From assembly GCF_024599795.1 (NCBI RefSeq), contig NZ_CP102246.1:3844001-3908000 (forward strand): 64,000 nucleotides of DNA. The letters are read 5' to 3'. Within the stretch, counting starts at the first letter, position 1. Each line of letters opens with the position of its first letter. Below the pieces are notes generated by a model that saw only the letters and a list, made by a program, of their open reading frames with translations, did no database searches and had not been told where the DNA came from. The position numbers were made by a program, and so were the translations under genes. The DNA is from Enterobacter cloacae complex sp. R_G8 (GTDB lineage Bacteria > Pseudomonadota > Gammaproteobacteria > Enterobacterales > Enterobacteriaceae). Shown piece by piece: positions 1-64,000 of the stretch.

Positions 1-178
1 GTTACATGAGCAGCAGAAGGTCAGCGATGCCACCTGGCAGCACGCTATCGCGCTGTGGGGCGAGAAAGGCGTGGTAGATCTGATCGGAATCAATGGTTAT
101 TACAGTTTTCTCTCAATGATTATGAACGGCGCACAGACGCCGGTACCCGACACCTGGGATGAGATTATTCCCGCATAA
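1..178 (+). CDS. Carboxymuconolactone decarboxylase family protein, C-terminal part
   Basis: The reading frame is open from base 2 to a TAA stop at 176-178, giving 58 residues of a protein whose start lies left of the window. The segment GVVDLIGINGYYSFLSMIMN, followed by a short Pro-containing tail, resembles the C-terminal helices of carboxymuconolactone decarboxylase/AhpD-like proteins. These are small all-helical enzymes of aromatic-acid degradation or peroxide metabolism. The N-terminal part is missing, so catalytic residues cannot be judged. It lies on the same strand as the amino-acid transporter that follows, but a gap of about 125 bp makes co-transcription uncertain. Confidence 0.6.
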   Translation, partial: LHEQQKVSDATWQHAIALWGEKGVVDLIGINGYYSFLSMIMNGAQTPVPDTWDEIIPA

Positions 179-303
179 GTTTTCGCTTTAAATTTGGCGC
201 ATGAAAGTGCGCCCTGCATATCAACGTTTTATTTTCCCACCCCGCCGATGTATTTCGCCGGGTGACATTCATGCACGCTACTTCACTGACGCCGAGGGTT
301 ATT

Positions 304-1056
304 ATGTCCAGATTATTGACTAAATTAAAAGTTACGTTAGCGCTGGTCGCTTGCTCCGCCAGTTTTGTGGCACAAGCGCAGGATAAATTAACGGTTGGCG
401 TTGATACCGCATTTGTCCCCTTTGAATTTAAACAAGGCGATAAATACGTCGGCTTTGATATTGATTTGTGGGATGCCATCGCTAAAAAAATGAACGTCAG
501 CTACGAATTACGCCCGATGGACTTCGGCGGGCTAATTCCGGGGTTGCAATCACGGAATCTGGATGTCGCCATGGCGGGCATTACGATAACCGACGCGCGT
601 AAACAGGTCGTCGATTTCAGCGACGGTTATTATGATGCTGATTTATTAATGGCGGTTAAAAGCAGCGACAATACCATTACTAAATTCAGCGATTTAGCAG
701 GAAAGAAAGTGGGATTAAAGCAGGGAACGGCGGCGGCCAGCTTTATGAAAAGCAAATATAAGGCGAATTATGTCGAATTCCCGAATATTGATAACGCCTA
801 TCTTGATTTGCAGGCAGGTAACCTTGACGCCGTGGTGCATGATTCCCCCAACGTGCTCTATTACGTAAAAACGGCAGGTGATGGAAAAGTGAAATCAACC
901 GGCGAAACTGACAGCATTCTGCCGCAGCACTACGGCTTTGCGATGCAGAAAAACAGCAATCTGACGCCGAAGATCAACGCAGCGCTGCAGGCGTTACGTG
1001 CAGACGGAACGTACAGCAAGATTTACGTGAAGTGGTTTGCTAAACAGCCAAAATAA
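304..1056 (+). CDS. Periplasmic amino-acid binding protein of a GlnHPQ-like ABC transporter
   Basis: This 250-residue solute-binding protein (SBP_bac_3 family) should capture a polar amino acid in the periplasm and deliver it to the permease encoded next. The segment DTAFVPFEFKQGDKYVGFD is almost identical to E. coli GlnH, and FPNIDNAY, the NGTY-type C-terminal motif (here DGTYSKIY) and KWF are also shared. The rest diverges, so it is a paralogue and not glnH itself. The ATG at 304 was chosen because GAGGG precedes it at good spacing and it opens a normal signal peptide (MSRLLTKLK, hydrophobic core, AQA cleavage site). An upstream in-frame ATG at 262 would put the signal peptide inside the protein. 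The substrate is probably Gln or a related amino acid, by inference only. Confidence 0.85.
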   Translation: MSRLLTKLKVTLALVACSASFVAQAQDKLTVGVDTAFVPFEFKQGDKYVGFDIDLWDAIAKKMNVSYELRPMDFGGLIPGLQSRNLDVAMAGITITDARKQVVDFSDGYYDADLLMAVKSSDNTITKFSDLAGKKVGLKQGTAAASFMKSKYKANYVEFPNIDNAYLDLQAGNLDAVVHDSPNVLYYVKTAGDGKVKSTGETDSILPQHYGFAMQKNSNLTPKINAALQALRADGTYSKIYVKWFAKQPK

Positions 1057-1104
1057 TCCCGCCAGGTCGGAGCGATCCGACCTCGTTGCATCTTAACGGG
1101 TAAC

Positions 1105-1764
1105 ATGATGAATTTCGACAGTAAATATATTTGGGAGTCCCTGCCGCTGTTGTTGCAAGGACTACAGCTGACGCTGATTATTTCACTATCAGGTTTATTG
1201 GGTGGTTTTGTTATTGGCCTGCTGGCGGGAACCTGCCGGGCGCTCGGAGGGAAAATATCAAAAACCGTCTCGTTAGTCTTTGTCGAGTTAATCCGCGGCA
1301 CGCCGATTATGGTGCAAGTGATGTTTATTTACTTCGCACTCCCCATGGTGTTACCGATTCATATTGATCCGGTGACGGCAGCCATTACGACTATTGTGAT
1401 TAACTCGGGTGCTTATATTGCAGAGATCACCCGAGGAGCGATTCTCTCTATCAATAAAGGATTCAGAGAGGCCAGCCTGGCAATGGGATTATCACAACGC
1501 AGCACGCTATGGCATGTCATTATGCCGCTGGCATTGCGCCGTATGATCCCGGCGTTAGGTAATCAGTGGATTATCAGTATTAAAGACACCTCGCTGTTTA
1601 TTGTGATTGGTGTAGCGGAATTGACTCGTCAGGGGCAAGAAATTATTGCCGGTAATTTCCGCGCGCTGGAAGTCTGGACCGCCGTGGCAATGATCTACCT
1701 GCTGGTGACGCTGTGCCTGAGTTTCCTGCTGAAGCAACTGGAGAAAAGGATCCATATTTTATGA
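1105..1764 (+). CDS. Inner-membrane permease of polar amino-acid ABC transporter (GlnP/HisMQ type)
   Basis: A 219-residue membrane protein with about five hydrophobic segments, the standard size for this family. Residues 20-40 form the first strong helix. The cytoplasmic coupling loop is seen as [20 protein letters not shown], the EAA motif that docks on the ATPase. [11 protein letters not shown] and [11 protein letters not shown] are further family hallmarks. It starts at ATGATG (1105 or 1108), 48 bp after the binding protein, and its TGA overlaps the ATG of the ATPase gene by four bases. This indicates translational coupling. It should act as a homodimer in the inner membrane. Confidence 0.85.
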
Positions 1765-2489
1765 GCATGGTTGAGTTTAGCGCAGTGTCGAAAAATTTCG
1801 GCGCCACTCAGGTGCTGCACGACATCAATTTAAAAATTGACGCCGGCGAAGTGGTGGTGATCATCGGCCCTTCCGGGTCGGGTAAGTCGACGCTGCTGCG
1901 CTGCATTAATAAGCTGGAGGAAATTTCCTCCGGCACGCTGCTGGTAGCGGGAATGCATCTTACCGATCCTCACGCGAATGAGTGCGATATCCGCCGCGAA
2001 GCCGGGATGGTGTTTCAGCAGTTCCATCTGTTCCCCCATCTGACGGCGCTGGAGAATGTGATGTTTGGTCCGGTTCGTGTGCGCAAACAGAGCAAAGCTA
2101 CCGCCCGTGAACAGGCACTGGCACTACTGGACCGTGTGGGCTTACGCGAACGAGCCCATCACTACCCATCAGAGCTCTCTGGTGGTCAGCAGCAACGTGT
2201 GGCCATTGCCAGAGCCCTGGCAGTGAAACCGAAAATGATGCTGTTCGATGAGCCGACCTCAGCGCTGGACCCCGAATTACGGCATGAGGTACTGAAAGTC
2301 ATGCGCTCGCTGGCCGAAGAAGGCATGACCATGGTGATTGTGACCCATGAAATCGGCTTCGCCCGTGATGTGGCATCGCGGCTAATCTTTATTGATGGCG
2401 GCACCATTGCCGAAGATGGTCCACCTGATATGCTGCTGAATAGCAGTCCCAATCCACGCCTGAAAGAATTTTTGCAACACGTATCCTGA
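1761..2489 (+). CDS. ATPase of polar amino-acid ABC transporter (GlnQ-like)
   Basis: This 242-residue ABC ATPase powers import through the preceding permease. Walker A is GPSGSGKST, the signature is LSGGQQQR and Walker B is [12 protein letters not shown], followed by the H-loop VTHE, all in canonical order. The ATG at 1761 overlaps the permease stop (ATGA) and follows GGAGAAAAGG. A longer in-frame reading starting upstream is only the permease region read in another frame. It is followed within 25 bp by a C45 hydrolase gene, so the transporter and hydrolase probably form one operon. Confidence 0.9.
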
Positions 2490-2510
2490 ACAGAAGTGAA
2501 TGATAACACT

Positions 2511-3524
2511 ATGAAAAAAATCGACATTCGTGGTTCCGCTTTTGCAGTAGGTCAGGCGCTTGGCGCGTTCGGCCGCGAAGCCTGGCATGCAAAACTGACG
2601 CAAACGGCGTTGTGGCAAACCGTTACCGCCATGAAAGACGCAGAACAGACCCGGAGCATGCGCTCGCTGGTCCAGTCTCAGTATCCCCTTATCTGGCAGG
2701 AACTGGAGGGATTAGCCGAGGGTCTGGAAGCACCATTTGATGAGGTGTTTGCCTGGAACTGCCGCGGCGATCTGGTGCGCTCGACCTCTGACGGCTGTAC
2801 CACGGTAGCGGGAAGCACCGCTGAGGGAGAGCTGATTATTGCGCATAATGAAGACGGTTTCCCACAGCTTCGGCCTGACTGCGCCATCGTCAGCATTACC
2901 CCGGATGACGGCCTGGCGTTTACCAGTTTTGCCTACCCGGGATCGATTTGCGGACATACCTTCGCCGTAAACGAAAAGGGCGTGGTGAATACGGCGAATA
3001 ACATACGCGCTTTGCACCGTCCACGCGGCATACCGCGTCAGGTATTAGCCCGCGCCGCGCTGAATGCCGCCACGCTAGCTGAAGCCATCTCCATACTGAC
3101 TACCGAGCCACGCGCCGGTGCATTTCACCATACGGTGGGACAAATGGGAGACAGCCGACTGTTTAGCGTGGAGGCTACGGGAACAGGCTGTTCCGTTATG
3201 CCGCTGCGGGAGGTTTTCGCCCATGCTAATCACCTTATCCACCCTCAGCTTGATGCGGTTGAGCAGGTGATCACTGACAGCTCCCGGTCACGCCAGCAGC
3301 GGCTAAACGCCTGGCTGGAGACGCAATCTCACCTTGATGGTGCGGCAGCACTGGGTATTCTTTCAGACCAGCATGATCCCGCGCTCCCGATTTATCGTCT
3401 CTCGCCACAGGACCCGGATGAAGAGAACACGCTGGCCACTGCCGTCTTTACCCTGAGCACGTCGGACATAAAATGGCAGATATTCACTCACGATCGGCAA
3501 AAACCCGCTTTAGAGTCTCACTGA
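2511..3524 (+). CDS. C45-family Ntn-hydrolase (acyl-CoA:6-APA acyltransferase/penicillin-acylase-like)
   Basis: A 337-residue protein resembling peptidase family C45, whose members autoprocess to expose an N-terminal Cys and hydrolyse or transfer amide bonds. The probable nucleophile is the Cys in SDGCTTVAG at about residue 96, followed by the family features IIAHNEDGF and VNEKGVVNTANNI. ATG 2511 is used; an in-frame GTG at 2496 is possible and neither has a strong ribosome site. Its place directly after the amino-acid importer suggests that it cleaves an amino-acid conjugate taken up by that transporter. This role is inferred. The 3' end overlaps the convergent GST gene by 7 bp. Confidence 0.7.
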   Translation: MKKIDIRGSAFAVGQALGAFGREAWHAKLTQTALWQTVTAMKDAEQTRSMRSLVQSQYPLIWQELEGLAEGLEAPFDEVFAWNCRGDLVRSTSDGCTTVAGSTAEGELIIAHNEDGFPQLRPDCAIVSITPDDGLAFTSFAYPGSICGHTFAVNEKGVVNTANNIRALHRPRGIPRQVLARAALNAATLAEAISILTTEPRAGAFHHTVGQMGDSRLFSVEATGTGCSVMPLREVFAHANHLIHPQLDAVEQVITDSSRSRQQRLNAWLETQSHLDGAAALGILSDQHDPALPIYRLSPQDPDEENTLATAVFTLSTSDIKWQIFTHDRQKPALESH

Positions 3525-4123
3525 GTCGCTTCCGCAACTAATGCGGCCTGCACCGCTGGACGGGCACTGATTTTTTCCCTGTACTCCAGCAACGCAGGCC
3601 AGGGGCTCAGCTCAATGGCGAAGAACCTGGCCCAGCCCAGCACGGTGAAAAGATAGGCATCTGCCACGCTGAATGACGCTCCCGTCAGATAAGCGCTTGT
3701 GGAGAGCGTCTCCTGAAGAAAATCGAACCGCCTGAACAGCTTCTCGCGAAAAATAGTTTTGACCTCTTCGGGCAGCGCGCGGTTGAAAAGAGGTGCCGAT
3801 CCGGCGTGTATTTCACTGGTGATAAAGTTAAGCCATTCCTGAAGCCGCACCCGCTCCCAGCTATCTGCTCGCGGTGCCAGCCCCCTCTCCGGCTTGAGGT
3901 CCGCGAGGTACTGCAAAATCGCTGGCCCTTCGGTCAGTATTTTCCCGTCATTCAACTCAAGCGCAGCGACATACCCTTTAGGGTTAATGGTCAGGAAGTC
4001 GCGCCCGTCAGCGGTAAGCTTGCTCCTGTTGTCCACTTTAACCAGTTCAAACTCAATCGCCAGTTCGCGAAGCACGATATGGGGTGAGAGTGAACAGGTG
4101 TCCGGGGCGTAATAGAGTTTCAT
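3518..4123 (-). CDS. Glutathione S-transferase, GstA-like
   Basis: A 201-residue cytosolic protein that should conjugate glutathione to electrophiles. The N-terminal thioredoxin-like domain begins MKLYYAPDTCSLSPHI, matching the beta-class GstA start MKLFYKPGACSLASHI. NPKGYVAAL and LTEGPAILQYLAD form the glutathione-binding site. The all-helical C-terminal domain carries FSVADAYLFTVLGWA. It is clearly related to E. coli gstA but divergent, so no symbol is given. It is transcribed away from the LysR gene across a 120-bp AT-rich spacer, the usual arrangement for a LysR-controlled target. Confidence 0.85.
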   Translation of the reverse strand: MKLYYAPDTCSLSPHIVLRELAIEFELVKVDNRSKLTADGRDFLTINPKGYVAALELNDGKILTEGPAILQYLADLKPERGLAPRADSWERVRLQEWLNFITSEIHAGSAPLFNRALPEEVKTIFREKLFRRFDFLQETLSTSAYLTGASFSVADAYLFTVLGWARFFAIELSPWPALLEYREKISARPAVQAALVAEATQ

Positions 4124-4243
4124 AATCTCTCCGTTAAAGCGGCTAAGTGATAAAGATTCGGTTTGCCTACACTGTGCTTAATGCCGCTCTCACTGTAAAA
4201 TTAATGATTCATAAATTAACTATTAGCTGAGCTACTGATACCC

Positions 4244-5128
4244 ATGATGAATCTTTTGCACTGGCGCCTGGTGGTTGCCGTGGCGGACGCGAGTAATATT
4301 TCGCGTGCTGCTGAAGAGGTCGGCATGACGCAGTCGGGCGCCAGCCAGGCGATCGCGCAGTTAGAGGCCGCACTAGGATTTGCGGTATTCACGCGTGAGC
4401 GACGCCACATCGGCGTAACGGCCCTGGGCGAGCAGGTGGTCAAAGAGGCAAGGAGCATGCTGGCGCGGCTGGACGCCATCCGGGTACTGGCGGATGAGAG
4501 TCGGGGGTTAAGTGGCGGGCGCATTCGTCTCGCCAGCTTTCCTTCGGTGACATCCACATTTTTGCCAGGACTGCTGCGGGACTTTAAGCGCCTGCATCCT
4601 GAAATCGAGGTGGTCGTACTCGAAGGGACGGACCAGGAAGTCGAGGAATGGATTGCGGCAGATACGGTTGATCTGGGCGTGGTCATGAACCCTGTTCCCG
4701 GACGCGCTGATGCGATCCTGGGGCAAGATGCGTGGGTCGCGGTGCTACCGGCCAGCCACCGTCAGGCTCGTTATGCACCTGCGCGCGGCATCACGCTTGA
4801 GGAACTGGCAGACCAGCCCTTCGTGCTCGCAACCGGCGGTTGCGCCGTTAACGGAAAAAGCCTGATGGAACAGGCAGGCTTGCGGTTGTCTGACGTACGC
4901 GTGACCGTCCGCGACTGGATCAGCGCCTGCCTGCTGGTACGCGAAGGCATGGGCGTCGCGCTGATACCGGAATCCGCCCTGCCGGGTGAATTACGCGGTT
5001 TGTGCGTAGCACCGGTAACGCCTTCACTATGCCGGGAGTTTGGGCTGATTTGTTCGGCAGTGGGAAAATCTTCCCGCGCGACGCAGATGTTATTAGAAGG
5101 GTTGCTCAAAATGAAAAGGTCTGCGTAA
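4244..5128 (+). CDS. LysR-family transcriptional regulator
   Basis: A 294-residue LysR regulator. The winged helix-turn-helix occupies roughly residues 5-62 (ASNISRAAEEVGMTQSGASQ, then a recognition helix and ALGEQ), followed by a linker helix and a substrate-binding domain (from about residue 90, IRLASFPSVTSTFLPGLL). Two start codons are adjacent (ATGATG, 4244/4247). It is divergent from the GST gene; the spacer contains ATTAATGATTCATAAATTAA, an AT-rich imperfect dyad that could be a LysR box. Control of the GST is the simplest reading but is inferred. The last codons run into a REP-rich region. Confidence 0.88.
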   Translation: MMNLLHWRLVVAVADASNISRAAEEVGMTQSGASQAIAQLEAALGFAVFTRERRHIGVTALGEQVVKEARSMLARLDAIRVLADESRGLSGGRIRLASFPSVTSTFLPGLLRDFKRLHPEIEVVVLEGTDQEVEEWIAADTVDLGVVMNPVPGRADAILGQDAWVAVLPASHRQARYAPARGITLEELADQPFVLATGGCAVNGKSLMEQAGLRLSDVRVTVRDWISACLLVREGMGVALIPESALPGELRGLCVAPVTPSLCREFGLICSAVGKSSRATQMLLEGLLKMKRSA

Positions 5129-5151
5129 GGAGTTACCGCGGTGCCAACTGT

Positions 5152-5249
5152 GCCCGGCGGCGCTACGCTTACGCGGGCCTACGGTTCGTGTCGCTAATAA
5201 GCAGGTTGGCGGTTTTGTAGGCTGGGTAAGGCGTAGCCGCCACCCGGCA
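5152..5249. repeat. Pair of inverted REP-type elements (BIME)
   Basis: Two REP-like units lie in opposite orientation after the LysR gene. The first is at 5152-5182 (starts GCCCGGCGGCGCTACGC, ends CGGGCCTAC). The second is at 5216-5249 (starts TGTAGGCTGGGTAAGG, ends CCACCCGGCA). Such pairs form long stem-loops in transcripts and often mark operon ends. Here they also sit at the left edge of the accessory island. Confidence 0.7.
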
Positions 5250-5338
5250 ATGCCTTTCTGGAAGCCGCCTCGCAAACCTGCAAGCAACCTTATGTAATTC
5301 ATGAGCATCCCTTTTCATCCCTTCTTCGCGGTCGTAAA

Positions 5339-5541
5339 GTGCCTGCGTTGCGGCACATCCGTAACCGGGCGTAGGAACCCGTTTAACATGACTCGGCAAT
5401 TATTTTTGTCGCGACAGCGCTCATCCCGTTAAAATACGGTCGCGCTGGCGGAGCAACCGAAAGGTTGGCCGTTTTGTCATGTGCGGCATTCCTACCTCCG
5501 TCAGCGCTACCACCCATGAGCGTAGGAACTTATGTGGTGGT
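5339..5541 (+). ncRNA. C4/CI-like antisense RNA and target leader (phage P4/P1 immunity type)
   Basis: A 10-base direct repeat, GCGTAGGAAC, occurs at 5369-5378 and 5520-5529. Between the copies lies a branched RNA. A 12-bp outer stem pairs 5442-5453 with 5496-5507 (one G-U pair). It encloses a CAACC-GAAA-GGTTG hairpin (5454-5467) and a GCCG/CGGC hairpin (5468-5487). The unpaired strand that follows holds TTCCTAC (5489-5495), the exact complement of GTAGGAA in both repeats. The first repeat sits in the loop of a CGGG/CCCG hairpin (5366-5381); the second is enclosed by ACCACC/GGTGGT (5509-5514 and 5536-5541). This is the seqA-seqB-seqC logic of the P4 CI RNA and P1 C4 RNA, where the processed RNA binds its own leader and causes premature termination. 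The family assignment is inferred from structure. Confidence 0.6.
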
Positions 5542-5569
5542 CTGGATTTTTTTTGAAAAGGAATACTAC

Positions 5570-6025
5570 ATGACAACTATCCCTACCCTGACTTACGCAC
5601 TTTCTGAGGAAAGTGCTGTTCATCACCTTCTTCACCTGCAACTTCCCGATTCTGCGGATCTCTTCGAGCTGGCCGACGCCTGCACCGCTTATGTGAGCGT
5701 GCTGGTGGAAACTGATGACGCAGTGACGTTTGCCACGCTTTGTAAGCGATTGGTGGCCACACTGAAACGGCTGCGCGAGTGCTGTGACTCGGAACTTCCG
5801 CCGTATCTGGTTGAACAGTTGATCGCAGGGGAAAAGATTACTTCCTGCGTGCCGGACTGCTGGCAGGAAACGGTGTTGCAGGTGGATTATGCCGTAGCGT
5901 TAACGCTGGCGCTGATGGGCGGGACACTTCCTGCGAGCGTGGCGAAAGAACTCGTCGGGCTACTCCATGATATGGTTTGGTTGTTAGCGGAGTTTGTGAA
6001 GGAGCCGTATATAACGGCACATTGA
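5570..6025 (+). CDS. Unrecognised 151-residue protein downstream of the C4/CI-like leader
   Basis: The start ATG at 5570 follows AAGGAA at good spacing and lies 40 bp after the structured RNA leader. The protein is Leu-, Ala- and Val-rich and probably mostly helical, with acidic and Cys-containing segments (residues 60-100 include ECCDSELPPYLVEQLI). No signal peptide is seen; residues 105-125 (VDYAVALTLALMGGTLPASV) are hydrophobic but not a clear membrane anchor. I do not recognise the family. In P4 and P1, leaders of this kind control kil/eta or icd/ant genes that inhibit cell division or repressors. A comparable toxic or lysogeny-related role is possible but only by position. A 12-bp stem hairpin follows its stop. 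Confidence 0.6.
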   Translation: MTTIPTLTYALSEESAVHHLLHLQLPDSADLFELADACTAYVSVLVETDDAVTFATLCKRLVATLKRLRECCDSELPPYLVEQLIAGEKITSCVPDCWQETVLQVDYAVALTLALMGGTLPASVAKELVGLLHDMVWLLAEFVKEPYITAH

Positions 6026-6043
6026 GGCGGGTGATGGTAGGTC

Positions 6044-6073
6044 GGGGATCTGCTTGGTAAGAAGCAGATCCCC
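6044..6073 (+). terminator. Strong 12-bp hairpin after the 5570-6025 gene
   Basis: GGGGATCTGCTT at 6044-6055 pairs perfectly with AAGCAGATCCCC at 6062-6073 across a 6-base loop, starting 18 bp after the stop codon. No long T tract follows, so it may be a weak intrinsic terminator or an mRNA end stabiliser. Confidence 0.5.
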
Positions 6074-6316
6074 GGTCTTACGCAAAATTTAATGTTGTTT
6101 TTAAATGTCTGGTAAGAGCGATGAGCAGACATTGTCCCCACAGGATAACTGAACCTTTCTCTGGATATTCTCTAAAAGCGAATGGTTCGGATTACAGGGA
6201 TACTTGCAAAGGAAAGATATACTTTTTATCTAAACCAGATTTATTCAAAAAAAACGCTTAGAGACGAAAAATAGAACCCGTTACTTGGGCTCTATTCATT
6301 ATTTCTGACTAAATAC

Positions 6317-7747
6317 TTAATCATTGGTTATGGTGCATCTATATGGGAGTTCAACTTCTGTACCTTTGGGCAAGGATTTATTATATACAATATTCAACAA
6401 GCGAGATGGAATCATCGCCTTCTTGGATATCTCTTCTTTGATTTCATCTTCATCCAATCTGTCATTGAAATCATTAAAATCACTATTGGCTTTAAGACGA
6501 TTACGCCCATTAATATGCACTTCTGTTACTAAGAGTTTTCCGTCCAAAGTTACATCTGCAGTCACTGGTTGGTTTTTACCCGGTACTGCGAAGAATTTAT
6601 AGCTATAAGGCAATAGAACAGAAGAGATAAAATCAAAGCTGTCTTTATAAATTGCAAACTTCTCAAGATTGAAAACAACATTGAAAAAACTGTTTTTGAA
6701 TCTATCTCTTAGTTCACCGTCTGAATTAAAGAAAATTTCAAATATAATTCCATCTAAGAGATTTTTAATCTTATCTGCTTTAACACCTTTAGTTTTATCC
6801 TTAAATGCACTGATAAATTCACACGCCATATTTGAGTTTCCATCGGCGGCTTGGAGTATATTTCTACCCAAAACAAAAAGGCTATCGCTTCCAGCTTTGT
6901 TTATTTTATCGGGCGATATATCACTTATAGCTGGGTTTTGAGTGTACCAGTTCCTAATTTTGAGAGCTGTAATTGTTCTATGGCTCCACTTAGTTTCATC
7001 AAGAATGAAATTGCTATCTTTAACGGCAGAAGAACTATAGCTTGAAATTCTGGCAGCCACGCTTAAATTAAAATAAAACTCGCCAGATAAAGATGTATGC
7101 TCCCAAGAAGTCTGCTTTTGACGGGTTGTAGCCGCTAAGGTATTTCTTACCCTTTTAAACATGGCCTCGATAGGTACATCAGGAGTTTCTATGTGTTTTA
7201 ATAACGCCTCTGTGTAACTTCCATTACGTCCAGAACCGTCATCTGCAAATTGCCCTGGTGAGGTTGCATAAGCGATTAATGTACCTTTTGGCGCATAAAC
7301 AGGAGCTAAATCTCGTGGCACCCCCCTCCATTTTCTAATAAATGGATTATTTCTGCAGGCATCGAGAATTATAATACTGGTACGCGTGTCATTTCCTTTT
7401 GGCTCCATGCGAGTAAGAACCTCATTTAAACCTAAGGCCCCATGTTCGACATCGGCTTCATCATCAGCTACGGTGTCTTTTGCAATAAGGTAGTTTTTAC
7501 CATTAACTTCAGCGCCATGTCCTGCAAAGAAGAAAAGGGATATTTCGCCACCATCGTTTGAAGTTTTTTCGAGTTCTTTGATTGCAGCCTTCATTTCTCT
7601 AAGGGTGGCATTAATCAACTTGTTGACGGTGAAACCTCCTTTTATCAAAACTTCACTAATATCTTCTGCGTCGTTAGCAGGGTTTGGTAGGTTGTTACTG
7701 AATTCATAATCTGAATTACCTATAACAAGAGCGTTCAGTCGAGACAT
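6317..7747 (-). CDS. Caspase-like (peptidase C14) protein with unknown C-terminal domain
   Basis: A 476-residue protein whose first 225 residues form a caspase-like protease domain. It opens MSRLNALVIGNSDY. The catalytic His lies in FFFAGHGAE (His77) and the Cys in IIILDACRNN (Cys131), followed by GTLIAYATSPGQFADDG, which typifies bacterial metacaspase/orthocaspase domains. Residues from about 235 to the end are Lys-, Asn- and Phe-rich and match no domain I know; they may sense or deliver the protease. GGAGG precedes the ATG. The gene stands alone, next to a Septu-like pair, and is far more AT-rich than the flanking core genes, so it was probably acquired. Caspase-like proteases serve in several phage-defence systems by cleaving host proteins. 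A defence role here is inferred. Confidence 0.8.
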   Translation of the reverse strand: MSRLNALVIGNSDYEFSNNLPNPANDAEDISEVLIKGGFTVNKLINATLREMKAAIKELEKTSNDGGEISLFFFAGHGAEVNGKNYLIAKDTVADDEADVEHGALGLNEVLTRMEPKGNDTRTSIIILDACRNNPFIRKWRGVPRDLAPVYAPKGTLIAYATSPGQFADDGSGRNGSYTEALLKHIETPDVPIEAMFKRVRNTLAATTRQKQTSWEHTSLSGEFYFNLSVAARISSYSSSAVKDSNFILDETKWSHRTITALKIRNWYTQNPAISDISPDKINKAGSDSLFVLGRNILQAADGNSNMACEFISAFKDKTKGVKADKIKNLLDGIIFEIFFNSDGELRDRFKNSFFNVVFNLEKFAIYKDSFDFISSVLLPYSYKFFAVPGKNQPVTADVTLDGKLLVTEVHINGRNRLKANSDFNDFNDRLDEDEIKEEISKKAMIPSRLLNIVYNKSLPKGTEVELPYRCTITND

Positions 7748-8579
7748 GTATCCTCCATTTGGATGTTTGTAATCTTATTTGGTGTAAGCGTTTAAACGCT
7801 AAAGATACCTTTCTAGTTAGCGGTTATGGTCATCCATTTTTTAAAAAGCATTCTGTACTACTGAAATCCTCTTTTAAAGGCCAACTTTAATTTTCAAAAT
7901 ATCACATTAAAACTCAATACTCTTTATAAGAAATTTATTTCACCCATCCTAATATTTATTGGGGGCAGCTTGGGTTTAGAGGGTTGTGTATGTTAAACCT
8001 GATTTATCCTACTGCATGTTGTCGTCCCACACAACTGAAGAGGCCTTATTATTAACGGCAACTGATCCTTTTTAACCGGCCAGGTAATCCAGTATGTGAT
8101 CTTCCTAGCAAGGCTCTCCTCTCCGGAAACCAACTTCCGCCGCCAGTTCAACATCCTGCAACCACCTCAGGCGTTCAGACTACAGTTCTGCCATGTCCCC
8201 ATATCCCGGCTCGGTGCAAACATTCTGGTTTATCCGTCTAAAAATCCTTAATGTGTAGTGCTGTTGCAACGTCCACTCTTGGCACAGAGCGGACATTTGA
8301 ACTTTGCCCTACCCAGGACATCTGAACTTATCTTTGACAATCTATTGTTTTATAATGGAATTTTATTTTATGTGTGCACTGTGTTGTGGCTCAATGCTAA
8401 TGTCTATTTGAGCGCTGCGGTACAGCGAGGCAGAAACTGCCCTTGACGATATAAACAGCTCTAAACTCGCCTAAGCTCAAATGTTACATCGGAAGAAGCT
8501 GAAAACTATATAAAAAATCGCAGAAGTAAAATATAATGGCGTTATTTTATGCACTTCGTTTACGCGAGAAAGAGGCAAT
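7748..8579. other. 832-bp AT-rich intergenic region between caspase and Septu-like genes
   Basis: No convincing gene is visible on either strand. The region contains the divergent upstream sequences of the two flanking loci, one 33-base palindromic repeat (8266-8298) and a TATAAT at 8532-8537 that could be the -10 box for the ATPase gene, though no good -35 box is present. The stretch 8030-8240 is less AT-rich than its surroundings and may be remnant DNA. No reverse transcriptase or retron-type RNA is apparent. Confidence 0.5.
8266..8298. repeat. 33-base imperfect palindromic repeat, copy 1
   Basis: The unit begins GCAACGTCC and has an inner dyad pairing GTCCACTCT with AGAGCGGAC around TGGCAC. 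It matches the element at 12550-12582 at 27 of 33 positions, with changes falling mostly in the arms. The two copies flank the Septu-like and HNH genes. Confidence 0.6.
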
Positions 8580-10031
8580 ATGAATCCTGGCAGAAAATTT
8601 AAGCTCTACACAATAAAGAATGAAGATAAAGATGATATTTTCGTTAGCGACAAAACGAATCGATATTGTGATGATAATTTTTTCACTTTGATAACGGGAG
8701 TGAATGGATGTGGTAAGTCATCACTTCTAACAAAAGCAGTTAATTCCTTCATATTTCATGGTCGCAAAGATGATGTGCTAGTTGACAATAATTCAATTGA
8801 TACGCCTTCGCGAGTTATAGCCATATGTAATTCCCGGTATAACAGATTTCCATTAAGGGAAACTTTTTTAAGGAAAGGCGCCCAAAAAAATTCAGATTAT
8901 TATATTCAGGTAAATCATAATCAGGAAATTGGTGCAAGTGTTCTTTCGATAGTAAGCCAGTGCCTGAGAGAATTAATAAAGAAACCACTCAATAATCAAG
9001 TTGTAAGGCTAGATGATGTTCGTAGTGCTTATAAAATGATTGGCATAAATCCGTTTCTATTAATTAATCTAAAATTTAATGACGAAGCAAAAAAAGCGTA
9101 TGAGACTTTGCTTGATATACAACGGAGTAAGAAAGGGACGCGAATTTCAAGTGAATTAAACGATTATTACAAAAAATTTCTATCGGAAAATGAAAATCTA
9201 ATACTAAAACCTGATGTCATAAATATTCTTCAAGAATACGAAAATATTGTAAGATTACCACAACTGTATCTTGATATTGAAAAACGTAAAATAACATTCG
9301 ATGGAGCAACTAGTGAAAATGAATATAATATAAAGCAGGCTCTTCTATTAGGTCTAATCGTCCCAAGCGAAATACAGGTCCAAAGGACAAAGGAAAGCAG
9401 ATGGGTAAGTAATCATCATCTTAGCTCTGGTCAACAAACACTCTTAACGACGGCTCTTCTCTTAGATATTTTCACTATAAATAATAGTTTGATTTGTATT
9501 GATGAACCTGAGAATAGCCTTCATCCAGCCTGGCAATTGGATTTTATGAAATTTGTAGATCAGTTGTGCAAATGGAATAAAGGATGTCATTTTTTAATCG
9601 CAACTCATTCCCCTCAAATTATATCTGGGTTAAAAAGTGAAAATGGATGTATAGTCACCTTAAAAAATAATGATCACAGGATTTCAATTAAGAACAAATT
9701 TGATTCAGTTAACAGATTGGAAAATTCATTTAGTAACAAATCCCAAAGCTTTCATAATGTAAAAAATTACAGAGGACAGTCAGCTGACAGACAATTGGCT
9801 GAAATATTCGAAACACCTGGTTTTCGAAATGATTATGTTATTCATCGGTTATTAATGATTCTATCAAGGTTAGTTAAAGGTACAGGCTTGAACCGGAATG
9901 ATGAACCATTTATCGAAATGGTCAAGAAGTTTGTAAAATTCAATGATATTGATGAGTCTGACCCAGTGAATATCATTTATAATCAAATCAAAGGTGTTGT
10001 ATTTGCCAATAAAAAGGACTCTAAAAAGTGA
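8580..10031 (+). CDS. ptuA: AAA/ABC-type ATPase of a Septu-like (PtuA) defence module
   Basis: A 483-residue SMC/OLD-like ATPase. Walker A is GVNGCGKSS (residues 40-48), the ABC-like signature is LSSGQQTLL (281-289), Walker B is LICIDEPENSLHP (304-316) and the H-loop is ATHSP (341-345). A long, charged, helical insert of about 230 residues separates Walker A from the signature. AGAGG precedes the start. The stop overlaps the GTG start of an HNH nuclease gene (GTGA). This ATPase-HNH pairing is the hallmark of Septu (PtuA/PtuB), in which the ATPase forms a scaffold that holds and controls the nuclease. It is shorter than some PtuA proteins. No retron reverse transcriptase accompanies it, so it is read as a stand-alone Septu-like system. 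Confidence 0.72.
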   Translation: MNPGRKFKLYTIKNEDKDDIFVSDKTNRYCDDNFFTLITGVNGCGKSSLLTKAVNSFIFHGRKDDVLVDNNSIDTPSRVIAICNSRYNRFPLRETFLRKGAQKNSDYYIQVNHNQEIGASVLSIVSQCLRELIKKPLNNQVVRLDDVRSAYKMIGINPFLLINLKFNDEAKKAYETLLDIQRSKKGTRISSELNDYYKKFLSENENLILKPDVINILQEYENIVRLPQLYLDIEKRKITFDGATSENEYNIKQALLLGLIVPSEIQVQRTKESRWVSNHHLSSGQQTLLTTALLLDIFTINNSLICIDEPENSLHPAWQLDFMKFVDQLCKWNKGCHFLIATHSPQIISGLKSENGCIVTLKNNDHRISIKNKFDSVNRLENSFSNKSQSFHNVKNYRGQSADRQLAEIFETPGFRNDYVIHRLLMILSRLVKGTGLNRNDEPFIEMVKKFVKFNDIDESDPVNIIYNQIKGVVFANKKDSKK

Positions 10032-10723
10032 TCGTAAACCCTATTTCTTATTCTCAGCAAGTTAGAATTCACATTGATAAATATGATGGGAAAGATCATA
10101 CTTACTGGAATGTAACATGTGATGAAAATAAGGCAATCAGAAAGGAAATTAGAGAGTTCTATCGTACGGAGCAACGTTTTCACTGTGCATATTGTAACAG
10201 ATTACGACAAGACTTTAATGGTGCCCAGTGGGACATTGATCATATAATTCCCAAGCAAAGTCATCCTCAGTATCTTTACACCCCTAAAAATCTCACAGTC
10301 ACGTGTAAAGACTGTAATGGTAAAAAAGGGAAAGAAAATGTTCTTGTAGACCATGTTGATGCTACTCAATGCTTTCCTATATCAGGTGAAAGTTATGCAA
10401 TCATTCATCCTCACTTCGATGAATATTTAGACAATATTCGTTGTAGAACAACAGCTGATGGTAAGATCATTCATGAGCCCTTTACACCTAAAGGTATAAA
10501 AACATTCAATTTATGTGGACTGATAAGGTTCAGTGAAATGATAGCCGGTACTTCGGAAGTCATTGAAGAGACAGGTGAAAGCTTAGACCTTACTGATGGT
10601 ATAACCGAGGAACTTAGAGAAGCATTCGATAGACAAATCTCTGAATTTGACTATTTGTCAGATTCACAATTAGCTCAATTACTCAAAGGAAAATTATCTC
10701 AAATTACTGGAGTTATGGTATAA
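10028..10723 (+). CDS. ptuB: HNH endonuclease of a Septu-like (PtuB) module
   Basis: A 231-residue protein with a zinc-stabilised HNH fold in its first half: Cys53-x2-Cys56 (FHCAYC), the catalytic core WDIDHIIPK (Asp71-His72), Asn88 in TPKNLT and Cys93-x2-Cys96 (TCKDCNGKK). The C-terminal 120 residues are helical with no recognised domain and may contact the ATPase. Translation starts at GTG 10028, overlapping the ATPase stop, so the two products should be made in a fixed ratio. In characterised Septu systems the nuclease degrades nucleic acid during phage infection. That activity is inferred from family resemblance. Confidence 0.75.
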   Translation: MIVNPISYSQQVRIHIDKYDGKDHTYWNVTCDENKAIRKEIREFYRTEQRFHCAYCNRLRQDFNGAQWDIDHIIPKQSHPQYLYTPKNLTVTCKDCNGKKGKENVLVDHVDATQCFPISGESYAIIHPHFDEYLDNIRCRTTADGKIIHEPFTPKGIKTFNLCGLIRFSEMIAGTSEVIEETGESLDLTDGITEELREAFDRQISEFDYLSDSQLAQLLKGKLSQITGVMV

Positions 10724-10885
10724 GTGTTCAAAATTGATAAGTAATTGATACTGAAATGTTTAGCGTAAAATTTCTTGTAGATTAGGGTCTAAATAGCAGC
10801 GACTGGCTGTAGCCGCTGCCTTCTGGTTTGATGAAGAGTGAGTAGCCATTCTCTGTATTTTATTTTAGTCGTTTGGCGTACATCT

Positions 10886-11221
10886 TCAGGTTAAAAATCC
10901 ATACTGGTAAGATCCCTGAAAGTCTGGTACTTCATCCAGTCTCAGTAGCTCAGCATCGGTAAAATCTCGGCCAAGTGCAGTGGCGATTGGTTGCCAGTGT
11001 ACTCGCAGGCTGGGTAAAAGCTTCAAGCGCTGCTGGTAATGGGGTTCGCACTCCCTGGTTACTTCCGTCCCTGCAATACGCACAACCCAATAGCTGGAGC
11101 GACAAGGATAATCATCGACGCCTTCGCGAACAAAGCGGCAATACCATGTACCGTCCGATAACCTTAAATAAATATTACCTGAGCGCCGCCATTCATAGAT
11201 GGCGTGAATAATGTCCGGCAA
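10886..11221 (-). CDS. Unrecognised 111-residue protein
   Basis: A single open frame of 111 codons starting at TTG 11221, chosen because AGGAGAG lies 7 bases upstream; the first ATG in frame would remove most of the protein. The sequence is rich in Trp, Tyr and Arg (IYEWRRSGNIYLRLSDGTWY, later YQQRLKLLPSLRVHWQP), suggesting a small beta-rich globular domain. No signal peptide or membrane helix is seen. I do not recognise the family. It lies 75 bp downstream of another small gene on the same strand. Both could be orphan immunity or toxin-related genes of the island, but there is no direct evidence. Confidence 0.5.
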   Translation of the reverse strand: MPDIIHAIYEWRRSGNIYLRLSDGTWYCRFVREGVDDYPCRSSYWVVRIAGTEVTRECEPHYQQRLKLLPSLRVHWQPIATALGRDFTDAELLRLDEVPDFQGSYQYGFLT

Positions 11222-11296
11222 ATTACTCTCTCCTGTGAGGTTTGGAAGTGTACACAGATGTTGTCCGGCACCAGGAGTGAAATATCGCTGTAATGA

Positions 11297-11527
11297 TCAG
11301 GCGTCATAAATGTCGCCGGTATCCCAGCCAGCTTCAGCTAATGCTTCATCGCTATTCCTGAGGCCGGTTATCCACATACATTCCCGGGACGCTCTGGATA
11401 AAAATGCCCATGGCTCATCAGGATCAATAACGACAATTTCTCCAGTGTACTCTGCACTTTCTAGGTCAGCAGGCACAACTCTGTTTGAATCGAAAATCCA
11501 GGATTTCGCCTCCTCATGGGTACTCAT
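11297..11527 (-). CDS. Unrecognised 76-residue acidic protein
   Basis: A short open frame starting at ATG 11527 with no clear ribosome site. The product is acidic and Trp-containing (AKSWIFDSNRVVPADLESAE, then IVVIDPDEPWAFLSRASREC). Its abrupt start suggests it may be the C-terminal remainder of a longer protein, but no upstream coding continuation is obvious. It precedes the 111-residue gene on the same strand and could be co-transcribed with it. Function unknown. Confidence 0.4.
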   Translation of the reverse strand: MSTHEEAKSWIFDSNRVVPADLESAEYTGEIVVIDPDEPWAFLSRASRECMWITGLRNSDEALAEAGWDTGDIYDA

Positions 11528-11702
11528 CAGAAAGCGGTAAAGCTGGGATGCTTACACGAAGGCCCGCTATGAGCGAGGAGCGGACGTTAAGTCATAGTTT
11601 AAAAGGTGATTTAATGTCAACAGCGAGACTTTCTGGGATACTTATCGTGTTGCTGACAAAGCCTCAACATCTAAGAAATGTCATACACATTTGGTGATCT
11701 TA

Positions 11703-12479
11703 ATGGAAATATTCTTCAAATCGTATCAGACAGAAGGCTGTTGCTTATGCGGATCTAGTGGTTCTCTCACCGGAGAGCACAAAATAAAAGCTTCGGCGTT
11801 GAGAAAAATTTTTGGAAGTAATGCAATGGTCATTGGAGATTTTGATGATGGCGGCAATCTTCGTACAGCACAAGGGCCTAAGTCTAAGGCTTTCCATTTT
11901 TCGGCACGAATGTGCTCTTCATGCAATGGCTCTCGCACACAGCCTGCAGATCAGGAGTTTGATCAATTTCATACTTTAGTATCATCGCTTATATCAGAAG
12001 GTAGGGACCCTTCCGAGGTGTTTAATATGCCACAGTATAATTTGGAATCAGAAGCTTACCTCAATGTGTTTAGATACTTTTCAAAAATTTTATGCTGCCA
12101 AATTGCAGAAGCAGGTGGCCCTCGCCCAATAGAAGCTTGCGAATTTGCTATAGGAAAAACGAGTAGGAACATAATCTTTCTACACATTGATGTTGATCCA
12201 ATCTACTTAGCTTATCGAGAGACATACGGAAGACATAGTTATGCAAGACATGGAGGACTTATTGTCCCTTATGATTCAAAAACACACAATCCAACATGTT
12301 TCCAAAGCTTGTTAAGTTTGGGTGCTGTGAGATATCGTTTTTGGGTTAGATTTAATGCACTTGTTGGAGCTGAGTTACGTACATCCCATCATGAATTTTG
12401 GCTCAAATGTGAGGCAGCGTATCAAGAGGCTATAAAAAATCCTCTATCGGATGAACAGCGATATCGCTTAGGTATTTAA
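11703..12479 (+). CDS. Putative HNH-type nuclease
   Basis: A 258-residue protein with a zinc-knuckle HNH-like N-terminus: CCLCG at residues 14-18, then GSLTGEHKIKASALRKIFG where Glu-His would be the HNH His region, and MCSSCNGSRTQPADQEFD carrying the second Cys pair and an Asn. The remaining 160 residues have no recognised domain. ATG 11703 is used; an in-frame TTG at 11691 is possible. The gene stands alone on an AT-rich stretch between Septu-like genes and a decayed toxin-antitoxin module. A role as a restriction-like or abortive-infection nuclease is plausible from context but unproven. Confidence 0.55.
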   Translation: MEIFFKSYQTEGCCLCGSSGSLTGEHKIKASALRKIFGSNAMVIGDFDDGGNLRTAQGPKSKAFHFSARMCSSCNGSRTQPADQEFDQFHTLVSSLISEGRDPSEVFNMPQYNLESEAYLNVFRYFSKILCCQIAEAGGPRPIEACEFAIGKTSRNIIFLHIDVDPIYLAYRETYGRHSYARHGGLIVPYDSKTHNPTCFQSLLSLGAVRYRFWVRFNALVGAELRTSHHEFWLKCEAAYQEAIKNPLSDEQRYRLGI

Positions 12480-12549
12480 TTAATCTATATGAAAGAAACT
12501 ACTGTTTTGATTTGAAGGTCTGGAGATATCCGGCCCTGCCCCTTACGGA

Positions 12550-12582
12550 GCAACGTCTGCTTCTGGCACAAAGCGGACGTTT
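12550..12582. repeat. 33-base imperfect palindromic repeat, copy 2
   Basis: The unit begins GCAACGTCTGCTTCTGG; its inner dyad pairs GTCTGCTT with AAGCGGAC. It matches the copy at 8266-8298 at 27 of 33 positions in the same orientation. A half-copy-like GAGCGGACGTTAAG occurs near 11578. Confidence 0.6.
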
Positions 12583-12674
12583 CTTTCACAGTCACCTCAT
12601 AAAGTGTTCGCACACATTAAATGAGCGCCTTCATCACGAGCATATGAACACTGCACTCCATCAATGTTTCTACA

Positions 12675-12721
12675 TTATCAACCCACCAACCATCACCTAT
12701 AATGTTTCCTGTCTGGAAACA
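12675..12721 (+). promoter_or_regulatory. higBA-type promoter with operator dyad
   Basis: A -35 box TTATCA (12675-12680) and a -10 box TATAAT (12698-12703) are separated by 17 bp. A 7-5-7 dyad, TGTTTCC-TGTCT-GGAAACA (12703-12721), starts at the last base of the -10 box. This is where a HigA-type antitoxin would bind to autoregulate the module. The genes it drives are broken. Confidence 0.6.
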
Positions 12722-12732
12722 AGGGGGCAAGG

Positions 12733-13043
12733 ATGCACGTAGTCTCAAGAGCGCCTTTCGACGCGGCCACCAGACAATTTCCAAATCAAGCACTCGCCCT
12801 GGACGATCTTTACCGGGTACTAAAAAAGGAGCACTACCCAACACCAGACGACATGCGAAAGCGCTTCCCCCGCCTAGACAGGATGAAATACCGGGAAAAA
12901 TGGTGGGTCATTGATATAGGTGCGGGCATTTAAAAGTGATGTTTTTTGCTGATTTTGATCGGGGAAAGATCTTTATCAAACACATCAGCACTCACGCAGA
13001 GTATGACAAACTCACGGACTTCTATCGGAGAACGAAAGAATGA
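12733..13043 (+). pseudogene. higB: higB-type toxin gene, frameshifted
   Basis: The first 63 codons read MHVVSRAPFDAATRQFPNQA and continue as a normal HigB-like mRNA interferase (RelE superfamily) to WWVIDIGAG. They then hit a stop at 12931-12933. The missing part resumes in another frame directly afterwards: KVMFFADFDRGKIFIKHIS, HAEYDKLTDFYRRTKE, ending at TGA 13041-13043. One base is missing near GGGCATTTAA at 12925-12935 (GGC-CAT-TTA would restore the frame). Most of the original coding sequence survives, so the inactivation is recent. The promoter and operator upstream look intact. Confidence 0.75.
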
Positions 13044-13206
13044 ACTATGCAGGAGCCAACTCACACAGAGCGATTTTGAGAATGAGATAGGCAAGAAATC
13101 TTTGGTGAGTCGAATCCTCAACGGACAGCGCACGTTAACGCTGGATCATATGCGCGCGCTGGCGAAGCGTTTTGGCGTGCCGGTGAGTGTATTTGTGGGG
13201 AAATGA
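13040..13206 (+). pseudogene. higA: higA-type antitoxin gene, internally decayed
   Basis: The ATG at 13040 overlaps the old higB stop (ATGA). It reads MNYAGANSHRAILRMR and then stops. The C-terminal helix-turn-helix half survives in another frame: KKSLVSRILNGQRTLTLDHM, followed by RALAKRFGVPVSVFVGK and a stop at 13204-13206. Normal HigA antitoxins of this group are about 130 residues, so an internal segment has been deleted with a frame change. Antitoxin function is almost certainly lost, which fits with the toxin also being broken. Confidence 0.65.
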
Positions 13207-13273
13207 TGAGGATGATTTTTTTATATTGAGAAAAAAGTGACGCAGCCAAGCTAGCGATATCGCGGCTAAAACC

Positions 13274-13651
13274 TTACGGTAATTGTAGAGGCACATCACT
13301 GTCATCAAACACTTCCCTCAAATACTTTCCAAGCGTTTTAGAATCTTTTGCTGCAGGAATGACCACGTGATATTCTCTGATTCCAATTTTTTTTGCGACA
13401 TCTTCATTAAGCACGATCACAAGTTTGTCTTCAGTGAGCTGAACAGAACGAATAGAGTCTGTTAACTCATATTCCGTTGACTCACTCTGAAATCCAATGC
13501 ATTCGTTAACGGGTAATTCATCTTCGTCGAATCGTCCGATTATGATAAAATTTTTTGGATCATGACTGTCATCCCCTATTCCGATGGTGAAGACATCATT
13601 TTCTTCATAGCAGTTAATACACGCTGCAATAAAATTTTTAACATTACTCAT
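13274..13651 (-). CDS. Imm10-like immunity protein
   Basis: A 125-residue acidic cytosolic protein. The pattern VFTIGIGDDSHDPKNFIIIG, followed by IGFQSESTEYELTDSIRSVQ, resembles Imm10-family immunity proteins, which neutralise polymorphic-toxin nucleases. On its own strand it follows a 17-bp scrap of Rhs core (13803-13819), suggesting it was the immunity gene of an Rhs C-terminal toxin that has since been lost. Family membership rests on pattern resemblance only. It could protect against toxins from neighbouring strains as an orphan. Confidence 0.5.
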   Translation of the reverse strand: MSNVKNFIAACINCYEENDVFTIGIGDDSHDPKNFIIIGRFDEDELPVNECIGFQSESTEYELTDSIRSVQLTEDKLVIVLNEDVAKKIGIREYHVVIPAAKDSKTLGKYLREVFDDSDVPLQLP

Positions 13652-13802
13652 CAGTTCTCCTTATCTTGCATCATTTTGCTCCTGACAGATTTTATCGTAA
13701 GTCTGGCGTTCATTAAGATGGCTTGTATCCTAAGAGTAACCTAAGATAGTACCCGCACCAATTTTTATAGATTGCTATTTTTAAAAGGTAAAGTATATAT
13801 TT

Positions 13803-13819
13803 CCGGCATAGCGAAGCGG
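13803..13819 (-). pseudogene. Scrap of Rhs core sequence
   Basis: CCGGCATAGCGAAGCGG is identical to 15829-15845 inside the Rhs gene. Read on the minus strand it encodes QPLRYAG, the conserved start of the Rhs core end, preceded here by another Gln as in many Rhs proteins, and then coding is lost. It indicates a displaced Rhs tip next to the Imm10-like gene. Confidence 0.6.
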
Positions 13820-13906
13820 CTGTTGATGCTGTGATATGCTGCACCAGCTACACCCACCTTACAGCAATAGATGGGCTTCGCCAGGATCAACGCAAGTACA
13901 CTTTTA

Positions 13907-14467
13907 TTAAAAATCAAGATCGACTTTAACTACTCCTGATGCATCTATTTTATCATCCTGAGCAGTAAGCATATCAACAAACTCATCGAAGGAGTTTGCT
14001 ATTTTCGTCAGCCCGGAGGTCACTACTGAATCATTGAATATTGGATCAGACTCGTGATCCCAAAACCAAATCTCTCCCGACATACCTCCCTTGAGACAAA
14101 GACAAATTTGATTATCACCAGACGAGGCTCCTATCGGTAACCATTGATCGCGAAAATCATGCCGGTATGTATCAGCCATTTCAAAGACAGTATATTCTTT
14201 ACCCGATTCTGCAAGACCGTATAAAGACTCAAGCGTATCAGTTCCTTGCTCATCAGACCATGGAGATGGTTGTAACGCTTTGAAAACAACATTTACCTCA
14301 AAAAGAACAGAAACGCCAAAATGAAGTAAATAGGCACGATAACTTTCAGGAATTGGCCCTGTTGATGCTTCTAATGTATTTAAAATATTTTTCAGTTCAT
14401 CTAATGGTAATATTGTCGATTTCGCTCCAAAGCGCTCTAATTTTTTCAACAATGTTCTTTCCTCCAT
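13907..14467 (-). CDS. SMI1/KNR4 (SUKH) family immunity protein, probably orphan
   Basis: A 186-residue acidic protein. IPESYRAYLLHFGVS at residues 39-53 is the characteristic SUKH helix motif, and NQICLCLKGGMSGEIWFWDH near residue 120 is the typical strand pair ending in a Trp-containing turn. SUKH proteins bind and block nuclease toxins of polymorphic toxin systems. It is separated by 283 bp from the second SUKH gene next to Rhs, with no toxin adjacent. It is therefore likely retained from an earlier toxin cassette or to resist foreign toxins. Confidence 0.7.
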   Translation of the reverse strand: MEERTLLKKLERFGAKSTILPLDELKNILNTLEASTGPIPESYRAYLLHFGVSVLFEVNVVFKALQPSPWSDEQGTDTLESLYGLAESGKEYTVFEMADTYRHDFRDQWLPIGASSGDNQICLCLKGGMSGEIWFWDHESDPIFNDSVVTSGLTKIANSFDEFVDMLTAQDDKIDASGVVKVDLDF

Positions 14468-14750
14468 ATATCTGATTCGTAGCCAATATGGGGCACATTG
14501 GCGTGAAGCTCTCTCGGCAGAAGAATTATGGTATTCGCAATCAGATAATGTGGAGTGTGCATTTTTTCCCTTAACAAATTTTGAGCCGCTTTCTGTGTAA
14601 TGCCTTTTTTCTATGCAATGGCATTATTACCAATGGTAAAATACAAGCATATCTGACATTCTGTTTATTACTGTTTATCTATTTACTAACATCTAAATGT
14701 AAAAAAAATAAGCCATGATCATATTCTGATTATGGCTTTATTTTGAAATA

Positions 14751-15272
14751 TCATAAATCAACAGTTACATTCATTCCTGCATCAAGAGATGTCTCACATA
14801 TTTTCTTGTAAAATTCAGTAAAGCCATTAGTAATTTTATAGATATTGCCGCACTCATTTTGCTCAGCGATCTCAAACTCTTGGATATCATCCTCTGCATG
14901 TAGATGTGTTCTGTCCCAATAATACACACCTTGGCTTTCACTGCCATTTAATATAAGGTAAAAGTTACCTCCAGGATCATCACCAATAATTAACTTATCA
15001 TCAATGAAATCAAGTTCACTTAAAAAATTTTCATTTTGACGAAAAATGTCGTAGTTTGGATTTTCCATATTTATTCCAAAAAGGGCATAAAAGGCGATAA
15101 CCCCTTCATCAACACCTTCATACTCCAACTCACAAAAATCCGGAGATTTTACAACAAAGCCATTTTTCAACCTGAGGAATTCTTTATAATCTTCAGGCAA
15201 ACTGATTTTGAATTTTGCCTCCAAAATTTTAATTTCATCTTGAGTTGTAGGTTTACCGCATGAAATAGGCAT
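14751..15272 (-). CDS. SMI1/KNR4 (SUKH) immunity protein for the adjacent Rhs toxin
   Basis: A 173-residue acidic protein with the SUKH hallmark LPEDYKEFLRLKNGF near residues 25-39, a central DPGGNFYLILNG strand, and VYYWDRTHLH. It begins 12 bp after the Rhs stop codon on the same strand, the canonical immunity position. It is therefore expected to bind the Rhs C-terminal WHH nuclease domain in the cytoplasm and protect the producer and its siblings. AT-rich composition matches the toxin-coding tip and contrasts with the GC-rich Rhs core, supporting transfer of tip and immunity gene as a cassette. Confidence 0.78.
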   Translation of the reverse strand: MPISCGKPTTQDEIKILEAKFKISLPEDYKEFLRLKNGFVVKSPDFCELEYEGVDEGVIAFYALFGINMENPNYDIFRQNENFLSELDFIDDKLIIGDDPGGNFYLILNGSESQGVYYWDRTHLHAEDDIQEFEIAEQNECGNIYKITNGFTEFYKKICETSLDAGMNVTVDL

Positions 15273-15284
15273 AAGCTCTCCTTA

Positions 15285-18200
15285 CTAAGGACATGATTTC
15301 TTGATCTTAGATACTCCACCTCTATGGGTAAAGTTATTATGTATTTCTTTAGGTACCTCTTGCATTGTTATTCCATTTTCGTGGTGATGCCAGGTATTAA
15401 GCTCTAAATTTGCAGGGCCATTAGGCGCCATTGCATTCGCTTTGCCGAAATCTCCAGAAGGGCCAAGCCTGTGATTACCTTTAAGATCCGGAACATCAAC
15501 GCTCTGGATTTCATACGGTTTAAAATCAGGATACCCATTAGGATACCTAACGATATTCCCCATATTGTCTTGGTAGACCCATGTGCGAGTGTCTATCTCC
15601 TGCCATGCAGTACCGCCCTTTTCAAGCCATCTATCAAGTAATGGAGAGTTCAGCGGCTTACCACTTAGCCCCCACGGATCGATCCAAGATAGCGGATTCG
15701 GCGCATACTGATAAAGGTTCCACCCACCATTCAACCCAATCGGATCCTGCACAATAAACCGCCCGACCTGCGGGTCGTAGTAGCGGAACAGGTTATAGTG
15801 CAGCCCTGTTTCACCGTCAGCGTACTGCCCGGCATAGCGAAGCGGTTGATGTGCCATCGCTGTGCGATTCACAACCCGTGAGAATCCTTCGCTCTGGTGA
15901 CGCACCTCACCAAAGCTGCCGTACTGGCCGCTCCAGCGCACCGCGCCGCGCTCGTCGGTCACTTCCAGCGGCGCGCCGTTCAGGTCGGTGTTGAACCAGT
16001 AAATCTCACCGCTGCTCTGGTCACGAAGGTGATCCACCCGCGCCAGCGGGCTCCAGGCTTCATTCGGGTCGTAAATATACGTACTGCACAGCCCGCTCTC
16101 CTGCTGCTCCTGCAACAGGCGGTAGCCCTGCCACAGGAAGCGGGTGTTGGCGGTGCCGTGCGTCGTGGTGACGATTTTGCGCGTGCGGCGGCCCAGCGCG
16201 TCGTAGTGATAGCGCGCCTCAAAGCGCCCTTCCGGCCCGGTTCCGCGGGCGGACACCAGGCGGTTCTCGGCATCATACGCATAATGCTGTTCATACAGCC
16301 CGTTGCGGCGGCTGACCAGGTTGCCCCAGTGGTCGTATTTCATAAACAGCGCCTGCCAGTGCTGCAGGCGGTTATCCGTGACCGGTGCCGGATCGTCATT
16401 GGCGGCGAGGTTGTCCGCGGCGTCATAGCTGAACTGCGCGCGGCTGTGCCCCTGTCGGGCCTCGTAGTGCTTCAGCAGACGCCCTTCGGCGTCGTAGCCG
16501 TAGTCCACCTCTCCACGCAGGGTGTCGCTGACGCCGGAAAGCTCACCGCGCGCGGTGTAGCGATACAGGCGTTCCAGTAGCGCCTGCTCCGGCAGGGTCA
16601 CGTCCGTACTTAGCTCACTGCGCTGCAGGGTACGTCTGCCAAGGCTGTCATACTGACGGAGCTGCTCGCGCGCGCCCTGGGTGCGGCGCACCTCGCGATG
16701 CAGGCGGTCGCGGGTGAACTCGGTCACCATCTGCTGCCCGAAGCGGATGGCGCTGACGTGGCCGGAGCCGTAGTGCAGCCAGGCCAGCTTTTGCTCGCCG
16801 TGCAGCGTCAGACCGGTCAGGTTGTTCAGGGCATCCCACTCGTAGCCCACCGCGCCGTTAATGCCGGACTCGCTCAGCACGCGTCCGGCGACGTCGTGGC
16901 GGTAAGCGATCTCATCGCTTTCGATACCCAGGGCAACGCCTTCGGCGGTTGGCGTGCGGCGGATGCGGGTGATCTGGCCGCTCAGATCGCGGACGTAACG
17001 GTACTCCGCGTGGCGCTGAGTGCGCCCGATCAGCAGCCCGCTGTCGTCATAGCTGAACTGCTGGACGCGGCGGGCAATACCGCCGTCGGCGGCAGGTCGG
17101 CCGTTTTCTTCGAGCGCGCAGAGGAACCCTCGCGCATCCCATTCCATATGGCGTACGGTCTCGTCAGGGCGCGTTTCGCTGAGCGGTCGCCCCACGGCGT
17201 CGTAGGTAAAGCGATATTCCGCCCCGTTGCCGTTATCAAGGCGCAGCAGGTTACCGCGTGGGTCGTAGCGCCACTGGCGCACGCGGCCAATACGGTCGGT
17301 AAGGCTGACCGGGAGGCCGAGCGCGTTATAGGCCCAGCGCACCTCGCTTTCCAGCGGGTCGCGCCAGCCCGTGAGCTGGCCGCGTTCGTTCCACACCAGC
17401 GACTCGCGGCTGCCGTCCGGATGGATCACGGCGCTCAGCAGCCCGGCGTTGTTCCACTCCCGACGCGTGATATTCCCTTCCGCATCCTCGCTGGCAATCA
17501 GCTGCCCGAAGCGGTCGTAGGTGAAGCGGGTGACGCTGCCGGAGCAGTCGGTGCGCTGTGTCAGCAGCCCCTGGATGTTCCAGACCAGACGTACCACGCC
17601 GCCGAGGGCATCGGTGATGCTCTCCGGCAGGTTCTCTTCCTCATCGGGATAGTGATACGCGGTGGCGTTACCGGCCGGATCCGTTTCCGACAGCAGGCGA
17701 CCGCGAAGGTCGTACATGGCCTGCGATGAGGTGCCGTCCGGGTACACCGTGCGGGTGATGCGGTCGGTCAGGCGATGCCAGTGATACTCCGTGCGGCGGC
17801 CCGCCGGGTCCGTCTCGCTGGTCATACGGCCGTATTTGTCCCACGTGCTGCGGCGCATTGCGCCGCCGGGCAGAATGACGTCGCAGAGCTCGCCGTCGCG
17901 GTAAACAAACGTCGTCTGGCGGCCGTCGTAATCCGTGAAGCGCGCGACGTTGTCGTCGTCATCCACCAGCCAGTGCGCCTGCGCGCCGTCTTCGCGGGTC
18001 GCGCGGCGGGTGCCGTTATCAAAATCGTATTCGAACGTCAGCTGTTCGCCGCCGCTGTGGCGAAAACCGACCACACGCGGCAGGCCGTCAATCTCCCGCC
18101 AGCGGTATTCGCTCAGCAGGCCGTTGGCGTCCTCGTGGGCGCTCATCAGCCCGTCCTGCCAGCTGAAGCGTCGGCGCACGCTACCGCCCCGGCCGGTCAC

Positions 18201-19487
18201 GGAGACCAGCTGGCGCTGTTCATCATAAGCGTAACTGACCAGGCAGATCTCGTCATCCAGCCAGGCGCTGGCAAGCCTGTCACGGTCGTAGCGGCAGACC
18301 ACGCGCTGGCCCGCGCTGTCGGTCAGGGCATGCAGGGTATTATCCGCGTTCCACTCGAAGAGGATATCGTTGCCGCAGGGTTCTGAGATGCGCTGGAGCA
18401 GCGACGGGGCATCCTCCCGCAGCGGCGCATAGTGCCAGCGCTCGCCGCTGACGTCATACACCGACCAGCTGTCGTCCTGGTGATGTTCAAGCCAGTTTTT
18501 TTCGCTTTCGCAGTAGCTGCGCAGCCCTTTCGGGACCTTCGGGAAGGCGACGTAATCGCCGGACGGCGCGCGCCACACCAGGCCGTCCTGATACGGCTCC
18601 AGGCGGCTTTCCCAGAACAGGCTCCAGCCGCGGCCCAGCACGCTGTCGCCGGGGTTGCCGCTGCGCCAGTAGCGCTGCCAGCGCACCGGCAAGCGTGACG
18701 GCAGAACGAAATCGAGCTCATCATCCCCGCTGAGAAACTTCTGTCCGCTGACGATATCCACCGGACGGGCGATGATCCCCGCGGCCGCTACGCCGGTCAT
18801 CAGCGTGCCGGCGCGGCAGGCGATACGGGCCAGCTTGTTGATACCGGGGATTTTGCCCAGCAGCTTAGAGAGCGCCCCGACTTTGCCAGCGGCGCCGCCC
18901 CAGCCGCCGAGAAGCCCGGCGAACAGCAGGGTAAGATCGGAGACTTTATAGAGCCACTCGGGCACTTCAGACTGAATGGGCAGGGTTTGCTGCGGATCGC
19001 CGCCGATGAAGACGTTGTCCGAGCCGGTCATCACCTTCGCGTCGCAGGTGGTGCGATCCCCGATGCGGGACGCAGGCTGGCTGTTAATGGAGACGCGCTT
19101 AGAGCCTTCGGCCATCTGCTGCGAGCCATCGTCCGAGCACTTCACGGCGCTGTCCGTCGCGATGGCGGCGGGTTTGCTGTTGATAAACACATTGGGCGAG
19201 CCGGAGGTGATGACGCCTTTCTTCGTCATACTGGATGCCCCGGCGTCGGCGATACTGTCCCGGGCGGCGGTCGCCAGCTCCCCGGTGTAATACCCCACGG
19301 CCAGGCTTGCGCCGACGAGCAGCACACCCACGCCAAGGCAGGATGCGCCGAGACCGGCAATAAACATCGCCCCCGCCAGAATGCCCCCGGCGGCGGCAAT
19401 CAGGCCACCGACAATCGTTCCGGCAATCATCCCGGCCAGCGCACCGGAGTGGCCGATATCATCACCAACGCGTGCAGCTTCAAACAT
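15285..19487 (-). CDS. PAAR-Rhs type VI secretion effector with C-terminal WHH nuclease
   Basis: A 1400-residue polymorphic toxin. Residues 15-75 hold Gly/Ala-rich membrane helices that an Eag chaperone would shield. Residues 90-170 form a PAAR domain (SGSPNVFINSKPAA, TGSDNVFIGG) that would cap the VgrG spike. From about 250 to 1270 run Rhs/YD repeats that build the cocoon, ending with VGRFIVQDPIGLNGGWNLYQ and DPWGL. The final 124 residues are a toxin with TWHHHENGITMQEVPKEIHN (WHH motif at 1366-1368), the HNH/EndoVII-type WHH family that degrades nucleic acid. The core is GC-rich and the tip AT-rich. The chaperone gene lies 17 bp upstream and the immunity gene 12 bp downstream. No VgrG or type VI structural gene is in the window, so delivery must use a secretion system encoded elsewhere. 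Confidence 0.9.
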   Translation of the reverse strand: MFEAARVGDDIGHSGALAGMIAGTIVGGLIAAAGGILAGAMFIAGLGASCLGVGVLLVGASLAVGYYTGELATAARDSIADAGASSMTKKGVITSGSPNVFINSKPAAIATDSAVKCSDDGSQQMAEGSKRVSINSQPASRIGDRTTCDAKVMTGSDNVFIGGDPQQTLPIQSEVPEWLYKVSDLTLLFAGLLGGWGGAAGKVGALSKLLGKIPGINKLARIACRAGTLMTGVAAAGIIARPVDIVSGQKFLSGDDELDFVLPSRLPVRWQRYWRSGNPGDSVLGRGWSLFWESRLEPYQDGLVWRAPSGDYVAFPKVPKGLRSYCESEKNWLEHHQDDSWSVYDVSGERWHYAPLREDAPSLLQRISEPCGNDILFEWNADNTLHALTDSAGQRVVCRYDRDRLASAWLDDEICLVSYAYDEQRQLVSVTGRGGSVRRRFSWQDGLMSAHEDANGLLSEYRWREIDGLPRVVGFRHSGGEQLTFEYDFDNGTRRATREDGAQAHWLVDDDDNVARFTDYDGRQTTFVYRDGELCDVILPGGAMRRSTWDKYGRMTSETDPAGRRTEYHWHRLTDRITRTVYPDGTSSQAMYDLRGRLLSETDPAGNATAYHYPDEEENLPESITDALGGVVRLVWNIQGLLTQRTDCSGSVTRFTYDRFGQLIASEDAEGNITRREWNNAGLLSAVIHPDGSRESLVWNERGQLTGWRDPLESEVRWAYNALGLPVSLTDRIGRVRQWRYDPRGNLLRLDNGNGAEYRFTYDAVGRPLSETRPDETVRHMEWDARGFLCALEENGRPAADGGIARRVQQFSYDDSGLLIGRTQRHAEYRYVRDLSGQITRIRRTPTAEGVALGIESDEIAYRHDVAGRVLSESGINGAVGYEWDALNNLTGLTLHGEQKLAWLHYGSGHVSAIRFGQQMVTEFTRDRLHREVRRTQGAREQLRQYDSLGRRTLQRSELSTDVTLPEQALLERLYRYTARGELSGVSDTLRGEVDYGYDAEGRLLKHYEARQGHSRAQFSYDAADNLAANDDPAPVTDNRLQHWQALFMKYDHWGNLVSRRNGLYEQHYAYDAENRLVSARGTGPEGRFEARYHYDALGRRTRKIVTTTHGTANTRFLWQGYRLLQEQQESGLCSTYIYDPNEAWSPLARVDHLRDQSSGEIYWFNTDLNGAPLEVTDERGAVRWSGQYGSFGEVRHQSEGFSRVVNRTAMAHQPLRYAGQYADGETGLHYNLFRYYDPQVGRFIVQDPIGLNGGWNLYQYAPNPLSWIDPWGLSGKPLNSPLLDRWLEKGGTAWQEIDTRTWVYQDNMGNIVRYPNGYPDFKPYEIQSVDVPDLKGNHRLGPSGDFGKANAMAPNGPANLELNTWHHHENGITMQEVPKEIHNNFTHRGGVSKIKKSCP

Positions 19488-19504
19488 AACGACTATCCCT
19501 GGTG

Positions 19505-19942
19505 TTAATGGTGGAAGCGAAAGCTCCTGAGAAGATCGCCGAACAGCGCGCAGTCCGTATCGCCCAGCGTACGGGTGCAGGTCATGGTGAACACCAGAAT
19601 GTTATCGCGCCCGGCATTAAACACGGCCTGCTGCTGCCAGATGCGTTTCCCGTCGCGCAGATAGCTGGCGTGGACCATTTCACCCTGCAAAAGGCCGTCG
19701 CCGAGCGTTGCGGCACTGCGTTCACCCTGCTTCCAGCCCTTGAGATGTTTTGCCATCAGGGCGAGCTGGCGATCGATATACGCGGCAAGCGCTTCGCCGG
19801 GGTTGAGGGTATCGCGGGAGATGTTGAATGCTGGCGCATCCGCTGCAGGCGGCGCGAAAACATTGACGGTACGATCCTGATAGCCCTCAGGAAAAGCGAT
19901 CATTCCTTCATTAAACAGGCACTGCGAAGATGGTTCTGACAT
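19505..19942 (-). CDS. EagR-type (DcrB/DUF1795) chaperone for the Rhs effector
   Basis: A 145-residue cytosolic protein of the DcrB/Eag family. It contains FNEGMIAFPEGYQDRTVNVF, the family start of the beta sheet, and ends with LFGDLLRSFRF, the usual C-terminal helix. Eag chaperones bind the N-terminal membrane helices of Rhs/PAAR effectors and help load them on the spike. The ATG at 19942 is preferred: upstream in-frame codons to 19987 lack family similarity. It lies immediately upstream of Rhs on the same strand, so the order is chaperone, effector, immunity. Confidence 0.8.
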   Translation of the reverse strand: MSEPSSQCLFNEGMIAFPEGYQDRTVNVFAPPAADAPAFNISRDTLNPGEALAAYIDRQLALMAKHLKGWKQGERSAATLGDGLLQGEMVHASYLRDGKRIWQQQAVFNAGRDNILVFTMTCTRTLGDTDCALFGDLLRSFRFHH

Positions 19943-20014
19943 TGAGCGGGTCCCACCACATTTTTTCAGAAGCGGTAAGTTTCGCATATGTGTTTAAGGC
20001 TGACTATCCCCAGA

Positions 20015-20233
20015 TTATTGTCCCACCGCCACGCTCGCCGACAGGCCCGCCACCAGCTCAACTCCCTTCGGTAAGGTGTCGATATGAATGCGCACCGGCA
20101 CGCGCTGCGCCAGCCCGCCCGTCTCATCATTGCTGTCCCCAATCCCATGCCCAATGCTCTCCACGTGACCGGAAATCTCAGGCCCGAAGCCCATCAACGC
20201 ATAGCGAGCCAGTAAAGAGAGCAGTAATTTCAT
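20015..20233 (-). pseudogene. Remnant of an HlyD/EmrA-type efflux adaptor
   Basis: The frame encodes GFGPEISGHVESIGHGIGDS, later RVPVRIHIDTLPKGVELVAG and LSASVAVGQ before the stop. This is the C-terminal beta-barrel part of periplasmic adaptor proteins of the HlyD/AaeA/EmrA type, normally about 300 residues long. Only some 58 residues survive; the first 14 (MKLLLSLLARYALM) are unrelated. It is a scar of a core gene cut when the Rhs locus was inserted or rearranged. Confidence 0.65.
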
Positions 20234-20349
20234 GAAAATAACCTTCTCTTACGAAACGTAGTTTCACTTAGATCTAATACTTGTTGTGCATGTGGTGATT
20301 GTTTGTAAAATGACCGCAGTGATTATTTCCACACAAAGCAGATGGACTT

Positions 20350-20820
20350 ATGCAGCAATACACCAACGAGATCACGCCTGAAATCCGAGAATCCTCTTCA
20401 CAGGAACACTACGACGAAGATTTTTTAGCAAGCTGTGACAGCAAGACACGTGAAAAGCTTGAGGATTTTAATAAACACGTTAGTCGCCCATTAGCCTCCA
20501 TTTTCCGATTCGCTGTAGTGGGAAGCATCACCCGCAACGGGGGAGTGATCCGCAATGCTTCGGCAGGCAGTCCAACTGGTGGGTATAAGATGGCGCGGGT
20601 TGGAGATAAAGTTGTTTACACTGATGGCAGTGAAGTCACTATTGTTTCCGGTGCAGGTGGGGCTCGTATTATACAGGACACATCTGCTGCATTGGTTGGA
20701 AGTATGCTTGGTAATGGCGACGAAATAATCTCAACACCACAATCCGGCAGCAGACTGGTTTTCCGTGAAGGTGACACATTTCCGAAAGGACTCTTAACCA
20801 TGCCAGGGAGTAAGCACTAA
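20350..20820 (+). CDS. PAAR-like domain protein
   Basis: A 156-residue protein. Residues 1-55 are acidic and helical. From about residue 57 a PAAR-like fold is seen: VVGSITRNGGVIRNASAG, MARVGDKVVY, then GARIIQDTSAALVGSMLGNG and ISTPQSG. PAAR proteins sharpen the VgrG spike of type VI secretion systems. Some usual His/Cys metal ligands are not evident, so it may be a divergent partner of the next gene's PAAR domain. Its stop overlaps the next start (TAATG), so the two are coupled. GC content and codon use resemble the effector genes that follow. Confidence 0.65.
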   Translation: MQQYTNEITPEIRESSSQEHYDEDFLASCDSKTREKLEDFNKHVSRPLASIFRFAVVGSITRNGGVIRNASAGSPTGGYKMARVGDKVVYTDGSEVTIVSGAGGARIIQDTSAALVGSMLGNGDEIISTPQSGSRLVFREGDTFPKGLLTMPGSKH

Positions 20821-22214
20821 TGGCAGCCAAAGGTTACTTTCTGTTCAGGGGTGATAAGACGGTATGCGGCGGTCGGATTATTGAAGGATGGTGTGACCAC
20901 CAGTTTTTCGGTAAAGACATGGCCTGTGAAGGCCATCAGGTAACCTGTGGTAATCATCCGGGTCGTTACCGTATTTGTGGCGGTCTTGATACCGACTATA
21001 TACATGGTAAAAGGATTGCCGGAACGCTGCACAGCTATAGCTCCTGCCCCTGCAAATCGAAATTCGTTCCTTCAAACTTTGACGATGGTTACGAACTTGG
21101 TGGAGAAGAAACAGTAACAAACACTGATCTGTCTCACCCCATAGGGATTCCTGTACTCCCAGAACCGATTGAGTCAGAACCGGAACAACACGCCCAGACA
21201 GCAAAGAAGAAAACAGGCATAGACGCTGGTTTTGCCGTTCTCCCCTATGGCGGCACTACAGAAGCCTGGCAACGTCTGCTATTCACCGAAAACCCGCCAG
21301 CGGGAGCAAAGGAACTATTCGCTACGCTGAACGGCCCCGATGAAAAATACAAAGCTGGTTCGATTATGCTTCTGGTTGATCCTGAAAAGCAGGACGACGA
21401 ACAGATTGCCCACATGAAAGCCGCGAAAGCGAGGGTTGATGCAGCGTTAGAACCACTGACTATCCAGGAAGCTAACTTTCTTCATAAGAACAAAGACACC
21501 ATTGATCTGTTTACTTCACGTGCCAGTACGACAGCCGGGGTTGCTTCAGATGCTGCTGGTAAATACTTTGAGAAGATCGAAAATGTTTTGACCAGGATTC
21601 AGCAAGCGTACAAAAATCAGTATATTACCAGTGGATCACTGATCAGCGAACAGTTCTACGTGCAGAGGCGGCAGCTATTCGGTGAACTTGATAGCATTCT
21701 CACTGATTTCACACGACACAAACTGGCATTACAGGACTACCCAGATATTAAGCGAGCATTAGGACTTTCAACCAGTTCGATCACACATCGCTGGAATCAG
21801 ACCGGTGTTGCTGACATTGAGGGTTACGCCACCTTCATCGAGAAAGCTGCAAAGTATGTGAAAATGATGAAAACAGCGGGCTATGTCGGAATCGCTCTTG
21901 ATGGTGTGAACAGGCTGGATAAGATTTACGAAGCCTGCACAGTCGGGTCTGATTGCGAGAAAACGGCGTATACTGAGGTTGGAAGTTTTGGTGTAGGGTT
22001 AGGCACCGGAATTGGCGCAGGTGCGCTTGTTTCTGGTTCGGTGTCTACTACGGTTTGCTCAGTTGTCTTAGGTGCATTAACTATTGAGGCCGCTGGAGCT
22101 GGAATGTTAGCTTGCGGTGTGATCTTTACCGGGGCGGTTGGATATGCAGGAGGAGAAGCAGGCGGTAAGCTTGGCGAGAAAGCTGGCGAAGTAATTTATG
22201 AGGTAACAAAGTGA
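20820..22214 (+). CDS. PAAR-domain type VI effector with C-terminal membrane-inserting (pore-forming) region
   Basis: A 464-residue protein. Residues 5-85 are a Cys/His-rich PAAR domain (TVCGGRIIEG, MACEGHQVTCG, RYRICGGLDTDYIHGKRIAG, then CPCKSKF). Residues 85-130 are a linker, and 130-345 a long helical region rich in charged residues. From about 355 to 455 come hydrophobic Gly/Ala-rich helices (VGIALDGVNR, LGTGIGAGALVSGSVSTTV, VVLGALTIEAAGAGMLACG, GAVGYAGGEAGGKLGEKAG), the glycine-zipper pattern of pore-forming toxins. It would be delivered by type VI secretion to depolarise the target inner membrane. The stop overlaps a GTG start of the first of two paralogous membrane immunity genes, which supports the membrane target. 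Confidence 0.75.
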   Translation: MAAKGYFLFRGDKTVCGGRIIEGWCDHQFFGKDMACEGHQVTCGNHPGRYRICGGLDTDYIHGKRIAGTLHSYSSCPCKSKFVPSNFDDGYELGGEETVTNTDLSHPIGIPVLPEPIESEPEQHAQTAKKKTGIDAGFAVLPYGGTTEAWQRLLFTENPPAGAKELFATLNGPDEKYKAGSIMLLVDPEKQDDEQIAHMKAAKARVDAALEPLTIQEANFLHKNKDTIDLFTSRASTTAGVASDAAGKYFEKIENVLTRIQQAYKNQYITSGSLISEQFYVQRRQLFGELDSILTDFTRHKLALQDYPDIKRALGLSTSSITHRWNQTGVADIEGYATFIEKAAKYVKMMKTAGYVGIALDGVNRLDKIYEACTVGSDCEKTAYTEVGSFGVGLGTGIGAGALVSGSVSTTVCSVVLGALTIEAAGAGMLACGVIFTGAVGYAGGEAGGKLGEKAGEVIYEVTK

Positions 22215-22609
22215 CAATTTCAGTTTCCGACATTCTCATAATTGGCACTTCAGGAATTATTATTCTATCTACAGTTATTATGGTCGTGCTTTCCGTTTTA
22301 AACAAAAAGCGATTCCTTGAAGTATGCTGTTTGTACGAAAAGGAGTTTGGCTCTATTCCACTTGCTGCCGCGGTTCTAAAAGATGCCGATTTAATAGGAT
22401 TCACTGCTGGGTACTCGACAAAAATAAACTTCATCATTCATCCGTTAATCTATGGAAAAAAATCGGCTCATAGCAAAAATGATGATGCAGCTTTCATCAG
22501 AAGCCTACCTGCAAACATCAGATACTGGTTTATTGCCGAGTTCCTGTGTTCGTTAGTTGGTTTCATTGCCCTGCTTGTTGGCGGGATCTGCATTTGGGCC
22601 AATAAATGA
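22211..22609 (+). CDS. Membrane immunity protein 1 for the PAAR pore-forming effector
   Basis: A 132-residue protein with a transmembrane helix at residues 8-28 (IIGTSGIIILSTVIMVVLSV), a cytosolic middle with KFGSIP-type motif (KEFGSIPLAA) and YSTKINFIIHPLIYGKKS, and a second hydrophobic region at 107-130. It starts with GTG overlapping the effector stop by four bases and its own stop overlaps the next gene. It is clearly paralogous to the next protein (LNKKRF, KINFI.PLI.GK, SKNDD.AFI, WFI.E shared). Integral-membrane immunity proteins are typical partners of pore-forming toxins. Confidence 0.7.
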   Translation: MTISVSDILIIGTSGIIILSTVIMVVLSVLNKKRFLEVCCLYEKEFGSIPLAAAVLKDADLIGFTAGYSTKINFIIHPLIYGKKSAHSKNDDAAFIRSLPANIRYWFIAEFLCSLVGFIALLVGGICIWANK

Positions 22610-22998
22610 TTAATTCAGCAGATCTGATCATCTGCGGATTTGGAGGATTAAGCCTTGTCTGCAGTATCGCGGTCGCGTTCCTCTCATTTCTCAACAAAAA
22701 GCGCTTCTCCGCGATCTGCACGCTGTATAAAGAAAAGTTTGGCTCTCTCCCTGCCGGATCGATTATCTTCGATAATGCCGATTCTATAGGGTTTAGCTCA
22801 GGTTATGCAGCGAAGATCAACTTTATCGTGAACCCTTTGATCTTTGGTAAAAGCTCAGTTGACAGTAAAAATGATGATGTTGCATTCATCAAAGACTTGC
22901 CACCTCACCTAAAAAACTGGTTTATCGTCGAGTATGCTTTCTCCGCTTTAGGATTGGTATCAATCGTTATCGCCGGAGCAGTGTTGTATTTTCGATAG
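22606..22998 (+). CDS. Membrane immunity protein 2 (paralogue)
   Basis: A 130-residue paralogue of the preceding gene product with the same layout: transmembrane helix at 6-28, KEKFGSLPAGSIIFDNAD, YAAKINFIVNPLIFGKSSVD, then a C-terminal helix at 105-128. Its ATG overlaps the previous stop (ATGA). A tandem duplication that has diverged considerably suggests protection against two toxin variants, or a heteromeric immunity complex. A hairpin follows its stop. Confidence 0.68.
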   Translation: MINSADLIICGFGGLSLVCSIAVAFLSFLNKKRFSAICTLYKEKFGSLPAGSIIFDNADSIGFSSGYAAKINFIVNPLIFGKSSVDSKNDDVAFIKDLPPHLKNWFIVEYAFSALGLVSIVIAGAVLYFR

Positions 22999-23010
22999 CA
23001 TCCCTTAAAT

Positions 23011-23032
23011 AGGCCAGCAGTTATGCTGGCCT
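23011..23032 (+). terminator. Hairpin after the pore-forming effector operon
   Basis: AGGCCAGC (23011-23018) pairs perfectly with GCTGGCCT (23025-23032) across AGTTAT, 13 bp after the second immunity gene. There is no strong T tract, so termination may be partial. Confidence 0.5.
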
Positions 23033-23041
23033 ATCCTTGAA

Positions 23042-23236
23042 ATGTCTCAAAAATCCCCGTCAGTTCTGCCTGTCGCCCCCTTACAAGATGTTGTACAACA
23101 GAAGATCTCTTGCCCATTTGGAGCAAAATAACGCGCAAAGCCGTTGGACGAATTCGTCAGGCTTATGTCTGATAACGAAGCCTGTCACAAGCTCGAAAAT
23201 GGTGTGCATAAATGCAGTGATACAAAACGCTGCTAA
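23042..23236 (+). pseudogene. Possible small coding relic with in-frame stop
   Basis: A frame opens MSQKSPSVLPVAPLQDVVQQ and continues KISCPFGAK, stops at TAA 23129-23131, then remains open as RAKPLDEFVRLMSDNEACHK to a TAA at 23234-23236. The uninterrupted coding character on both sides of one stop suggests a decayed short gene or gene end, possibly another toxin-associated gene. The family is not recognised. Confidence 0.3.
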
Positions 23237-23312
23237 AACTGTTACACAACGTGATGACAGTCATAAGCAAAAAACAAAGTAAGAAATTGATTTTAAATAT
23301 ATTTTTATTTTA

Positions 23313-23537
23313 CTTGCGCGCCTGATGCAACGCGAGACCGGGCTGAGCTTTGGGCGATGGCGGCAGCAGCTGCACCTGATTATCGCCCTGCAGGAGCTGG
23401 CGAGCGGTGCCCCGGTGCAAAATGTGGCGACAAAACTCGGTTATGAATCCGTGAATGCGTTTATCACCATGTTTCGCAAAGCGATGGGCACCACGCCCGC
23501 GCACTACTTTGCCGAACGGAAAAACAGCGGCCGTTAG
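23313..23537 (+). pseudogene. C-terminal remnant of an AraC-family regulator
   Basis: The frame encodes LARLMQRETGLSFGRWRQQL followed by HLIIALQELASGAPVQNVAT, GYESVNAFITMFRKAMGTTP and AHYFAE, the two helix-turn-helix motifs of an AraC-type DNA-binding domain. The N-terminal sensor domain is gone; AT-rich island DNA replaces it at about 23312. GC content jumps here, so this is the right junction of the accessory island with core DNA. The stop overlaps the convergent PanE-like gene by 4 bp. Confidence 0.75.
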
Positions 23538-24424
23538 CCCGGCCCCTCGCTCCCCGCCGCCAGCAGCGGCACTATCACGTCGCTCATGGGCACCGGAATA
23601 CCGTGCGCGCGGCCATAGCGCTGGATCACGCCGTTGCGGATATCCCATTCCAGTGGGCGGTTGGCCTGACGGTCGGCAAGGATCGAGGTGCCTAAATCGG
23701 CCGGGGCGCGCTGGAAGTTCGCCAGGATCTCCTGCGCCACGTCATCATTGAGCGCCGCCCCCTCGGCACGGGCGACGGCAAGGCCTTCGCGAAGATAGGC
23801 CAGCGCAAGTTCGCTGATATCCTCGCGCCTGAACATTCCGGCGCGACGGTTGGCCAGCACCATCAGCCCGGCAACCGCATTTTGCAGCAGCTTGCGCCAG
23901 GCGACAGTGGTGAAATCAGCCGACAGTTCTACCGCACAGCGTGTACCCTGCAGCGCATCCACCACCCGTTTTGCCTGCGGGACGTCCGGCAGGGTCAGGC
24001 GCGGTTTGGCACGCAGCCAGACGGAGGCATCCGGCTCGCGCTGCGCCGGGAACCAGACCACCGACGGTAGCACCGTCGCGCCGTTGACCCACGGCTCCAG
24101 TTGGGCTTTCTGCTCCACGCCGTTTTGCAGAGCGCAGACCACTGTGTTTACGTCACACAGCGCGCGCAGCCACCCGGCGCTGTCAGCGTTCTGTGTGGTC
24201 TTCACCGCCACAAAAACCAGATCCACAGGGCGTGTGATGGCCGTCGGATCGGTCAATACCGGGCCGGGAACGACCGTTTCACCTTCGTCGTCGCGCAAAC
24301 GCAGTTCTGGATGTGCGGTGCGTCCGCATAGCTGCGGCGTGCGGCCAGCATCCTGCAGCGCCGCGGCGATGGTGGTACCAATTGCACCAGGACCAATCAG
24401 CGCAATCTCTGGATTGTCAGACAT
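23534..24424 (-). CDS. Ketopantoate reductase (PanE/ApbA) family oxidoreductase
   Basis: A 296-residue NADPH-dependent reductase. An N-terminal Rossmann fold has IALIGPGAIGTTIAAAL (GxGxxG type) at residues 7-23, then VDLVFVAVKTTQNADS and VVCALQNGVEQ. The C-terminal helical domain carries AWRKLLQNAVAGLMVL, where the Lys of WRKLL is the conserved catalytic Lys, and ends with the substrate-binding region. It is probably a paralogue of PanE and not the pantothenate enzyme itself, because its context is not coenzyme A biosynthesis. It faces the AraC remnant, whose lost regulator may once have controlled it. Confidence 0.78.
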   Translation of the reverse strand: MSDNPEIALIGPGAIGTTIAAALQDAGRTPQLCGRTAHPELRLRDDEGETVVPGPVLTDPTAITRPVDLVFVAVKTTQNADSAGWLRALCDVNTVVCALQNGVEQKAQLEPWVNGATVLPSVVWFPAQREPDASVWLRAKPRLTLPDVPQAKRVVDALQGTRCAVELSADFTTVAWRKLLQNAVAGLMVLANRRAGMFRREDISELALAYLREGLAVARAEGAALNDDVAQEILANFQRAPADLGTSILADRQANRPLEWDIRNGVIQRYGRAHGIPVPMSDVIVPLLAAGSEGPG

Positions 24425-24529
24425 GGTTAACTCCCCTTTTCGCTAAGCCTGCTAACAGTTATACCACTGTAAAAAGTGAGCGCCACGTCGTTGTCTATAC
24501 TCAACACTCGACAGACAACGGAGTGCGCC

Positions 24530-25651
24530 ATGCCTTTACCCGATTTCAAATCCTCTGAACCCTATACCCTTGGCATCGAACTCGAGCTGCAGGTGGTTAA
24601 CCCACCGGGATACGATCTGAGCCAGGACTCCTCCGCGCTTATCGCCGCCGTTAAAGACGACATCAAAGGCGGTGAGGTCAAACACGATATCACCGAAAGC
24701 ATGCTTGAGATTGCCACCGGCGTGTGCCAGAACATCGATCAGGCGGCGGCACAATTCTCCATGATGCAGCAGAGCATTTTGCGGGCGGCGGCGGAGCAGC
24801 ATATTCAGATCTGCGGCGGTGGGACGCATCCGTTCCAGAAGTGGCAGCGGCAGGAGGTGTGCGATGACGAGCGCTACAACATTACCCTGGAGCGCTTTGG
24901 CTATCTGATTCTACAGGCAACGGTCTTTGGCCAGCACGTGCATGTCGGGTGCCGGACCGGCGATGACGCGATTTATCTGCTGCATGGCCTGTCGCGCTTT
25001 GTTCCGCATTTTATCGCCCTGGCCGCCGCCTCCCCCTACATGCAGGGCACGGACACGAAGTTTGCCTCATCGCGACTCAACATTTTTTCCGGGTTCCCGG
25101 ATAACGGTCAGATGCCGTGGGTCAACAACTGGCAGGAGTTCGAGGGGCTGTTTCGCCGCCTGAGCGCTACCAGCATGATCGACAGCATTAAAGATCTGCA
25201 CTGGGACATTCGCCCCAGCCCACATTTTGGCACCGTGGAGGTGCGGGTGATGGATACGCCGCTGACGCTCGGCCATGCGATCAATATCGCCGGGCTGATC
25301 CAGGCCACATCCCACTGGTTGCTGACCACCCGGCCGTATAAGCATCAGGAGAGGGATTTTCTGCTGTATCGCTTTAACCGTTTTCAGGCGTGTCGCTACG
25401 GGCTGGAGGGCATACTGACGGACGTGCATACCGGCGAGCACAAGACGGTCGCAGAGGATATTGCCTGGCTGCTGGAGCAGGTTGCGCCATCGGCCGAGAA
25501 GCTCGGCGCGACCAGCGCGATCAAGGAACTTGCCCTGCTGTTAAAGCAGGGCAAGAGCGAGGCGCAGCGGATGCGGGACTTTATCGCCGACGGCGGCTCG
25601 CTTATTTCTCTGGTTCAGAAGCACTGCGAGCTGTGGGCAACGAGTCCGTAA
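24530..25651 (+). CDS. ybdK: Carboxylate-amine ligase YbdK (type 2 glutamate-cysteine ligase-like)
   Basis: A 373-residue cytosolic enzyme of the GCS2 family, matching E. coli YbdK in length and sequence. It has [13 protein letters not shown] at residues 12-24, [38 protein letters not shown] and [12 protein letters not shown]. It forms an amide bond between a carboxylate such as glutamate and an amine at the cost of ATP; weak glutamate-cysteine ligase activity is known for E. coli YbdK. ATG 24530 gives the family length; a longer in-frame opening lacks similarity. Its last 50 bp overlap the convergent RND pump gene. Confidence 0.92.
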
Positions 25652-28600
25652 GGCCGTGCCCCCACTCGCGCAGGCGCTGGAACAGCACGAACAGCGCGGG
25701 GATGAACAGGATCCCTACCACGGTCGCCACCAGCATACCGCTGAATACCGTAGTCCCGATGATGCGACGGCTTTGGGCACCCGCCCCGGTCGCCAGCATC
25801 ATCGGCAGGACGCCAATGATGAACGATACCGCCGTCATCATCACCGCACGGAAGCGGCGTGATGCCCCCTCGCGAGCCGCATCGGCTATTGCTATCCCCT
25901 CCATGCGCCGCGCGCGGGCAAACTCGACGATAAGAATGGCGTTCTTGGCAGCAAGGGCTATCAGCAACACCAGACCAATCTGTACATACACGTCGTTGGC
26001 ATAGCCGGCTGTCCACAGCCAGACCAGTGCCCCGCCGATGGCGAACAGCACCGAGAGCATCACGCTCGCCGGTAACGTCCAGCTCTCGTACTGGGCAACG
26101 AGGAACAGCCACGCCATCACCACCGCCGCCAGTACGATCCAGATTGCCTGATTGCCGGTCTGCTGCTCCTGGTACGACATGCCGCTCCAGGCATAGTCAT
26201 AACCCGCTGGCAGGTTTTCCGCCAGAAGCTGGCTCATCGCCGCCATCGCGGAGCTGCTGCTGACCCCTTCCGCCGCTGAACCGCTCACCGACACCGACGG
26301 GAACTGATTGTACTGCTGCAGGAACGGTGCGCCGACGGTGGGCGTGATGGTCACGAGATTACTCAGGCGCACCCGCTCGCCGTTGTTGCTGCGCACGAAC
26401 AGCTCGCTGATTTGCCCGGCGCGCTCGCGCCACTGCATCTCGTTTTGCATCACCACGTGGTAGACGCGGTTGTTGACGCTGAAATCGCCGGCGCGCGTGC
26501 CGCCAAAAGCGGTCTGCAGGCTGCTGAAGATGCGCGACACCGGTACGTCGAGACGTGCCGCGCGCTCGCGGTCAACGGTCAGCGTCAGCTGCGGTACGTT
26601 GCTGCTCCAGGTGGTGAATACGCGGCTCAGCGGCGGATGCTGGTTGGCTTTCACCAGCACCTCGCGGGTGATGCGCTCCAGCTCCGCCGGGCTCTGCCCC
26701 GCCTGCGCCTGAATACGCAGGTCGAAGCCGGAGGCGTTGCCCAGCCCCGGCAGCGTCGGCGGCGCGAAGGTCATAATGGTCGCTTCCGGCAGGGCCAGCA
26801 GCTGGCGCTGCAGGGTGCCCATCACCTCATCCAGCGGCGGACGCTCGCTCCAGTCCTTCAGCATGATGGAGATAAACCCGCCATTGGAGGCGCTGGTGCC
26901 GTTGAGAATATTAAACCCGGAAACCTGAATCACATCCTCTACCGCCGGGTTTTTGGCGATCAGTTCACGTGCAGTGGTCATGACGGCTTCGGTACGCTCA
27001 AGCGAAGCCGCTTCCGGCAACTGAACGCTGGCGAAGAAGTAGCCCTGATCTTCCTGCGGCAGGAAGCCTTTTGGCATCGACGTAAAGCTGAACACCACCA
27101 CCGCTGCCGCGCCTGCGGTGGCCAGCAGCGCCAGCCACGGGCGAAGGTTGAAGAAATTGACGATGCGGGTATAACCATTGCGCGCAGTATCCAGCCCACG
27201 ATTGAAAACGCGATACACAGCCGCCGGACGCGCCGGACGCGGGCGCAGCAGCAGCGCGCAGAGCGCGGGGGTCAGGGTTAACGCCACCAGGCTTGAAAGC
27301 GTTACGGCGGTGGAGAGCGTGACCGCAAACTGGCGGTACAGCTCGCCGACAATCCCCGACAGCAAGGCCACCGGCACGAATACCGCCAGCAGCACCAGCG
27401 TCGTCGCGATCACCGGCCCGGCAATCTGGCGCAGCGCCAGCGCGGTCGCCGCCGTCCGGCTCTGCCCTTCCGCCATCAGCGTTTCGACGCTTTCCACGAC
27501 GACGATGGCATCATCCACCACCATGGTCAGCGCCAGAATAATGGCGAACAGGCTGAGCGTGTTGGCGGAGTAGCCAAGCGTGTAGAGCACCGCAAAGGTG
27601 CCCACCAGCGATACCGGAATGGCAAGGGCGACAATCAGCGTGGCGCGCCAGCTCTGCAGGAACAGGGAAACGACCACCACTACCGCCAGCAGGGTCAGCG
27701 CCAGCGAGACGCCGATCTCTTTGATCGTCGCGGCGACAAAGGTAGTGGTGTCGAATTTCACCTCATACACCAGGTCGTCCGGGAAGCGCGTCGAGAGACG
27801 TTCAAGCTCTGCGCGCACCGCGTCGGCCACGCGCAGGGCGTTGGCGGACGGGGTCGGATAGATACCGAGGTAGGCGGAGTCCTGCCCGTTCAGCTGCGCG
27901 CCGGAACTGTAACTGCGCGAGCCAAGCTCGATGGTGGCAACGTCCTGCAGGCGCACCAGTTGCCCCATCTCGCCCGCGCGGATGATGATGTTGGCAAAGT
28001 CTTCGGCCTGGTTTAAGCGCCCCAGCCCGTTGATGGTCAGGGTCTGCTGCTGGCCGTTAAACACCGGCGGCGTGCCGACCTGGCCTGCCGCGCCCTGCAC
28101 GTTCTGCTCGCGCAGCGCCTGCGCCACGTCGTCGGTGGTGACGTTGAGCGCGTTCATGCGGTCGGGACGCAGCCAGATACGCATGCTGTAGTCACGCGCG
28201 CCAAACATCTGCACCTGCCCGACGCCCGGCAGGCGGGACAGCGCCTCGCGCACCTGGGTGCTGGCGTAGTTGCTGACGAACAGCGGCGTGTGGGTGTTAT
28301 TCGGTGAGTAAAGACTTACCCCCATCATCAGGTTGGTGGCCCGCTTGCGCACCTGCACGCCGTTTTGCTGCGCCTCGGCGGGAAGCTGCGCCACGGCCTG
28401 CGCCACGCGGTTCTGCACGTCGATGGCCGCGAGGTCCGGGTCGGTGCCCGCCGCAAAGGTAATGTTCAGGCTGTAGGTGCCTTCGTCCGAACTGTTGGAC
28501 TCCATGTAGAGCATGTGGTCCACGCCGTTCAGCTGGGTCTCCAGCGGCGTGGCGATGGCCTCCGCCACGTCAGCCGCGCTGGCCCCCGGCCATGACGCAC

Positions 28601-28736
28601 TGACATTAACTACCGGTGGCGTAATCTGCGGGTACTGCTCCACCGGGATCAGCTTCAGCGCGATAGCCCCCAACAGGGTAATGACCAGCGCAATCACCAT
28701 CGCAAAGCGCGGGCGTTTGATGAAAAACGTCAGCAT
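25602..28736 (-). CDS. RND (HAE1/AcrB-like) multidrug efflux pump
   Basis: A 1044-residue inner-membrane proton-driven pump. The N-terminal transmembrane helix carries the typical [20 protein letters not shown] and [11 protein letters not shown]. The proton-relay Asp pair lies in [11 protein letters not shown] and the Lys in [13 protein letters not shown]. Two large periplasmic loops and twelve helices fit AcrB. It differs from AcrB, AcrD, MdtBC and OqxB in sequence, so no symbol is given. The adaptor gene lies 9 bp upstream on the same strand; no outer-membrane channel gene follows, so TolC is the expected partner. The 3' end overlaps ybdK by 50 bp tail to tail. Confidence 0.9.
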
Positions 28737-28745
28737 GATGGCTCC

Positions 28746-29810
28746 TTAATTCAGTATCTGAACGGCAGCGCCTGGCTGCACGCGCTGCGCGCCGTCAGTG
28801 ATCGCTCGCTCACCGGGCTTCACGCCGGAGGTAATCTGGAACTGCTGGCCGATCTGTCCGGCGATCGTCAGCGGGCGCATTTCGGCTTTGCCGTCGGCGT
28901 TAACCACCCAGGCAAAAAAGCCGTCGCCGTTCTGCTGGACCGCCGCGGCGGGAAGGGTCAGCACGGGCTGCTCGGTTGCCGGGCGCAGGGTCACGTTCAC
29001 GTTGCCGCCGGGCAGGAGCTGATGGCGCGGGTTGGCAAACTCGGCGCGCAGCATCACGCTGGCGGTACGCGGGTCGATGCGGTTATCCACGGACGTCAGT
29101 TCACCTGGGATGCGCTGGCCGTTGCTGTCAATTAACGCCTGCCAGGCCTGCTTCATGGCGCTGATATCCGCATGCTGTCCGGCTTTGGTGGCAAACGCCC
29201 CCTCTTCCAGCGCAAAGGCGATGCGGATGGGATCGAGCTGCACGACTTCCACCAGCACGCCGCTGGCAGGGTTGACCAGACTGCCGACGTGGAACTGGCT
29301 GTGCCCCACGCGACCGTCAATCGGCGAGGCGATGCGGGTATAGTTCAGGGTGACGCTGCGGGTGTCGAGACGGGCTTTCGCCTGCTCCAGCGCGGCGCTG
29401 GCGACGTCCCGCTGCATGCGGGCGTTATCCACCTCGTGACGGCTGATGGCGTTACTGCTACCCAGGCTTTCAAAGCGCGAGAGCTGCTGCTGCGCCTGAC
29501 GCAGCGTGGCTTCGGCGCTTCTCACCTCGGCCTGTGCCAGGCGCAGGGCGGCGCGCGGCTCGGCGTCGTCGAGCTCAAACAGCACGTCTCCCTTTTTCAC
29601 GTACTGCCCGTCGCGGAAGTGGATTTTGGTAATCACGCCTTCCGTGCGGGCGCGCAGCTCAACGGTGTGAATCGCTTCGATGCGGCCCGGGATCTGGCGC
29701 TCAGCGGCGTGGGCAGTTTGCTCCACGGCGGCGACGCGAACGGGAATGGCGGCAGCGAATGCGGGTTGCAGGGTGCAGGCGAGGAGCGCGAACAGGAGTG
29801 GGAATTTCAT
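28746..29810 (-). CDS. Periplasmic adaptor (membrane fusion protein) of RND pump
   Basis: A 354-residue adaptor linking the RND pump to an outer-membrane channel. The N-terminal signal peptide runs MKFPLLFALLACTLQPAFA and is probably cut by signal peptidase I; the Cys is poorly placed for a lipobox. A lipoyl domain flanks an alpha-helical hairpin (residues 95-165, AEVRSAEATLRQAQQQLSRF), followed by LNYTRIASPIDGRVG, a beta barrel and a membrane-proximal domain. It is the promoter-proximal gene of a two-gene operon with the pump. Confidence 0.88.
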   Translation of the reverse strand: MKFPLLFALLACTLQPAFAAAIPVRVAAVEQTAHAAERQIPGRIEAIHTVELRARTEGVITKIHFRDGQYVKKGDVLFELDDAEPRAALRLAQAEVRSAEATLRQAQQQLSRFESLGSSNAISRHEVDNARMQRDVASAALEQAKARLDTRSVTLNYTRIASPIDGRVGHSQFHVGSLVNPASGVLVEVVQLDPIRIAFALEEGAFATKAGQHADISAMKQAWQALIDSNGQRIPGELTSVDNRIDPRTASVMLRAEFANPRHQLLPGGNVNVTLRPATEQPVLTLPAAAVQQNGDGFFAWVVNADGKAEMRPLTIAGQIGQQFQITSGVKPGERAITDGAQRVQPGAAVQILN

Positions 29811-29854
29811 GGGAGTACCTCAGGGTTGCTGCCCTCACCCCGGCCCTCTCCCAC

Positions 29855-31139
29855 TGTACGGTCCGGGGACATGGTAGACAGGTGTTCGGGGACATGGTGA
29901 ACACTTTTTAACATCCTTTACCCATGGTGATCGACTTTTTCTTCAGGTCGATCACCCCCACTTTTGTGCTGTACCACCACACCTCGTAGCGGCCGTCTTC
30001 CTGCATCTCCTTCAGCCCGACCCGTTCTCCCCTGAACGCCTTGCCTGCGCTCAGACTTACCCCTTTCACGCTCAGCTTTCCGCTGATATCCACTTTCCTG
30101 ACCATCACGCCCTCGTCGTATTCCGGGGGCGTTGTGTTGCCGCTGTACCGTCGCGATGACGGCTGATACCGCGAGCCCGGTACCGCCATATCCAGCGCCT
30201 CATGCGGGCGTTCAAGGTTATAGACCGTCCGCCAGTGGTCGAAGGCGCGCTGCAGTTCGCCCTCACTCGCGAACCATTTACCCTGCAGCACCTCCGTCTT
30301 CAGGCTGCGGTGAAAACGCTCCAGCTTGCCCTGCGTCTGCGGATGATACGGCCGGGAGTGTCCCACCCGGATACCATGGCGCATCAGCCACAGCTCGAGC
30401 GCCGTCCAGGTGCCGGTGGTGTCTCCCCACGGGGCGCCGTTGTCCATCGTCATCCTGTCCGGCAGGCCCTAGCGTTCAAACACGCTGACCAGTTGTTGCT
30501 GCACGGTCTCACGCCGTTCATCGCTACAGTGCGCCAGGCACAGGGAAAAACGGGAGTGGTCATCCAGCAGGGTGAGCGGATGGCAGCGGCCACCGCCAAA
30601 GGGAAAGTGGCCCTTAAAATCCATCTGCCAGAGCCGGTTCGGCGCGTCATGTTCGAACCGTCCCGTGGCGGGAATGCCCGGTGAAGTGCCCGGCAGCAGG
30701 CCGTGACGGGCCATCAGGTTATGAACGGTGCTGAAGGCGGGCATACGGTGCCCCTGGTCTTCCAGCCAGCGCTTTATCTTGCGTGCGCCCCAGCGTTCAT
30801 GGCGGTCATGGGCCATACGCAGCAGGGCAGTGATGTCGTCAGATGAGCGGTTCGGGGAATGGTGCGGTATGCGCGGGCGGTCCTGAAGGCCGGAGGAACC
30901 TTCCTCCATCCAGCGACGAAGCCACTTGTAGCCGGTGGCAGGTGAAATGCCGAAGCGACGGCAGAGGGAACGGATGTTCGCCCCGTCCTGCGAGGCGAAC
31001 AAAACAAACTCGGTACGTAATGACATGGTATCTCTCGCATCCCAGGGCATAAGCGACTCCATAAACGGGTTCTTATGCCTTAGTTGTAAGTGTCTACCAT
31101 GTCCCCGAACAAGTGTTCACTATGTCCCCGGACCGTACA
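29855..31139. mobile_element. IS481-like insertion sequence, 1285 bp, with 5-bp target duplication
   Basis: Both ends carry the same inverted terminal sequence, beginning TGTACGGTCCGGGGACAT on the left (29855) and its complement on the right (ending 31139). Each end has a second internal GTTCGGGGACATGGT unit, so the ends extend for about 52 bp. CCCAC is duplicated at 29850-29854 and 31140-31144. The element is inserted in a repeated intergenic stem-loop (CCCTCACCCCGGCCCTCTCC type) that is otherwise intact and also occurs at 48706. Confidence 0.85.
29908..31062 (-). pseudogene. IS481-family transposase interrupted by an in-frame TAG
   Basis: The 5' part (31062-30472) encodes helix-turn-helix motifs (ANIRSLCRRFGISPATGYKW) and the start of the DDE domain (RLWQMDFKGHF, TLLDDHSRF). 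A TAG codon at 30469-30471 follows SVFER. The same frame then continues GLPDRMTMDNGAPWG and QTQGKLERFHRSLKTEVL, containing the second Asp and the Glu of the DDE triad, through to 29908. Because the stop separates catalytic residues and no frame change is involved, neither half can be active alone. The gene would function only by readthrough or suppression. Confidence 0.85.
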
Positions 31140-31144
31140 CCCAC

Positions 31145-31200
31145 AGGGAGAGGGAGGTCAGGGTCCCCTCTCCCTGTGGGAGAGGGTTAGGGTGAGGGCA
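31145..31200. repeat. Inverted intergenic stem-loop element split by the IS
   Basis: CCCTCTCCCTGTGGGAGAGG at 31168-31187, with GTTAGGGTGAGGG after it, is the inverse of the left half CCCTCACCCCGGCCCTCTCC at 29833-29852 that continues after the IS as ACAGGGAGAGGG. Joined, they form a long hairpin of the kind found at many gene ends in this genus and probably terminated the ATPase and efflux transcripts. Confidence 0.6.
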
Positions 31201-31205
31201 AAAGG

Positions 31206-33914
31206 TTATGCGGCCTTACGGAACCTGCGGGTGAGTCGCTTCTCGATTTCGACGATAAAGAACATCCCGATTGCCACCGCCAGCGTCACGAACCAGTAGC
31301 GCAGCGGCAGTGCTTCGGTGCCGAACAGCATCTGCATAAACGGCAGATAGATAATCGCCACCTGGAGCAGGAACAGCACACCGGTCACCAGCCAGATCCC
31401 TTTGTTTGCCAGCAGGCCGCGGTTCAGGGAGAACCCTTCGGTGTTGCGGCAGTTAATCATGTACACCCACTGGGCGCAGACCAGCATCTGCAGCAGCACG
31501 GTGCGAATGAACTCCGCGCTGTGACCGCGCGGGGCCAGCAAGGCTTCCAGCGCAAAAGCGGCGATGGCAATCATGGTGCCCACAAAGGCCACGCGCCACA
31601 CGGCATACGCGTCCATCACATGCTGCCCGGTCTGACGCGGCGGACGGCGCATGATGTTGCGCTCGGCGGCTTCAAACGCCAGGCCGAAGGAGAGCGTGGC
31701 GGAGGTCGCCATGTTCATCCACAGAATCAGTACCGGCGTCAGCGGAATGATATTCCCCGCCAGCAGCGCAATCACAATCAGCAGCCCCTGCGCCAGGTTA
31801 GTTGGCATGATGAACAGAATGGTTTTCTTCAGGTTGTCGTAAACGCGACGCCCCTCTTTTACCGCGCTGGCAATGGTGGCGAAGTTATCGTCCGTCAGGA
31901 CCATGTCCGCCGCCTCTTTGGTCACTTCCGTGCCTTTGATGCCCATCGCAATACCCACGTCCGCCTGACGCAGCGCCGGGGCATCGTTCACGCCGTCACC
32001 GGTCATGCCGACAATTTCACCTTTATCCTGCAGGGCTTTCACCAGACGAAGCTTATGCTCCGGGCTGGTACGGGCGAAGATGTCATACTTCACCGCCGCG
32101 TCCGCCAGCTCGGCGTCGTCCATCTTCTCCAGCTGGTAGCCGGTCACCGCCTGCTCGCTGTTGGTGATCCCCAGCATCTGACCAATGCTCATCGCCGTCT
32201 GCGGGTGATCGCCAGTGATCATCTTCACGCGGATCCCTGCCTGCTGGCAGGCGTTAATGGCGTCAATGGCTTCCGGGCGCGGTGGATCCATCATCCCGGC
32301 GATACCGAGGAAGATCAGACCGTGGCTGAGATCGTCATGCGTCAGCGCCTGCTCACCGTTTGCCGGTTTGAACGCCGCGGCCACCATACGCAGCCCCTGG
32401 CGCGCATAGCGCTCCATCTCGCTTTCCCAGTACGCGCGGTCAAACGCCTGCGCACCGTTGCGGGTCTGCTGCTGTGCGCAGAGGGCGAAAATCACATCCG
32501 GCGCGCCGGTGATCAGGATCTGCTCCTCACTGCCAATCTGGTAGTGGGTGCTCATGTACTTGTACTGCGAGTCGAACGGGATTTTGTTAATCAGCGTGGT
32601 CATCACCGGCGCGAGGTGGGCTTTCGCCGCCAGCACCTTCAGCGCGCCTTCGGTCGGCCCACCGGTGATGCCCCACAAGCCGCGCTCGTCCTGAATCAGC
32701 TGGCTGTCGTTGCACAGGTCGATGGTGCGCAGGTACTGCTCCAGCACGGTGTCCGGCTGGATCTGCATCGGCTCGTCGCTGCCTTCCAGGTAGATGTTAC
32801 CCACCGGCTCGTAGCTGTTGCCGTCCACGCGGTAGCAGGCGTCAGCGGTGATGATGGCCTTCACCGTCATTTCGTTCATGGTCAGGGTACCGGTTTTATC
32901 CGAGCAGACCACGGTCATCGCCCCCAGAGTTTCAACCGTTGGCAACTTGCGGATAATCGCCCGCTTGCGCGCCATCGCCTGCACACCCAGAGAGAGGATA
33001 ATGGAGATAATCGCCGGCAGACCTTCCGGTACGGACGCCACCGCCAGGCTAATCAGCGAGAGCAGCAGCTCGCCCATTGGGATCTCGCGGAACACCAGGC
33101 TGAAGATAAACAGCGCCGCCATCATCGCCAGAATAATGGCGAAGATAGCCTTGCCCAGCATGTCCATCTGTACCAGCAGCGGCGTGCGGTGTTTTTCAAT
33201 CCCGTCCATCATCTGGTTGATGTGGCCAAGCTCGGTCTCCTGCCCGGTGGCAATCACCACGCCAATCCCCCCACCCGCACTCACGGTGGTGCCTGAGAAG
33301 ACCAGGTTAGTGCGATCGCCCAGCGGCAGTTCACCGCTCAGCGGGTTGGTGTGTTTATCTACCACCGTGGATTCGCCGGTGAGAATCGCCTCTTCCACGC
33401 GTAAATTATGAGCTTCGATTAAGCGCATATCTGCGGGAATACGATCCCCCGCACGTAAAACAATAATATCGCCCGGAACTATTTCAGTTGTGGGTATTGT
33501 TTCATGGTTGCCATTGCGAATAACGCGCGCCTCGCTGGAGAGCATATTACGAATACTCTTCAACGATTTTTCCGCGTTGCTTTCCTGAATATGACCAATT
33601 AACGCATTGATCACCGCCACGCCCAAAATAACCAGCGTATCGACCCAGTGGCCCATTATTGCCGTTAATACGGCCGCGGCCAGCAGGACATAAATCAGGA
33701 CATCGTTAAAATGGGCTAAAAAACGCAGCCAAGCGGGTTTACCTTTTTTCTCCGGCAGCGCATTCGGGCCCTGTTTTTGCAAACGCGCCTGTGCCTCTGC
33801 ACGGTCCAGACCACTGGCCTGGCTCTGCGCGTGCGCAAGCACCTGCTCTACGGTCTGCTGGTATGCCAGCCCGCCGGAAGGCGGCACATTTGGGGACAAT
33901 TTTTTTTCGGTCAT
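31206..33914 (-). CDS. P2-type cation-transporting ATPase
   Basis: A 902-residue P-type ATPase. The actuator domain has LTGEST. The phosphorylation loop has CSDKTGTLTMNE with the catalytic Asp. The nucleotide-binding and hinge motifs are MITGDHPQTA and GMTGDGVNDAPAL. The ion-site helix M4 reads VASVPEGLPA, as in Ca2+/Mn2+ and Na+ pumps. Helix M6 reads LILWMNMATSATLS, with Ser where animal Ca2+ and Na+/K+ pumps have Asp, so ion specificity cannot be assigned; Ca2+, Mn2+, Na+ or Mg2+ are possible. About ten transmembrane segments are expected. It is transcribed toward the IS and stands alone, with 197 bp to the next gene upstream. Confidence 0.85.
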   Translation of the reverse strand: MTEKKLSPNVPPSGGLAYQQTVEQVLAHAQSQASGLDRAEAQARLQKQGPNALPEKKGKPAWLRFLAHFNDVLIYVLLAAAVLTAIMGHWVDTLVILGVAVINALIGHIQESNAEKSLKSIRNMLSSEARVIRNGNHETIPTTEIVPGDIIVLRAGDRIPADMRLIEAHNLRVEEAILTGESTVVDKHTNPLSGELPLGDRTNLVFSGTTVSAGGGIGVVIATGQETELGHINQMMDGIEKHRTPLLVQMDMLGKAIFAIILAMMAALFIFSLVFREIPMGELLLSLISLAVASVPEGLPAIISIILSLGVQAMARKRAIIRKLPTVETLGAMTVVCSDKTGTLTMNEMTVKAIITADACYRVDGNSYEPVGNIYLEGSDEPMQIQPDTVLEQYLRTIDLCNDSQLIQDERGLWGITGGPTEGALKVLAAKAHLAPVMTTLINKIPFDSQYKYMSTHYQIGSEEQILITGAPDVIFALCAQQQTRNGAQAFDRAYWESEMERYARQGLRMVAAAFKPANGEQALTHDDLSHGLIFLGIAGMMDPPRPEAIDAINACQQAGIRVKMITGDHPQTAMSIGQMLGITNSEQAVTGYQLEKMDDAELADAAVKYDIFARTSPEHKLRLVKALQDKGEIVGMTGDGVNDAPALRQADVGIAMGIKGTEVTKEAADMVLTDDNFATIASAVKEGRRVYDNLKKTILFIMPTNLAQGLLIVIALLAGNIIPLTPVLILWMNMATSATLSFGLAFEAAERNIMRRPPRQTGQHVMDAYAVWRVAFVGTMIAIAAFALEALLAPRGHSAEFIRTVLLQMLVCAQWVYMINCRNTEGFSLNRGLLANKGIWLVTGVLFLLQVAIIYLPFMQMLFGTEALPLRYWFVTLAVAIGMFFIVEIEKRLTRRFRKAA

Positions 33915-34111
33915 CGTATTTTTCCTTTAATATCCGGTGAACAGAAGCCTGAATTCCTTTCGGGCGTAAATAAATTCATTTTAAAGTCTTGCGGGTAAAA
34001 TTGATCTACCGCAATATAATGACGTCTCGGTTATTCAAAACTGCTTGAAACTATTTCGATGAACCAATTTTTACAAAATATTTCTAAACCAACTCTAAAC
34101 GAGGAGGATCC

Positions 34112-34222
34112 ATGTTTGGTATTTATCGCGGACGCCGCCTGGCGTTATATATTATCGCTGCCATTGTTATTGCAACGTTAATTGGATATAGCACCTATAC
34201 GTTTGTAAAATTATTTTCATAA
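34112..34222 (+). CDS. 36-residue small membrane protein
   Basis: ATG 34112 follows a near-perfect ribosome site (GAGGAGG, 5-6 bases before the start). The peptide is MFGIYRGRRLALYIIAAIVI followed by ATLIGYSTYTFVKLFS: a positively charged N-terminus, one transmembrane helix at about residues 11-28, and a short tail. The layout resembles stress-induced single-pass small membrane proteins of enterobacteria. It lies upstream of, and divergent from, the P-type ATPase across 197 bp, so it could modulate that pump. This is inferred from position. Confidence 0.65.
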   Translation: MFGIYRGRRLALYIIAAIVIATLIGYSTYTFVKLFS

Positions 34223-34403
34223 CGCAGACATTAATTGACATAACGCGATATTCATTTAATCGCGCGTGGGGGATTGTTTTTATTCTGAGAATAAGAAGAT
34301 GATCAGCGGCGATTATTTTGGTGAATGTGTATTGTCGGGTTTATATTGCTTTACGTTTCGCGATGCCCGACAATGACATTTTTAACTGACGATTAACATT
34401 ACG

Positions 34404-34652
34404 ATGAAACACCCGTTAGAATCGCTGCTCACGGCGGGCGGCATTTTATTGCTGGCCCTGCTTTCGTGCCTGCTGTTACCGGCACCCTCGCTGGGGCTGG
34501 TACTGGCGCAGAAGCTGGTCCAAACCTTCCACATGGTGGATCTGAACCAGCTCTACACTATTCTGTTCTGCGTGTGGTTTTTACTGCTTGGGGCGATCGA
34601 ATTCTTCGTGCTGCGTTTCGTCTGGCGCCGCTGGTTTTCACTGGCGTCGTAA
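34404..34652 (+). CDS. ybdJ: YbdJ, DUF1158-type small inner-membrane protein
   Basis: An 82-residue protein closely matching E. coli YbdJ: MKHPLESLLTAGGILLLALL at the start and GAIEFFVLRFVWRRWFSLAS at the end. It has two transmembrane helices (about 10-32 and 48-70). Function is unknown in any species. In E. coli it sits near ybdF and ybdK, which are also in this window, supporting the identification. A REP element follows its stop. Confidence 0.88.
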   Translation: MKHPLESLLTAGGILLLALLSCLLLPAPSLGLVLAQKLVQTFHMVDLNQLYTILFCVWFLLLGAIEFFVLRFVWRRWFSLAS

Positions 34653-34665
34653 GCAGGTGATGGAG

Positions 34666-34689
34666 GCCCGGCAGGCGAAGCCACCGGGC
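34666..34689. repeat. REP element between convergent ybdJ and ramA
   Basis: GCCCGGCAGGCGAAGCCACC followed by GGGC forms a short stem-loop with GCCCGG/CCGGGC ends, in the 45-bp gap between the stops of ybdJ and ramA. It probably protects mRNA 3' ends or aids termination. Confidence 0.6.
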
Positions 34690-34697
34690 AAAACGGC

Positions 34698-35039
34698 TTA
34701 ATGCGCCCGACTGTGGTTCTCTTTGCGATACGCCCCAGGTGGCTGGTTGAACGTGCGGGTGAAGATGCGGGTAAACGTCTGCTGCGAGTCAAACCCGTAA
34801 CGCAGGCAAATGTCATACACCCGCGCGTCTGATTCGCGCAGGTCCCGTGCTGCCAGCAGCAGCTTGCGTTCACGTATGTAGCGCCCCAGACTCTCCCCTT
34901 TGTATTGCATAAACAACCGCTGCAGATGCCATTTCGAGTAACCCGCGTGACGGGCAATCTCTTCAATACGTAATGGCTGGTGCAGGTTATCGTCGATCCA
35001 CTCGACGATGGTGTCGATAACTTGAGCGGAAATGGTCAT
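34698..35039 (-). CDS. ramA: RamA, AraC/XylS-family activator of multidrug resistance
   Basis: A 113-residue single-domain AraC-type activator related to MarA, SoxS and Rob. It has two helix-turn-helix motifs: IEEIARHAGYSKWHLQRLF at about 25-43 and DICLRYGFDSQQTFTRIF at about 75-92, with the conserved RYIRERKLLLAARDL between. RamA binds marbox sequences and activates acrAB and tolC and lowers porin expression. ATG 35039 gives the standard start MTISAQVIDTIVEWI; upstream in-frame codons to 35084 lack similarity. It lies 32 bp downstream of romA and should be co-transcribed with it from the RamR-controlled promoter at 36248-36275. Confidence 0.95.
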   Translation of the reverse strand: MTISAQVIDTIVEWIDDNLHQPLRIEEIARHAGYSKWHLQRLFMQYKGESLGRYIRERKLLLAARDLRESDARVYDICLRYGFDSQQTFTRIFTRTFNQPPGAYRKENHSRAH

Positions 35040-35071
35040 ACTGCTCTCCCCTTCAGCTTCTTGATTGATCA

Positions 35072-36175
35072 TTATTCCCACCACTCACGAAATGTTTGTG
35101 TGGTGTCACTCACCCGGACAGGCTCGCCCAGCGCGGGTGTCAGCAGCCGATAATTTTTGTCCTTGCTGGCTTTTGCCAGTTGGATCAGCGGATCGTTCCA
35201 GGTGTGTTTCGCCAGCACGAAACGTCCGTTATGCCCAGGCACCACGGCTTTCGCGTTCAGATCCACTGAGGCCTGCGCCGTCTCTTCCGGCAGCATGTGG
35301 ATATACTTCCAGTCCTGGTCATACTGACCGTTTTCCATAATGGCCAGGTCCACCACGCCAAACTGCTCACCGATAGCCTTAAAATGCGGCCCGTAACCCG
35401 AATCGCCGCTGTAGTAAATCTTCTGCCCGGGCGTAACGAACATAAAACTGCCCCACAGCGTTTGATTGCGCTTTATGCCGCGTCCGGAAAAATGACGCGC
35501 CGGCAGGACATGTACCGTCAGCGCCTCGCTGATACGTACCGACTGGTTCCAGTCGCGCTCTTCAATAATCTCCGGCTTCATTCCCCAGTAACGCAGGTGC
35601 GATCCCACGCCAAGTGGGGTAACCACGCGTTTCACCTTCGGTAGCAGCGCCGTGATGGTGGCGTGATCCAGGTGATCGTAGTGATCGTGCGAGATGATCA
35701 GCAGGTCGATCTCCGGCATGCTGCTCGCCTGCCAGGGATACTCCCCGGCGAAGGCTTTATTGAGGAATGAAAACGGCGCCGCGTAATTCCCGAGAACGGG
35801 GTCGATCAGAATACGTTTACCCGCCAGCTGCATATACCAGGAGGAGTGACCGAGCCACACCAGCGTCTCCTGCTCCAGCGGCAGGCTCGCGAGATCGGTT
35901 TTCACCAGCGGCAGCGGCTGTGCAGGACGGGCGTTTTCGGTCTTCTGGGTCAGAAACTCCCACATCGCCACCAGCATATTTTTGTCGCCGTTATAGCCCG
36001 GCGTAGGCAACGTATTGTGGAACTTCCCGTCGCGATACTGTGGCGAGGCCTCTACTTCCGTAAGCTGCGCACCCTGCGGTGGCTGGCCAAAACCGGCGTT
36101 CAGAACAGACGGAAAACTCGCAGCTGAAGCAATAATCATGATTAACACCACGCAGATGAAGAGAGGTTTTTTCAT
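35072..36175 (-). CDS. romA: RomA, metallo-beta-lactamase-fold protein
   Basis: A 367-residue protein of the UlaG/NAPE-PLD-like metallo-beta-lactamase fold. A hydrophobic N-terminal segment (MKKPLFICVVLIMIIASAAS) anchors or exports it. Metal-binding motifs are LVWLGHSSWYMQL, LIISHDHYDHLDHATI (HxHxDH type), HVLPARHFSGRG, YYSGDSGYG and VVPGHNGRF. It precedes ramA on the same strand in the arrangement known from Klebsiella and Enterobacter. Its role is unsettled. AGGAT precedes the ATG. Confidence 0.9.
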   Translation of the reverse strand: MKKPLFICVVLIMIIASAASFPSVLNAGFGQPPQGAQLTEVEASPQYRDGKFHNTLPTPGYNGDKNMLVAMWEFLTQKTENARPAQPLPLVKTDLASLPLEQETLVWLGHSSWYMQLAGKRILIDPVLGNYAAPFSFLNKAFAGEYPWQASSMPEIDLLIISHDHYDHLDHATITALLPKVKRVVTPLGVGSHLRYWGMKPEIIEERDWNQSVRISEALTVHVLPARHFSGRGIKRNQTLWGSFMFVTPGQKIYYSGDSGYGPHFKAIGEQFGVVDLAIMENGQYDQDWKYIHMLPEETAQASVDLNAKAVVPGHNGRFVLAKHTWNDPLIQLAKASKDKNYRLLTPALGEPVRVSDTTQTFREWWE

Positions 36176-36229
36176 ATCCTGACCCGAAAACGCGCCTCAT
36201 CCGATGGTTTGCGCGGGGTAAACTTGATT

Positions 36230-36275
36230 ATGAGTGAGTAAGCACTCATTATAGATATGATGATAAAGTCGTCAA
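36230..36275 (-). promoter_or_regulatory. romA-ramA promoter with RamR operator
   Basis: On the minus strand, -35 TTGACG (36270-36275) and a consensus -10 TATAAT (36248-36253) are 16 bp apart. A perfect 7-6-7 dyad, ATGAGTGAGTAAGCACTCAT (36230-36249), overlaps the -10 box. This is the known RamR recognition pattern (ATGAGTG-N6-CACTCAT). RamR from the divergent gene should block this promoter; loss of RamR gives efflux-mediated resistance. Confidence 0.9.
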
Positions 36276-36365
36276 GACGTTTTCGATCTTTGACATTCCG
36301 CGTTGCAGCGGGTCAAAGCACGTGTTTCAATCAGGGTTTTTACAAGTGACAGGAGGATAAATTTA

Positions 36366-36956
36366 GTGGCACGTCCGAAGAGTGAAGATAAAAAACAGGC
36401 CTTACTGGACGCCGCAACCGCGGCATTTGCGCAGTCAGGTATTGCCGCCTCAACGGCCTTAATTGCCCGTAAGGCGGGCGTCGCCGAAGGCACCCTGTTC
36501 CGCTACTTTGCTACCAAAGACGATCTGCTGAATGCCCTCTATCTGCATCTGAAGCAGGATCTCTGCCAGACCATGCTGGCGAACCTCGATCGCACCATTA
36601 CGCTGCCAAAAGAACATACCCGCAATATCTGGAACAGCTATGTGGACTGGGGTATTCGTAACCCTGTTGCGCATGCGGCTATCCGTCAGATCGGCGTGAG
36701 TGAAAAGCTGAGCGTCGAAACGGAACAGGCGGTGAAGGAGATGTTTCCGGAACTCCATGAGCTCTGCCGCCGTTCGATACGCCAGGTGTTTATGTCTGAT
36801 GAATTTAAAACCTTTGGCGATGCGCTTTTCTTATCGCTTGCCGAATCCACAATGGAATTTGCCACCCGCGATCCTTCCCGCGCCGTTGATTTCAAAGCGC
36901 TCGGGTTTGAGGTTATGTGGCGCGGGCTTGCCCAGGAAGAGAGCGATGGACAGTAA
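36366..36956 (+). CDS. ramR: RamR, TetR-family repressor of ramA
   Basis: A 196-residue TetR regulator. Residues 1-50 carry the helix-turn-helix ([20 protein letters not shown]) and the rest the ligand-binding helices. It starts at GTG 36366, preceded by AGGAGG, giving [20 protein letters not shown]. It is divergent from romA-ramA and its operator is visible in the shared spacer. The frame is intact with no truncation, so repression should be normal. ybdF overlaps its 3' end by 11 bp. Confidence 0.93.
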
Positions 36957-37314
36957 ATCCCTGCAGGAGCACGCCAAACGCGTGGCGCTGGAGCTGCCTT
37001 TCACCGAACATTGCTGGCCGTTTGGGCCCGAATACGATGTGTTTAAGGTGGGCGGAAAAATTTTTATGCTGATGGCCACCGTACATGGACGGCCCCACGT
37101 CAGCCTGAAATCAGACCCGGAAAAATCGCTGTTAAACCAGCAAATTTATCGCGGGGTTGAACCGGGCTATCATCTGAACAAAAAACACTGGATTTCCCTC
37201 TACGGTACCGACGACGTCACGCCAGAGCTGGTGACCGATCTCATCAACGATTCCTGGAATCTGGTGGTGGATAAGCTGCCGAAAAAAGACCAGAAGTGGA
37301 TCAGGCCGGTTTGA
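36946..37314 (+). CDS. ybdF: YbdF, MmcQ/YjbR-like protein
   Basis: A 122-residue protein of the MmcQ/YjbR double-wing fold, matching E. coli YbdF in length. It has [20 protein letters not shown] at residues 15-34, [24 protein letters not shown] and [10 protein letters not shown]. The molecular role is unknown; the fold binds DNA in some relatives. Its ATG lies inside the last codons of ramR in another frame, which suggests coupling, and nfsB follows after 120 bp. Confidence 0.9.
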
Positions 37315-37316
37315 TT

Positions 37317-37333
37317 GTTCGTCTGAGACGAAC
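37317..37333. repeat. 17-bp inverted repeat after ybdF
   Basis: GTTCGTCT and AGACGAAC are perfect complements around a single G. With so short a spacer it is more likely a protein-binding dyad than a hairpin, and it lies in the nfsB upstream region. Confidence 0.5.
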
Positions 37334-37396
37334 AGAATAAGCGCTCGAATCGCACTTATCTTTTTCCGCGTCTCGCTGTAATCTGCTTTCCTTTCG

Positions 37397-37412
37397 CGCC
37401 CGCATGCGGGCG
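37397..37412. repeat. 16-bp perfect palindrome in the nfsB leader
   Basis: CGCCCGCATGCGGGCG is perfectly self-complementary and ends 22 bp before the nfsB start. It could be an operator or a leader structure that affects translation. Confidence 0.5.
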
Positions 37413-37434
37413 AATTTCATTACCAGGAGTTGTT

Positions 37435-38088
37435 ATGGATATTATTTCTGTCGCCCTGAAACGCCACTCCACCAAGGCGTTCGACCCCGCTAAAAAACTG
37501 ACCGCTGAAGAAGCGGAAAAAATCAAAACCCTGCTGCAATACAGCCCATCCAGCACCAACTCCCAGCCATGGCACTTTATTGTCGCCAGCACAGAGGAAG
37601 GTAAAGCTCGCGTGGCGAAATCTGCCGCAGGCACTTACGTCTTCAACGAGCGCAAAATGCTGGACGCTTCTCACGTGGTGGTGTTCTGCGCAAAAACCGC
37701 GATGGACGATGCCTGGCTGGAACGCGTCGTGGATCAGGAAGAGGCCGATGGCCGTTTCAACACGCCTGAAGCCAAAGCGGCCAACCATAAAGGTCGTACC
37801 TACTTTGCTGACATGCACCGTGTGGATCTGAAAGATGACGACCAGTGGATGGCGAAACAAGTTTATCTGAACGTGGGTAACTTCCTGCTGGGCGTGGCTG
37901 CGCTGGGCCTGGATGCGGTACCGATTGAAGGCTTCGACGCCGCAATCCTCGACGACGAGTTCGGCCTGAAAGAGAAAGGTTTCACCAGCCTGGTGGTGGT
38001 GCCGGTTGGGCATCACAGTGTGGAAGATTTCAACGCCACGCTGCCAAAATCTCGCCTGCCGCTGAGCACGATTGTGACTGAGTGCTAA
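37435..38088 (+). CDS. nfsB: NfsB, oxygen-insensitive NAD(P)H nitroreductase
   Basis: A 217-residue FMN-dependent reductase that reduces nitrofurans, quinones and dihydropteridine. The N-terminal [20 protein letters not shown] supplies Arg/His/Ser contacts to [19 protein letters not shown] is the FMN phosphate and substrate loop. [11 protein letters not shown] is also conserved. Length and sequence match E. coli NfsB. The ATG follows CAGGAG at correct spacing. Loss of this enzyme contributes to nitrofurantoin resistance in enterobacteria; here the frame is complete. Confidence 0.95.
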
Positions 38089-38124
38089 TCAGTACTGGCA
38101 CGCTGGATCCCGGCGTGCCAGCTA

Positions 38125-38412
38125 TCAATAAAGCGTGATCTGCGGATGCTTTACCCCACACACCAGCGCATAACGCGTTAAGGTATCCAGACTGGCACGT
38201 GTGATATTTGCTTCCATTCGGGAAACCGTTGGCGCGCTAACCCCCATCCTCTCTGCCACCTGCGCACGCGTCAGTCCGGCCTGGTTTCGCCATTGCGCCA
38301 GCATGTCACGCAGACGCGCTTTACGCTCTTCCGCATCAAAAGAGGCTTGTACCTCTGAATCACTTAATAACTCTGCTCTTAACTCATCCCAGTTAATAAT
38401 CTTCTTGCTCAT
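38125..38412 (-). CDS. XRE-family antitoxin of a type II toxin-antitoxin pair
   Basis: A 95-residue protein with a helix-turn-helix in its C-terminal half (GLTRAQVAERMGVSAPTVSR, then MEANI and LDTLTRYALVCG). The charged N-terminus (residues 1-40) probably wraps the toxin. It begins inside the 3' end of the toxin gene (20-bp overlap), toxin first and antitoxin second, as in HigBA-type modules. It should neutralise the toxin and repress the operon. Confidence 0.82.
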   Translation of the reverse strand: MSKKIINWDELRAELLSDSEVQASFDAEERKARLRDMLAQWRNQAGLTRAQVAERMGVSAPTVSRMEANITRASLDTLTRYALVCGVKHPQITLY

Positions 38413-38722
38413 CTAACATCTCCTGTTGTCTCTTCAGTGCCAGACGGATTTCAGCGGAGGGGGTTTTTTGCGTCTTCTTAATAAAGACCCGCAACAGAAA
38501 AATGGTCTTCTCCCGTTGGTAGACATAAATTCCCCGACTATGGAGCAGCCCAACTGTTCTTATTTCAAACAAGCCATGTGGCAACGGCTTGCTATCAGGC
38601 TCCCTCAATGCCGTTGGATGAGTACGCAATTTATCTAGCTGGCGAATCAACTTCGCCTGTACCACCGCAGGCAATGCGAGGATCTCCTCCCGAACCGCAT
38701 GATGAACGATAAGTCTGAACAT
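38393..38722 (-). CDS. RelE/HigB-like toxin (phage Gp49-like family)
   Basis: A 109-residue basic protein. PAVVQAKLIRQLDKLRTHPT (residues 18-37), SKPLPHGLFEIRTVG and IYVYQREKTIFLLRVFIKKT are typical of Gp49-like RelE-superfamily toxins, which cleave mRNA on ribosomes. It overlaps and precedes the antitoxin gene. Between conserved nfsB and a core membrane-protein gene, it looks like an inserted module. Confidence 0.8.
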   Translation of the reverse strand: MFRLIVHHAVREEILALPAVVQAKLIRQLDKLRTHPTALREPDSKPLPHGLFEIRTVGLLHSRGIYVYQREKTIFLLRVFIKKTQKTPSAEIRLALKRQQEMLDEQEDY

Positions 38723-38861
38723 GGTTATTCATCCCTGACAATATTAACATATAAAGCAATTTGCATTAAAGGCTAATTTCGCCTTTCGTGATTTACCTTA
38801 CACGTTTGTGCCAGGATCAACCGAGTCCACGTCGATTCCCTGAATTCTTCTCGCAAAAAAC

Positions 38862-39896
38862 TTACCTGGCCGGGTTCCCGGCGTGCCAGATTCGTTCTGC
38901 ATAGCGCCCAATCACCGCCAGCGACGCCGCGAGGAGCAGGAAGAACACCACTTTGTTCATGCCGTCCCAGAAGTATTCGAAATAGCGGGTGTAGAGGTTA
39001 ATGGCGAGGAAGGTCAGGCCAAAACCGCGCAGCATGCCGTCGTCGGTTTTAAGGCCGATGTAAATGCAGAGCACCGCCGCCACGGCGAACAGCAGCGCCC
39101 ACGGCAGCAGCGAAGCCTGCGTAACGCCGTACCAGTTATCGATATCGTAGTTGCCGAAAATCGACATGATCCACAGGGCGACAAACAGATACGTGAGCCC
39201 CATCGCTTTGCTGGTCGTGTAGAGATGGCGCGCCTGCAGCCTTCTGCGCAGCAGCCAGCACAGTGCCAGCAGCGCACCGCCGAAGAAGATAAAGCGTACC
39301 GGGTAGTTCATTCCCAGCCAGTAGGCGCCCCAGCCCGACATATAGCCCGTCTCCGCGCCAAACCAGTTACCGAGTGAGAGCAGGAAAAACAGCCACACCA
39401 GGCCGGAGCGACCAAAGAAGCCCACCAGCCCGTAAACCGCACATCCCGCCAGGAACAGCGGTGCGATATGGCCGCTGCCGTTATCCAGCCGCTCCCCGAG
39501 TTGCCAGAGCGCGATAGCCGTAAACAACACGCCGAGGAAAAGCATGGCTTCAGTGCTGTAGTGCCACTGGGTTTCCCGCCGCTGTCGGCTGAAGCCCCAC
39601 AGATAAAACAGCACGGCAACCAGCGCAGGCAGCCCGATGCGGGCGAAGGAGGAGAAAGAGAAGAATTCAATAATGCGCACCATCAGTTCACTGTCGGAGA
39701 ACAGGCTGCCGATAGCGATGATCACGCAGGCCAGCGCCGTCCAGAAGGCATAGCGGCTGAGCCGCTGCCAGTCCATGGTGACGCGTGTCAAGGTGCCCGC
39801 CAGACGCTGATGCTCGTCAGCGCTTAATGTGCCTTCCTGCTGCCACTCGTTGAGCGCGCGGCGCAAAAGCCGCTCCTGTTTTCGGGTTACCTTCAT
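38862..39896 (-). CDS. DUF2157-like multi-spanning membrane protein
   Basis: A 344-residue inner-membrane protein with ten or so hydrophobic segments after a charged N-terminal region (residues 1-45, LLRRALNEWQQEGTLSADEH). The charged region plus many helices resembles DUF2157. Start ATG 39896 overlaps the stop of the upstream regulator gene (ATGA), so the genes are co-transcribed. Function is unknown. AlphaFold-type comparison to small transporters would be informative, but no transport motif is visible. Confidence 0.65.
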   Translation of the reverse strand: MKVTRKQERLLRRALNEWQQEGTLSADEHQRLAGTLTRVTMDWQRLSRYAFWTALACVIIAIGSLFSDSELMVRIIEFFSFSSFARIGLPALVAVLFYLWGFSRQRRETQWHYSTEAMLFLGVLFTAIALWQLGERLDNGSGHIAPLFLAGCAVYGLVGFFGRSGLVWLFFLLSLGNWFGAETGYMSGWGAYWLGMNYPVRFIFFGGALLALCWLLRRRLQARHLYTTSKAMGLTYLFVALWIMSIFGNYDIDNWYGVTQASLLPWALLFAVAAVLCIYIGLKTDDGMLRGFGLTFLAINLYTRYFEYFWDGMNKVVFFLLLAASLAVIGRYAERIWHAGNPAR

Positions 39897-40762
39897 TTTG
39901 CCTGCTCCGCCAGCCATTCCATCGCCCTCTCCCCCGCGTCATCCACCGGCAGATAGACCAGCAGCCGCGATCCATTACGCGGCGCAGAGTACCAGTACAT
40001 CTGCTGCAGGGTAAACTCGCCCAGCTCAGGATGGGTAAACAGCTTGAGCTGGTTCTCCACGCCGCGTACCTCGTTGCGCTGATGCCACAGGGTTTTAAAT
40101 TCCTCAGACACGGCAAAGAAACGCGCCAGTTTCGCTTCCCACAGCGGATCGCCCCGGTGTTCGGCCATCGCCGCGCGGAAATAGGAGACAAAGATCGGCA
40201 GGACGTCGTCACGCTTGCCAAGCCGCGCACGCCATGCGGGATGGGTGAGGAAAAGATAAATACAGTTGCGATCTTCCGGCGGGATCGCATTGAAATCGAC
40301 GCCCATTAAGTGCCCGAAACTGTCGTTCCACGCCACGATATCGAAGTTGGGTTTCTGGATGCTGGCGGGTTTCGGCATGAGGGTATCAAGCAGGCGACGC
40401 GTGCCCTCGCTGATCCCCTCGCAGCCCGTCGCCTGTGGCGCTTCGCCCGGTGGCAATCCGGCCAGCACAAAAAGATGGCGCGTCTCGGTCGGGGTACATT
40501 GCAGCGCTTTTGCCACTGCCGCCATCACGGTGCTGGAGGGATTAACATCTCTGCCCTGCTCCAGCCACGTGTACCAGGTCACGCCCACGTCAGCCAGCAA
40601 AGCCACCTCTTCACGGCGCAGCCCCGGCGTGCGGCGGCGGCCGCTGCGCGGCAATCCAAGACGCTGTGGATCAAGGCTCTCACGCCGGGCGCGTAAAAAT
40701 GCCCCCAGCTGTTTTCGCGTGTCGTCCTTGAGTGAGACAACAGGTTCAGACATCAGCGCCAT
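39893..40762 (-). CDS. XRE regulator with MmyB-like ligand-binding domain
   Basis: A 289-residue regulator. Residues 12-80 form a helix-turn-helix of the MmyB/streptomycete type (RTPGLRREEVALLADVGVTW, YTWLEQGRDVNPS). The C-terminal PAS-like MmyB domain contains IVAWNDSFGHLMG and a terminal LVYLPVDD. Start could be ATG 40762 or ATG 40753. It is divergent from an MFS exporter across 107 bp holding a dyad, so it probably represses that exporter until a small ligand binds. Confidence 0.8.
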   Translation of the reverse strand: MALMSEPVVSLKDDTRKQLGAFLRARRESLDPQRLGLPRSGRRRTPGLRREEVALLADVGVTWYTWLEQGRDVNPSSTVMAAVAKALQCTPTETRHLFVLAGLPPGEAPQATGCEGISEGTRRLLDTLMPKPASIQKPNFDIVAWNDSFGHLMGVDFNAIPPEDRNCIYLFLTHPAWRARLGKRDDVLPIFVSYFRAAMAEHRGDPLWEAKLARFFAVSEEFKTLWHQRNEVRGVENQLKLFTHPELGEFTLQQMYWYSAPRNGSRLLVYLPVDDAGERAMEWLAEQAK

Positions 40763-40786
40763 AACTCCCCCTGCATGGTAGTGCCA

Positions 40787-40812
40787 GTACCAGTATAAGC
40801 AAGAACTGGTAC
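40787..40812. promoter_or_regulatory. Candidate operator between MmyB-like regulator and MFS exporter
   Basis: GTACCAG (40787-40793) and CTGGTAC (40806-40812) are perfect complements separated by 12 bp. CCAGTACCAG upstream adds a further half-site-like CCAG. Central position in the divergent spacer supports binding by the neighbouring regulator. Confidence 0.5.
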
Positions 40813-40869
40813 CCGTTTATCAGATCGTTGATGCTACGACCATCTGTTGAATGACGCAATGGAGTTACC

Positions 40870-42306
40870 ATGAATACGTCAGTTGTTTCACCGGGTCGCG
40901 CAGGCCTGATATTGCTGTTAACCGGCCAGATGCTGCCGCTGATTGATACCTCGATCACCAACGTGGCGCTGGACGCTATCACCCACTCCTTGCATGCCAC
41001 CGCCACCGAACTGGAGCTGATTGTCGCGCTCTACGGCGTGGCCTTCGCCGTCTGCCTTGCCCTTGGCAGCAAGCTCGGGGATAACCTCGGGCGCCGTCGT
41101 CTGTTTATGTGGGGCGTGGCAAGTTTTGGCCTGGCGTCGCTACTGTGCGGAATGGCGGGAACCATTGAGCAGCTGCTTGCCGCGCGCATCATTCAGGGCG
41201 CAGGCGCGGCGCTGATCGTGCCGCAAATTCTCGCCACCCTGCACGTGACGCTCAAAGGTACGGCTCACGCCAAAGCGATCAGCCTGTTTGGCGGTATCGG
41301 CGGCATTGCGTTTATCGTCGGGCAGATGGGCGGCGGCTGGCTGGTGTCGGCGGATATCGCCGGGCTGGGCTGGCGTAACGCCTTCTTTATCAACGTGCCT
41401 GTCTGTCTGGTGGTCCTGGCGTTGAGCCGTCGCTATGTGCCGGAAACCCGTCGCGAAACGCCGTCGCGCATTGACTGGGCGGGCACCGTTCTGCTGGCAG
41501 CCATTCTCTGCTGCCTGCTGTTCCCGATGGCCCTCGGCCCCCAGTGGCACTGGTCCTGGCCGCTGAAAGCCGCACTGATGGCGATTATCCCGCTGGGGTA
41601 TCTGATGGTCTTAAATGCCCGTAAAAAGGAGCGTGAGGATGCCCATCCGCTGATCCCGCCGCGTCTGATGCAGCTTCGCAGCATCCGCTTTGGCGTACTG
41701 ATTGCGCTGCTCTTTTTCAGCGTCTGGTCCGGGTTTATGTTCTGTATGGCGCTGACCATGCAAACCGGTCTCGGAATGGCGCCGTGGCAGTCAGGAAACA
41801 GTTTTATCGCCCTGGGGGTGACCTATTTTATTTCGGCATGGTTTGCCCCGCGTCTGATTGCCCGCTACAGCAGCAGTACGATCCTGCTGACCGGGCTGGT
41901 CATCCAGATTATCGGCCTGCTGGCGCTGATTGCCACGTTCCGCCTCTGGGGCATGCACAACACGGCGCTGACCCTGGCACCGGCAACCGGGCTGGTCGGC
42001 TATGGGCAGGCGCTGATCGTCAACAGCTTCTACCGCATCGGGATGCGCGACATTCAGCCTGACGATGCCGGGGCGGCCAGCGCGATTTTAAGTACGCTGC
42101 AGCAGGCCGCCCTGGGGCTTGGCCCGGCGATTTTTGGTGCGATCCTGCTGCACGCGCTGCAAAACCACCACGGCGATTACACCCAGGCGATTAACGTCTT
42201 CCTCGCCGTGGAAACCGGCATGATGATCGTGCTAGGGCTGGCAACGTTACGTATGCGCCATCGTCTGTGCCTGCCGGTGGTGAAAACCTGCCACGCCACC
42301 AAATAA
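40870..42306 (+). CDS. MFS exporter, DHA2 (14-helix) family
   Basis: A 478-residue proton-coupled exporter with about 14 transmembrane helices. Motif D1-type [14 protein letters not shown] is at residues 23-36, and [17 protein letters not shown] is motif [16 protein letters not shown] is motif B, and GGWLV follows. The family exports dyes, antiseptics and drugs. GGAG precedes the ATG. It is divergent from its probable regulator. The substrate is unknown. Confidence 0.88.
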
Positions 42307-42370
42307 GCCGCGAATTTGCATAATAGATCCGCAGCCGCCATTATGGGGCTGCATCAATACAGGAGACGTT

Positions 42371-43615
42371 ATGCAGGAATTAATTGCTCAGGTTGAAGAG
42401 TTAGGGATTGAAATTAATCACACCACTTCGTTAGTGATTATCTTTGGTATTATTTTTCTTACCGCCATCATTGTTCATTTTATTTTGCACAAAGTGGTGC
42501 TCCGCGCTTTTGAGAAACGCGCGCAGGCCAGCAGCCATTTATGGTTGCAGATCATTACGCAGAACAAGTTATTTCACCGCCTGGCGTTTACCCTTCAGGG
42601 GATAATCGTCAACGTTCAGGCGGTACTGTGGCTGCAAAAAGGTAGCGAAGCAGCGGAAATGCTCACCACCTGCGCGAAGCTGTGGGTGATGGTGTATGCC
42701 CTGCTCTCTTTCTTCTCGCTGCTGGACGTGATTTTTAATCTGTCACAGAAAATGGCGACCGCCTCGCAGTTGCCGCTGAAGGGGATCTTCCAGGGTATCA
42801 AGCTGGTGAGCGCTATTCTGGTGGGGATCTTAATTATCTCCCTGCTGATCGGCCAGTCACCCGCCATTCTGATCAGCGGCCTGGGGGCCATGGCAGCGGT
42901 ATTAATACTGGTGTTTAAAGACCCGATACTCGGACTGGTGGCGGGCATTCAGCTCTCCGCCAACGACATGCTGAAGCTCGGCGACTGGCTGGAGATGCCG
43001 AAATACGGCGCCAACGGCACGGTGACGGACATTGGTCTCACCACGGTTAAAGTTCGCAACTTCGATAACACCATCACCACCATTCCGACGTGGGCGCTGG
43101 TCTCCGACGCCTTTATCAACTGGAGCGGCATGTCTGCCTCCGGCGGGCGACGCATTAAGCGCAGCCTGAATATTGATACCACCAGCATTCACTTCCTGGA
43201 CGAGCATGAGCAGCAGAAGCTGATTCAGGCGAAGCTGCTGAAGCCTTATCTGGCCGCACGTCATGAGGAGATTAACCTGTGGAATCAGCAAAACGGTGAA
43301 GGGGAATCGGTATTAAACCTGCGCAAGATGACCAATATCGGCACCTTTCGCGCCTACCTGAATGAATATCTGCGTAACCACCCGCGGATTCGCAAAGATA
43401 TGACGCTGATGGTGCGCCAGCTGGCGCCTGACGCAAATGGTCTGCCGATTGAAATATATGCCTTCACCAACACGGTGGTCTGGGCAGAATATGAAGAGAT
43501 TCAGGCTGACATCTTCGACCATATTTTTGCCGTGGTGGATGAATTTGGTCTGCGTATTCATCAGTCCCCCACCGGGAACGATATTCGCTCCCTGGCGGGC
43601 GTTATTACACAATAA
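42371..43615 (+). CDS. mscM: MscM (YbdG), miniconductance mechanosensitive channel
   Basis: A 414-residue MscS-family channel closely matching E. coli YbdG. Transmembrane segments run at about 15-40, 70-95, 105-130 and 140-165. The pore-lining region is [20 protein letters not shown], followed by [20 protein letters not shown] and [20 protein letters not shown] (beta domain). It releases osmolytes on hypo-osmotic shock. CAGGAG precedes the ATG. Its stop codon abuts the stop of the convergent LacI gene with no intervening base. Confidence 0.93.
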
Positions 43616-44587
43616 TCAGGTACTGGCGCGGGAAATAAAGCGCCAGTCCAGCATGATTCTTTCCGTGGGCGCATCCGGGTTGTCGATCTTATTCAACAGC
43701 AGATCGACCGCCTTGCGCCCGATATCCCGCGAAGGCTGTTCAATGGTGGTCAGCGAGATCATCTCTGCCAGCTCCGTACCGTCAAACCCCACCACCGCGA
43801 TATCCTCCGGCACGCGCAGCCCCGCCTGCTGTATGGCCCGCAGCGCCCCTGCCGCAAGGGTATCGGACACCGCAAATACCGCGTCCGGCGGGTTGTCCTT
43901 CAGCAGATTTTGCATCGCCGCCATGCCCGCGCTGGAGCTGAGATCGCGGGCGTACTCCACCGCCTGATAATCCAGATCCCGCAGGTGAATCACGCTCTTA
44001 TAACCGCGTTCGCGCAGGCGGGCATATTTGTAGCTGAGATCGTGATTGATCATCGCGATACGTTTGCGTCCGCCGTTGGCAAGCTGGCTGATGGCATGCT
44101 GTGACGCGTCCACATCATTGATGCCCACGCAGGAAACCGTTCCGGCGTCGGCGTATTCAGCGCACTGCACCCACGGCGCGGAGCCGATCAGCCCGGCGAG
44201 TTCAGGCAGTTTTGAGAAGGCATCCATGGTGATAATGCCGTCGACGATTTTGCCCGACAGCAGGCTTAACCCCGAGCGGGAGCGTTCGATATCCGATCCG
44301 GAGTTACACAGCAGAATGCGGTAGCCGTTCTTCTCGGCTTCCTCTTCAATGCCCTTCACCACTTCCGCGCAGAACGGGTTGGCGATATTCGAGACCATTA
44401 CCAGGATCATATAGCTGCGCGCGGTACGCAGTTGACGCGCCAGCAAATTGGGCTGGTAGTTGCTCTCTTTAATGGCCTGCAGGACGCGCTCGCGGTTTTT
44501 CGCCTTCACGGTATCGCTGTTGTTAAGCACGCGCGAGACCGTTGCCACGGACACCCCGGCAAGCTGAGCGATTTTCTGGATTGACAT
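43616..44587 (-). CDS. LacI-family regulator of the adjacent sugar-catabolic operon
   Basis: A 323-residue LacI/GalR repressor. The N-terminal helix-turn-helix is IQKIAQLAGVSVATVSRVLN at residues 3-22, with the hinge helix LARQL near 51. The periplasmic-binding-like domain has VMVSNIANPFCAEVVKGIEE, DAVFAVSDTLAAGALRAI and VVGFDGTELAEMI. It is the last gene of the operon-like group (transporter, isomerase, dehydrogenase, regulator, all minus strand). The two GTAATCGATTAC palindromes before the transporter are its likely operators, which implies substrate-inducible autoregulated control. Confidence 0.88.
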   Translation of the reverse strand: MSIQKIAQLAGVSVATVSRVLNNSDTVKAKNRERVLQAIKESNYQPNLLARQLRTARSYMILVMVSNIANPFCAEVVKGIEEEAEKNGYRILLCNSGSDIERSRSGLSLLSGKIVDGIITMDAFSKLPELAGLIGSAPWVQCAEYADAGTVSCVGINDVDASQHAISQLANGGRKRIAMINHDLSYKYARLRERGYKSVIHLRDLDYQAVEYARDLSSSAGMAAMQNLLKDNPPDAVFAVSDTLAAGALRAIQQAGLRVPEDIAVVGFDGTELAEMISLTTIEQPSRDIGRKAVDLLLNKIDNPDAPTERIMLDWRFISRAST

Positions 44588-44662
44588 AGCGACGGCACTT
44601 CCTGCGGTTAACGTTTTATGCAGGCTACCATAAATTCGTTGCCCGGCGAACCGGACAACGCG

Positions 44663-45805
44663 TTACGCTTGCACACGAACCCAGCGCTGCTGCTGATGGC
44701 TTTTCACAATGGCATCAATGATATACATCACATTCGCCCCGTCGTGGAACGTCGCAAACTCGGGCCGCTCAGGCATCACGCCAGCCTGCACGGCACGGTA
44801 AAACTGCGCCATCATGTTTTTAAACGCATCGGGCCAGCCTTCGATATGCCCGCCGGGGAAGTGGGCGCTGTCGGCCACATCGCGGTTCATCAGCGTCGGG
44901 TCATCGCTCAGCGTCTGACTGGCCTGCGCGCGATGGCCGATCCACAGCTGTTGCGGCACCTCCTGATCCCATGCCACCGACCGCTCGCTGCCGTTGATTT
45001 CAAAGGTCAGGCGATTTTTGCGCCCGGCGCTCACCTGCGAAACGCTAAAACAGCCTTTGCTGCCGTCGTCAAAGCGGAACAGCACTGAGCCAAAATCTTC
45101 GGTGGTGACCGGTTTTTCTTCATACTGCGCGTGTTCATCGTGAGTGAAAGTGTGATTGCCTGCCACATTTGCCTTGCGCGTCGGCCAGACGATGGATAAA
45201 TCGGCCATCACCTCGGTGATGCGCCGCCCGGTGACAAACTGCACCGTGTCGCACCAGTGCGAGCCGATATCTGCCACCGCGCGCGATGCGCCACCGAGCG
45301 CCGCATCCACCCGCCAGTTGTAGTCCGTTTCCAGCAGCATCCAGTCCTGCAGATAGCTGCCGTGCGAGGCGAACAGCCGCCCGATGCTGCCCGCGTTCAT
45401 CATGCTTGCCGCCTGGCGCACCATGGCAAACTGGCGATAGACAAAGCTGACGCCGTGTACCACACCCGCCTGCTCCGCCAGCGCCACCAGCTCACGCGCC
45501 TCGTCCGGCGTCATGCACAGCGGTTTTTCGGAGAATACGTGCTTACCCGCGCGCAGGATCTGGCGGTTAATCTCCGCGTGCAGATGGTTTGGCGTGCAGT
45601 TGTGCACCACGTGTAAATCCGGATGTGCAAGCAACGCCTCCACGCTGTCGAAGGCGTGCGGCACGTTAAGCTGACGCGCTTTTTCCTGCGCCCTGGCAAA
45701 CGTACCGTCGCAGAGCGCCACCACCTGCACAAACCCGAGACGCCGAAGCGCCTCGATATGCGCCGGGCCAATAAACCCGCTGCCGATAATGCCGACGTTA
45801 ATCAT
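44663..45805 (-). CDS. Gfo/Idh/MocA-family NAD(P)-dependent sugar dehydrogenase
   Basis: A 380-residue oxidoreductase. The N-terminal Rossmann fold starts MINVGIIGSGFIGPAHIEAL, with VHNCTPNHLHAEI and HVFSEKPLCMTPDEARELV, where EKP is the family motif with the catalytic Lys. The C-terminal domain has DIGSHWCDTVQFVTGR, whose His is catalytic. ATG 45805 follows CAGGAGG and overlaps the isomerase stop by 8 bp. It probably oxidises or epimerises a sugar or inositol derivative; the exact substrate is unknown. Confidence 0.85.
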   Translation of the reverse strand: MINVGIIGSGFIGPAHIEALRRLGFVQVVALCDGTFARAQEKARQLNVPHAFDSVEALLAHPDLHVVHNCTPNHLHAEINRQILRAGKHVFSEKPLCMTPDEARELVALAEQAGVVHGVSFVYRQFAMVRQAASMMNAGSIGRLFASHGSYLQDWMLLETDYNWRVDAALGGASRAVADIGSHWCDTVQFVTGRRITEVMADLSIVWPTRKANVAGNHTFTHDEHAQYEEKPVTTEDFGSVLFRFDDGSKGCFSVSQVSAGRKNRLTFEINGSERSVAWDQEVPQQLWIGHRAQASQTLSDDPTLMNRDVADSAHFPGGHIEGWPDAFKNMMAQFYRAVQAGVMPERPEFATFHDGANVMYIIDAIVKSHQQQRWVRVQA

Positions 45806-46823
45806 CGTTGCCTCCTGCGGCAAAATCATCAAATGCGCGCCCGGAGACCGGAATGATGTGACGGCGAATAAACTCGCTGCCTTCGCGGGCACCGGTATCG
45901 CCGTCCTTAAGGCAGCACTCCCACTCCAGTACCGCCCAGCCGTCAAAATCATACTGGGTCAGCTTGCTGAAGATGCCTTTGAAGTCGATCTGTCCGTCAC
46001 CCAGTGAACGGAACCGCCCGGCACGGTTGAGCCACGGCTGGTAGCCACCGTACACGCCGCTACGCCCGTTGGGACGAAACTCGGCATCCTTCACGTGAAA
46101 CGCTTTAATACGTGCATGGTAGATGTCGATAAAGGTCAGGTAGTCCATCTGCTGGAGCAGCATATGGCTTGGGTCGTAGAGAATGTTGCAGCGCGGGTGG
46201 TTATCAACAAGCGCCAGAAAACGCTCAAAGGTCACTCCATCGTGCAGATCTTCCCCCGGATGCAGCTCAAAACAGACGTTCACGCCCTGCTCGTCAAAGG
46301 CGTCCAGAATCGGGCGCCAGCGGGTGGCCAGTTCCTGGAACGCCGCCTGAAAACGCGGCTCATTGTGCGGCGGCCACGGGTAGAAAAACGGCCATGCCAG
46401 CGAGCCGGAGAAGGTGGCATGCGCCTTCAGGCCTAATCTCGCCGAGGCCACGGCGGCCTGTTTCAGTTTTTCTGTAGCCCACGCCTGCCGGGCGGCCTCA
46501 TTGCCGCGTACGGCTACAGGGGCGAAGTGGTCAAACGCGTCACTGTACACCGGGTTCACCGCCACAAGCTGCCCTTCCAGATGGGTCGACAGCTCGCTGA
46601 TCACCAGCCCGTGCTCCGCCAGCGTGCCGGTGATGTCATCACAATAGGTCTGGCTTTCAGACGCTTTCTGCACATCAAAAATAGCCGGATGGTTACAGGG
46701 GATCTGCACCGCCTTATAGCCCATCGCTGCCGCCCAGCCCGCCAGCCCTTTAAGCGTGTTGAACGGTGCATTCACACCAATAAACTGCGACAGAAAAATA
46801 CCCGGTCCCTTAATCGTTCTCAT
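45798..46823 (-). CDS. Sugar phosphate isomerase/epimerase (AP endonuclease 2-like TIM barrel)
   Basis: A 341-residue xylose-isomerase-like TIM-barrel protein. Metal-binding residues are expected in CFELHPGEDLHDG, NILYDPSHMLLQQ, IKAFHVKDAEF and WAVLEWECC. It starts at ATG 46823 with GGAGG upstream. Together with the following dehydrogenase it is a common pair for catabolism of inositols or keto sugars. The transporter upstream should bring in the substrate. Confidence 0.82.
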   Translation of the reverse strand: MRTIKGPGIFLSQFIGVNAPFNTLKGLAGWAAAMGYKAVQIPCNHPAIFDVQKASESQTYCDDITGTLAEHGLVISELSTHLEGQLVAVNPVYSDAFDHFAPVAVRGNEAARQAWATEKLKQAAVASARLGLKAHATFSGSLAWPFFYPWPPHNEPRFQAAFQELATRWRPILDAFDEQGVNVCFELHPGEDLHDGVTFERFLALVDNHPRCNILYDPSHMLLQQMDYLTFIDIYHARIKAFHVKDAEFRPNGRSGVYGGYQPWLNRAGRFRSLGDGQIDFKGIFSKLTQYDFDGWAVLEWECCLKDGDTGAREGSEFIRRHIIPVSGRAFDDFAAGGNDD

Positions 46824-46838
46824 ACCACCTCCAGAACA

Positions 46839-48077
46839 TTACGCCTTGTCATCTTCATACTTAAACGTGAGAAGGAAAATCAGCGCGATCGCCGCGGCAG
46901 CCACCGCCGGGATCCACCAGAACGTGACCCACGCCTGCGGAACGGCCTGCCCGGCCACCAGGCGGTTATAGAGCGCGCCGGAAATCTGCGAGCCAAGCAG
47001 CATGCCGATACCGTAGGTAAACATCACAATCATGCTCTGCGCCTGACCTTTGACCTTTTCGCCTGCTACCCGGTCGGTATAGATAAAGCCGACGACAAAG
47101 AAGAAATCGTAGCAGACACCGTGCAGCAGAATGCCGAGATAGAGCAGGATGCGCCCCTCCTCGCTGACGCCCAGCGCGAACAGGGCATAACGCACAAACC
47201 ACGCCAGCATGCCGATCAGCAGCATGATTTTCACGCCCAGGCGGCGGAACAGCAGCGGAATGACCAACATGAAGAAGATCTCAGACATCTGCCCGAACGA
47301 CATGGCGGTGCTGACATCCGCAATACCCGCATCCGCCAGATACGAGGCGGTGTAGGCGTAGTAGGTGCCAAGCGGGACGGAGATCAGCATCGCGCAAACG
47401 GAAAAGACGAAGAAATGGCGGGTTTTCAGCAGCGCAAAGGCATCCGCGCAGAAGAGATCGCGCACCTGCACCGGCAGCCCTTTTGCGGGAGCAGGCGTGT
47501 GCGGCAGCGTCAGGCTGTAGAGAGCCAGCAGCACGGAGCTGACTGCCGCCACCTGGAAGATGGTGACACTTGCCGCCACGCCGGTAACGCCGATGAAAAT
47601 GCCCGCCACAATCCAGCCGATGGTGCCGAACACGCGCACCACCGGGAAGGTTTTATCCACGTTCGCCAGGCTGTGAAAGGCGATATTGTTGGTCAGCGCC
47701 AGCGTCGGCATGTAGCAGAGCGTATAGCCGAACAGCAGGCCAATCAGCAACGCACCGTTTTCAGCAATCAGCGCGCCCGGCACAAACCACAGGATCGCCG
47801 CCCCGGCGAGATGCATCACCGCCATCACCTTTTGCGAAGCGAAGAAGCGATCCACCAGCATCCCGAGCACAAACGGCGACAGAATAGAGGCGATGGGCCC
47901 GGCAGAGAACGCATCGCCAATCAGCAACGACATGTTGTGCTGGGTCATCACCAGACCCAGCGTGACCGACCAGCTTCCCCAGATAAAAAACTGCAGAAAC
48001 ATCATCAGCGACAGACGCGGCACCAGCAGCCGGTGCGGTGCTATCGCCTTTCCACTACTTTCAGTTGTTGACACCAT
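46839..48077 (-). CDS. MFS transporter, nucleoside:H+ symporter-like
   Basis: A 412-residue transporter with 12 helices. LMMFLQFFIWGSWSVTLGLV near residue 20 and ADAGIADVSTAMSFGQMSEI are typical of the NupG/XapB nucleoside symporter family, many members of which now transport sugars. ATG 48077 is used, preceded by GGTGGGG; upstream in-frame codons overlap the operator region and lack similarity. It is first in a four-gene group with isomerase, dehydrogenase and LacI regulator. Confidence 0.82.
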   Translation of the reverse strand: MVSTTESSGKAIAPHRLLVPRLSLMMFLQFFIWGSWSVTLGLVMTQHNMSLLIGDAFSAGPIASILSPFVLGMLVDRFFASQKVMAVMHLAGAAILWFVPGALIAENGALLIGLLFGYTLCYMPTLALTNNIAFHSLANVDKTFPVVRVFGTIGWIVAGIFIGVTGVAASVTIFQVAAVSSVLLALYSLTLPHTPAPAKGLPVQVRDLFCADAFALLKTRHFFVFSVCAMLISVPLGTYYAYTASYLADAGIADVSTAMSFGQMSEIFFMLVIPLLFRRLGVKIMLLIGMLAWFVRYALFALGVSEEGRILLYLGILLHGVCYDFFFVVGFIYTDRVAGEKVKGQAQSMIVMFTYGIGMLLGSQISGALYNRLVAGQAVPQAWVTFWWIPAVAAAAIALIFLLTFKYEDDKA

Positions 48078-48097
48078 GATAAGCCCCACCCTCAAAA

Positions 48098-48141
48098 GTA
48101 ATCGATTACAAAACAACTCAAACAAAAAAGTAATCGATTAC
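48098..48141. promoter_or_regulatory. Twin LacI-family operators
   Basis: The 12-bp palindrome GTAATCGATTAC occurs at 48098-48109 and again at 48130-48141, each flanked by A/T runs, 32 bp centre to centre (about three helical turns). CG at the centre of the palindrome is typical of LacI/GalR operators. They lie 21 and 53 bp upstream of the transporter start. Confidence 0.8.
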
Positions 48142-48230
48142 AAAATAAAGATCCTGTGGATCGTAGAAGATTTGGGAGGGGTGTCACGATAAAGAGGCTT
48201 GCCTGATAAACAGATGTGTTCTGATTGGAA

Positions 48231-48250
48231 TTATAGCCAATAGGCTATAA
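48231..48250. promoter_or_regulatory. Operator-like dyad upstream of the XRE gene
   Basis: TTATAGCCAATAGGCTATAA is a perfect inverted repeat with 8-base arms and a 4-base centre, 90 bp before the helix-turn-helix gene. It suits binding by that protein. Confidence 0.6.
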
Positions 48251-48339
48251 GATAATAAGGCGAGGAAGCGACAGGATAAAGAGATGATAGCGCTGGCTGA
48301 CGTTGAGTATCACAGACATCTGGCGAATAAGGAGGCCAT

Positions 48340-48639
48340 ATGGCAACGCTAAAAGAACTTATGGCACAACAGAGCGCGGAAAGTCAGGAGCGTATTGCGG
48401 CGAAAGTTGAAGTGATGCGCAGAATTGTTGCGCTGAACCAACTGCGGGAAGAGCTCAATGTTTCGCAGACAGAACTGGCTGCGGCAATGGGGGTAAAACA
48501 ACCCACGGTGGCGAAAATCGAACAGCCGGGAAACGACCCCCGACTTTCAACGCTCAAACGCTATGTGAGTGCGCTTGGAGGGGAGCTAAGCATCGATGTG
48601 ACGTTACCAAACGGGAAACGGATAGCGTTTGAGATTTAA
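48340..48639 (+). CDS. XRE-family antitoxin-like regulator
   Basis: A 99-residue protein. The helix-turn-helix VSQTELAAAMGVKQPTVAKI lies at about 40-60, followed by DPRLSTLKRYVSALGGELSI, typical of HigA/MqsA-like antitoxins. AAGGAGG precedes the ATG. No toxin gene is seen upstream, only a 22-codon frame (MIALADVEYHRHLANKEAIW) ending just inside this gene, which may be a toxin relic. It is thus an orphan antitoxin or a small regulator that binds the dyad at 48231-48250. Confidence 0.7.
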   Translation: MATLKELMAQQSAESQERIAAKVEVMRRIVALNQLREELNVSQTELAAAMGVKQPTVAKIEQPGNDPRLSTLKRYVSALGGELSIDVTLPNGKRIAFEI

Positions 48640-48651
48640 TATTGCAACATG

Positions 48652-48741
48652 TAGGCCCGGTAAGCGCAGCGCCACCGGGCGTGAAGGCAGGTGCGGTCTG
48701 TTGCCCTCACCCCGGCCCTCTCCCACAGGGAGAGGGAGAAA
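48652..48741. repeat. REP element and stem-loop repeat after pheP
   Basis: A REP-type unit (TAGGCCCGGTAAGCGCAGCG, then CCACCGGGC) at 48652-48680 is followed by CCCTCACCCCGGCCCTCTCC and ACAGGGAGAGGG at 48706-48737, the same stem-loop family that the IS481-like element entered at 29855. They lie between the convergent ends of the XRE gene and pheP and should act as terminators. Confidence 0.65.
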
Positions 48742-48747
48742 AACGGG

Positions 48748-50136
48748 CTACTTTTTGCGTGAGAGTTTAAACGCGATAAACAGGAACACCACCCACACCG
48801 GCAGCAGCATCGCGGACAGGCGCATGTCGTCGATGGTGCACATCAGCACCAGGATCATCGCCAGGAACGCGATACAGATGTAGTTGCCTGCCGGATAGAA
48901 CAGCGCCTTAAACTGTGTCTCACGCCCTTTGCGGCGCATCGCGGCGCGAAAACGCAGGTGCGCCAGGCAGATCATGATCCAGTTCAGCAGCAGCGTGGCG
49001 ACAACCAGTGCCATCAGCAGACCAAAGGCGGATTTCGGCAGCAGGTAGTTAATCAATACCACCAGCGACGTAATGGCCCCGGATAGCAGCAGAGAGTTGA
49101 CCGGTACGCCGCGGCGGCTGACGCGGGTGAGGAATTTCGGGGCGTTACCTTGTACGGAAAGGCCAAACAGCATGCGGCTGTTGGAGTACACCCCGCTGTT
49201 ATAGACCGACAGCGACGCCACCAGAATGACGAAGTTCAGCGCCGAGGCTACCACGTTGCTGTTCAGATCGTGGAAAATCATCACAAAAGGACTGCTGTCG
49301 GACTTCACTTCCACCCACGGATAGAGCGCCAGCAACACCACCAGCGAGCCGATGTAGAACAGCAGAATACGGTACACCACCTGGTTAACCGCTTTCGGAA
49401 TGCTTTTATGTGGATCGCGCGCTTCGGCCGCGGTGATCCCAATCAGCTCCAGCCCGCCGAACGAGAACATAATCACCGCCAGGGACAGGATCAACCCCTT
49501 CCAGCCCGTCGCCAGGAAGCCGCCGTGCTGCCAGAGGTTGTCGATAGTGGCACGCTCGCCGCCGTGACCGGAGAACAGGAGCCACAGGCCAAAGCCGATC
49601 ATGCCGATAATCGCCAGCACCTTGATCAGCGCGAACCAGAACTCGGTTTCACCATACAGGCGCACGTTCACGAGGTTAACGGCGTTGATGATAATAAAGA
49701 AGGCCGCAGCCCAGACCCACGTTGGCACCTCGGGCAGCCAGTACTGCATATAGATGCCTGCGGCGGTCAGCTCAGCCATTCCCACCAGCACAAACATCAC
49801 CCAGTAGTTCCAGCCGGAGAGGAAGCCAGCGAACGGGCCCCAGTATTTATAGGCAAAGTGAGCGAACGAGCCTGACACCGGCTCTTCGACGACCATCTCG
49901 CCGAGCTGGCGCATGATCAGGAAGGCGATAACCCCGGCGATACCGTACCCCAGCAGCACCGCCGGGCCAGCCATCTGAATGGCGGGGCCGATACCGAGAA
50001 ACAGCCCGGTACCGATCGCGCCGCCAAGGGCAATTAACTGAATATGTCGATTTTGCAAACCACGTTGCAGCGTCGGGTTCTGTTCCGACGAAGCTTCAGT
50101 GCTACCGTTGCCTGAAGCGGATGACGCGTCTTTCAC
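48748..50136 (-). CDS. pheP: PheP, phenylalanine-specific permease
   Basis: A 462-residue amino-acid/proton symporter of the APC family with 12 helices, nearly identical to E. coli PheP over its length. Conserved segments include LIALGGAIGTGLFLGIGPAI, RQLGEMVVEEPVSGSFAHFA and FSFGGLELIGITAAEARDP. It imports phenylalanine across the inner membrane. The N-terminal 25 residues are variable as usual. Stop is followed by a repeat hairpin. Confidence 0.94.
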   Translation of the reverse strand: MKDASSASGNGSTEASSEQNPTLQRGLQNRHIQLIALGGAIGTGLFLGIGPAIQMAGPAVLLGYGIAGVIAFLIMRQLGEMVVEEPVSGSFAHFAYKYWGPFAGFLSGWNYWVMFVLVGMAELTAAGIYMQYWLPEVPTWVWAAAFFIIINAVNLVNVRLYGETEFWFALIKVLAIIGMIGFGLWLLFSGHGGERATIDNLWQHGGFLATGWKGLILSLAVIMFSFGGLELIGITAAEARDPHKSIPKAVNQVVYRILLFYIGSLVVLLALYPWVEVKSDSSPFVMIFHDLNSNVVASALNFVILVASLSVYNSGVYSNSRMLFGLSVQGNAPKFLTRVSRRGVPVNSLLLSGAITSLVVLINYLLPKSAFGLLMALVVATLLLNWIMICLAHLRFRAAMRRKGRETQFKALFYPAGNYICIAFLAMILVLMCTIDDMRLSAMLLPVWVVFLFIAFKLSRKK

Positions 50137-50238
50137 GTCCTACCCCTGTCTCTTTTTTAGAAGGGGCACGTTTTAACACTTCATGCTGGTGGTAGCAAGT
50201 TTAACGCCGGGCCAGTGCGTGCACCCGGCGGATAAACG

Positions 50239-52212
50239 TCACGAACCGATGATCCCACCGTCCGCTTTGGTGATCACCACCGTTGACGAACGCGGACGTC
50301 CGTTCGGGTTCGCGTCTGGCCAGTTGGAAACCGCACGCGGATTGGCCGGGTCGGTAATATCATCCCCGCCCTCTCCCGGATGCTGAATGTTAATAAACAG
50401 CGTGCGGTTGTCCGGCGTAAACGCAATCCCGGTGATTTCACACCCGCGTGGGCCGGTCAGGAAACGGCGATACTCATTGGTGCCCGGAATGGTGGCCACC
50501 ATCTGGTTATTGCCCATCCCTTCGTACGCTTTCTTATTAATGGTGCTGGAAGAGACATCGGTCTGGATCCACAGCACGCCTTGGTGATCGAACGACAGGC
50601 CATCGGGGCTGCCGAATGCCGCGCCCTGCATGGAGCCTTTGGCCTTCGGATCGTCGCTGTCGGTACGCCCGGCCATCACCAGAATATCCCATTTAAAGCG
50701 TGCAGAAGCAGGATCGGCTCCCTCTTCGTGCCAGTGCATAATATGACCAAACACGTTGTTGGCGCGCGGGTTAGCGGCATCAACAGGCGCCTTGCCCTCT
50801 TTCCCGCGATCGCTGTTGTTGGTGAGCGTACAGTAGACGCTGCCGCTGGCGTACGGATCGACCGCTATCCACTCAGGGCGATCCATTTTCGTCGCCCCCA
50901 CCACGTCGGCCGCCAGGCGGGTTTTGATCAGCAGATCGCCCTGGTTCTCAAAACCGTTGCTTTTATCCAGACCATTCTGCCCGAAGATCAGCGGCAGCCA
51001 GTCGCCGCTTCCCTCCTCGTTGAACCGGGCGACGTACAGCGTGCCGGAGGTGAGCAGCTGCATGTTGGCTTCACGGTTTGCAGGATCGTATTTTTTGTCC
51101 GAGACAAATTTATAGATGTACTCAAACTTCTGATCGTCCCCCATATAGACCACCACGCGGTTATCGGCGGCGAGCGTGACGGCGGCGCCTTCATGCTTGA
51201 AGCGGCCCAGGGCGGTGTGCTTGCGCGGCGTGGAGGTCGGATCGTAGGGATCAATCTCCACGACCCAGCCGAAACGGTTGGGTTCGTTAGGGGTTTTATC
51301 GACGCTGAACCGGTCATCCACCTCGTTCCAGCGGTAGGATTCATCGCTGTCGCTGATGCCGTAGCGTTTTTCCAGCGGGTTAAGGTCGGCTTTTTTGACA
51401 AAAATATCCGACCAGTTCTCCTCGCAGGTGAGATAGGTGCCCCACGGCGTATGGCCGTTGGCGCAGTTTTGCATGGTGCCCAGTACGCGTTCCCCCTGCG
51501 GGTCGGCGGCGGTTTTCATTAAATCCTGATGCCGCGCCGGGCCGGTAAGCTGCATCGGCGTACTGACGGTAATACGGCGGGCATACGAAGACGGGCGAAC
51601 CACCTGCCAGTCGCTGCCCGTTTTTTTCACTTCTACCACCGACACGCCCATCGCGTTCTGCCCCTTACGGGCCTTGTCGAGACTCCAGTTCGCCGTGCCG
51701 TCGGTAAACAGCATCCCGTTATCAATGTATTCGTGATTCAGCGCCAGCAGGCCATGCTCAGGGTTTTGTTCCCCCTGCGGCAGGCTAAACCACGCCATAC
51801 CGTCGTGGTGCATGCCCGCCTGCACGGCCTGTTCGTCGGTGGTGTTGCTGGCATCCGGTTTGAAAGCCGGCATCTTATCTTTAATCCCCGTCGGGTCGCC
51901 CCAGCGATAAAACGGGCGGGCAATATAGCCTTCCGGCACCCTGACCGTATCTTCCTTGGAGACGTCGATGCTGGTAAAGCCCAGGGAAACCGCTTTTGCC
52001 AGCGCGGAAGGCTTCGATACCGCGGCAATGGCATTTTCGGGTTTGATCAGAAAAGGGAATGAAACGGCAGCGCCCGCTACGGCGCCCATCTGTAAAAAGC
52101 GGCGACGAGAGAGGAATACCTCCGCAACCTCGGAGAATACCGGGTTAGCGCTGCGGTTAGTGATATCGTCGCGATGTTCTTTTTTAAATACGGATTTGAG
52201 GGGTCTGCCCAT
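50239..52212 (-). CDS. PhoX-family alkaline phosphatase, Tat-exported
   Basis: A 657-residue protein of the PhoX (DUF839) family, Ca2+- and iron-dependent phosphatases. A Tat signal is seen at residues 34-62: LSRRRFLQMGAVAGAAVSFP with twin Arg. Family features follow: HDGMAWFSLPQGEQNPEHGL, NCANGHTPWGTYLTCEENW, LGRFKHEGAAVTLA and FTPDNRTLFINIQHPGE. It should release phosphate from organic phosphates in the periplasm. It is monocistronic; no Pho box was identified by eye. Confidence 0.88.
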   Translation of the reverse strand: MGRPLKSVFKKEHRDDITNRSANPVFSEVAEVFLSRRRFLQMGAVAGAAVSFPFLIKPENAIAAVSKPSALAKAVSLGFTSIDVSKEDTVRVPEGYIARPFYRWGDPTGIKDKMPAFKPDASNTTDEQAVQAGMHHDGMAWFSLPQGEQNPEHGLLALNHEYIDNGMLFTDGTANWSLDKARKGQNAMGVSVVEVKKTGSDWQVVRPSSYARRITVSTPMQLTGPARHQDLMKTAADPQGERVLGTMQNCANGHTPWGTYLTCEENWSDIFVKKADLNPLEKRYGISDSDESYRWNEVDDRFSVDKTPNEPNRFGWVVEIDPYDPTSTPRKHTALGRFKHEGAAVTLAADNRVVVYMGDDQKFEYIYKFVSDKKYDPANREANMQLLTSGTLYVARFNEEGSGDWLPLIFGQNGLDKSNGFENQGDLLIKTRLAADVVGATKMDRPEWIAVDPYASGSVYCTLTNNSDRGKEGKAPVDAANPRANNVFGHIMHWHEEGADPASARFKWDILVMAGRTDSDDPKAKGSMQGAAFGSPDGLSFDHQGVLWIQTDVSSSTINKKAYEGMGNNQMVATIPGTNEYRRFLTGPRGCEITGIAFTPDNRTLFINIQHPGEGGDDITDPANPRAVSNWPDANPNGRPRSSTVVITKADGGIIGS

Positions 52213-52338
52213 AGCGGCTTCCTGTCATTGGCCAAGAGGTAAAGGTCTGGAGGCCAGTGTAAGAAGCTTTTATTACAATTTTATAACACGATACGGAAGG
52301 ATGGGGGCATCCCTGCCCCGGATAACGAGGTGGAACGC

Positions 52339-54522
52339 TTAGAACTCGTAGCCAACCGAGACCTTAAAGGTACGCGGTTCGCCCTGCGTGATGTAGGTGC
52401 CGGAATCGTCAACGCTGGACCAGTAGTTTTCGTTGGTCACGTTGTCGATGCCCGCGCGCACCGTCATCTGGTTTTCATTGTGGTTCACCGCGAAGCGATA
52501 GCGCATGCCCAGATCCAGCGTGGTATAGCTGTCGAGCTTTTTGCTGTTCGCGAGATCGGCGTACTGCGTGCCGGAGTGGTTGACGCGGGCGGTAGCCGTC
52601 AGGCCCTCAATCGGTTTGATGTCGTACTCTGCGCCCAGCACGGCGTAGAAGTTCGGGACACCAATGGCATCGTTGCCCTGATTCACGCCGTTTTTGGTTT
52701 TGGTCAACTCGGCCTGCAGCCAGGTGGCGCTGGCGTTCAGACGCATCCCAAGCATTGGCTCGCCGAAGACGTTCAGCTCCACGCCACGGTTACGCTGTTC
52801 AGCGTCCAGGCCGTAGTGACCGCTGTCGTCGAGGATCGCCGACGGCATTTTGATCTCAAACAGCGCCAGGGAGCCGCCCACGCGGCCAAAGTCCGCCTTC
52901 ACACCCACTTCATTCTGCTTAGAGTGAACGATACCGGTGCTCTGGCCATAGTTCGTCGCCGTGTTAGGTGCGGTTTTACCCGGCTGTAGCGCCTCGGTGT
53001 GGTTGGCGTAAAGGGAAATTTCCTCCCACGGTTTATAGACCACACCGTAGGTTGGCATCCAGCGGCTGCCGTCAAAACCGTCCGCGTCGTTTTCCGCACC
53101 GGTAATTTTGTTGTACCCGCGAATGACCACTTTCTGATGACGTGCGCCGGCGGTAAACAGCAGCTTGTCATCCAGCATGCCCAGGGTATCGCTCAGCAGC
53201 CAGCCCTGAGTGCGGGTGCGCCCGCTGGTCAGCGGATCGCTGTATTTGCCGCCAGAGCCGTTGAAGTTGGAGCTGTCCGGCATCGGGACGCCGGTGTTGT
53301 GGTAGATATTAGTGGTCGGGTTATCCGCCGTCGCCGACATTTTCCAGGCGATTTTTTCGTTTTTGGTCATCGCGGAGTACCCCACGTTGACCTTGTGCGA
53401 GACAAAGCCAGTATTGAAGTGACCGCGGATCCCCGCCATGCCGCTGACGGAATCGCTGATACGGTTGGTATCGAGACGGCTGACCACGGCCTTACCGCTC
53501 TTGTCCACCAGCTTCGGTGCGCTGTAGATCCCTTCTTCGTGCGCATGCTGCGCGCCAAGGCCGGTATAGGCCGTCCAGTTGTCAGTGATGTCGTACTCGC
53601 TGCGCCACATCCCGAACTCGTTTTCAATGTTGCTGTAAGCCCATTTCTGCGAGAAGTTACGATCGTTTTTCGGTGGCTCCGGCACAAAATCCACGCCGGA
53701 AATATTGACGCTGGTCGGACTGCCGTGGAAGGTCTTCTTCTGATAGCCCATATCCAGGGAAGTACGGAAGTTGTCGCCTTTATAATCCAGACCGGTGGAG
53801 AGCAGCGTGGTGCGACGGCGGTCGTTCGGCACACCGGTTTCCCCTTCCCGGTGAACCAGGTTCACGCGCGCGCCGAACTGGTCGTTGTCGCCAAAGCGAC
53901 GGCCCGCATCGAGGGTGGTACCAATCTGTGAATCGGAGGTGTAGTCCACGCCCACTTTCGCCTGCGGCGTATCGCCCGCATGTTTTGGCTCGAGGTTGAT
54001 CATCCCGCCCACGCCAGAGCTTGCCGCGCCGTTCATCAGCGAGTTTGCCCCTTTGAAAATCTCAATGCGGTCGACCATCTGGGCATCCACCACCTGACGC
54101 GGCAATACGCCGGACAGCCCGCCAAAGGTCATGTCGTCGCCGTCAAACTTCAGGCCGCGAATACGGAAGGTTTCGGCGCTATTACCGTAGCCCTGAACGT
54201 ACTGCACGCCCGCATCGTTGGCGACCACATCAGCAATGGTTTTCGCCTGCTGATCTTCCACCAGCTTCGAGGTGTAGCTGATGATATTAAACGGCACATC
54301 CATGGCGTTCTGCTGACCGAGCATCCCCATACGGCCGCCGTTTGCCACCTGACCGTCCAGGAAAGCGGGCACCAGCTGGTCGCCGCCGGGTTTGAAATCG
54401 CTTCCGGCTGCAGACTGGACCACCATGGTGTCTTCTGGTTTCGCGTCTGCTGCCAAAGCAGCGTGCGTCACTGTGCTAACGGCAAGCGCCAGCAATGTTT
54501 TATGCATTTTGGTGTTGTTCAT
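52339..54522 (-). CDS. TonB-dependent siderophore receptor
   Basis: A 727-residue outer-membrane receptor. A signal peptide (to ALAAD) is followed by a TonB box-like EDTMVV, then a plug domain (about 70-190: IADVVANDAGVQYVQGYGNS, FRIRGLKFDG, VDRIEIFKGANSLMNG, GVGGMINLEPK) and a 22-strand barrel ending in aromatic Phe (VSVGYEF). The sequence fits ferrichrome/ferrioxamine-type receptors more than catecholate ones such as FepA. Its promoter overlaps a weak Fur-like site. Siderophore unknown. Confidence 0.85.
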   Translation of the reverse strand: MNNTKMHKTLLALAVSTVTHAALAADAKPEDTMVVQSAAGSDFKPGGDQLVPAFLDGQVANGGRMGMLGQQNAMDVPFNIISYTSKLVEDQQAKTIADVVANDAGVQYVQGYGNSAETFRIRGLKFDGDDMTFGGLSGVLPRQVVDAQMVDRIEIFKGANSLMNGAASSGVGGMINLEPKHAGDTPQAKVGVDYTSDSQIGTTLDAGRRFGDNDQFGARVNLVHREGETGVPNDRRRTTLLSTGLDYKGDNFRTSLDMGYQKKTFHGSPTSVNISGVDFVPEPPKNDRNFSQKWAYSNIENEFGMWRSEYDITDNWTAYTGLGAQHAHEEGIYSAPKLVDKSGKAVVSRLDTNRISDSVSGMAGIRGHFNTGFVSHKVNVGYSAMTKNEKIAWKMSATADNPTTNIYHNTGVPMPDSSNFNGSGGKYSDPLTSGRTRTQGWLLSDTLGMLDDKLLFTAGARHQKVVIRGYNKITGAENDADGFDGSRWMPTYGVVYKPWEEISLYANHTEALQPGKTAPNTATNYGQSTGIVHSKQNEVGVKADFGRVGGSLALFEIKMPSAILDDSGHYGLDAEQRNRGVELNVFGEPMLGMRLNASATWLQAELTKTKNGVNQGNDAIGVPNFYAVLGAEYDIKPIEGLTATARVNHSGTQYADLANSKKLDSYTTLDLGMRYRFAVNHNENQMTVRAGIDNVTNENYWSSVDDSGTYITQGEPRTFKVSVGYEF

Positions 54523-54552
54523 AATTAACTCATTAAACGTGCGCGCAAAAAT

Positions 54553-54628
54553 GGCCCGTCGTCGGGCCTTAGAAGGATGTTATAAGCAATGCAAATGAGA
54601 ACTATACGCATTATATATACGTTAGCAA
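54553..54628 (-). promoter_or_regulatory. Receptor promoter, Fur-like site and leader hairpin
   Basis: On the minus strand, -35 TTGCTA (54623-54628) and -10 TATAGT (54601-54606) are 16 bp apart. TGAGAACTATACGCA (54596-54610, plus strand) matches 9 of 14 positions of the 7-1-7 Fur pattern and covers the -10 box. The 5' leader carries a GGCCCG-TCGT-CGGGCC hairpin (54553-54568) near the start codon. Confidence 0.5.
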
Positions 54629-54713
54629 GTGTAACCGCGCGTATCTGCCTGAGAAAATGGGTTAAACGAAGCCGGGGGAACGGAGAAGGGTTACAGCGGG
54701 AAAACGTAACGCA

Positions 54714-54739
54714 CAACCACCCCGGATCCGGGGTGGTTG
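54714..54739. terminator. Long GC-rich hairpin after the YdgH/BhsA-like gene
   Basis: CAACCACCCCGGATCCGGGG followed by TGGTTG is a perfect palindromic hairpin beginning 8 bp after the stop of the 91-residue gene. On the plus strand ATTATTTTTT follows. It should end transcription of the small gene. Confidence 0.6.
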
Positions 54740-54746
54740 CAGGGCA

Positions 54747-55022
54747 TTATTTTTTCTTGTAAATATCGGCGGTGCCGTGAATTTTGTTGTTGGTATTACC
54801 AGACGTGAGCACCAGGACATCGGCACCTTCTTTGTCTGCTTTTTCAATTAATTCTTTCTTCGCATCATCAATGGAGACTTCATTTGAAGTGCTGACTGTA
54901 CCGATTTTTTCATACTGCGATTCGACTTTCTCGAAATCATTTTTCGTCAGCAGTTCAGCGGCAAAGGCATTGGTGGTAAACAGAAACGCTGTTCCCAGCA
55001 AAATAGCAGTCGTCTTTTTCAT
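54747..55022 (-). CDS. YdgH/BhsA/McbA-like periplasmic protein (DUF1471)
   Basis: A 91-residue secreted protein. Signal peptide [21 protein letters not shown] is followed by [60 protein letters not shown] and a short tail (IYKKK), the standard DUF1471 fold. Relatives respond to oxidative, acid or copper stress and affect biofilms. It is monocistronic between two terminator hairpins. Confidence 0.88.
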
Positions 55023-55056
55023 AACCTTTTTTCCTTGAGATTAATCAGCAACTACG

Positions 55057-55084
55057 AAAAACCTCACACATAATGGTGAGGTTT
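55057..55084 (-). terminator. Intrinsic terminator of the sfuABC-type operon
   Basis: AAAACCTCAC (55057-55066) pairs with GTGAGGTTTT (55075-55084) across an 8-base loop and is followed by T residues on the minus strand. It lies between the ATPase stop (55173) and the start of the small periplasmic gene (55022). Confidence 0.75.
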
Positions 55085-55172
55085 TATGAGCATGGTAGAG
55101 AATCTCAGGAAATGCCACACGATAAGGAAAATTCTTTTATAACAACCCGTTGTATTAAATTACTAACGAACA

Positions 55173-56204
55173 TTAAGAATATTCAAAAACGCGCGCCGTA
55201 CCAGCAATATCAATACGCACCGCCGCGCCCGGGTTCCATCCAGGCTGGCTGACGGTTTTCAGGGTAATCGGCTCCGTTTGCCCGGCTAACGCCAGCGTGA
55301 GCGTGGACAACTGGCCGGTGAAATCCACATCCACAATCGACACCGGGCTTTCGTGCGCCGCGCATGCCGTCACGCGCAGTTGCTCGGGACGCAACATCAC
55401 TCTGCCCTGCCCCGTCGCCTGGGCGTTGTCCGTGGGCACCTCGCCCAGCGCACACTGCGCATAACCGCTGGCGAGTTGTGCCGGCAGGATCACCGCATCT
55501 CCCAGAAACAGCGCTGTCTCTTCGTCCACAGGCTGAGAGTAGACCTGATAAGGGGTACCGACCTGAGTGAAACGCCCGGATCGCATGACCGCCACCTGCG
55601 TGGCAAAGGACAACGCTTCGTTTTGATCGTGGGTGACCAGGATCGAGGCCACCCCCGCTTCCGCCAGCAGATCGGCCGTCGCTTTACGCGTCATGGCGCG
55701 CAGGCCGGTATCCAGTGCCGAGAAGGGTTCATCCAGCAGCATCAGAGAGGGACGCTGCGCCAGCGCACGGGCGAGCGCCACGCGCTGCTGCTGGCCGCCG
55801 GAAATCTCATGCGGCCAGTGCGTGGCGAGTTGTCTGTCAAGCGAGACCATCTCCATCAGTGCTTCCACGCGCTGGCGCTTCTCGTGGCGGGTACCGTCTA
55901 ATCCCCAGGCAATGTTGTCTGCCACATTAAGATGCGGGAAGAGCGCCCCCTCCTGAGGAACAAAGCCAATTTTACGCAGATGCGCGGGAATAAAGTTGTT
56001 CTGATCGAACAGGGTTCGGCCCTGCATCACGATCCGTCCGCTATCCGGCGTTTCGAACCCGGCAAGGATACGCAGCAGCGTGGTTTTACCCGACCCTGAC
56101 GGCCCGACAATCGCCGTCCGGCTTCCCGGCGCAACGCTCAGGTTTAAGCTGTCGAGCACCTGCGCATCGGAAAACGATTTAGAAATGGACGTTAATTCAA
56201 GCAT
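55173..56204 (-). CDS. sfuC: Ferric-iron ABC transporter ATPase (SfuC/FbpC type)
   Basis: A 343-residue ABC ATPase. Walker A is GPSGSGKTT, the signature is ISGGQQQRV and Walker B is LMLLDEPFSALD, followed by VTHDQ. The C-terminal TOBE-like region from about 240 (VMLRPEQLRV) is typical of FbpC/PotA/MalK-type proteins. ATG 56204 is adjacent to the permease stop (TGA 56206-56208). It powers ferric-iron import with the next two gene products. Confidence 0.88.
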   Translation of the reverse strand: MLELTSISKSFSDAQVLDSLNLSVAPGSRTAIVGPSGSGKTTLLRILAGFETPDSGRIVMQGRTLFDQNNFIPAHLRKIGFVPQEGALFPHLNVADNIAWGLDGTRHEKRQRVEALMEMVSLDRQLATHWPHEISGGQQQRVALARALAQRPSLMLLDEPFSALDTGLRAMTRKATADLLAEAGVASILVTHDQNEALSFATQVAVMRSGRFTQVGTPYQVYSQPVDEETALFLGDAVILPAQLASGYAQCALGEVPTDNAQATGQGRVMLRPEQLRVTACAAHESPVSIVDVDFTGQLSTLTLALAGQTEPITLKTVSQPGWNPGAAVRIDIAGTARVFEYS

Positions 56205-56205
56205 C

Positions 56206-57780
56206 TCATAGCCCTGCAATTTTTTTAGACTGCATATAAAGAATGGCGGTCAGCGGAAGTGAAATCAAAATCATCAACATGGCGTAAGGTGCAGCGGCAA
56301 CATAATCGATCTCGCTGGTCAGCGCCCAGAAACCGGTGGACAGCGTGCGCGTTCCCAGCGGGGAGAGCAGCAGCGTCGCCGTCAATTCGTTACTGACGCC
56401 AAGAAAGACCAGCGCCGCCCCTGCCGCCGCACCGGGCGCGGCCAGCCGCATGGTGACGCTCCACAATGCCTTCGCGGGCGTGCTGCCCAGACTGCGCGCC
56501 ACGTTTTCGAGCTCCACCGGCGCCTGCGCAATCCCGGCCCGCAGGTTAATGAGCGCACGGGGCATAAACATCAGCAGATAAGCCAGGAACAGCGTAATTT
56601 CGGTCTGATAAATCGGGCGTGCATAGTGAATGGTGACCGTGACCAGCGCGAGGGCGGTGACGATCCCCGGCAACGAACTGGTGATGTAAATACACCCTTC
56701 CAGCATCCGGAAAATGCGGTGCGGGTAACGAATACCGAGCCAGGCGATGGGAATGACACAGGCGGTGGTCAGCAGCGCGCCGCCCACGCCGAGCATCAGC
56801 GTCTGGCGCAGCGAGTGCCAGAGATCGGCGCTCATCCAGTTCTGTACGCCGCCAAGCCATATCCAGCGACACAGCACAATGAGCGGTACGCCCAGCGCCA
56901 GCACAATCAGCACGAGGAAAAACAGCTGGCCCAACGCCGCTGCAACAGGCTTCAGCGGCCAGCGCGTCTGTTCACGTGCCGCCCCTGCGCCGATGCGCGC
57001 ATAGCGGGCTTTCCCGCGGGTGACCCCTTCCAGCAGCAAGATGGCCAGACAGCATAGCGCCAGCACACCCGCCAGCATATTTGCCGCCGGGCCACTGAAT
57101 GTCGACTGGAACTGGTCGTAAATGGCGGTGGTGAAGGTATCAAAGCGGATCATCACGTACAGGCCATATTCCGCCAGCAGATGCAGCGCCACAAGCAGCG
57201 CACCGCCGCAAATCGCGAGCTTAAGCTGCGGTAACACCACGCGAAAAAAGACCCGCCACGGCGGCGTGCCGAGCGAAGCGGCAACATCTTCAAGCGTTGG
57301 ATCAAGACGGCGCAACACCGCCGCCACGGGCATATAGATAAACGGGTAGTAGGCTAACACGGAGAGAAACACGCCCGCAGAAAGCCCATGCATGGAAGAC
57401 ACCACGCTCACCCAGGCGTAGCTTTGTACGAACGCAGGAATAGCCAGCGGGGCCACCGCCAGCGCAGACCACATCCCCCGCCCGGCGAGCTGAGTACGTT
57501 CCGTCAGCCAGGCTATCGCCACGCCGGTGACGATACAGAGTGGCACCGCTAAGGCCGTCAGCCACAGCGTGTTGCTGAGCAGTTCAGCAACACGCGGGCG
57601 GAACACCAGCGCCTTAATGGTTTCCCAGCCCGTCTCAATGCCTATGGCAATGATAAAGCCCAAAGGCAGAAGCGCCATTAATGAAAACAGGACAGCTAAC
57701 GCAACCATCGGCAGCGCAGGACGCCTGCGGGCAGGCTCCCGCACTCTGTTTTTGCCGATGTCGAGACTCAGACCAGACAT
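56206..57780 (-). CDS. sfuB: Ferric-iron ABC transporter permease (SfuB/FbpB type)
   Basis: A 524-residue fused permease with 12 transmembrane helices, two homologous halves as in SfuB, FbpB and HitB. Each half carries an EAA-type coupling loop: [20 protein letters not shown] in the first and [20 protein letters not shown] in the second. It forms the inner-membrane path for Fe3+ and should bind two copies of the ATPase. It follows the binding-protein gene after 24 bp. Confidence 0.9.
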
Positions 57781-57804
57781 AGGACGTTCACTTTACTCTC
57801 AGGA

Positions 57805-58821
57805 TCACAGCAGGCCAGCTTGCGTCATCAGCTCGATAACTTTTTTACTGTTAAGCGTGGAAGGTTCTACTTTCGGTGCATCCAGCTCGTTCAGCGGCAC
57901 CAGTTTCGGGTTAGAGGCCGCGTTCACGCCCACCGCATATTCGAAGGCGTTGTTGGTGCGCAGGCTCTCCTGACCTTCTTTGCCGGTGATGTATTTGATG
58001 AAGGCCTGAGCCTGCGCTTTGTGTTTGCTGGACGCCAGCACGCCGCCGCCAGAGAGGCTAACAAAGGCGCCCGGATCCTGGTGTTTAAAGTAGTAGAGCT
58101 TAGTGTTTTTGCTGTTTTCACCCGTTTTGGACTGATCGACAAAACGGTAGTAGTGATAAATCACCCCGCCATCAATCTGACCGGCGTTAACGGCTTTCAT
58201 CACCGTGCTGTTGCCTTTATAGGCAACGAAATTGGCTTTCATCGCTTTGAGCCACTCAAGGGTGGCCTGCTCGCCTTTCAGGGCCAGCATTGCGCTGACG
58301 ATCGCCTGGAAATCGGCACCTGACGGAGAAGCAGCCCAGCGGCCTTTCCACTCGGGTTTAGCAAGATCCATCAGCGATTTTGGCAGTTGCTGCTCGCTCA
58401 GTTTTTCCGGGTTATAGACAAACACCGTGCTGCGAGCGGCAATCCCGATCCAGCGGCCGTGTGCCGGGCGATATTCCGCTGGTACCTGCTTTAATGTCTC
58501 TGCATCTAATGGCGCAAACAGTTTGGCGTTATCAACCAGCACCATTGACGGCGAGTTTTCAGTTAAAAATACATCCGCAGGCGATGCGCTGCCTTCCTGC
58601 ACCAGCTGGTTGCCCAGCTCGCTGTCATCGCCATTACGCAACGTGACCTTAATACCCGTTTCTTTGGTAAAACCGTCTACCCACGACTTCACCAGATTTT
58701 CATGCTGCGCGTTATAAACAACGATACCTTCGTTGTTATCAGCGGCAACCGATTGATTTGAAAGGAAAATCGATGAAGACAACAGGGCAAGCGAGAAGCA
58801 TGACAGCAGGCGAGAATTCAT
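57805..58821 (-). CDS. sfuA: Periplasmic ferric-iron binding protein (SfuA/FbpA type)
   Basis: A 338-residue binding protein, same length and nearly the same sequence as Serratia SfuA. After a signal peptide (to SVAA), the mature protein has GIVVYNAQHENLVKSWVDGF, where His/Glu take part in Fe3+ binding, and VIYHYYRFVDQ, whose adjacent Tyr residues are iron ligands. ATG 58821 is preferred because AAGGA lies 7 bases upstream; an ATG two codons earlier and a longer opening lack support. It is first in the operon and preceded by a strong Fur box. Confidence 0.92.
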   Translation of the reverse strand: MNSRLLSCFSLALLSSSIFLSNQSVAADNNEGIVVYNAQHENLVKSWVDGFTKETGIKVTLRNGDDSELGNQLVQEGSASPADVFLTENSPSMVLVDNAKLFAPLDAETLKQVPAEYRPAHGRWIGIAARSTVFVYNPEKLSEQQLPKSLMDLAKPEWKGRWAASPSGADFQAIVSAMLALKGEQATLEWLKAMKANFVAYKGNSTVMKAVNAGQIDGGVIYHYYRFVDQSKTGENSKNTKLYYFKHQDPGAFVSLSGGGVLASSKHKAQAQAFIKYITGKEGQESLRTNNAFEYAVGVNAASNPKLVPLNELDAPKVEPSTLNSKKVIELMTQAGLL

Positions 58822-58894
58822 GAACATATCCTTAATAGGCCAACGTGATAAACAACAAAGGGCTGTGTGGGAAAGGATTAAAGCATACAACAAC

Positions 58895-58913
58895 GCTAAT
58901 GATAATTACTATC
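58895..58913 (-). promoter_or_regulatory. Fur box upstream of sfuA
   Basis: GCTAATGATAATTACTATC matches the 19-base Fur consensus at 16 positions. It lies 74 bp upstream of the start codon, so the transporter should be repressed in iron-rich conditions. The rest of the 358-bp gap up to the CPBP gene contains only the terminator at 59102-59129. Confidence 0.85.
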
Positions 58914-59101
58914 AATCGAGTTTAGTCGTAAAAGTGTAAAATTCGTTTTTAGCAGATTTTAGAATGATAAAAACCCAAATTTTAATGCGAGATAATTTTT
59001 AGATTAAGAAAACCTTAAGCCTGCCAACAATGAAATTCATTAGCCTTCTATTTATTCTGACGCGAAGGTAAATGTGTTATTCATGCCCCCGGCATATATA
59101 A

Positions 59102-59129
59102 AAAAAGCCCCGATGCTTCGGGGCTTTTT
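59102..59129. terminator. Bidirectional intrinsic terminator
   Basis: AAAAAGCCCCGA pairs with the matching TCGGGGCTTTTT around a 4-base loop, with A and T runs on both sides. It lies 50 bp downstream of the CPBP gene stop and can terminate in both directions. Confidence 0.9.
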
Positions 59130-59179
59130 ATGCTTATCCGGAGGCAGCCAAATTTATAAGGCTACTATTTTAAAAAGCA

Positions 59180-60010
59180 TCACACAGACGCGTGAGGGGC
59201 GTACATCGGATAGGTGAAGAACAATAAATGCACGCAGTTCAGCCCAAAATGGAAGAACGTTGCAACCCAGAGCCTGCCGCTCCACATCCACGCCAGGCCG
59301 TAAATAATACCGGAGAGGCTGGCAAAAATAATCAGCAGTAAACCGCCGCTATAATGCATTAGCCCAAAAATGAGTGAGGCAATCAACAGTGCGACAACAG
59401 GATGCACAATCCGGGACAAGCGCTGCTGCAGATAGCCTCTGAACAAGGCTTCCTCGGCCAAAGAGACGAAGAAAATATTCGCAAGGGCAAATTGAGCAAA
59501 CCATTCTGGCGCATGCGGCTCAATTCTCAGCCCGCCCAACGCAACTGCCAGAAGTAACAGCGCGGGTATCGCCAATACCAATATTCCCCAGCCGACCTTG
59601 CCAGCTTTATAGATGGGTTTTGCTACAAATAACGTTGGCATGCACGTAATTAAAAAGAACGGCACCACTGCCTTGTCCATATTAAAGTACATACTGAACG
59701 GTATGCTTTGCGGACCAACAACGACAGCGTCCAGCACTTTGGGGTTATGGAAGCCTGGGATCGCATGCAAAACCAGGGCAACGGCGATGACCACGCACAG
59801 GCCTTCGACCAGATAAGTATATTTATTATTTTTATTACGTAGCCATTCAACAACAGACCAGCCAATAACGATTAATGCAATCACCAGCAGCGCCGGGGCG
59901 CCAAGAATGCTCTGTTTCCAGCCGAGAAATGCCGTTAACCCCAGCATCAGGTAAGCCAGGCTTTTATTCAGGGAAAGTGCGGCAAGCGAAGTTGCGAGTA
60001 GATACCACAT
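59180..60010 (-). CDS. CPBP-family intramembrane glutamic endopeptidase
   Basis: A 276-residue membrane protein with about eight helices. The CPBP (Abi) motifs are EEALFRGYL (motif 1, Glu-Glu plus Arg), FGLMHYSGG (motif 2 His) and HFGLNCVH (motif 3). These residues line the active site of CAAX-prenyl-protease-like membrane proteases; bacterial members process or degrade membrane proteins, or confer bacteriocin self-immunity. It is monocistronic, bounded by a bidirectional terminator and tRNA-like sequences. Substrate unknown. Confidence 0.82.
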   Translation of the reverse strand: MWYLLATSLAALSLNKSLAYLMLGLTAFLGWKQSILGAPALLVIALIVIGWSVVEWLRNKNNKYTYLVEGLCVVIAVALVLHAIPGFHNPKVLDAVVVGPQSIPFSMYFNMDKAVVPFFLITCMPTLFVAKPIYKAGKVGWGILVLAIPALLLLAVALGGLRIEPHAPEWFAQFALANIFFVSLAEEALFRGYLQQRLSRIVHPVVALLIASLIFGLMHYSGGLLLIIFASLSGIIYGLAWMWSGRLWVATFFHFGLNCVHLLFFTYPMYAPHASV

Positions 60011-60091
60011 AAATGTCCTTCATGATTGGCATGTACAACAGTGAAACGAATGTCGTGCCGGAGGCATCCCGCAGGGAAGCCATAAATAGGG

Positions 60092-60164
60092 TTCCGACTA
60101 CCGGAATCGAACGAGTGACCTACGGATTACACGTCAGTTGCTCTACCTTCTGAGCGAAGTCAGC
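60092..60164 (-). pseudogene. Degenerate tRNA-Thr (UGU)-like sequence
   Basis: On the minus strand it reads GCTGACTTCGCTCAGAAGGT, with a D-arm, an ACTGA stem, a TGT anticodon and TTCGATTCCGGTAGTCGG, closely following E. coli thrU. Defects: residue 33 is G and not the universal T, there is a mismatch in the anticodon stem and another in the T stem, the first acceptor pair is lost, and the 3' end is ACCC in place of ACCA. It is unlikely to be a working tRNA. Confidence 0.7.
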
Positions 60165-60166
60165 GT

Positions 60167-60240
60167 TGGTCCGCCACCGGAGCCTCGAACCCCGTACTAC
60201 AACATCCTGGTTGTCGCTCTTCCCGATGAGCTAGTGGCGG
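60167..60240 (-). pseudogene. tRNA-like sequence with encoded CCA, 74 bases
   Basis: The acceptor CCGCCAC/GTGGCGG is fully paired and followed by ACCA. The D stem GCTC/GAGC and the T arm (CGGGG-TTCGAGG-CTCCG) are intact. The anticodon arm ACAAC-CAGGAT-GTTGT has a loop of 6 bases where 7 are needed and lacks T33, so one base has probably been lost. Original identity is not clear. Confidence 0.65.
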
Positions 60241-60242
60241 TA

Positions 60243-60318
60243 TGGTGGCCCTGACTGTAACTACGCCAATGACCGGTCGATGGCGGAACAAACGTTCTGA
60301 CCGACAGGCTACAGGGCC
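60243..60318 (-). pseudogene. Third tRNA-like sequence, acceptor stem intact, 76 bases
   Basis: GGCCCTG (5') and CAGGGCC (3') pair perfectly and ACCA follows, and total length is tRNA-like. The interior has no canonical D-stem or T-loop: GCCTGTCGGTCAGAAC stands where the D-arm should be. It is the most decayed of a tandem set of three. Confidence 0.5.
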
Positions 60319-60432
60319 GGGTTCAGAATGATACACATCTGGAATTAACCACGCAAATCAGACGGTTAAAAACGGGTACAGAGTGAAGGATCGGTAGCGG
60401 TTGGTCGGTCTGGGGAAGAGTGGGCTGGATTA

Positions 60433-60444
60433 CCCTGTAGGATT
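60433..60444. repeat. att-like 12-bp direct repeat, left copy
   Basis: CCCTGTAGGATT occurs here and at 63988-63999 within the argU 3' end. The interval between them holds phage-derived genes and an integrase remnant next to the tRNA, so the repeat is read as attL/attR of a decayed element. Confidence 0.6.
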
Positions 60445-60798
60445 GAATATTAAAAATCAACTCATTGAAAATGAATTGTATTATCACATTCAATAATCAT
60501 ACATCCCCCATAAAGCCCCCTATTCGTCTGCATGGATACTGCGCCAAGAATCATCACGGGAATCCGTAATCAATTCCAACATTACGCTAACAGCATTTTG
60601 TGAGATGGCATAGTTATGCCAATGCAGCTCGTTAAGAAAAAACACGCATATATACCCAGAAAACGTTGTTCCAGTTGTTCTGGTTGTTCCAGGCGACGAA
60701 ATAGTATGCTTTTAAAAAAGATCCCCTTCATAAAGTGGAACATATAGGGGTAAAAAGTTGTTCCAAATAATGAATCAAGTACAACGGAGGAGGAAAAA
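60445..60798. other. AT-rich leader of the decayed element, with iterated GTTGTTCC
   Basis: No gene is seen. GTTGTTCC occurs at 60665-60672, 60683-60690 and 60757-60764, with a one-base variant GTTGTTCT at 60674-60681; the first three are 9 bp apart. A complementary GGAACA lies at 60737. Such iterated sites upstream of an AlpA-type gene are probably regulator-binding sites. Confidence 0.5.
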
Positions 60799-61050
60799 AT
60801 GAAACGAGCGGTTGGGAAGAAAGAGCTTCTAACTATAGTGCCTTTGTCACTGAGCACTATCTACAGGCTGGAAAAGAATGGAGGATTTCCGAAGCGTTGG
60901 TACATTACGGATGGGCGCTGTGCCTGGAACGCTTAAGAGGTTGAGCGCTGGCTTGATGAGCGTCAGGCTGCCAACCAAACAGTAAATATTGAACAGGAGG
61001 ATGCATGGCATTCAATGACATTGAGTTCAACGCCATCAAAAAGGAAGTGA
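60799..61050 (+). pseudogene. AlpA-family regulator interrupted by an in-frame TAA
   Basis: GGAGGAGG precedes the ATG. The frame reads MKRAVGKKELLTIVPLSLST, IYRLEKNGGFPKRWYITDGR and CAWNA, then TAA (60934-60936), then continues EVERWLDERQAANQTVNIEQ in the same frame. This is an AlpA-type excisionase/activator (about 65-70 residues) split by one nonsense codon after residue 45, before the last helix. A helix-turn-helix (LSTIYRLEKNGGFPKR) is intact. AlpA proteins activate integrase genes of satellite prophages. Confidence 0.75.
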
Positions 61051-61346
61051 AGCAATTTGTTGAAAGCATTCGACCACCAGTCCACATCCGCTCTGAGCTG
61101 GATATCGTCTACAGCATCAGCGACCAGACTGTAGATATTGGTCAGTTACGACCTGTATGGCGAGGTGAACCAGGTGAAACGCACATTCTTCCAAACGTCA
61201 GAATCAGATACGTCCGCTCACAGGACAGATGGAAACTCTACTGGATGCGCAAGGATTTGAAATGGCATCTATACAGTACTGAGCTTTCGCTGACGGATGC
61301 ACTTGGGCTTGTGCGTGCAGACCCGGATTATTGCTTCTTCGGATGA
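61005..61346 (+). CDS. DUF3024-like small protein
   Basis: A 113-residue protein preceded by CAGGAGG. VSELDIVYSISDQ-type region (SELDIVYSISDQTVDIGQLR), WRGEPGETHILPNVRIRYVR and WKLYWMRKDLKWHLY resemble DUF3024, found in phage-like elements next to AlpA genes. It overlaps the 3' part of the broken AlpA frame. The role is unknown. Confidence 0.65.
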   Translation: MAFNDIEFNAIKKEVKQFVESIRPPVHIRSELDIVYSISDQTVDIGQLRPVWRGEPGETHILPNVRIRYVRSQDRWKLYWMRKDLKWHLYSTELSLTDALGLVRADPDYCFFG

Positions 61347-61365
61347 CGAAAGAGGCATCTGCGTG

Positions 61366-61764
61366 ATGAAAGAAGTCACAGAGATGTGGCCTTTCTTATT
61401 GGATGGAATTACAGGTGTGAAAAAAATCAGCTGTAATTTGATCATTTTATTGAAGTTTCTTTTTAGCCTGTTACTTCAAGCGTTTTCCACTGTAAAGCAT
61501 TCGATGCCATCTTTTTTAGAAGGTATTAGGATCACCCATATCTGTAAGAAAGACCATCGTTTTACTTCTCTCCCAGAAAACCAAGGCAATACTGGACGCC
61601 ACAAATGCACAGGATGCGCTTTTGAGCGCGCAATGGAACTTAAGGCCAAGGGAATCCCTATGTGCAACGACGATTCAATTCTGGCTGACTTACCAGAGAG
61701 CCAGGCTGGTACCGTTCGCCATAAGGATGCCTTCGAGGGGTACAAGATGGCGTATCAAGCGTAA
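61366..61764 (+). CDS. Small zinc-finger-like protein with internal repeat
   Basis: The C-terminal 75 residues contain THICKKDHRFTSLPENQGNT, GRHKCTGCAFERAMELKAKG and then a second unit LADLPESQAGTVRHKDAFEG; the LPE-Q-GT/V-RHK pattern is repeated. Cys and His residues in the first unit suggest a zinc site. Similar proteins occur in enterobacterial prophage remnants. The N-terminal part (residues 1-55) holds a hydrophobic stretch atypical of the family, so the true start may be ATG 61504 or the 5' end may be damaged. Confidence 0.5.
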   Translation: MKEVTEMWPFLLDGITGVKKISCNLIILLKFLFSLLLQAFSTVKHSMPSFLEGIRITHICKKDHRFTSLPENQGNTGRHKCTGCAFERAMELKAKGIPMCNDDSILADLPESQAGTVRHKDAFEGYKMAYQA

Positions 61765-61843
61765 CCACACTGGGCAGCCCACTACTGCTTATAAGTGGTT
61801 TCTCGGCCACCAAAGCCGGCACGTTGAACTACCGCGTGGAATG

Positions 61844-62167
61844 CTAAAAATTGTTCCTGGGCGTCGCCAGCAAGTAAAGCATGGAGAAAAACAAGGATCC
61901 CCAATATACCGAGTCATATCGATAGGGATCAAAATCAATATGCAAAAATCCTCTTACAAAATCGTATCCATTTGCAAAGATGTTTATCTGAATGGATGCA
62001 ATAGCGATTACAAATACCATATAAGCAATAAACAATGGATATTTATGAAGCCTGTTAACTTTTAACTTCCCCAAATAAAGCAAGAAAAAAACTACAATAG
62101 ACACAATGAAATAGACCACTGCAGGCCAGATCGGTGGATAAAGCGAAAATTCTAAATCTTGTGACAT
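61844..62167 (-). CDS. Small three-helix membrane protein, possible immunity protein
   Basis: A 107-residue protein with hydrophobic segments at about 12-33 (WPAVVYFIVSIVVFFLLYLG), 44-66 (FIAYMVFVIAIASIQINIF) and 86-103. It begins 2 bp after the stop of the DUF4225-type gene, so the genes are co-transcribed. The arrangement of a DUF4225 protein followed by a small membrane protein suggests a toxin-immunity or paired membrane system, but this is inference. Confidence 0.6.
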   Translation of the reverse strand: MSQDLEFSLYPPIWPAVVYFIVSIVVFFLLYLGKLKVNRLHKYPLFIAYMVFVIAIASIQINIFANGYDFVRGFLHIDFDPYRYDSVYWGSLFFSMLYLLATPRNNF

Positions 62168-62169
62168 AA

Positions 62170-62924
62170 TCAGTTCTCTTTAGCTATCTGGTACATCTGC
62201 CAACCTGTAATGCTACTACTGGTCGCATCAAGTGTAATTGCGGTTTTAGATGCCTCTTGCCAGCCTCTGATATAATCAGATTGGATATTGTGAAACAAAC
62301 TCCATGACTTTTCTCTGGGAGCCAGAACTTTTCTACCTGCACCGTATGCTGATAAAGAGAGATCAATTACACCGTAAATTAAATCTGCTTGATTATTACC
62401 ATAACCCAGCTTTTTTGCAGCAAATCTGTACGCTTCTCTCACGGTTCCTGATTGTTCTTCACGGAAAAGAAGATAGTACCCGTTTTCGTATACATTATTT
62501 AACCCATGAGCAATCATCGGAGCCCCGTATGCAGCACAAGCTAACCCAAGCGATCCAACGCATAAACTAGCCCCACCATAAACTTGTGCTCCGCCTGCAA
62601 CAAAGCCAATCTGCTTGAGAGCTATAGTCGTTGTTGTTGCCTGATTTTTCTCGACAACTATAAACATTTTTGCTCGGTTAAAGGTAAGCAGATCATCCTG
62701 TTCACGGAGATGTCGTATCTGTTCGTCAAGGATTTGAGTCCCTCCGAGAAAGGTAAGGCAGTGGGATTCGATCTCTCTTTTCAAATGACCCACGAGCTGT
62801 TGAATCTAAAAAAAAGACCAGAAGTACCATAAAATAAATGTTTTGCGGAAATTTGCTCTGTAAGAAGCTCAATCTCTCGCACTTTATGCTCAAACCGATT
62901 TTTGTCACGGTTATGGTTATACAT
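62170..62924 (-). pseudogene. DUF4225-domain protein gene, probably frameshifted near its 5' end
   Basis: A GTG at 62793 opens a 207-residue frame containing GGAQVYGGASLCVGSLGLAC, HGLNNVYENGYYLLF, LGYGNNQADLIYGVIDLSLS and IQSDYIRGWQEASKTAIT, typical of DUF4225. No ribosome site precedes that GTG. Instead, GGAGG precedes an ATG at 62924 opening MYNHNRDKNRFEHKVREIEL, LTEQISAKHLFYGTSGLFF in another frame, which runs past a T8 tract (62808-62815) and ends at 62781. The upstream frame has coding character and the best start, so the natural protein is probably both parts joined, with a small deletion near 62800-62815. Hydrophobic Gly-rich helices could insert in membranes. Confidence 0.55.
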
Positions 62925-62990
62925 TCGACCTCCATGTCACAAATACTCTTCAATAAGAATACATTCGTTCAGACGACAATCAATAGCTCT

Positions 62991-63559
62991 TTACGTATCA
63001 GCAGTTGCGACAGTCAGAGCGGGAAATTTTTTATGCAAAGTACACACAGCCACATCATAAATTATCGCTACTTGCTTCCTGTCCACGCCATTCGCTATTA
63101 ATCGCCCTACATGCGCCCATTGCTCCTGAGTCAGCTTCGGACGCCTCCCATCTATTATCCCCTTTGACCTGCCATGGCTAAAACTGCTCTCGTTCTTTCA
63201 ATTGTATTTTCTCTTTCCATCTCAGCCGCAGTACTCAGCATTGTGTATGCGAATCGGCCGATTGAAGTACTGATCCTTATTCCTTCAATGATTGAGACAA
63301 ATTCAATATTATTAGCCCGAAATAGCGCAGTAAATCGATGAGGTGTATGCGTTGAGCGTCCAAGCCGATCCTGCTTCCAGACAATGACAGTGTCACCTGG
63401 CCGCAATAACTTCATTTTCTTATCCAGCCCCGGCCGTTTCGACTTTGCACCGAATATTTTATCGTCAAAAATGTGGTCAAATTCTATCCAATTTAGCGCC
63501 TCTAACTGTAATTCAAGATTTTGGTCAAAAGTTGATACCCTTGCATACCCATATTGCAT
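62991..63559 (-). pseudogene. Serine recombinase (Pin/Hin-type DNA invertase), frameshifted
   Basis: The first 134 codons form the catalytic domain: MQYGYARVSTFDQNLELQLE with Ser9, DTVIVWKQDRLGRSTH, and AAEMERENTIERTRAVL, the long E helix. A stop at 63155-63157 cuts the protein. The DNA-binding domain follows in another frame: GRRPKLTQEQWAHVGRLIAN, then GVDRKQVAIIYDVAVCTLHK ending at TAA 62991-62993. The loss of one G in the run at 63158-63163 accounts for the break. No obvious invertible segment with hix-like ends is seen next to it. Confidence 0.8.
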
Positions 63560-63683
63560 ATTTTTTAGCCATCATTTTGTACGAAAAAATCAGGTGAAGT
63601 TATCGGCTGGCCACTCAAGAGCAATCTATAAAACGTCGGTTTAGGAAGTAGAGCAACGGCGACGTTCCAGACATCAGTTACCG

Positions 63684-63965
63684 ATGCTACTGCAGGACGA
63701 TTGCTGGTTGTCGGTGGGTTCGGTAGAGGTCTTCCGTTTTCACGACCCCCGGCATACCTGGCCGAGCTGGTTAATTCAGTCCGGCGTACCGCTGTCCGTT
63801 CTGCAGGAAATTGGTGGATGGGAGTCTATCGAAATGGTCCGTCGATATGCTCACCTGGCACCGAACCATTTAAGCGAGCACGCACGGAAAATAGATGTCA
63901 TTTTTGGCAACCATGACACAAATACGACACAAGGAGAAAATCAGACTGGTTTGAAACTGGCGTAA
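63684..63965 (+). pseudogene. 3' remnant of a DLP12-type tyrosine integrase
   Basis: From about residue 6 the frame reads [40 protein letters not shown] and [20 protein letters not shown], nearly the C-terminus of the integrase of DLP12, a prophage that sits in argU of E. coli. HxxR, the Trp and the nucleophile Tyr are present; a Pro replaces the usual Leu in HDLRH. The first 300 residues are missing. It ends 15 bp before the argU 3' end, the normal integrase position. Confidence 0.85.
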
Positions 63966-63980
63966 GCGCCTGTTTTTAAA

Positions 63981-64000
63981 TGGCACGCCCTGTAGGATTC
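63981..64000 (-). tRNA. argU: 3' end of tRNA-Arg (argU type), cut by window edge
   Basis: On the minus strand it reads GAATCCTACAGGGCGTGCCA, matching the E. coli argU 3' end (T-arm strand, acceptor and CCA) except for two changes. Only 20 bases are inside the window, so the anticodon is not visible. The adjacent integrase remnant supports the assignment, because DLP12 uses this site. Confidence 0.6.

Follow-up and report, generated by a model that had tools for sequence, protein, structure and literature searches.

Results

A C4 antisense RNA lies upstream of a gene of an unnamed family

The locus occupies approximately positions 5204-6130 of the window (the whole stretch of 64,000 nucleotides analysed here), limits that we set by BLASTN comparison with related loci. 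It contains the following features, all on the forward strand:

5335-5340, forward: putative -10 box TAAAGT (TATAGT at the corresponding place in P4), placed from c4-a1b1 alignments
5334-5385, forward: leader with the C4 target region, c4-a1b1-like (RF03163), from a covariance match below the cut-off
5366-5381, forward: hairpin A, CGGG (5366-5369) and CCCG (5378-5381) around the loop CGTAGGAA, with the 10-mer GCGTAGGAAC at 5369-5378; from the c4-a1b1 alignment
5432-5517, forward: C4 antisense RNA (RF01695), from an Rfam score above the gathering cut-off, fold and kept pairs
5489-5495, forward: antisense strand b, TTCCTAC, complementary to A and C; from sequence, fold and cross-locus comparison
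5509-5541, forward: hairpin C, ACCACC...GGTGGT with the 8-nt loop CGTAGGAA, holding the second target at 5520-5529; from the fold
5570-6025, forward: putatively controlled gene, 151 aa, unnamed family, predicted helical bundle; from homologues, AlphaFold2 and dN/dS
6043-6074, forward: 13-bp hairpin 3' of the gene, near the end of the conserved unit, read directly from the sequence

Judged by its sequence, 5432-5517 is a C4 antisense RNA. The covariance search that the initial annotation had suggested as a check came out positive, with a score of 56.3 bits against a gathering cut-off of 45 (E 3.5e-8; 64 kb searched with all Rfam families). The 86-nt strand folds at -41.5 kcal/mol (z -5.47; 0 of 200 shuffles as good) into the branched RNA drawn in that annotation, with a 12-bp stem (5442-5453/5496-5507), a GAAA-capped hairpin (5454-5467), a second hairpin of GCCGT/GCGGC (5468-5487) and an unpaired b strand. 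The self-targeting geometry was also found as claimed, with GCGTAGGAAC at 5369-5378 and 5520-5529 and TTCCTAC at 5489-5495, and the locus combines the marks of the C4 family: a score above the cut-off, a branched fold with exposed b, and a complement both upstream and downstream. A GGT at 5438 agrees with the expected RNase P cut site, and by the GGW rule, as given in the accessible part of PMC5320573, RNase P would putatively cut before it. Overall, the original observation is confirmed and its C4-type interpretation is supported.

The leader resembles known C4 target regions less closely. A relaxed search of 5150-5700 (551 nt) matched c4-a1b1 at 5334-5385 with 37.3 bits (E 7.3e-8), below the gathering cut-off of 46.7. 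The isrK family (RF01394) matched partially at 5347-5407, with 29.9 bits against a cut-off of 50 and with its 3' terminator hairpin skipped in the alignment, and on these grounds we rejected the leader as an isrK RNA; both sub-cut-off matches were counted as partial support only. A promoter scan did not report TAAAGT at 5335-5340, and the sole site that it listed (5406-5435) was no better than those in shuffled sequence. The first target had been described as lying in a hairpin loop. The c4-a1b1 covariance alignment includes this hairpin A, but the minimum-energy fold predicted for the bare strand lacks it and prefers a different hairpin; the stretch 5335-5390 alone folds with z -1.27 (22 of 200 shuffles as good). 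The second target, described as enclosed by ACCACC/GGTGGT, does sit in the 8-nt loop of hairpin C (z -2.31; 6 of 200 shuffles as good). The ACC at 5509-5511 is used by both the C4 stem and hairpin C, so the two folds are mutually exclusive there.

The position of the targets relative to the gene bears on how C4 might act. Target C sits 41-50 nt upstream of the ATG and target A about 190 nt upstream, and a putative ribosome-binding site (AAAGGAA) lies near 5560. Possibly, and with a minor share of our confidence, C4 acts on translation, with pairing at C and alternative folding of the leader setting ribosome access, as told for P1 C4 or for isrK-orf45-anrP of Gifsy-1; isrK works by alternative structures and translational coupling in the excerpted account of PMC4825925. 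The short distance from C to the ATG and the ACC common to the C4 stem and hairpin C would both fit such control, but C is clear of the putative ribosome-binding site, and A, which would then be unneeded, is retained in many copies that have no C4.

The complementarity between C4 and its targets is specific to each locus

To compare closely related copies, we aligned 46 distinct long-form copies that had been selected for having A and b. The named pairs were retained in 95.8% of cells, compared with 32.8-51.2% after sliding by one to three columns; the C4 helices were intact in 98.7-100% of cells, against 73.3% for hairpin C, and target C was exact in 38 copies. Compensatory changes occurred in 12 cells: GC to AU in the stem of three sequences, GC to AU in six sequences and CG to UA in one in the hairpin at 5454-5467, and two in hairpin C. 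The covariation score exceeded all 500 shuffles. The proportion of paired cells was barely above that in shuffles (95.8 versus 95.3%; 5 of 500 as high), and two of the five pair measures were not above shuffles, namely changes on both sides (227 of 500 as high) and further pair types (331 of 500 as high). Within this set the A-b pairs were invariant and had been preselected, so the evidence for pairing comes from the wider family.

The wider comparison covered 34 C4 loci, comprising the 30 best matches of a family scan (at most one per genome), three loci of the window's own genome and that of phage P4. All 34 carry a perfect 7-nt complement of their own strand within 180 nt upstream (A), and all 34 carry a 7- or 8-nt complement just downstream (C), with 12 different downstream 7-mers among them. 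When b strands were exchanged between loci of different specificity, a match to A was found in 60 of 996 cases and to C in 2 of 996. The compensatory changes in b and target that the initial annotation had named as a check are thus present at the level of the family (12 specificities, with 34 of 34 own matches against the swaps). These comparisons support pairing and indicate that the A-b-C complementarity is locus-specific.

The downstream gene belongs to a widespread family under purifying selection

The gene had been called unrecognised, and this description still applies. Its 151-aa product had no match above cut-off in Pfam, NCBIfam, PHROGs or PADLOC, and it showed no similarity to P4 ORF151 (BLASTP E 12) or to the P4 cI/eta ORF (hhalign probability 0.5%). 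A single-sequence search found 455 homologues and a profile search 1193; the taxa were named from the best 120 of each, and the hosts among the matches listed include Enterobacter, Salmonella, Escherichia, Klebsiella, Citrobacter, Serratia, Hafnia, Pantoea and others. AlphaFold2 predicts a helical bundle (pLDDT 81.6), for which no informative structural relatives were found. The gene is under purifying selection, with a median dN/dS of 0.16 (n=71 comparisons, many of them between paralogues and saturated at dS > 1); one locus in this set, L016, is out of register through an indel, and its ratio of 0.68 is not meaningful. The 13-bp hairpin behind the gene was not called as an intrinsic terminator by a terminator search.

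We also considered the Ash family (PF10554) and rejected it, as Pfam was negative for both the 151-aa and a 186-aa reading of the window protein. Long versions of distant relatives (P0137, P0143 and P0181) do match PF10554 at their N-terminal end, and it is because of this N-terminal extension that some of them are labelled 'ash family protein'; the matched part precedes the conserved protein and resembles translated C4, whereas the window protein is unmatched. A parallel case is seen in P4 (NC_001609, 8168-8584 and 7888-8175), where PF10554 matches residues 22-85 of the ORF that overlaps the CI RNA (E 4e-16), a part that is largely translated C4, and where P4 epsilon matches PF25738. PF10554 is given as the epsilon profile in the accessible portion of a P4 survey (PMC8628076), so that survey marker may detect C4-overlapping ORFs.

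Stand-alone units occur across the genus with and without C4

Of the 60 genomes of the genus, 57 contain relatives of the gene (E <= 0.001), in many cases at several places, and 51 contain the hairpin A 16-mer CGGGYGTAGGAACCCG. The window's genome has five places with a relative, three of them with an above-cut-off C4 directly upstream (the window copy, 2943906 and 1350368, the last with a different specificity, TTGGCAT); at 3840138 the copy lacks C4 and its A is degenerate, and the copy at 1980231 is truncated. Among the full-length distant copies in the matches listed, at least 42 of 50 are preceded on the same strand by a C4 no more than 250 nt away, a lower bound because weak C4 matches were not listed (the partial copies G013:2217488 and G038:1912192 and short fragments were excluded). 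In phage and plasmid records, an above-cut-off C4 lies upstream of four of five relatives (L091, L092, L093 and L095; L094 has none).

The leaders take two main forms. Among 90 copies with upstream DNA (60 fetched by place and 30 from the genus list), 49 are long, with A about 180-225 nt before the gene and room for C4, and 21 are short, with no C4 and an exact A hairpin, itself the selection criterion, 45-75 nt before the gene; the other 20 fall in neither class. Short-form leaders retain the 5' block, the leader hairpin and A, and at the site behind one LysR-type gene the window has the long form and other species the short one. The block that opens the unit (5204-5300), CTGGAAG.CGCCTCGCAA, is near-constant in long and short forms alike and may serve as a control site upstream; beside it, the stretch 5220-5254, which we take to be REP-like, gave a weak naRNA4 match (Rfam, E 0.16).

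The short forms raise the question of whether C4 works mainly in trans, silencing either C4-less copies that carry hairpin A or satellites of the TTCCTAC type that enter the cell. We regard this as improbable. It would give a role to the exact A hairpins of the 21 short-form copies (chosen, as stated, by that hairpin), and six of the 30 best family-scan C4 loci share the window's specificity (L038, L046, L050, L054, L056 and L059). On the other hand, a matching TTCCTACC strand occurs elsewhere in 11 of 22 genomes with an A-only copy, compared with 40 of 60 overall (counted by hand), so that no enrichment was seen, and we rejected C4 acting from elsewhere as the reason for A in short forms. In addition, strands flanked by TTCCTACCCCCG, putatively of satellite type, coexist with the chromosomal type in three of four genomes. 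Given that C4-less copies retain the leader and A even where the genome has no matching C4, A may have another role.

Much the same data bear on a further alternative, a unit that is left over from a P4-like satellite or prophage, is decaying and has no present function; we consider this quite unlikely. The P4-like architecture, the 21 C4-less copies, the degenerate and truncated copies in the window's own genome and the distant relatives that adjoin integrase or phage genes are all as a remnant would have them. Decay is at odds, however, with the median dN/dS of 0.16 (n=71, albeit with many paralogues of saturated dS), with relatives in 57 of 60 genomes of the genus and with the C4 stem and targets retained in the 46 long-form copies compared. 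From sequence comparison, the units in this genus are stand-alone chromosomal units, and the suggestion that the locus is domesticated fits both their wide retention and the purifying selection on the gene.

Defence genes adjoin some of the units

No satellite gene was found among eight window proteins scanned with Pfam. Behind the unit lie a caspase-like gene (6317-7747, reverse strand; Pfam Peptidase_C14) and a Septu-type PtuA/PtuB pair (8580-10031 and 10028-10723; PADLOC). Stretches matching window positions 12551-13246 start about 2.3 kb (L067) and about 0.5 kb (L069) behind the unit, so that positions 6.1-12.5 kb of the window behave as an insertion relative to these loci. Farther along the window, on the reverse strand at 60092-60240, a weak Rfam tRNA match (30.7 bits, 60164-60092) lies beside an unassigned tRNA reported by ARAGORN (60240-60167).

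With PADLOC (E <= 1e-20) we surveyed the 4 kb downstream of 22 related loci, 72 proteins in all, leaving out L068, which has almost no downstream DNA. The defence genes found included Tmn (L061), PtuA/PtuB (L062), Gabija GajA (L073) and RT-Toprim (L081), together with a second PtuA/PtuB-like pair, probably at L079, placed by BLASTP only. Downstream defence genes were thus present at 5 of 22 loci, compared with 0 of 23 upstream (Fisher p 0.02, in a comparison made post hoc). The only upstream PADLOC family at 1e-20 was 'mad3' (3 of 71 proteins), which we counted as zero, taking the three proteins to be ABC transporter ATPases of L063, L066 and L074; were they counted as defence, the contrast between the two sides would vanish. 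The data suggest, but do not prove, a one-sided defence hotspot at the units. Defence hotspots, Septu included, are known from P2- and P4-like elements of E. coli (PMC9122126, in the part available). Separately, in an E. coli plasmid record (L093, 103-3312), a gene whose 1069-aa product weakly matches retron and antiviral reverse-transcriptase families directly precedes an isrK, C4 and relative module.

One could imagine the unit as a host-owned tripwire, in which C4 silences a small effector, the A and C sites of an incoming satellite or phage titrate C4 and release the effector, and the units serve as anchors or triggers of defence islands. We give this very little credence; if true, it would explain the Tmn, the two Septu-type pairs, GajA and RT-Toprim downstream of 5 of 22 loci, and the Septu pair and caspase-like gene here.

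Discussion

C4/CI RNAs, known chiefly from phages and satellites, fill the role that a repressor protein would otherwise have. In phage P4, the CI/C4 RNA is the immunity switch, a self-targeting antisense RNA (seqA - CI/seqB - seqC), and in P1 the target genes of C4 are ant and icd. We think it highly probable that the locus described here is an immunity switch of the P4 type that has come to serve a chromosomal gene, keeping the 151-aa gene off through its own leader. The transcript would start near 5335, just before hairpin A, and extend across C4, hairpin C and the gene. A C4 RNA of about 75-80 nt would then be excised by RNase P and other nucleases, as the work on P1 and A. baumannii suggests, and its exposed TTCCTAC would pair with GTAGGAA in loops A and C of newly made transcripts, a pairing supported by the comparison across loci. 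From P4 we infer that this pairing causes premature termination; it would end or block the transcript before the gene is expressed, so that the gene is held off by its own leader. Expression would resume once C4 became limiting, for instance through an excess of targets. These analogies are drawn from the available parts of studies of P1, P4, Gifsy-1 and A. baumannii (PMC5320573, PMC10111431 and PMC4825925).

The retention of a chromosomal C4, often in several copies and together with an uncharacterised protein family of its own, suggests that the host has taken over the switch. The units also provide matched specificities on which RNA-RNA recognition could be tested, and they point to a small protein family that in places adjoins defence genes.

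Comparison with known systems

A close counterpart is the immunity region of P4, which matches C4, isrK and c4-a1b1 in the same order as the window. In P4, C4 and isrK exceed their cut-offs (74.9 and 60.8 bits) and c4-a1b1 falls below (44.1), whereas in the window only C4 exceeds it. Hairpin A is alike in the two (CGGGCGTgagAACCCG against CGGGCGTaggAACCCG; side by side, CGGGCGTGAGAACCCG in P4 and CGGGCGTAGGAACCCG in the window), and target C (GAGCGTGAGAACTC in P4, GAGCGTAGGAACTT in the window) shares the context GAGCGT..GAAC. Their specificities differ by a matched two-base change, GTGAGAA/TTCTCAC in P4 and GTAGGAA/TTCCTAC in the window. Unlike P4, which has a terminator hairpin behind A within its isrK match, the window showed no intrinsic terminator there.

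The C4 of P1 and P7, likened here by description, is an antisense RNA that undergoes processing and whose pairing loops vary (PMC5320573, in the part available). Gifsy-1 of Salmonella has an isrK - STnc1160/orf45 - anrP arrangement in which isrK, followed by a processed RNA, counts as a structural homologue of P4 SeqA, according to the accessible text of PMC4825925; similarly, distant relatives of the window protein lie behind isrK and C4 (L091, L092, L093 and L095), while the window's own isrK match stays below the cut-off (29.9 versus 50). In A. baumannii, group 1 C4-like sRNAs are multi-copy in the bacterial genome, highly expressed and apparently processed, and the portion of PMC5320573 available names no protein family paired with them, whereas the window C4 precedes an unnamed family.

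C4 RNAs in bacterial genomes are therefore already known (PMC2864571 and PMC5320573, as excerpted), and some long relatives of the protein already carry the 'ash family protein' label, so the proposal of a 'domesticated or new' locus must be softened in its second part. In the literature searched, which mostly excluded subscription papers, we recognised nothing on this gene family, its C4 control or an assay. As far as that literature goes, what is new is a C4 paired with a nameless protein family outside recognised satellites, a stand-alone repeated unit that occurs both with and without C4, and the position of this unit beside defence genes in some genomes.
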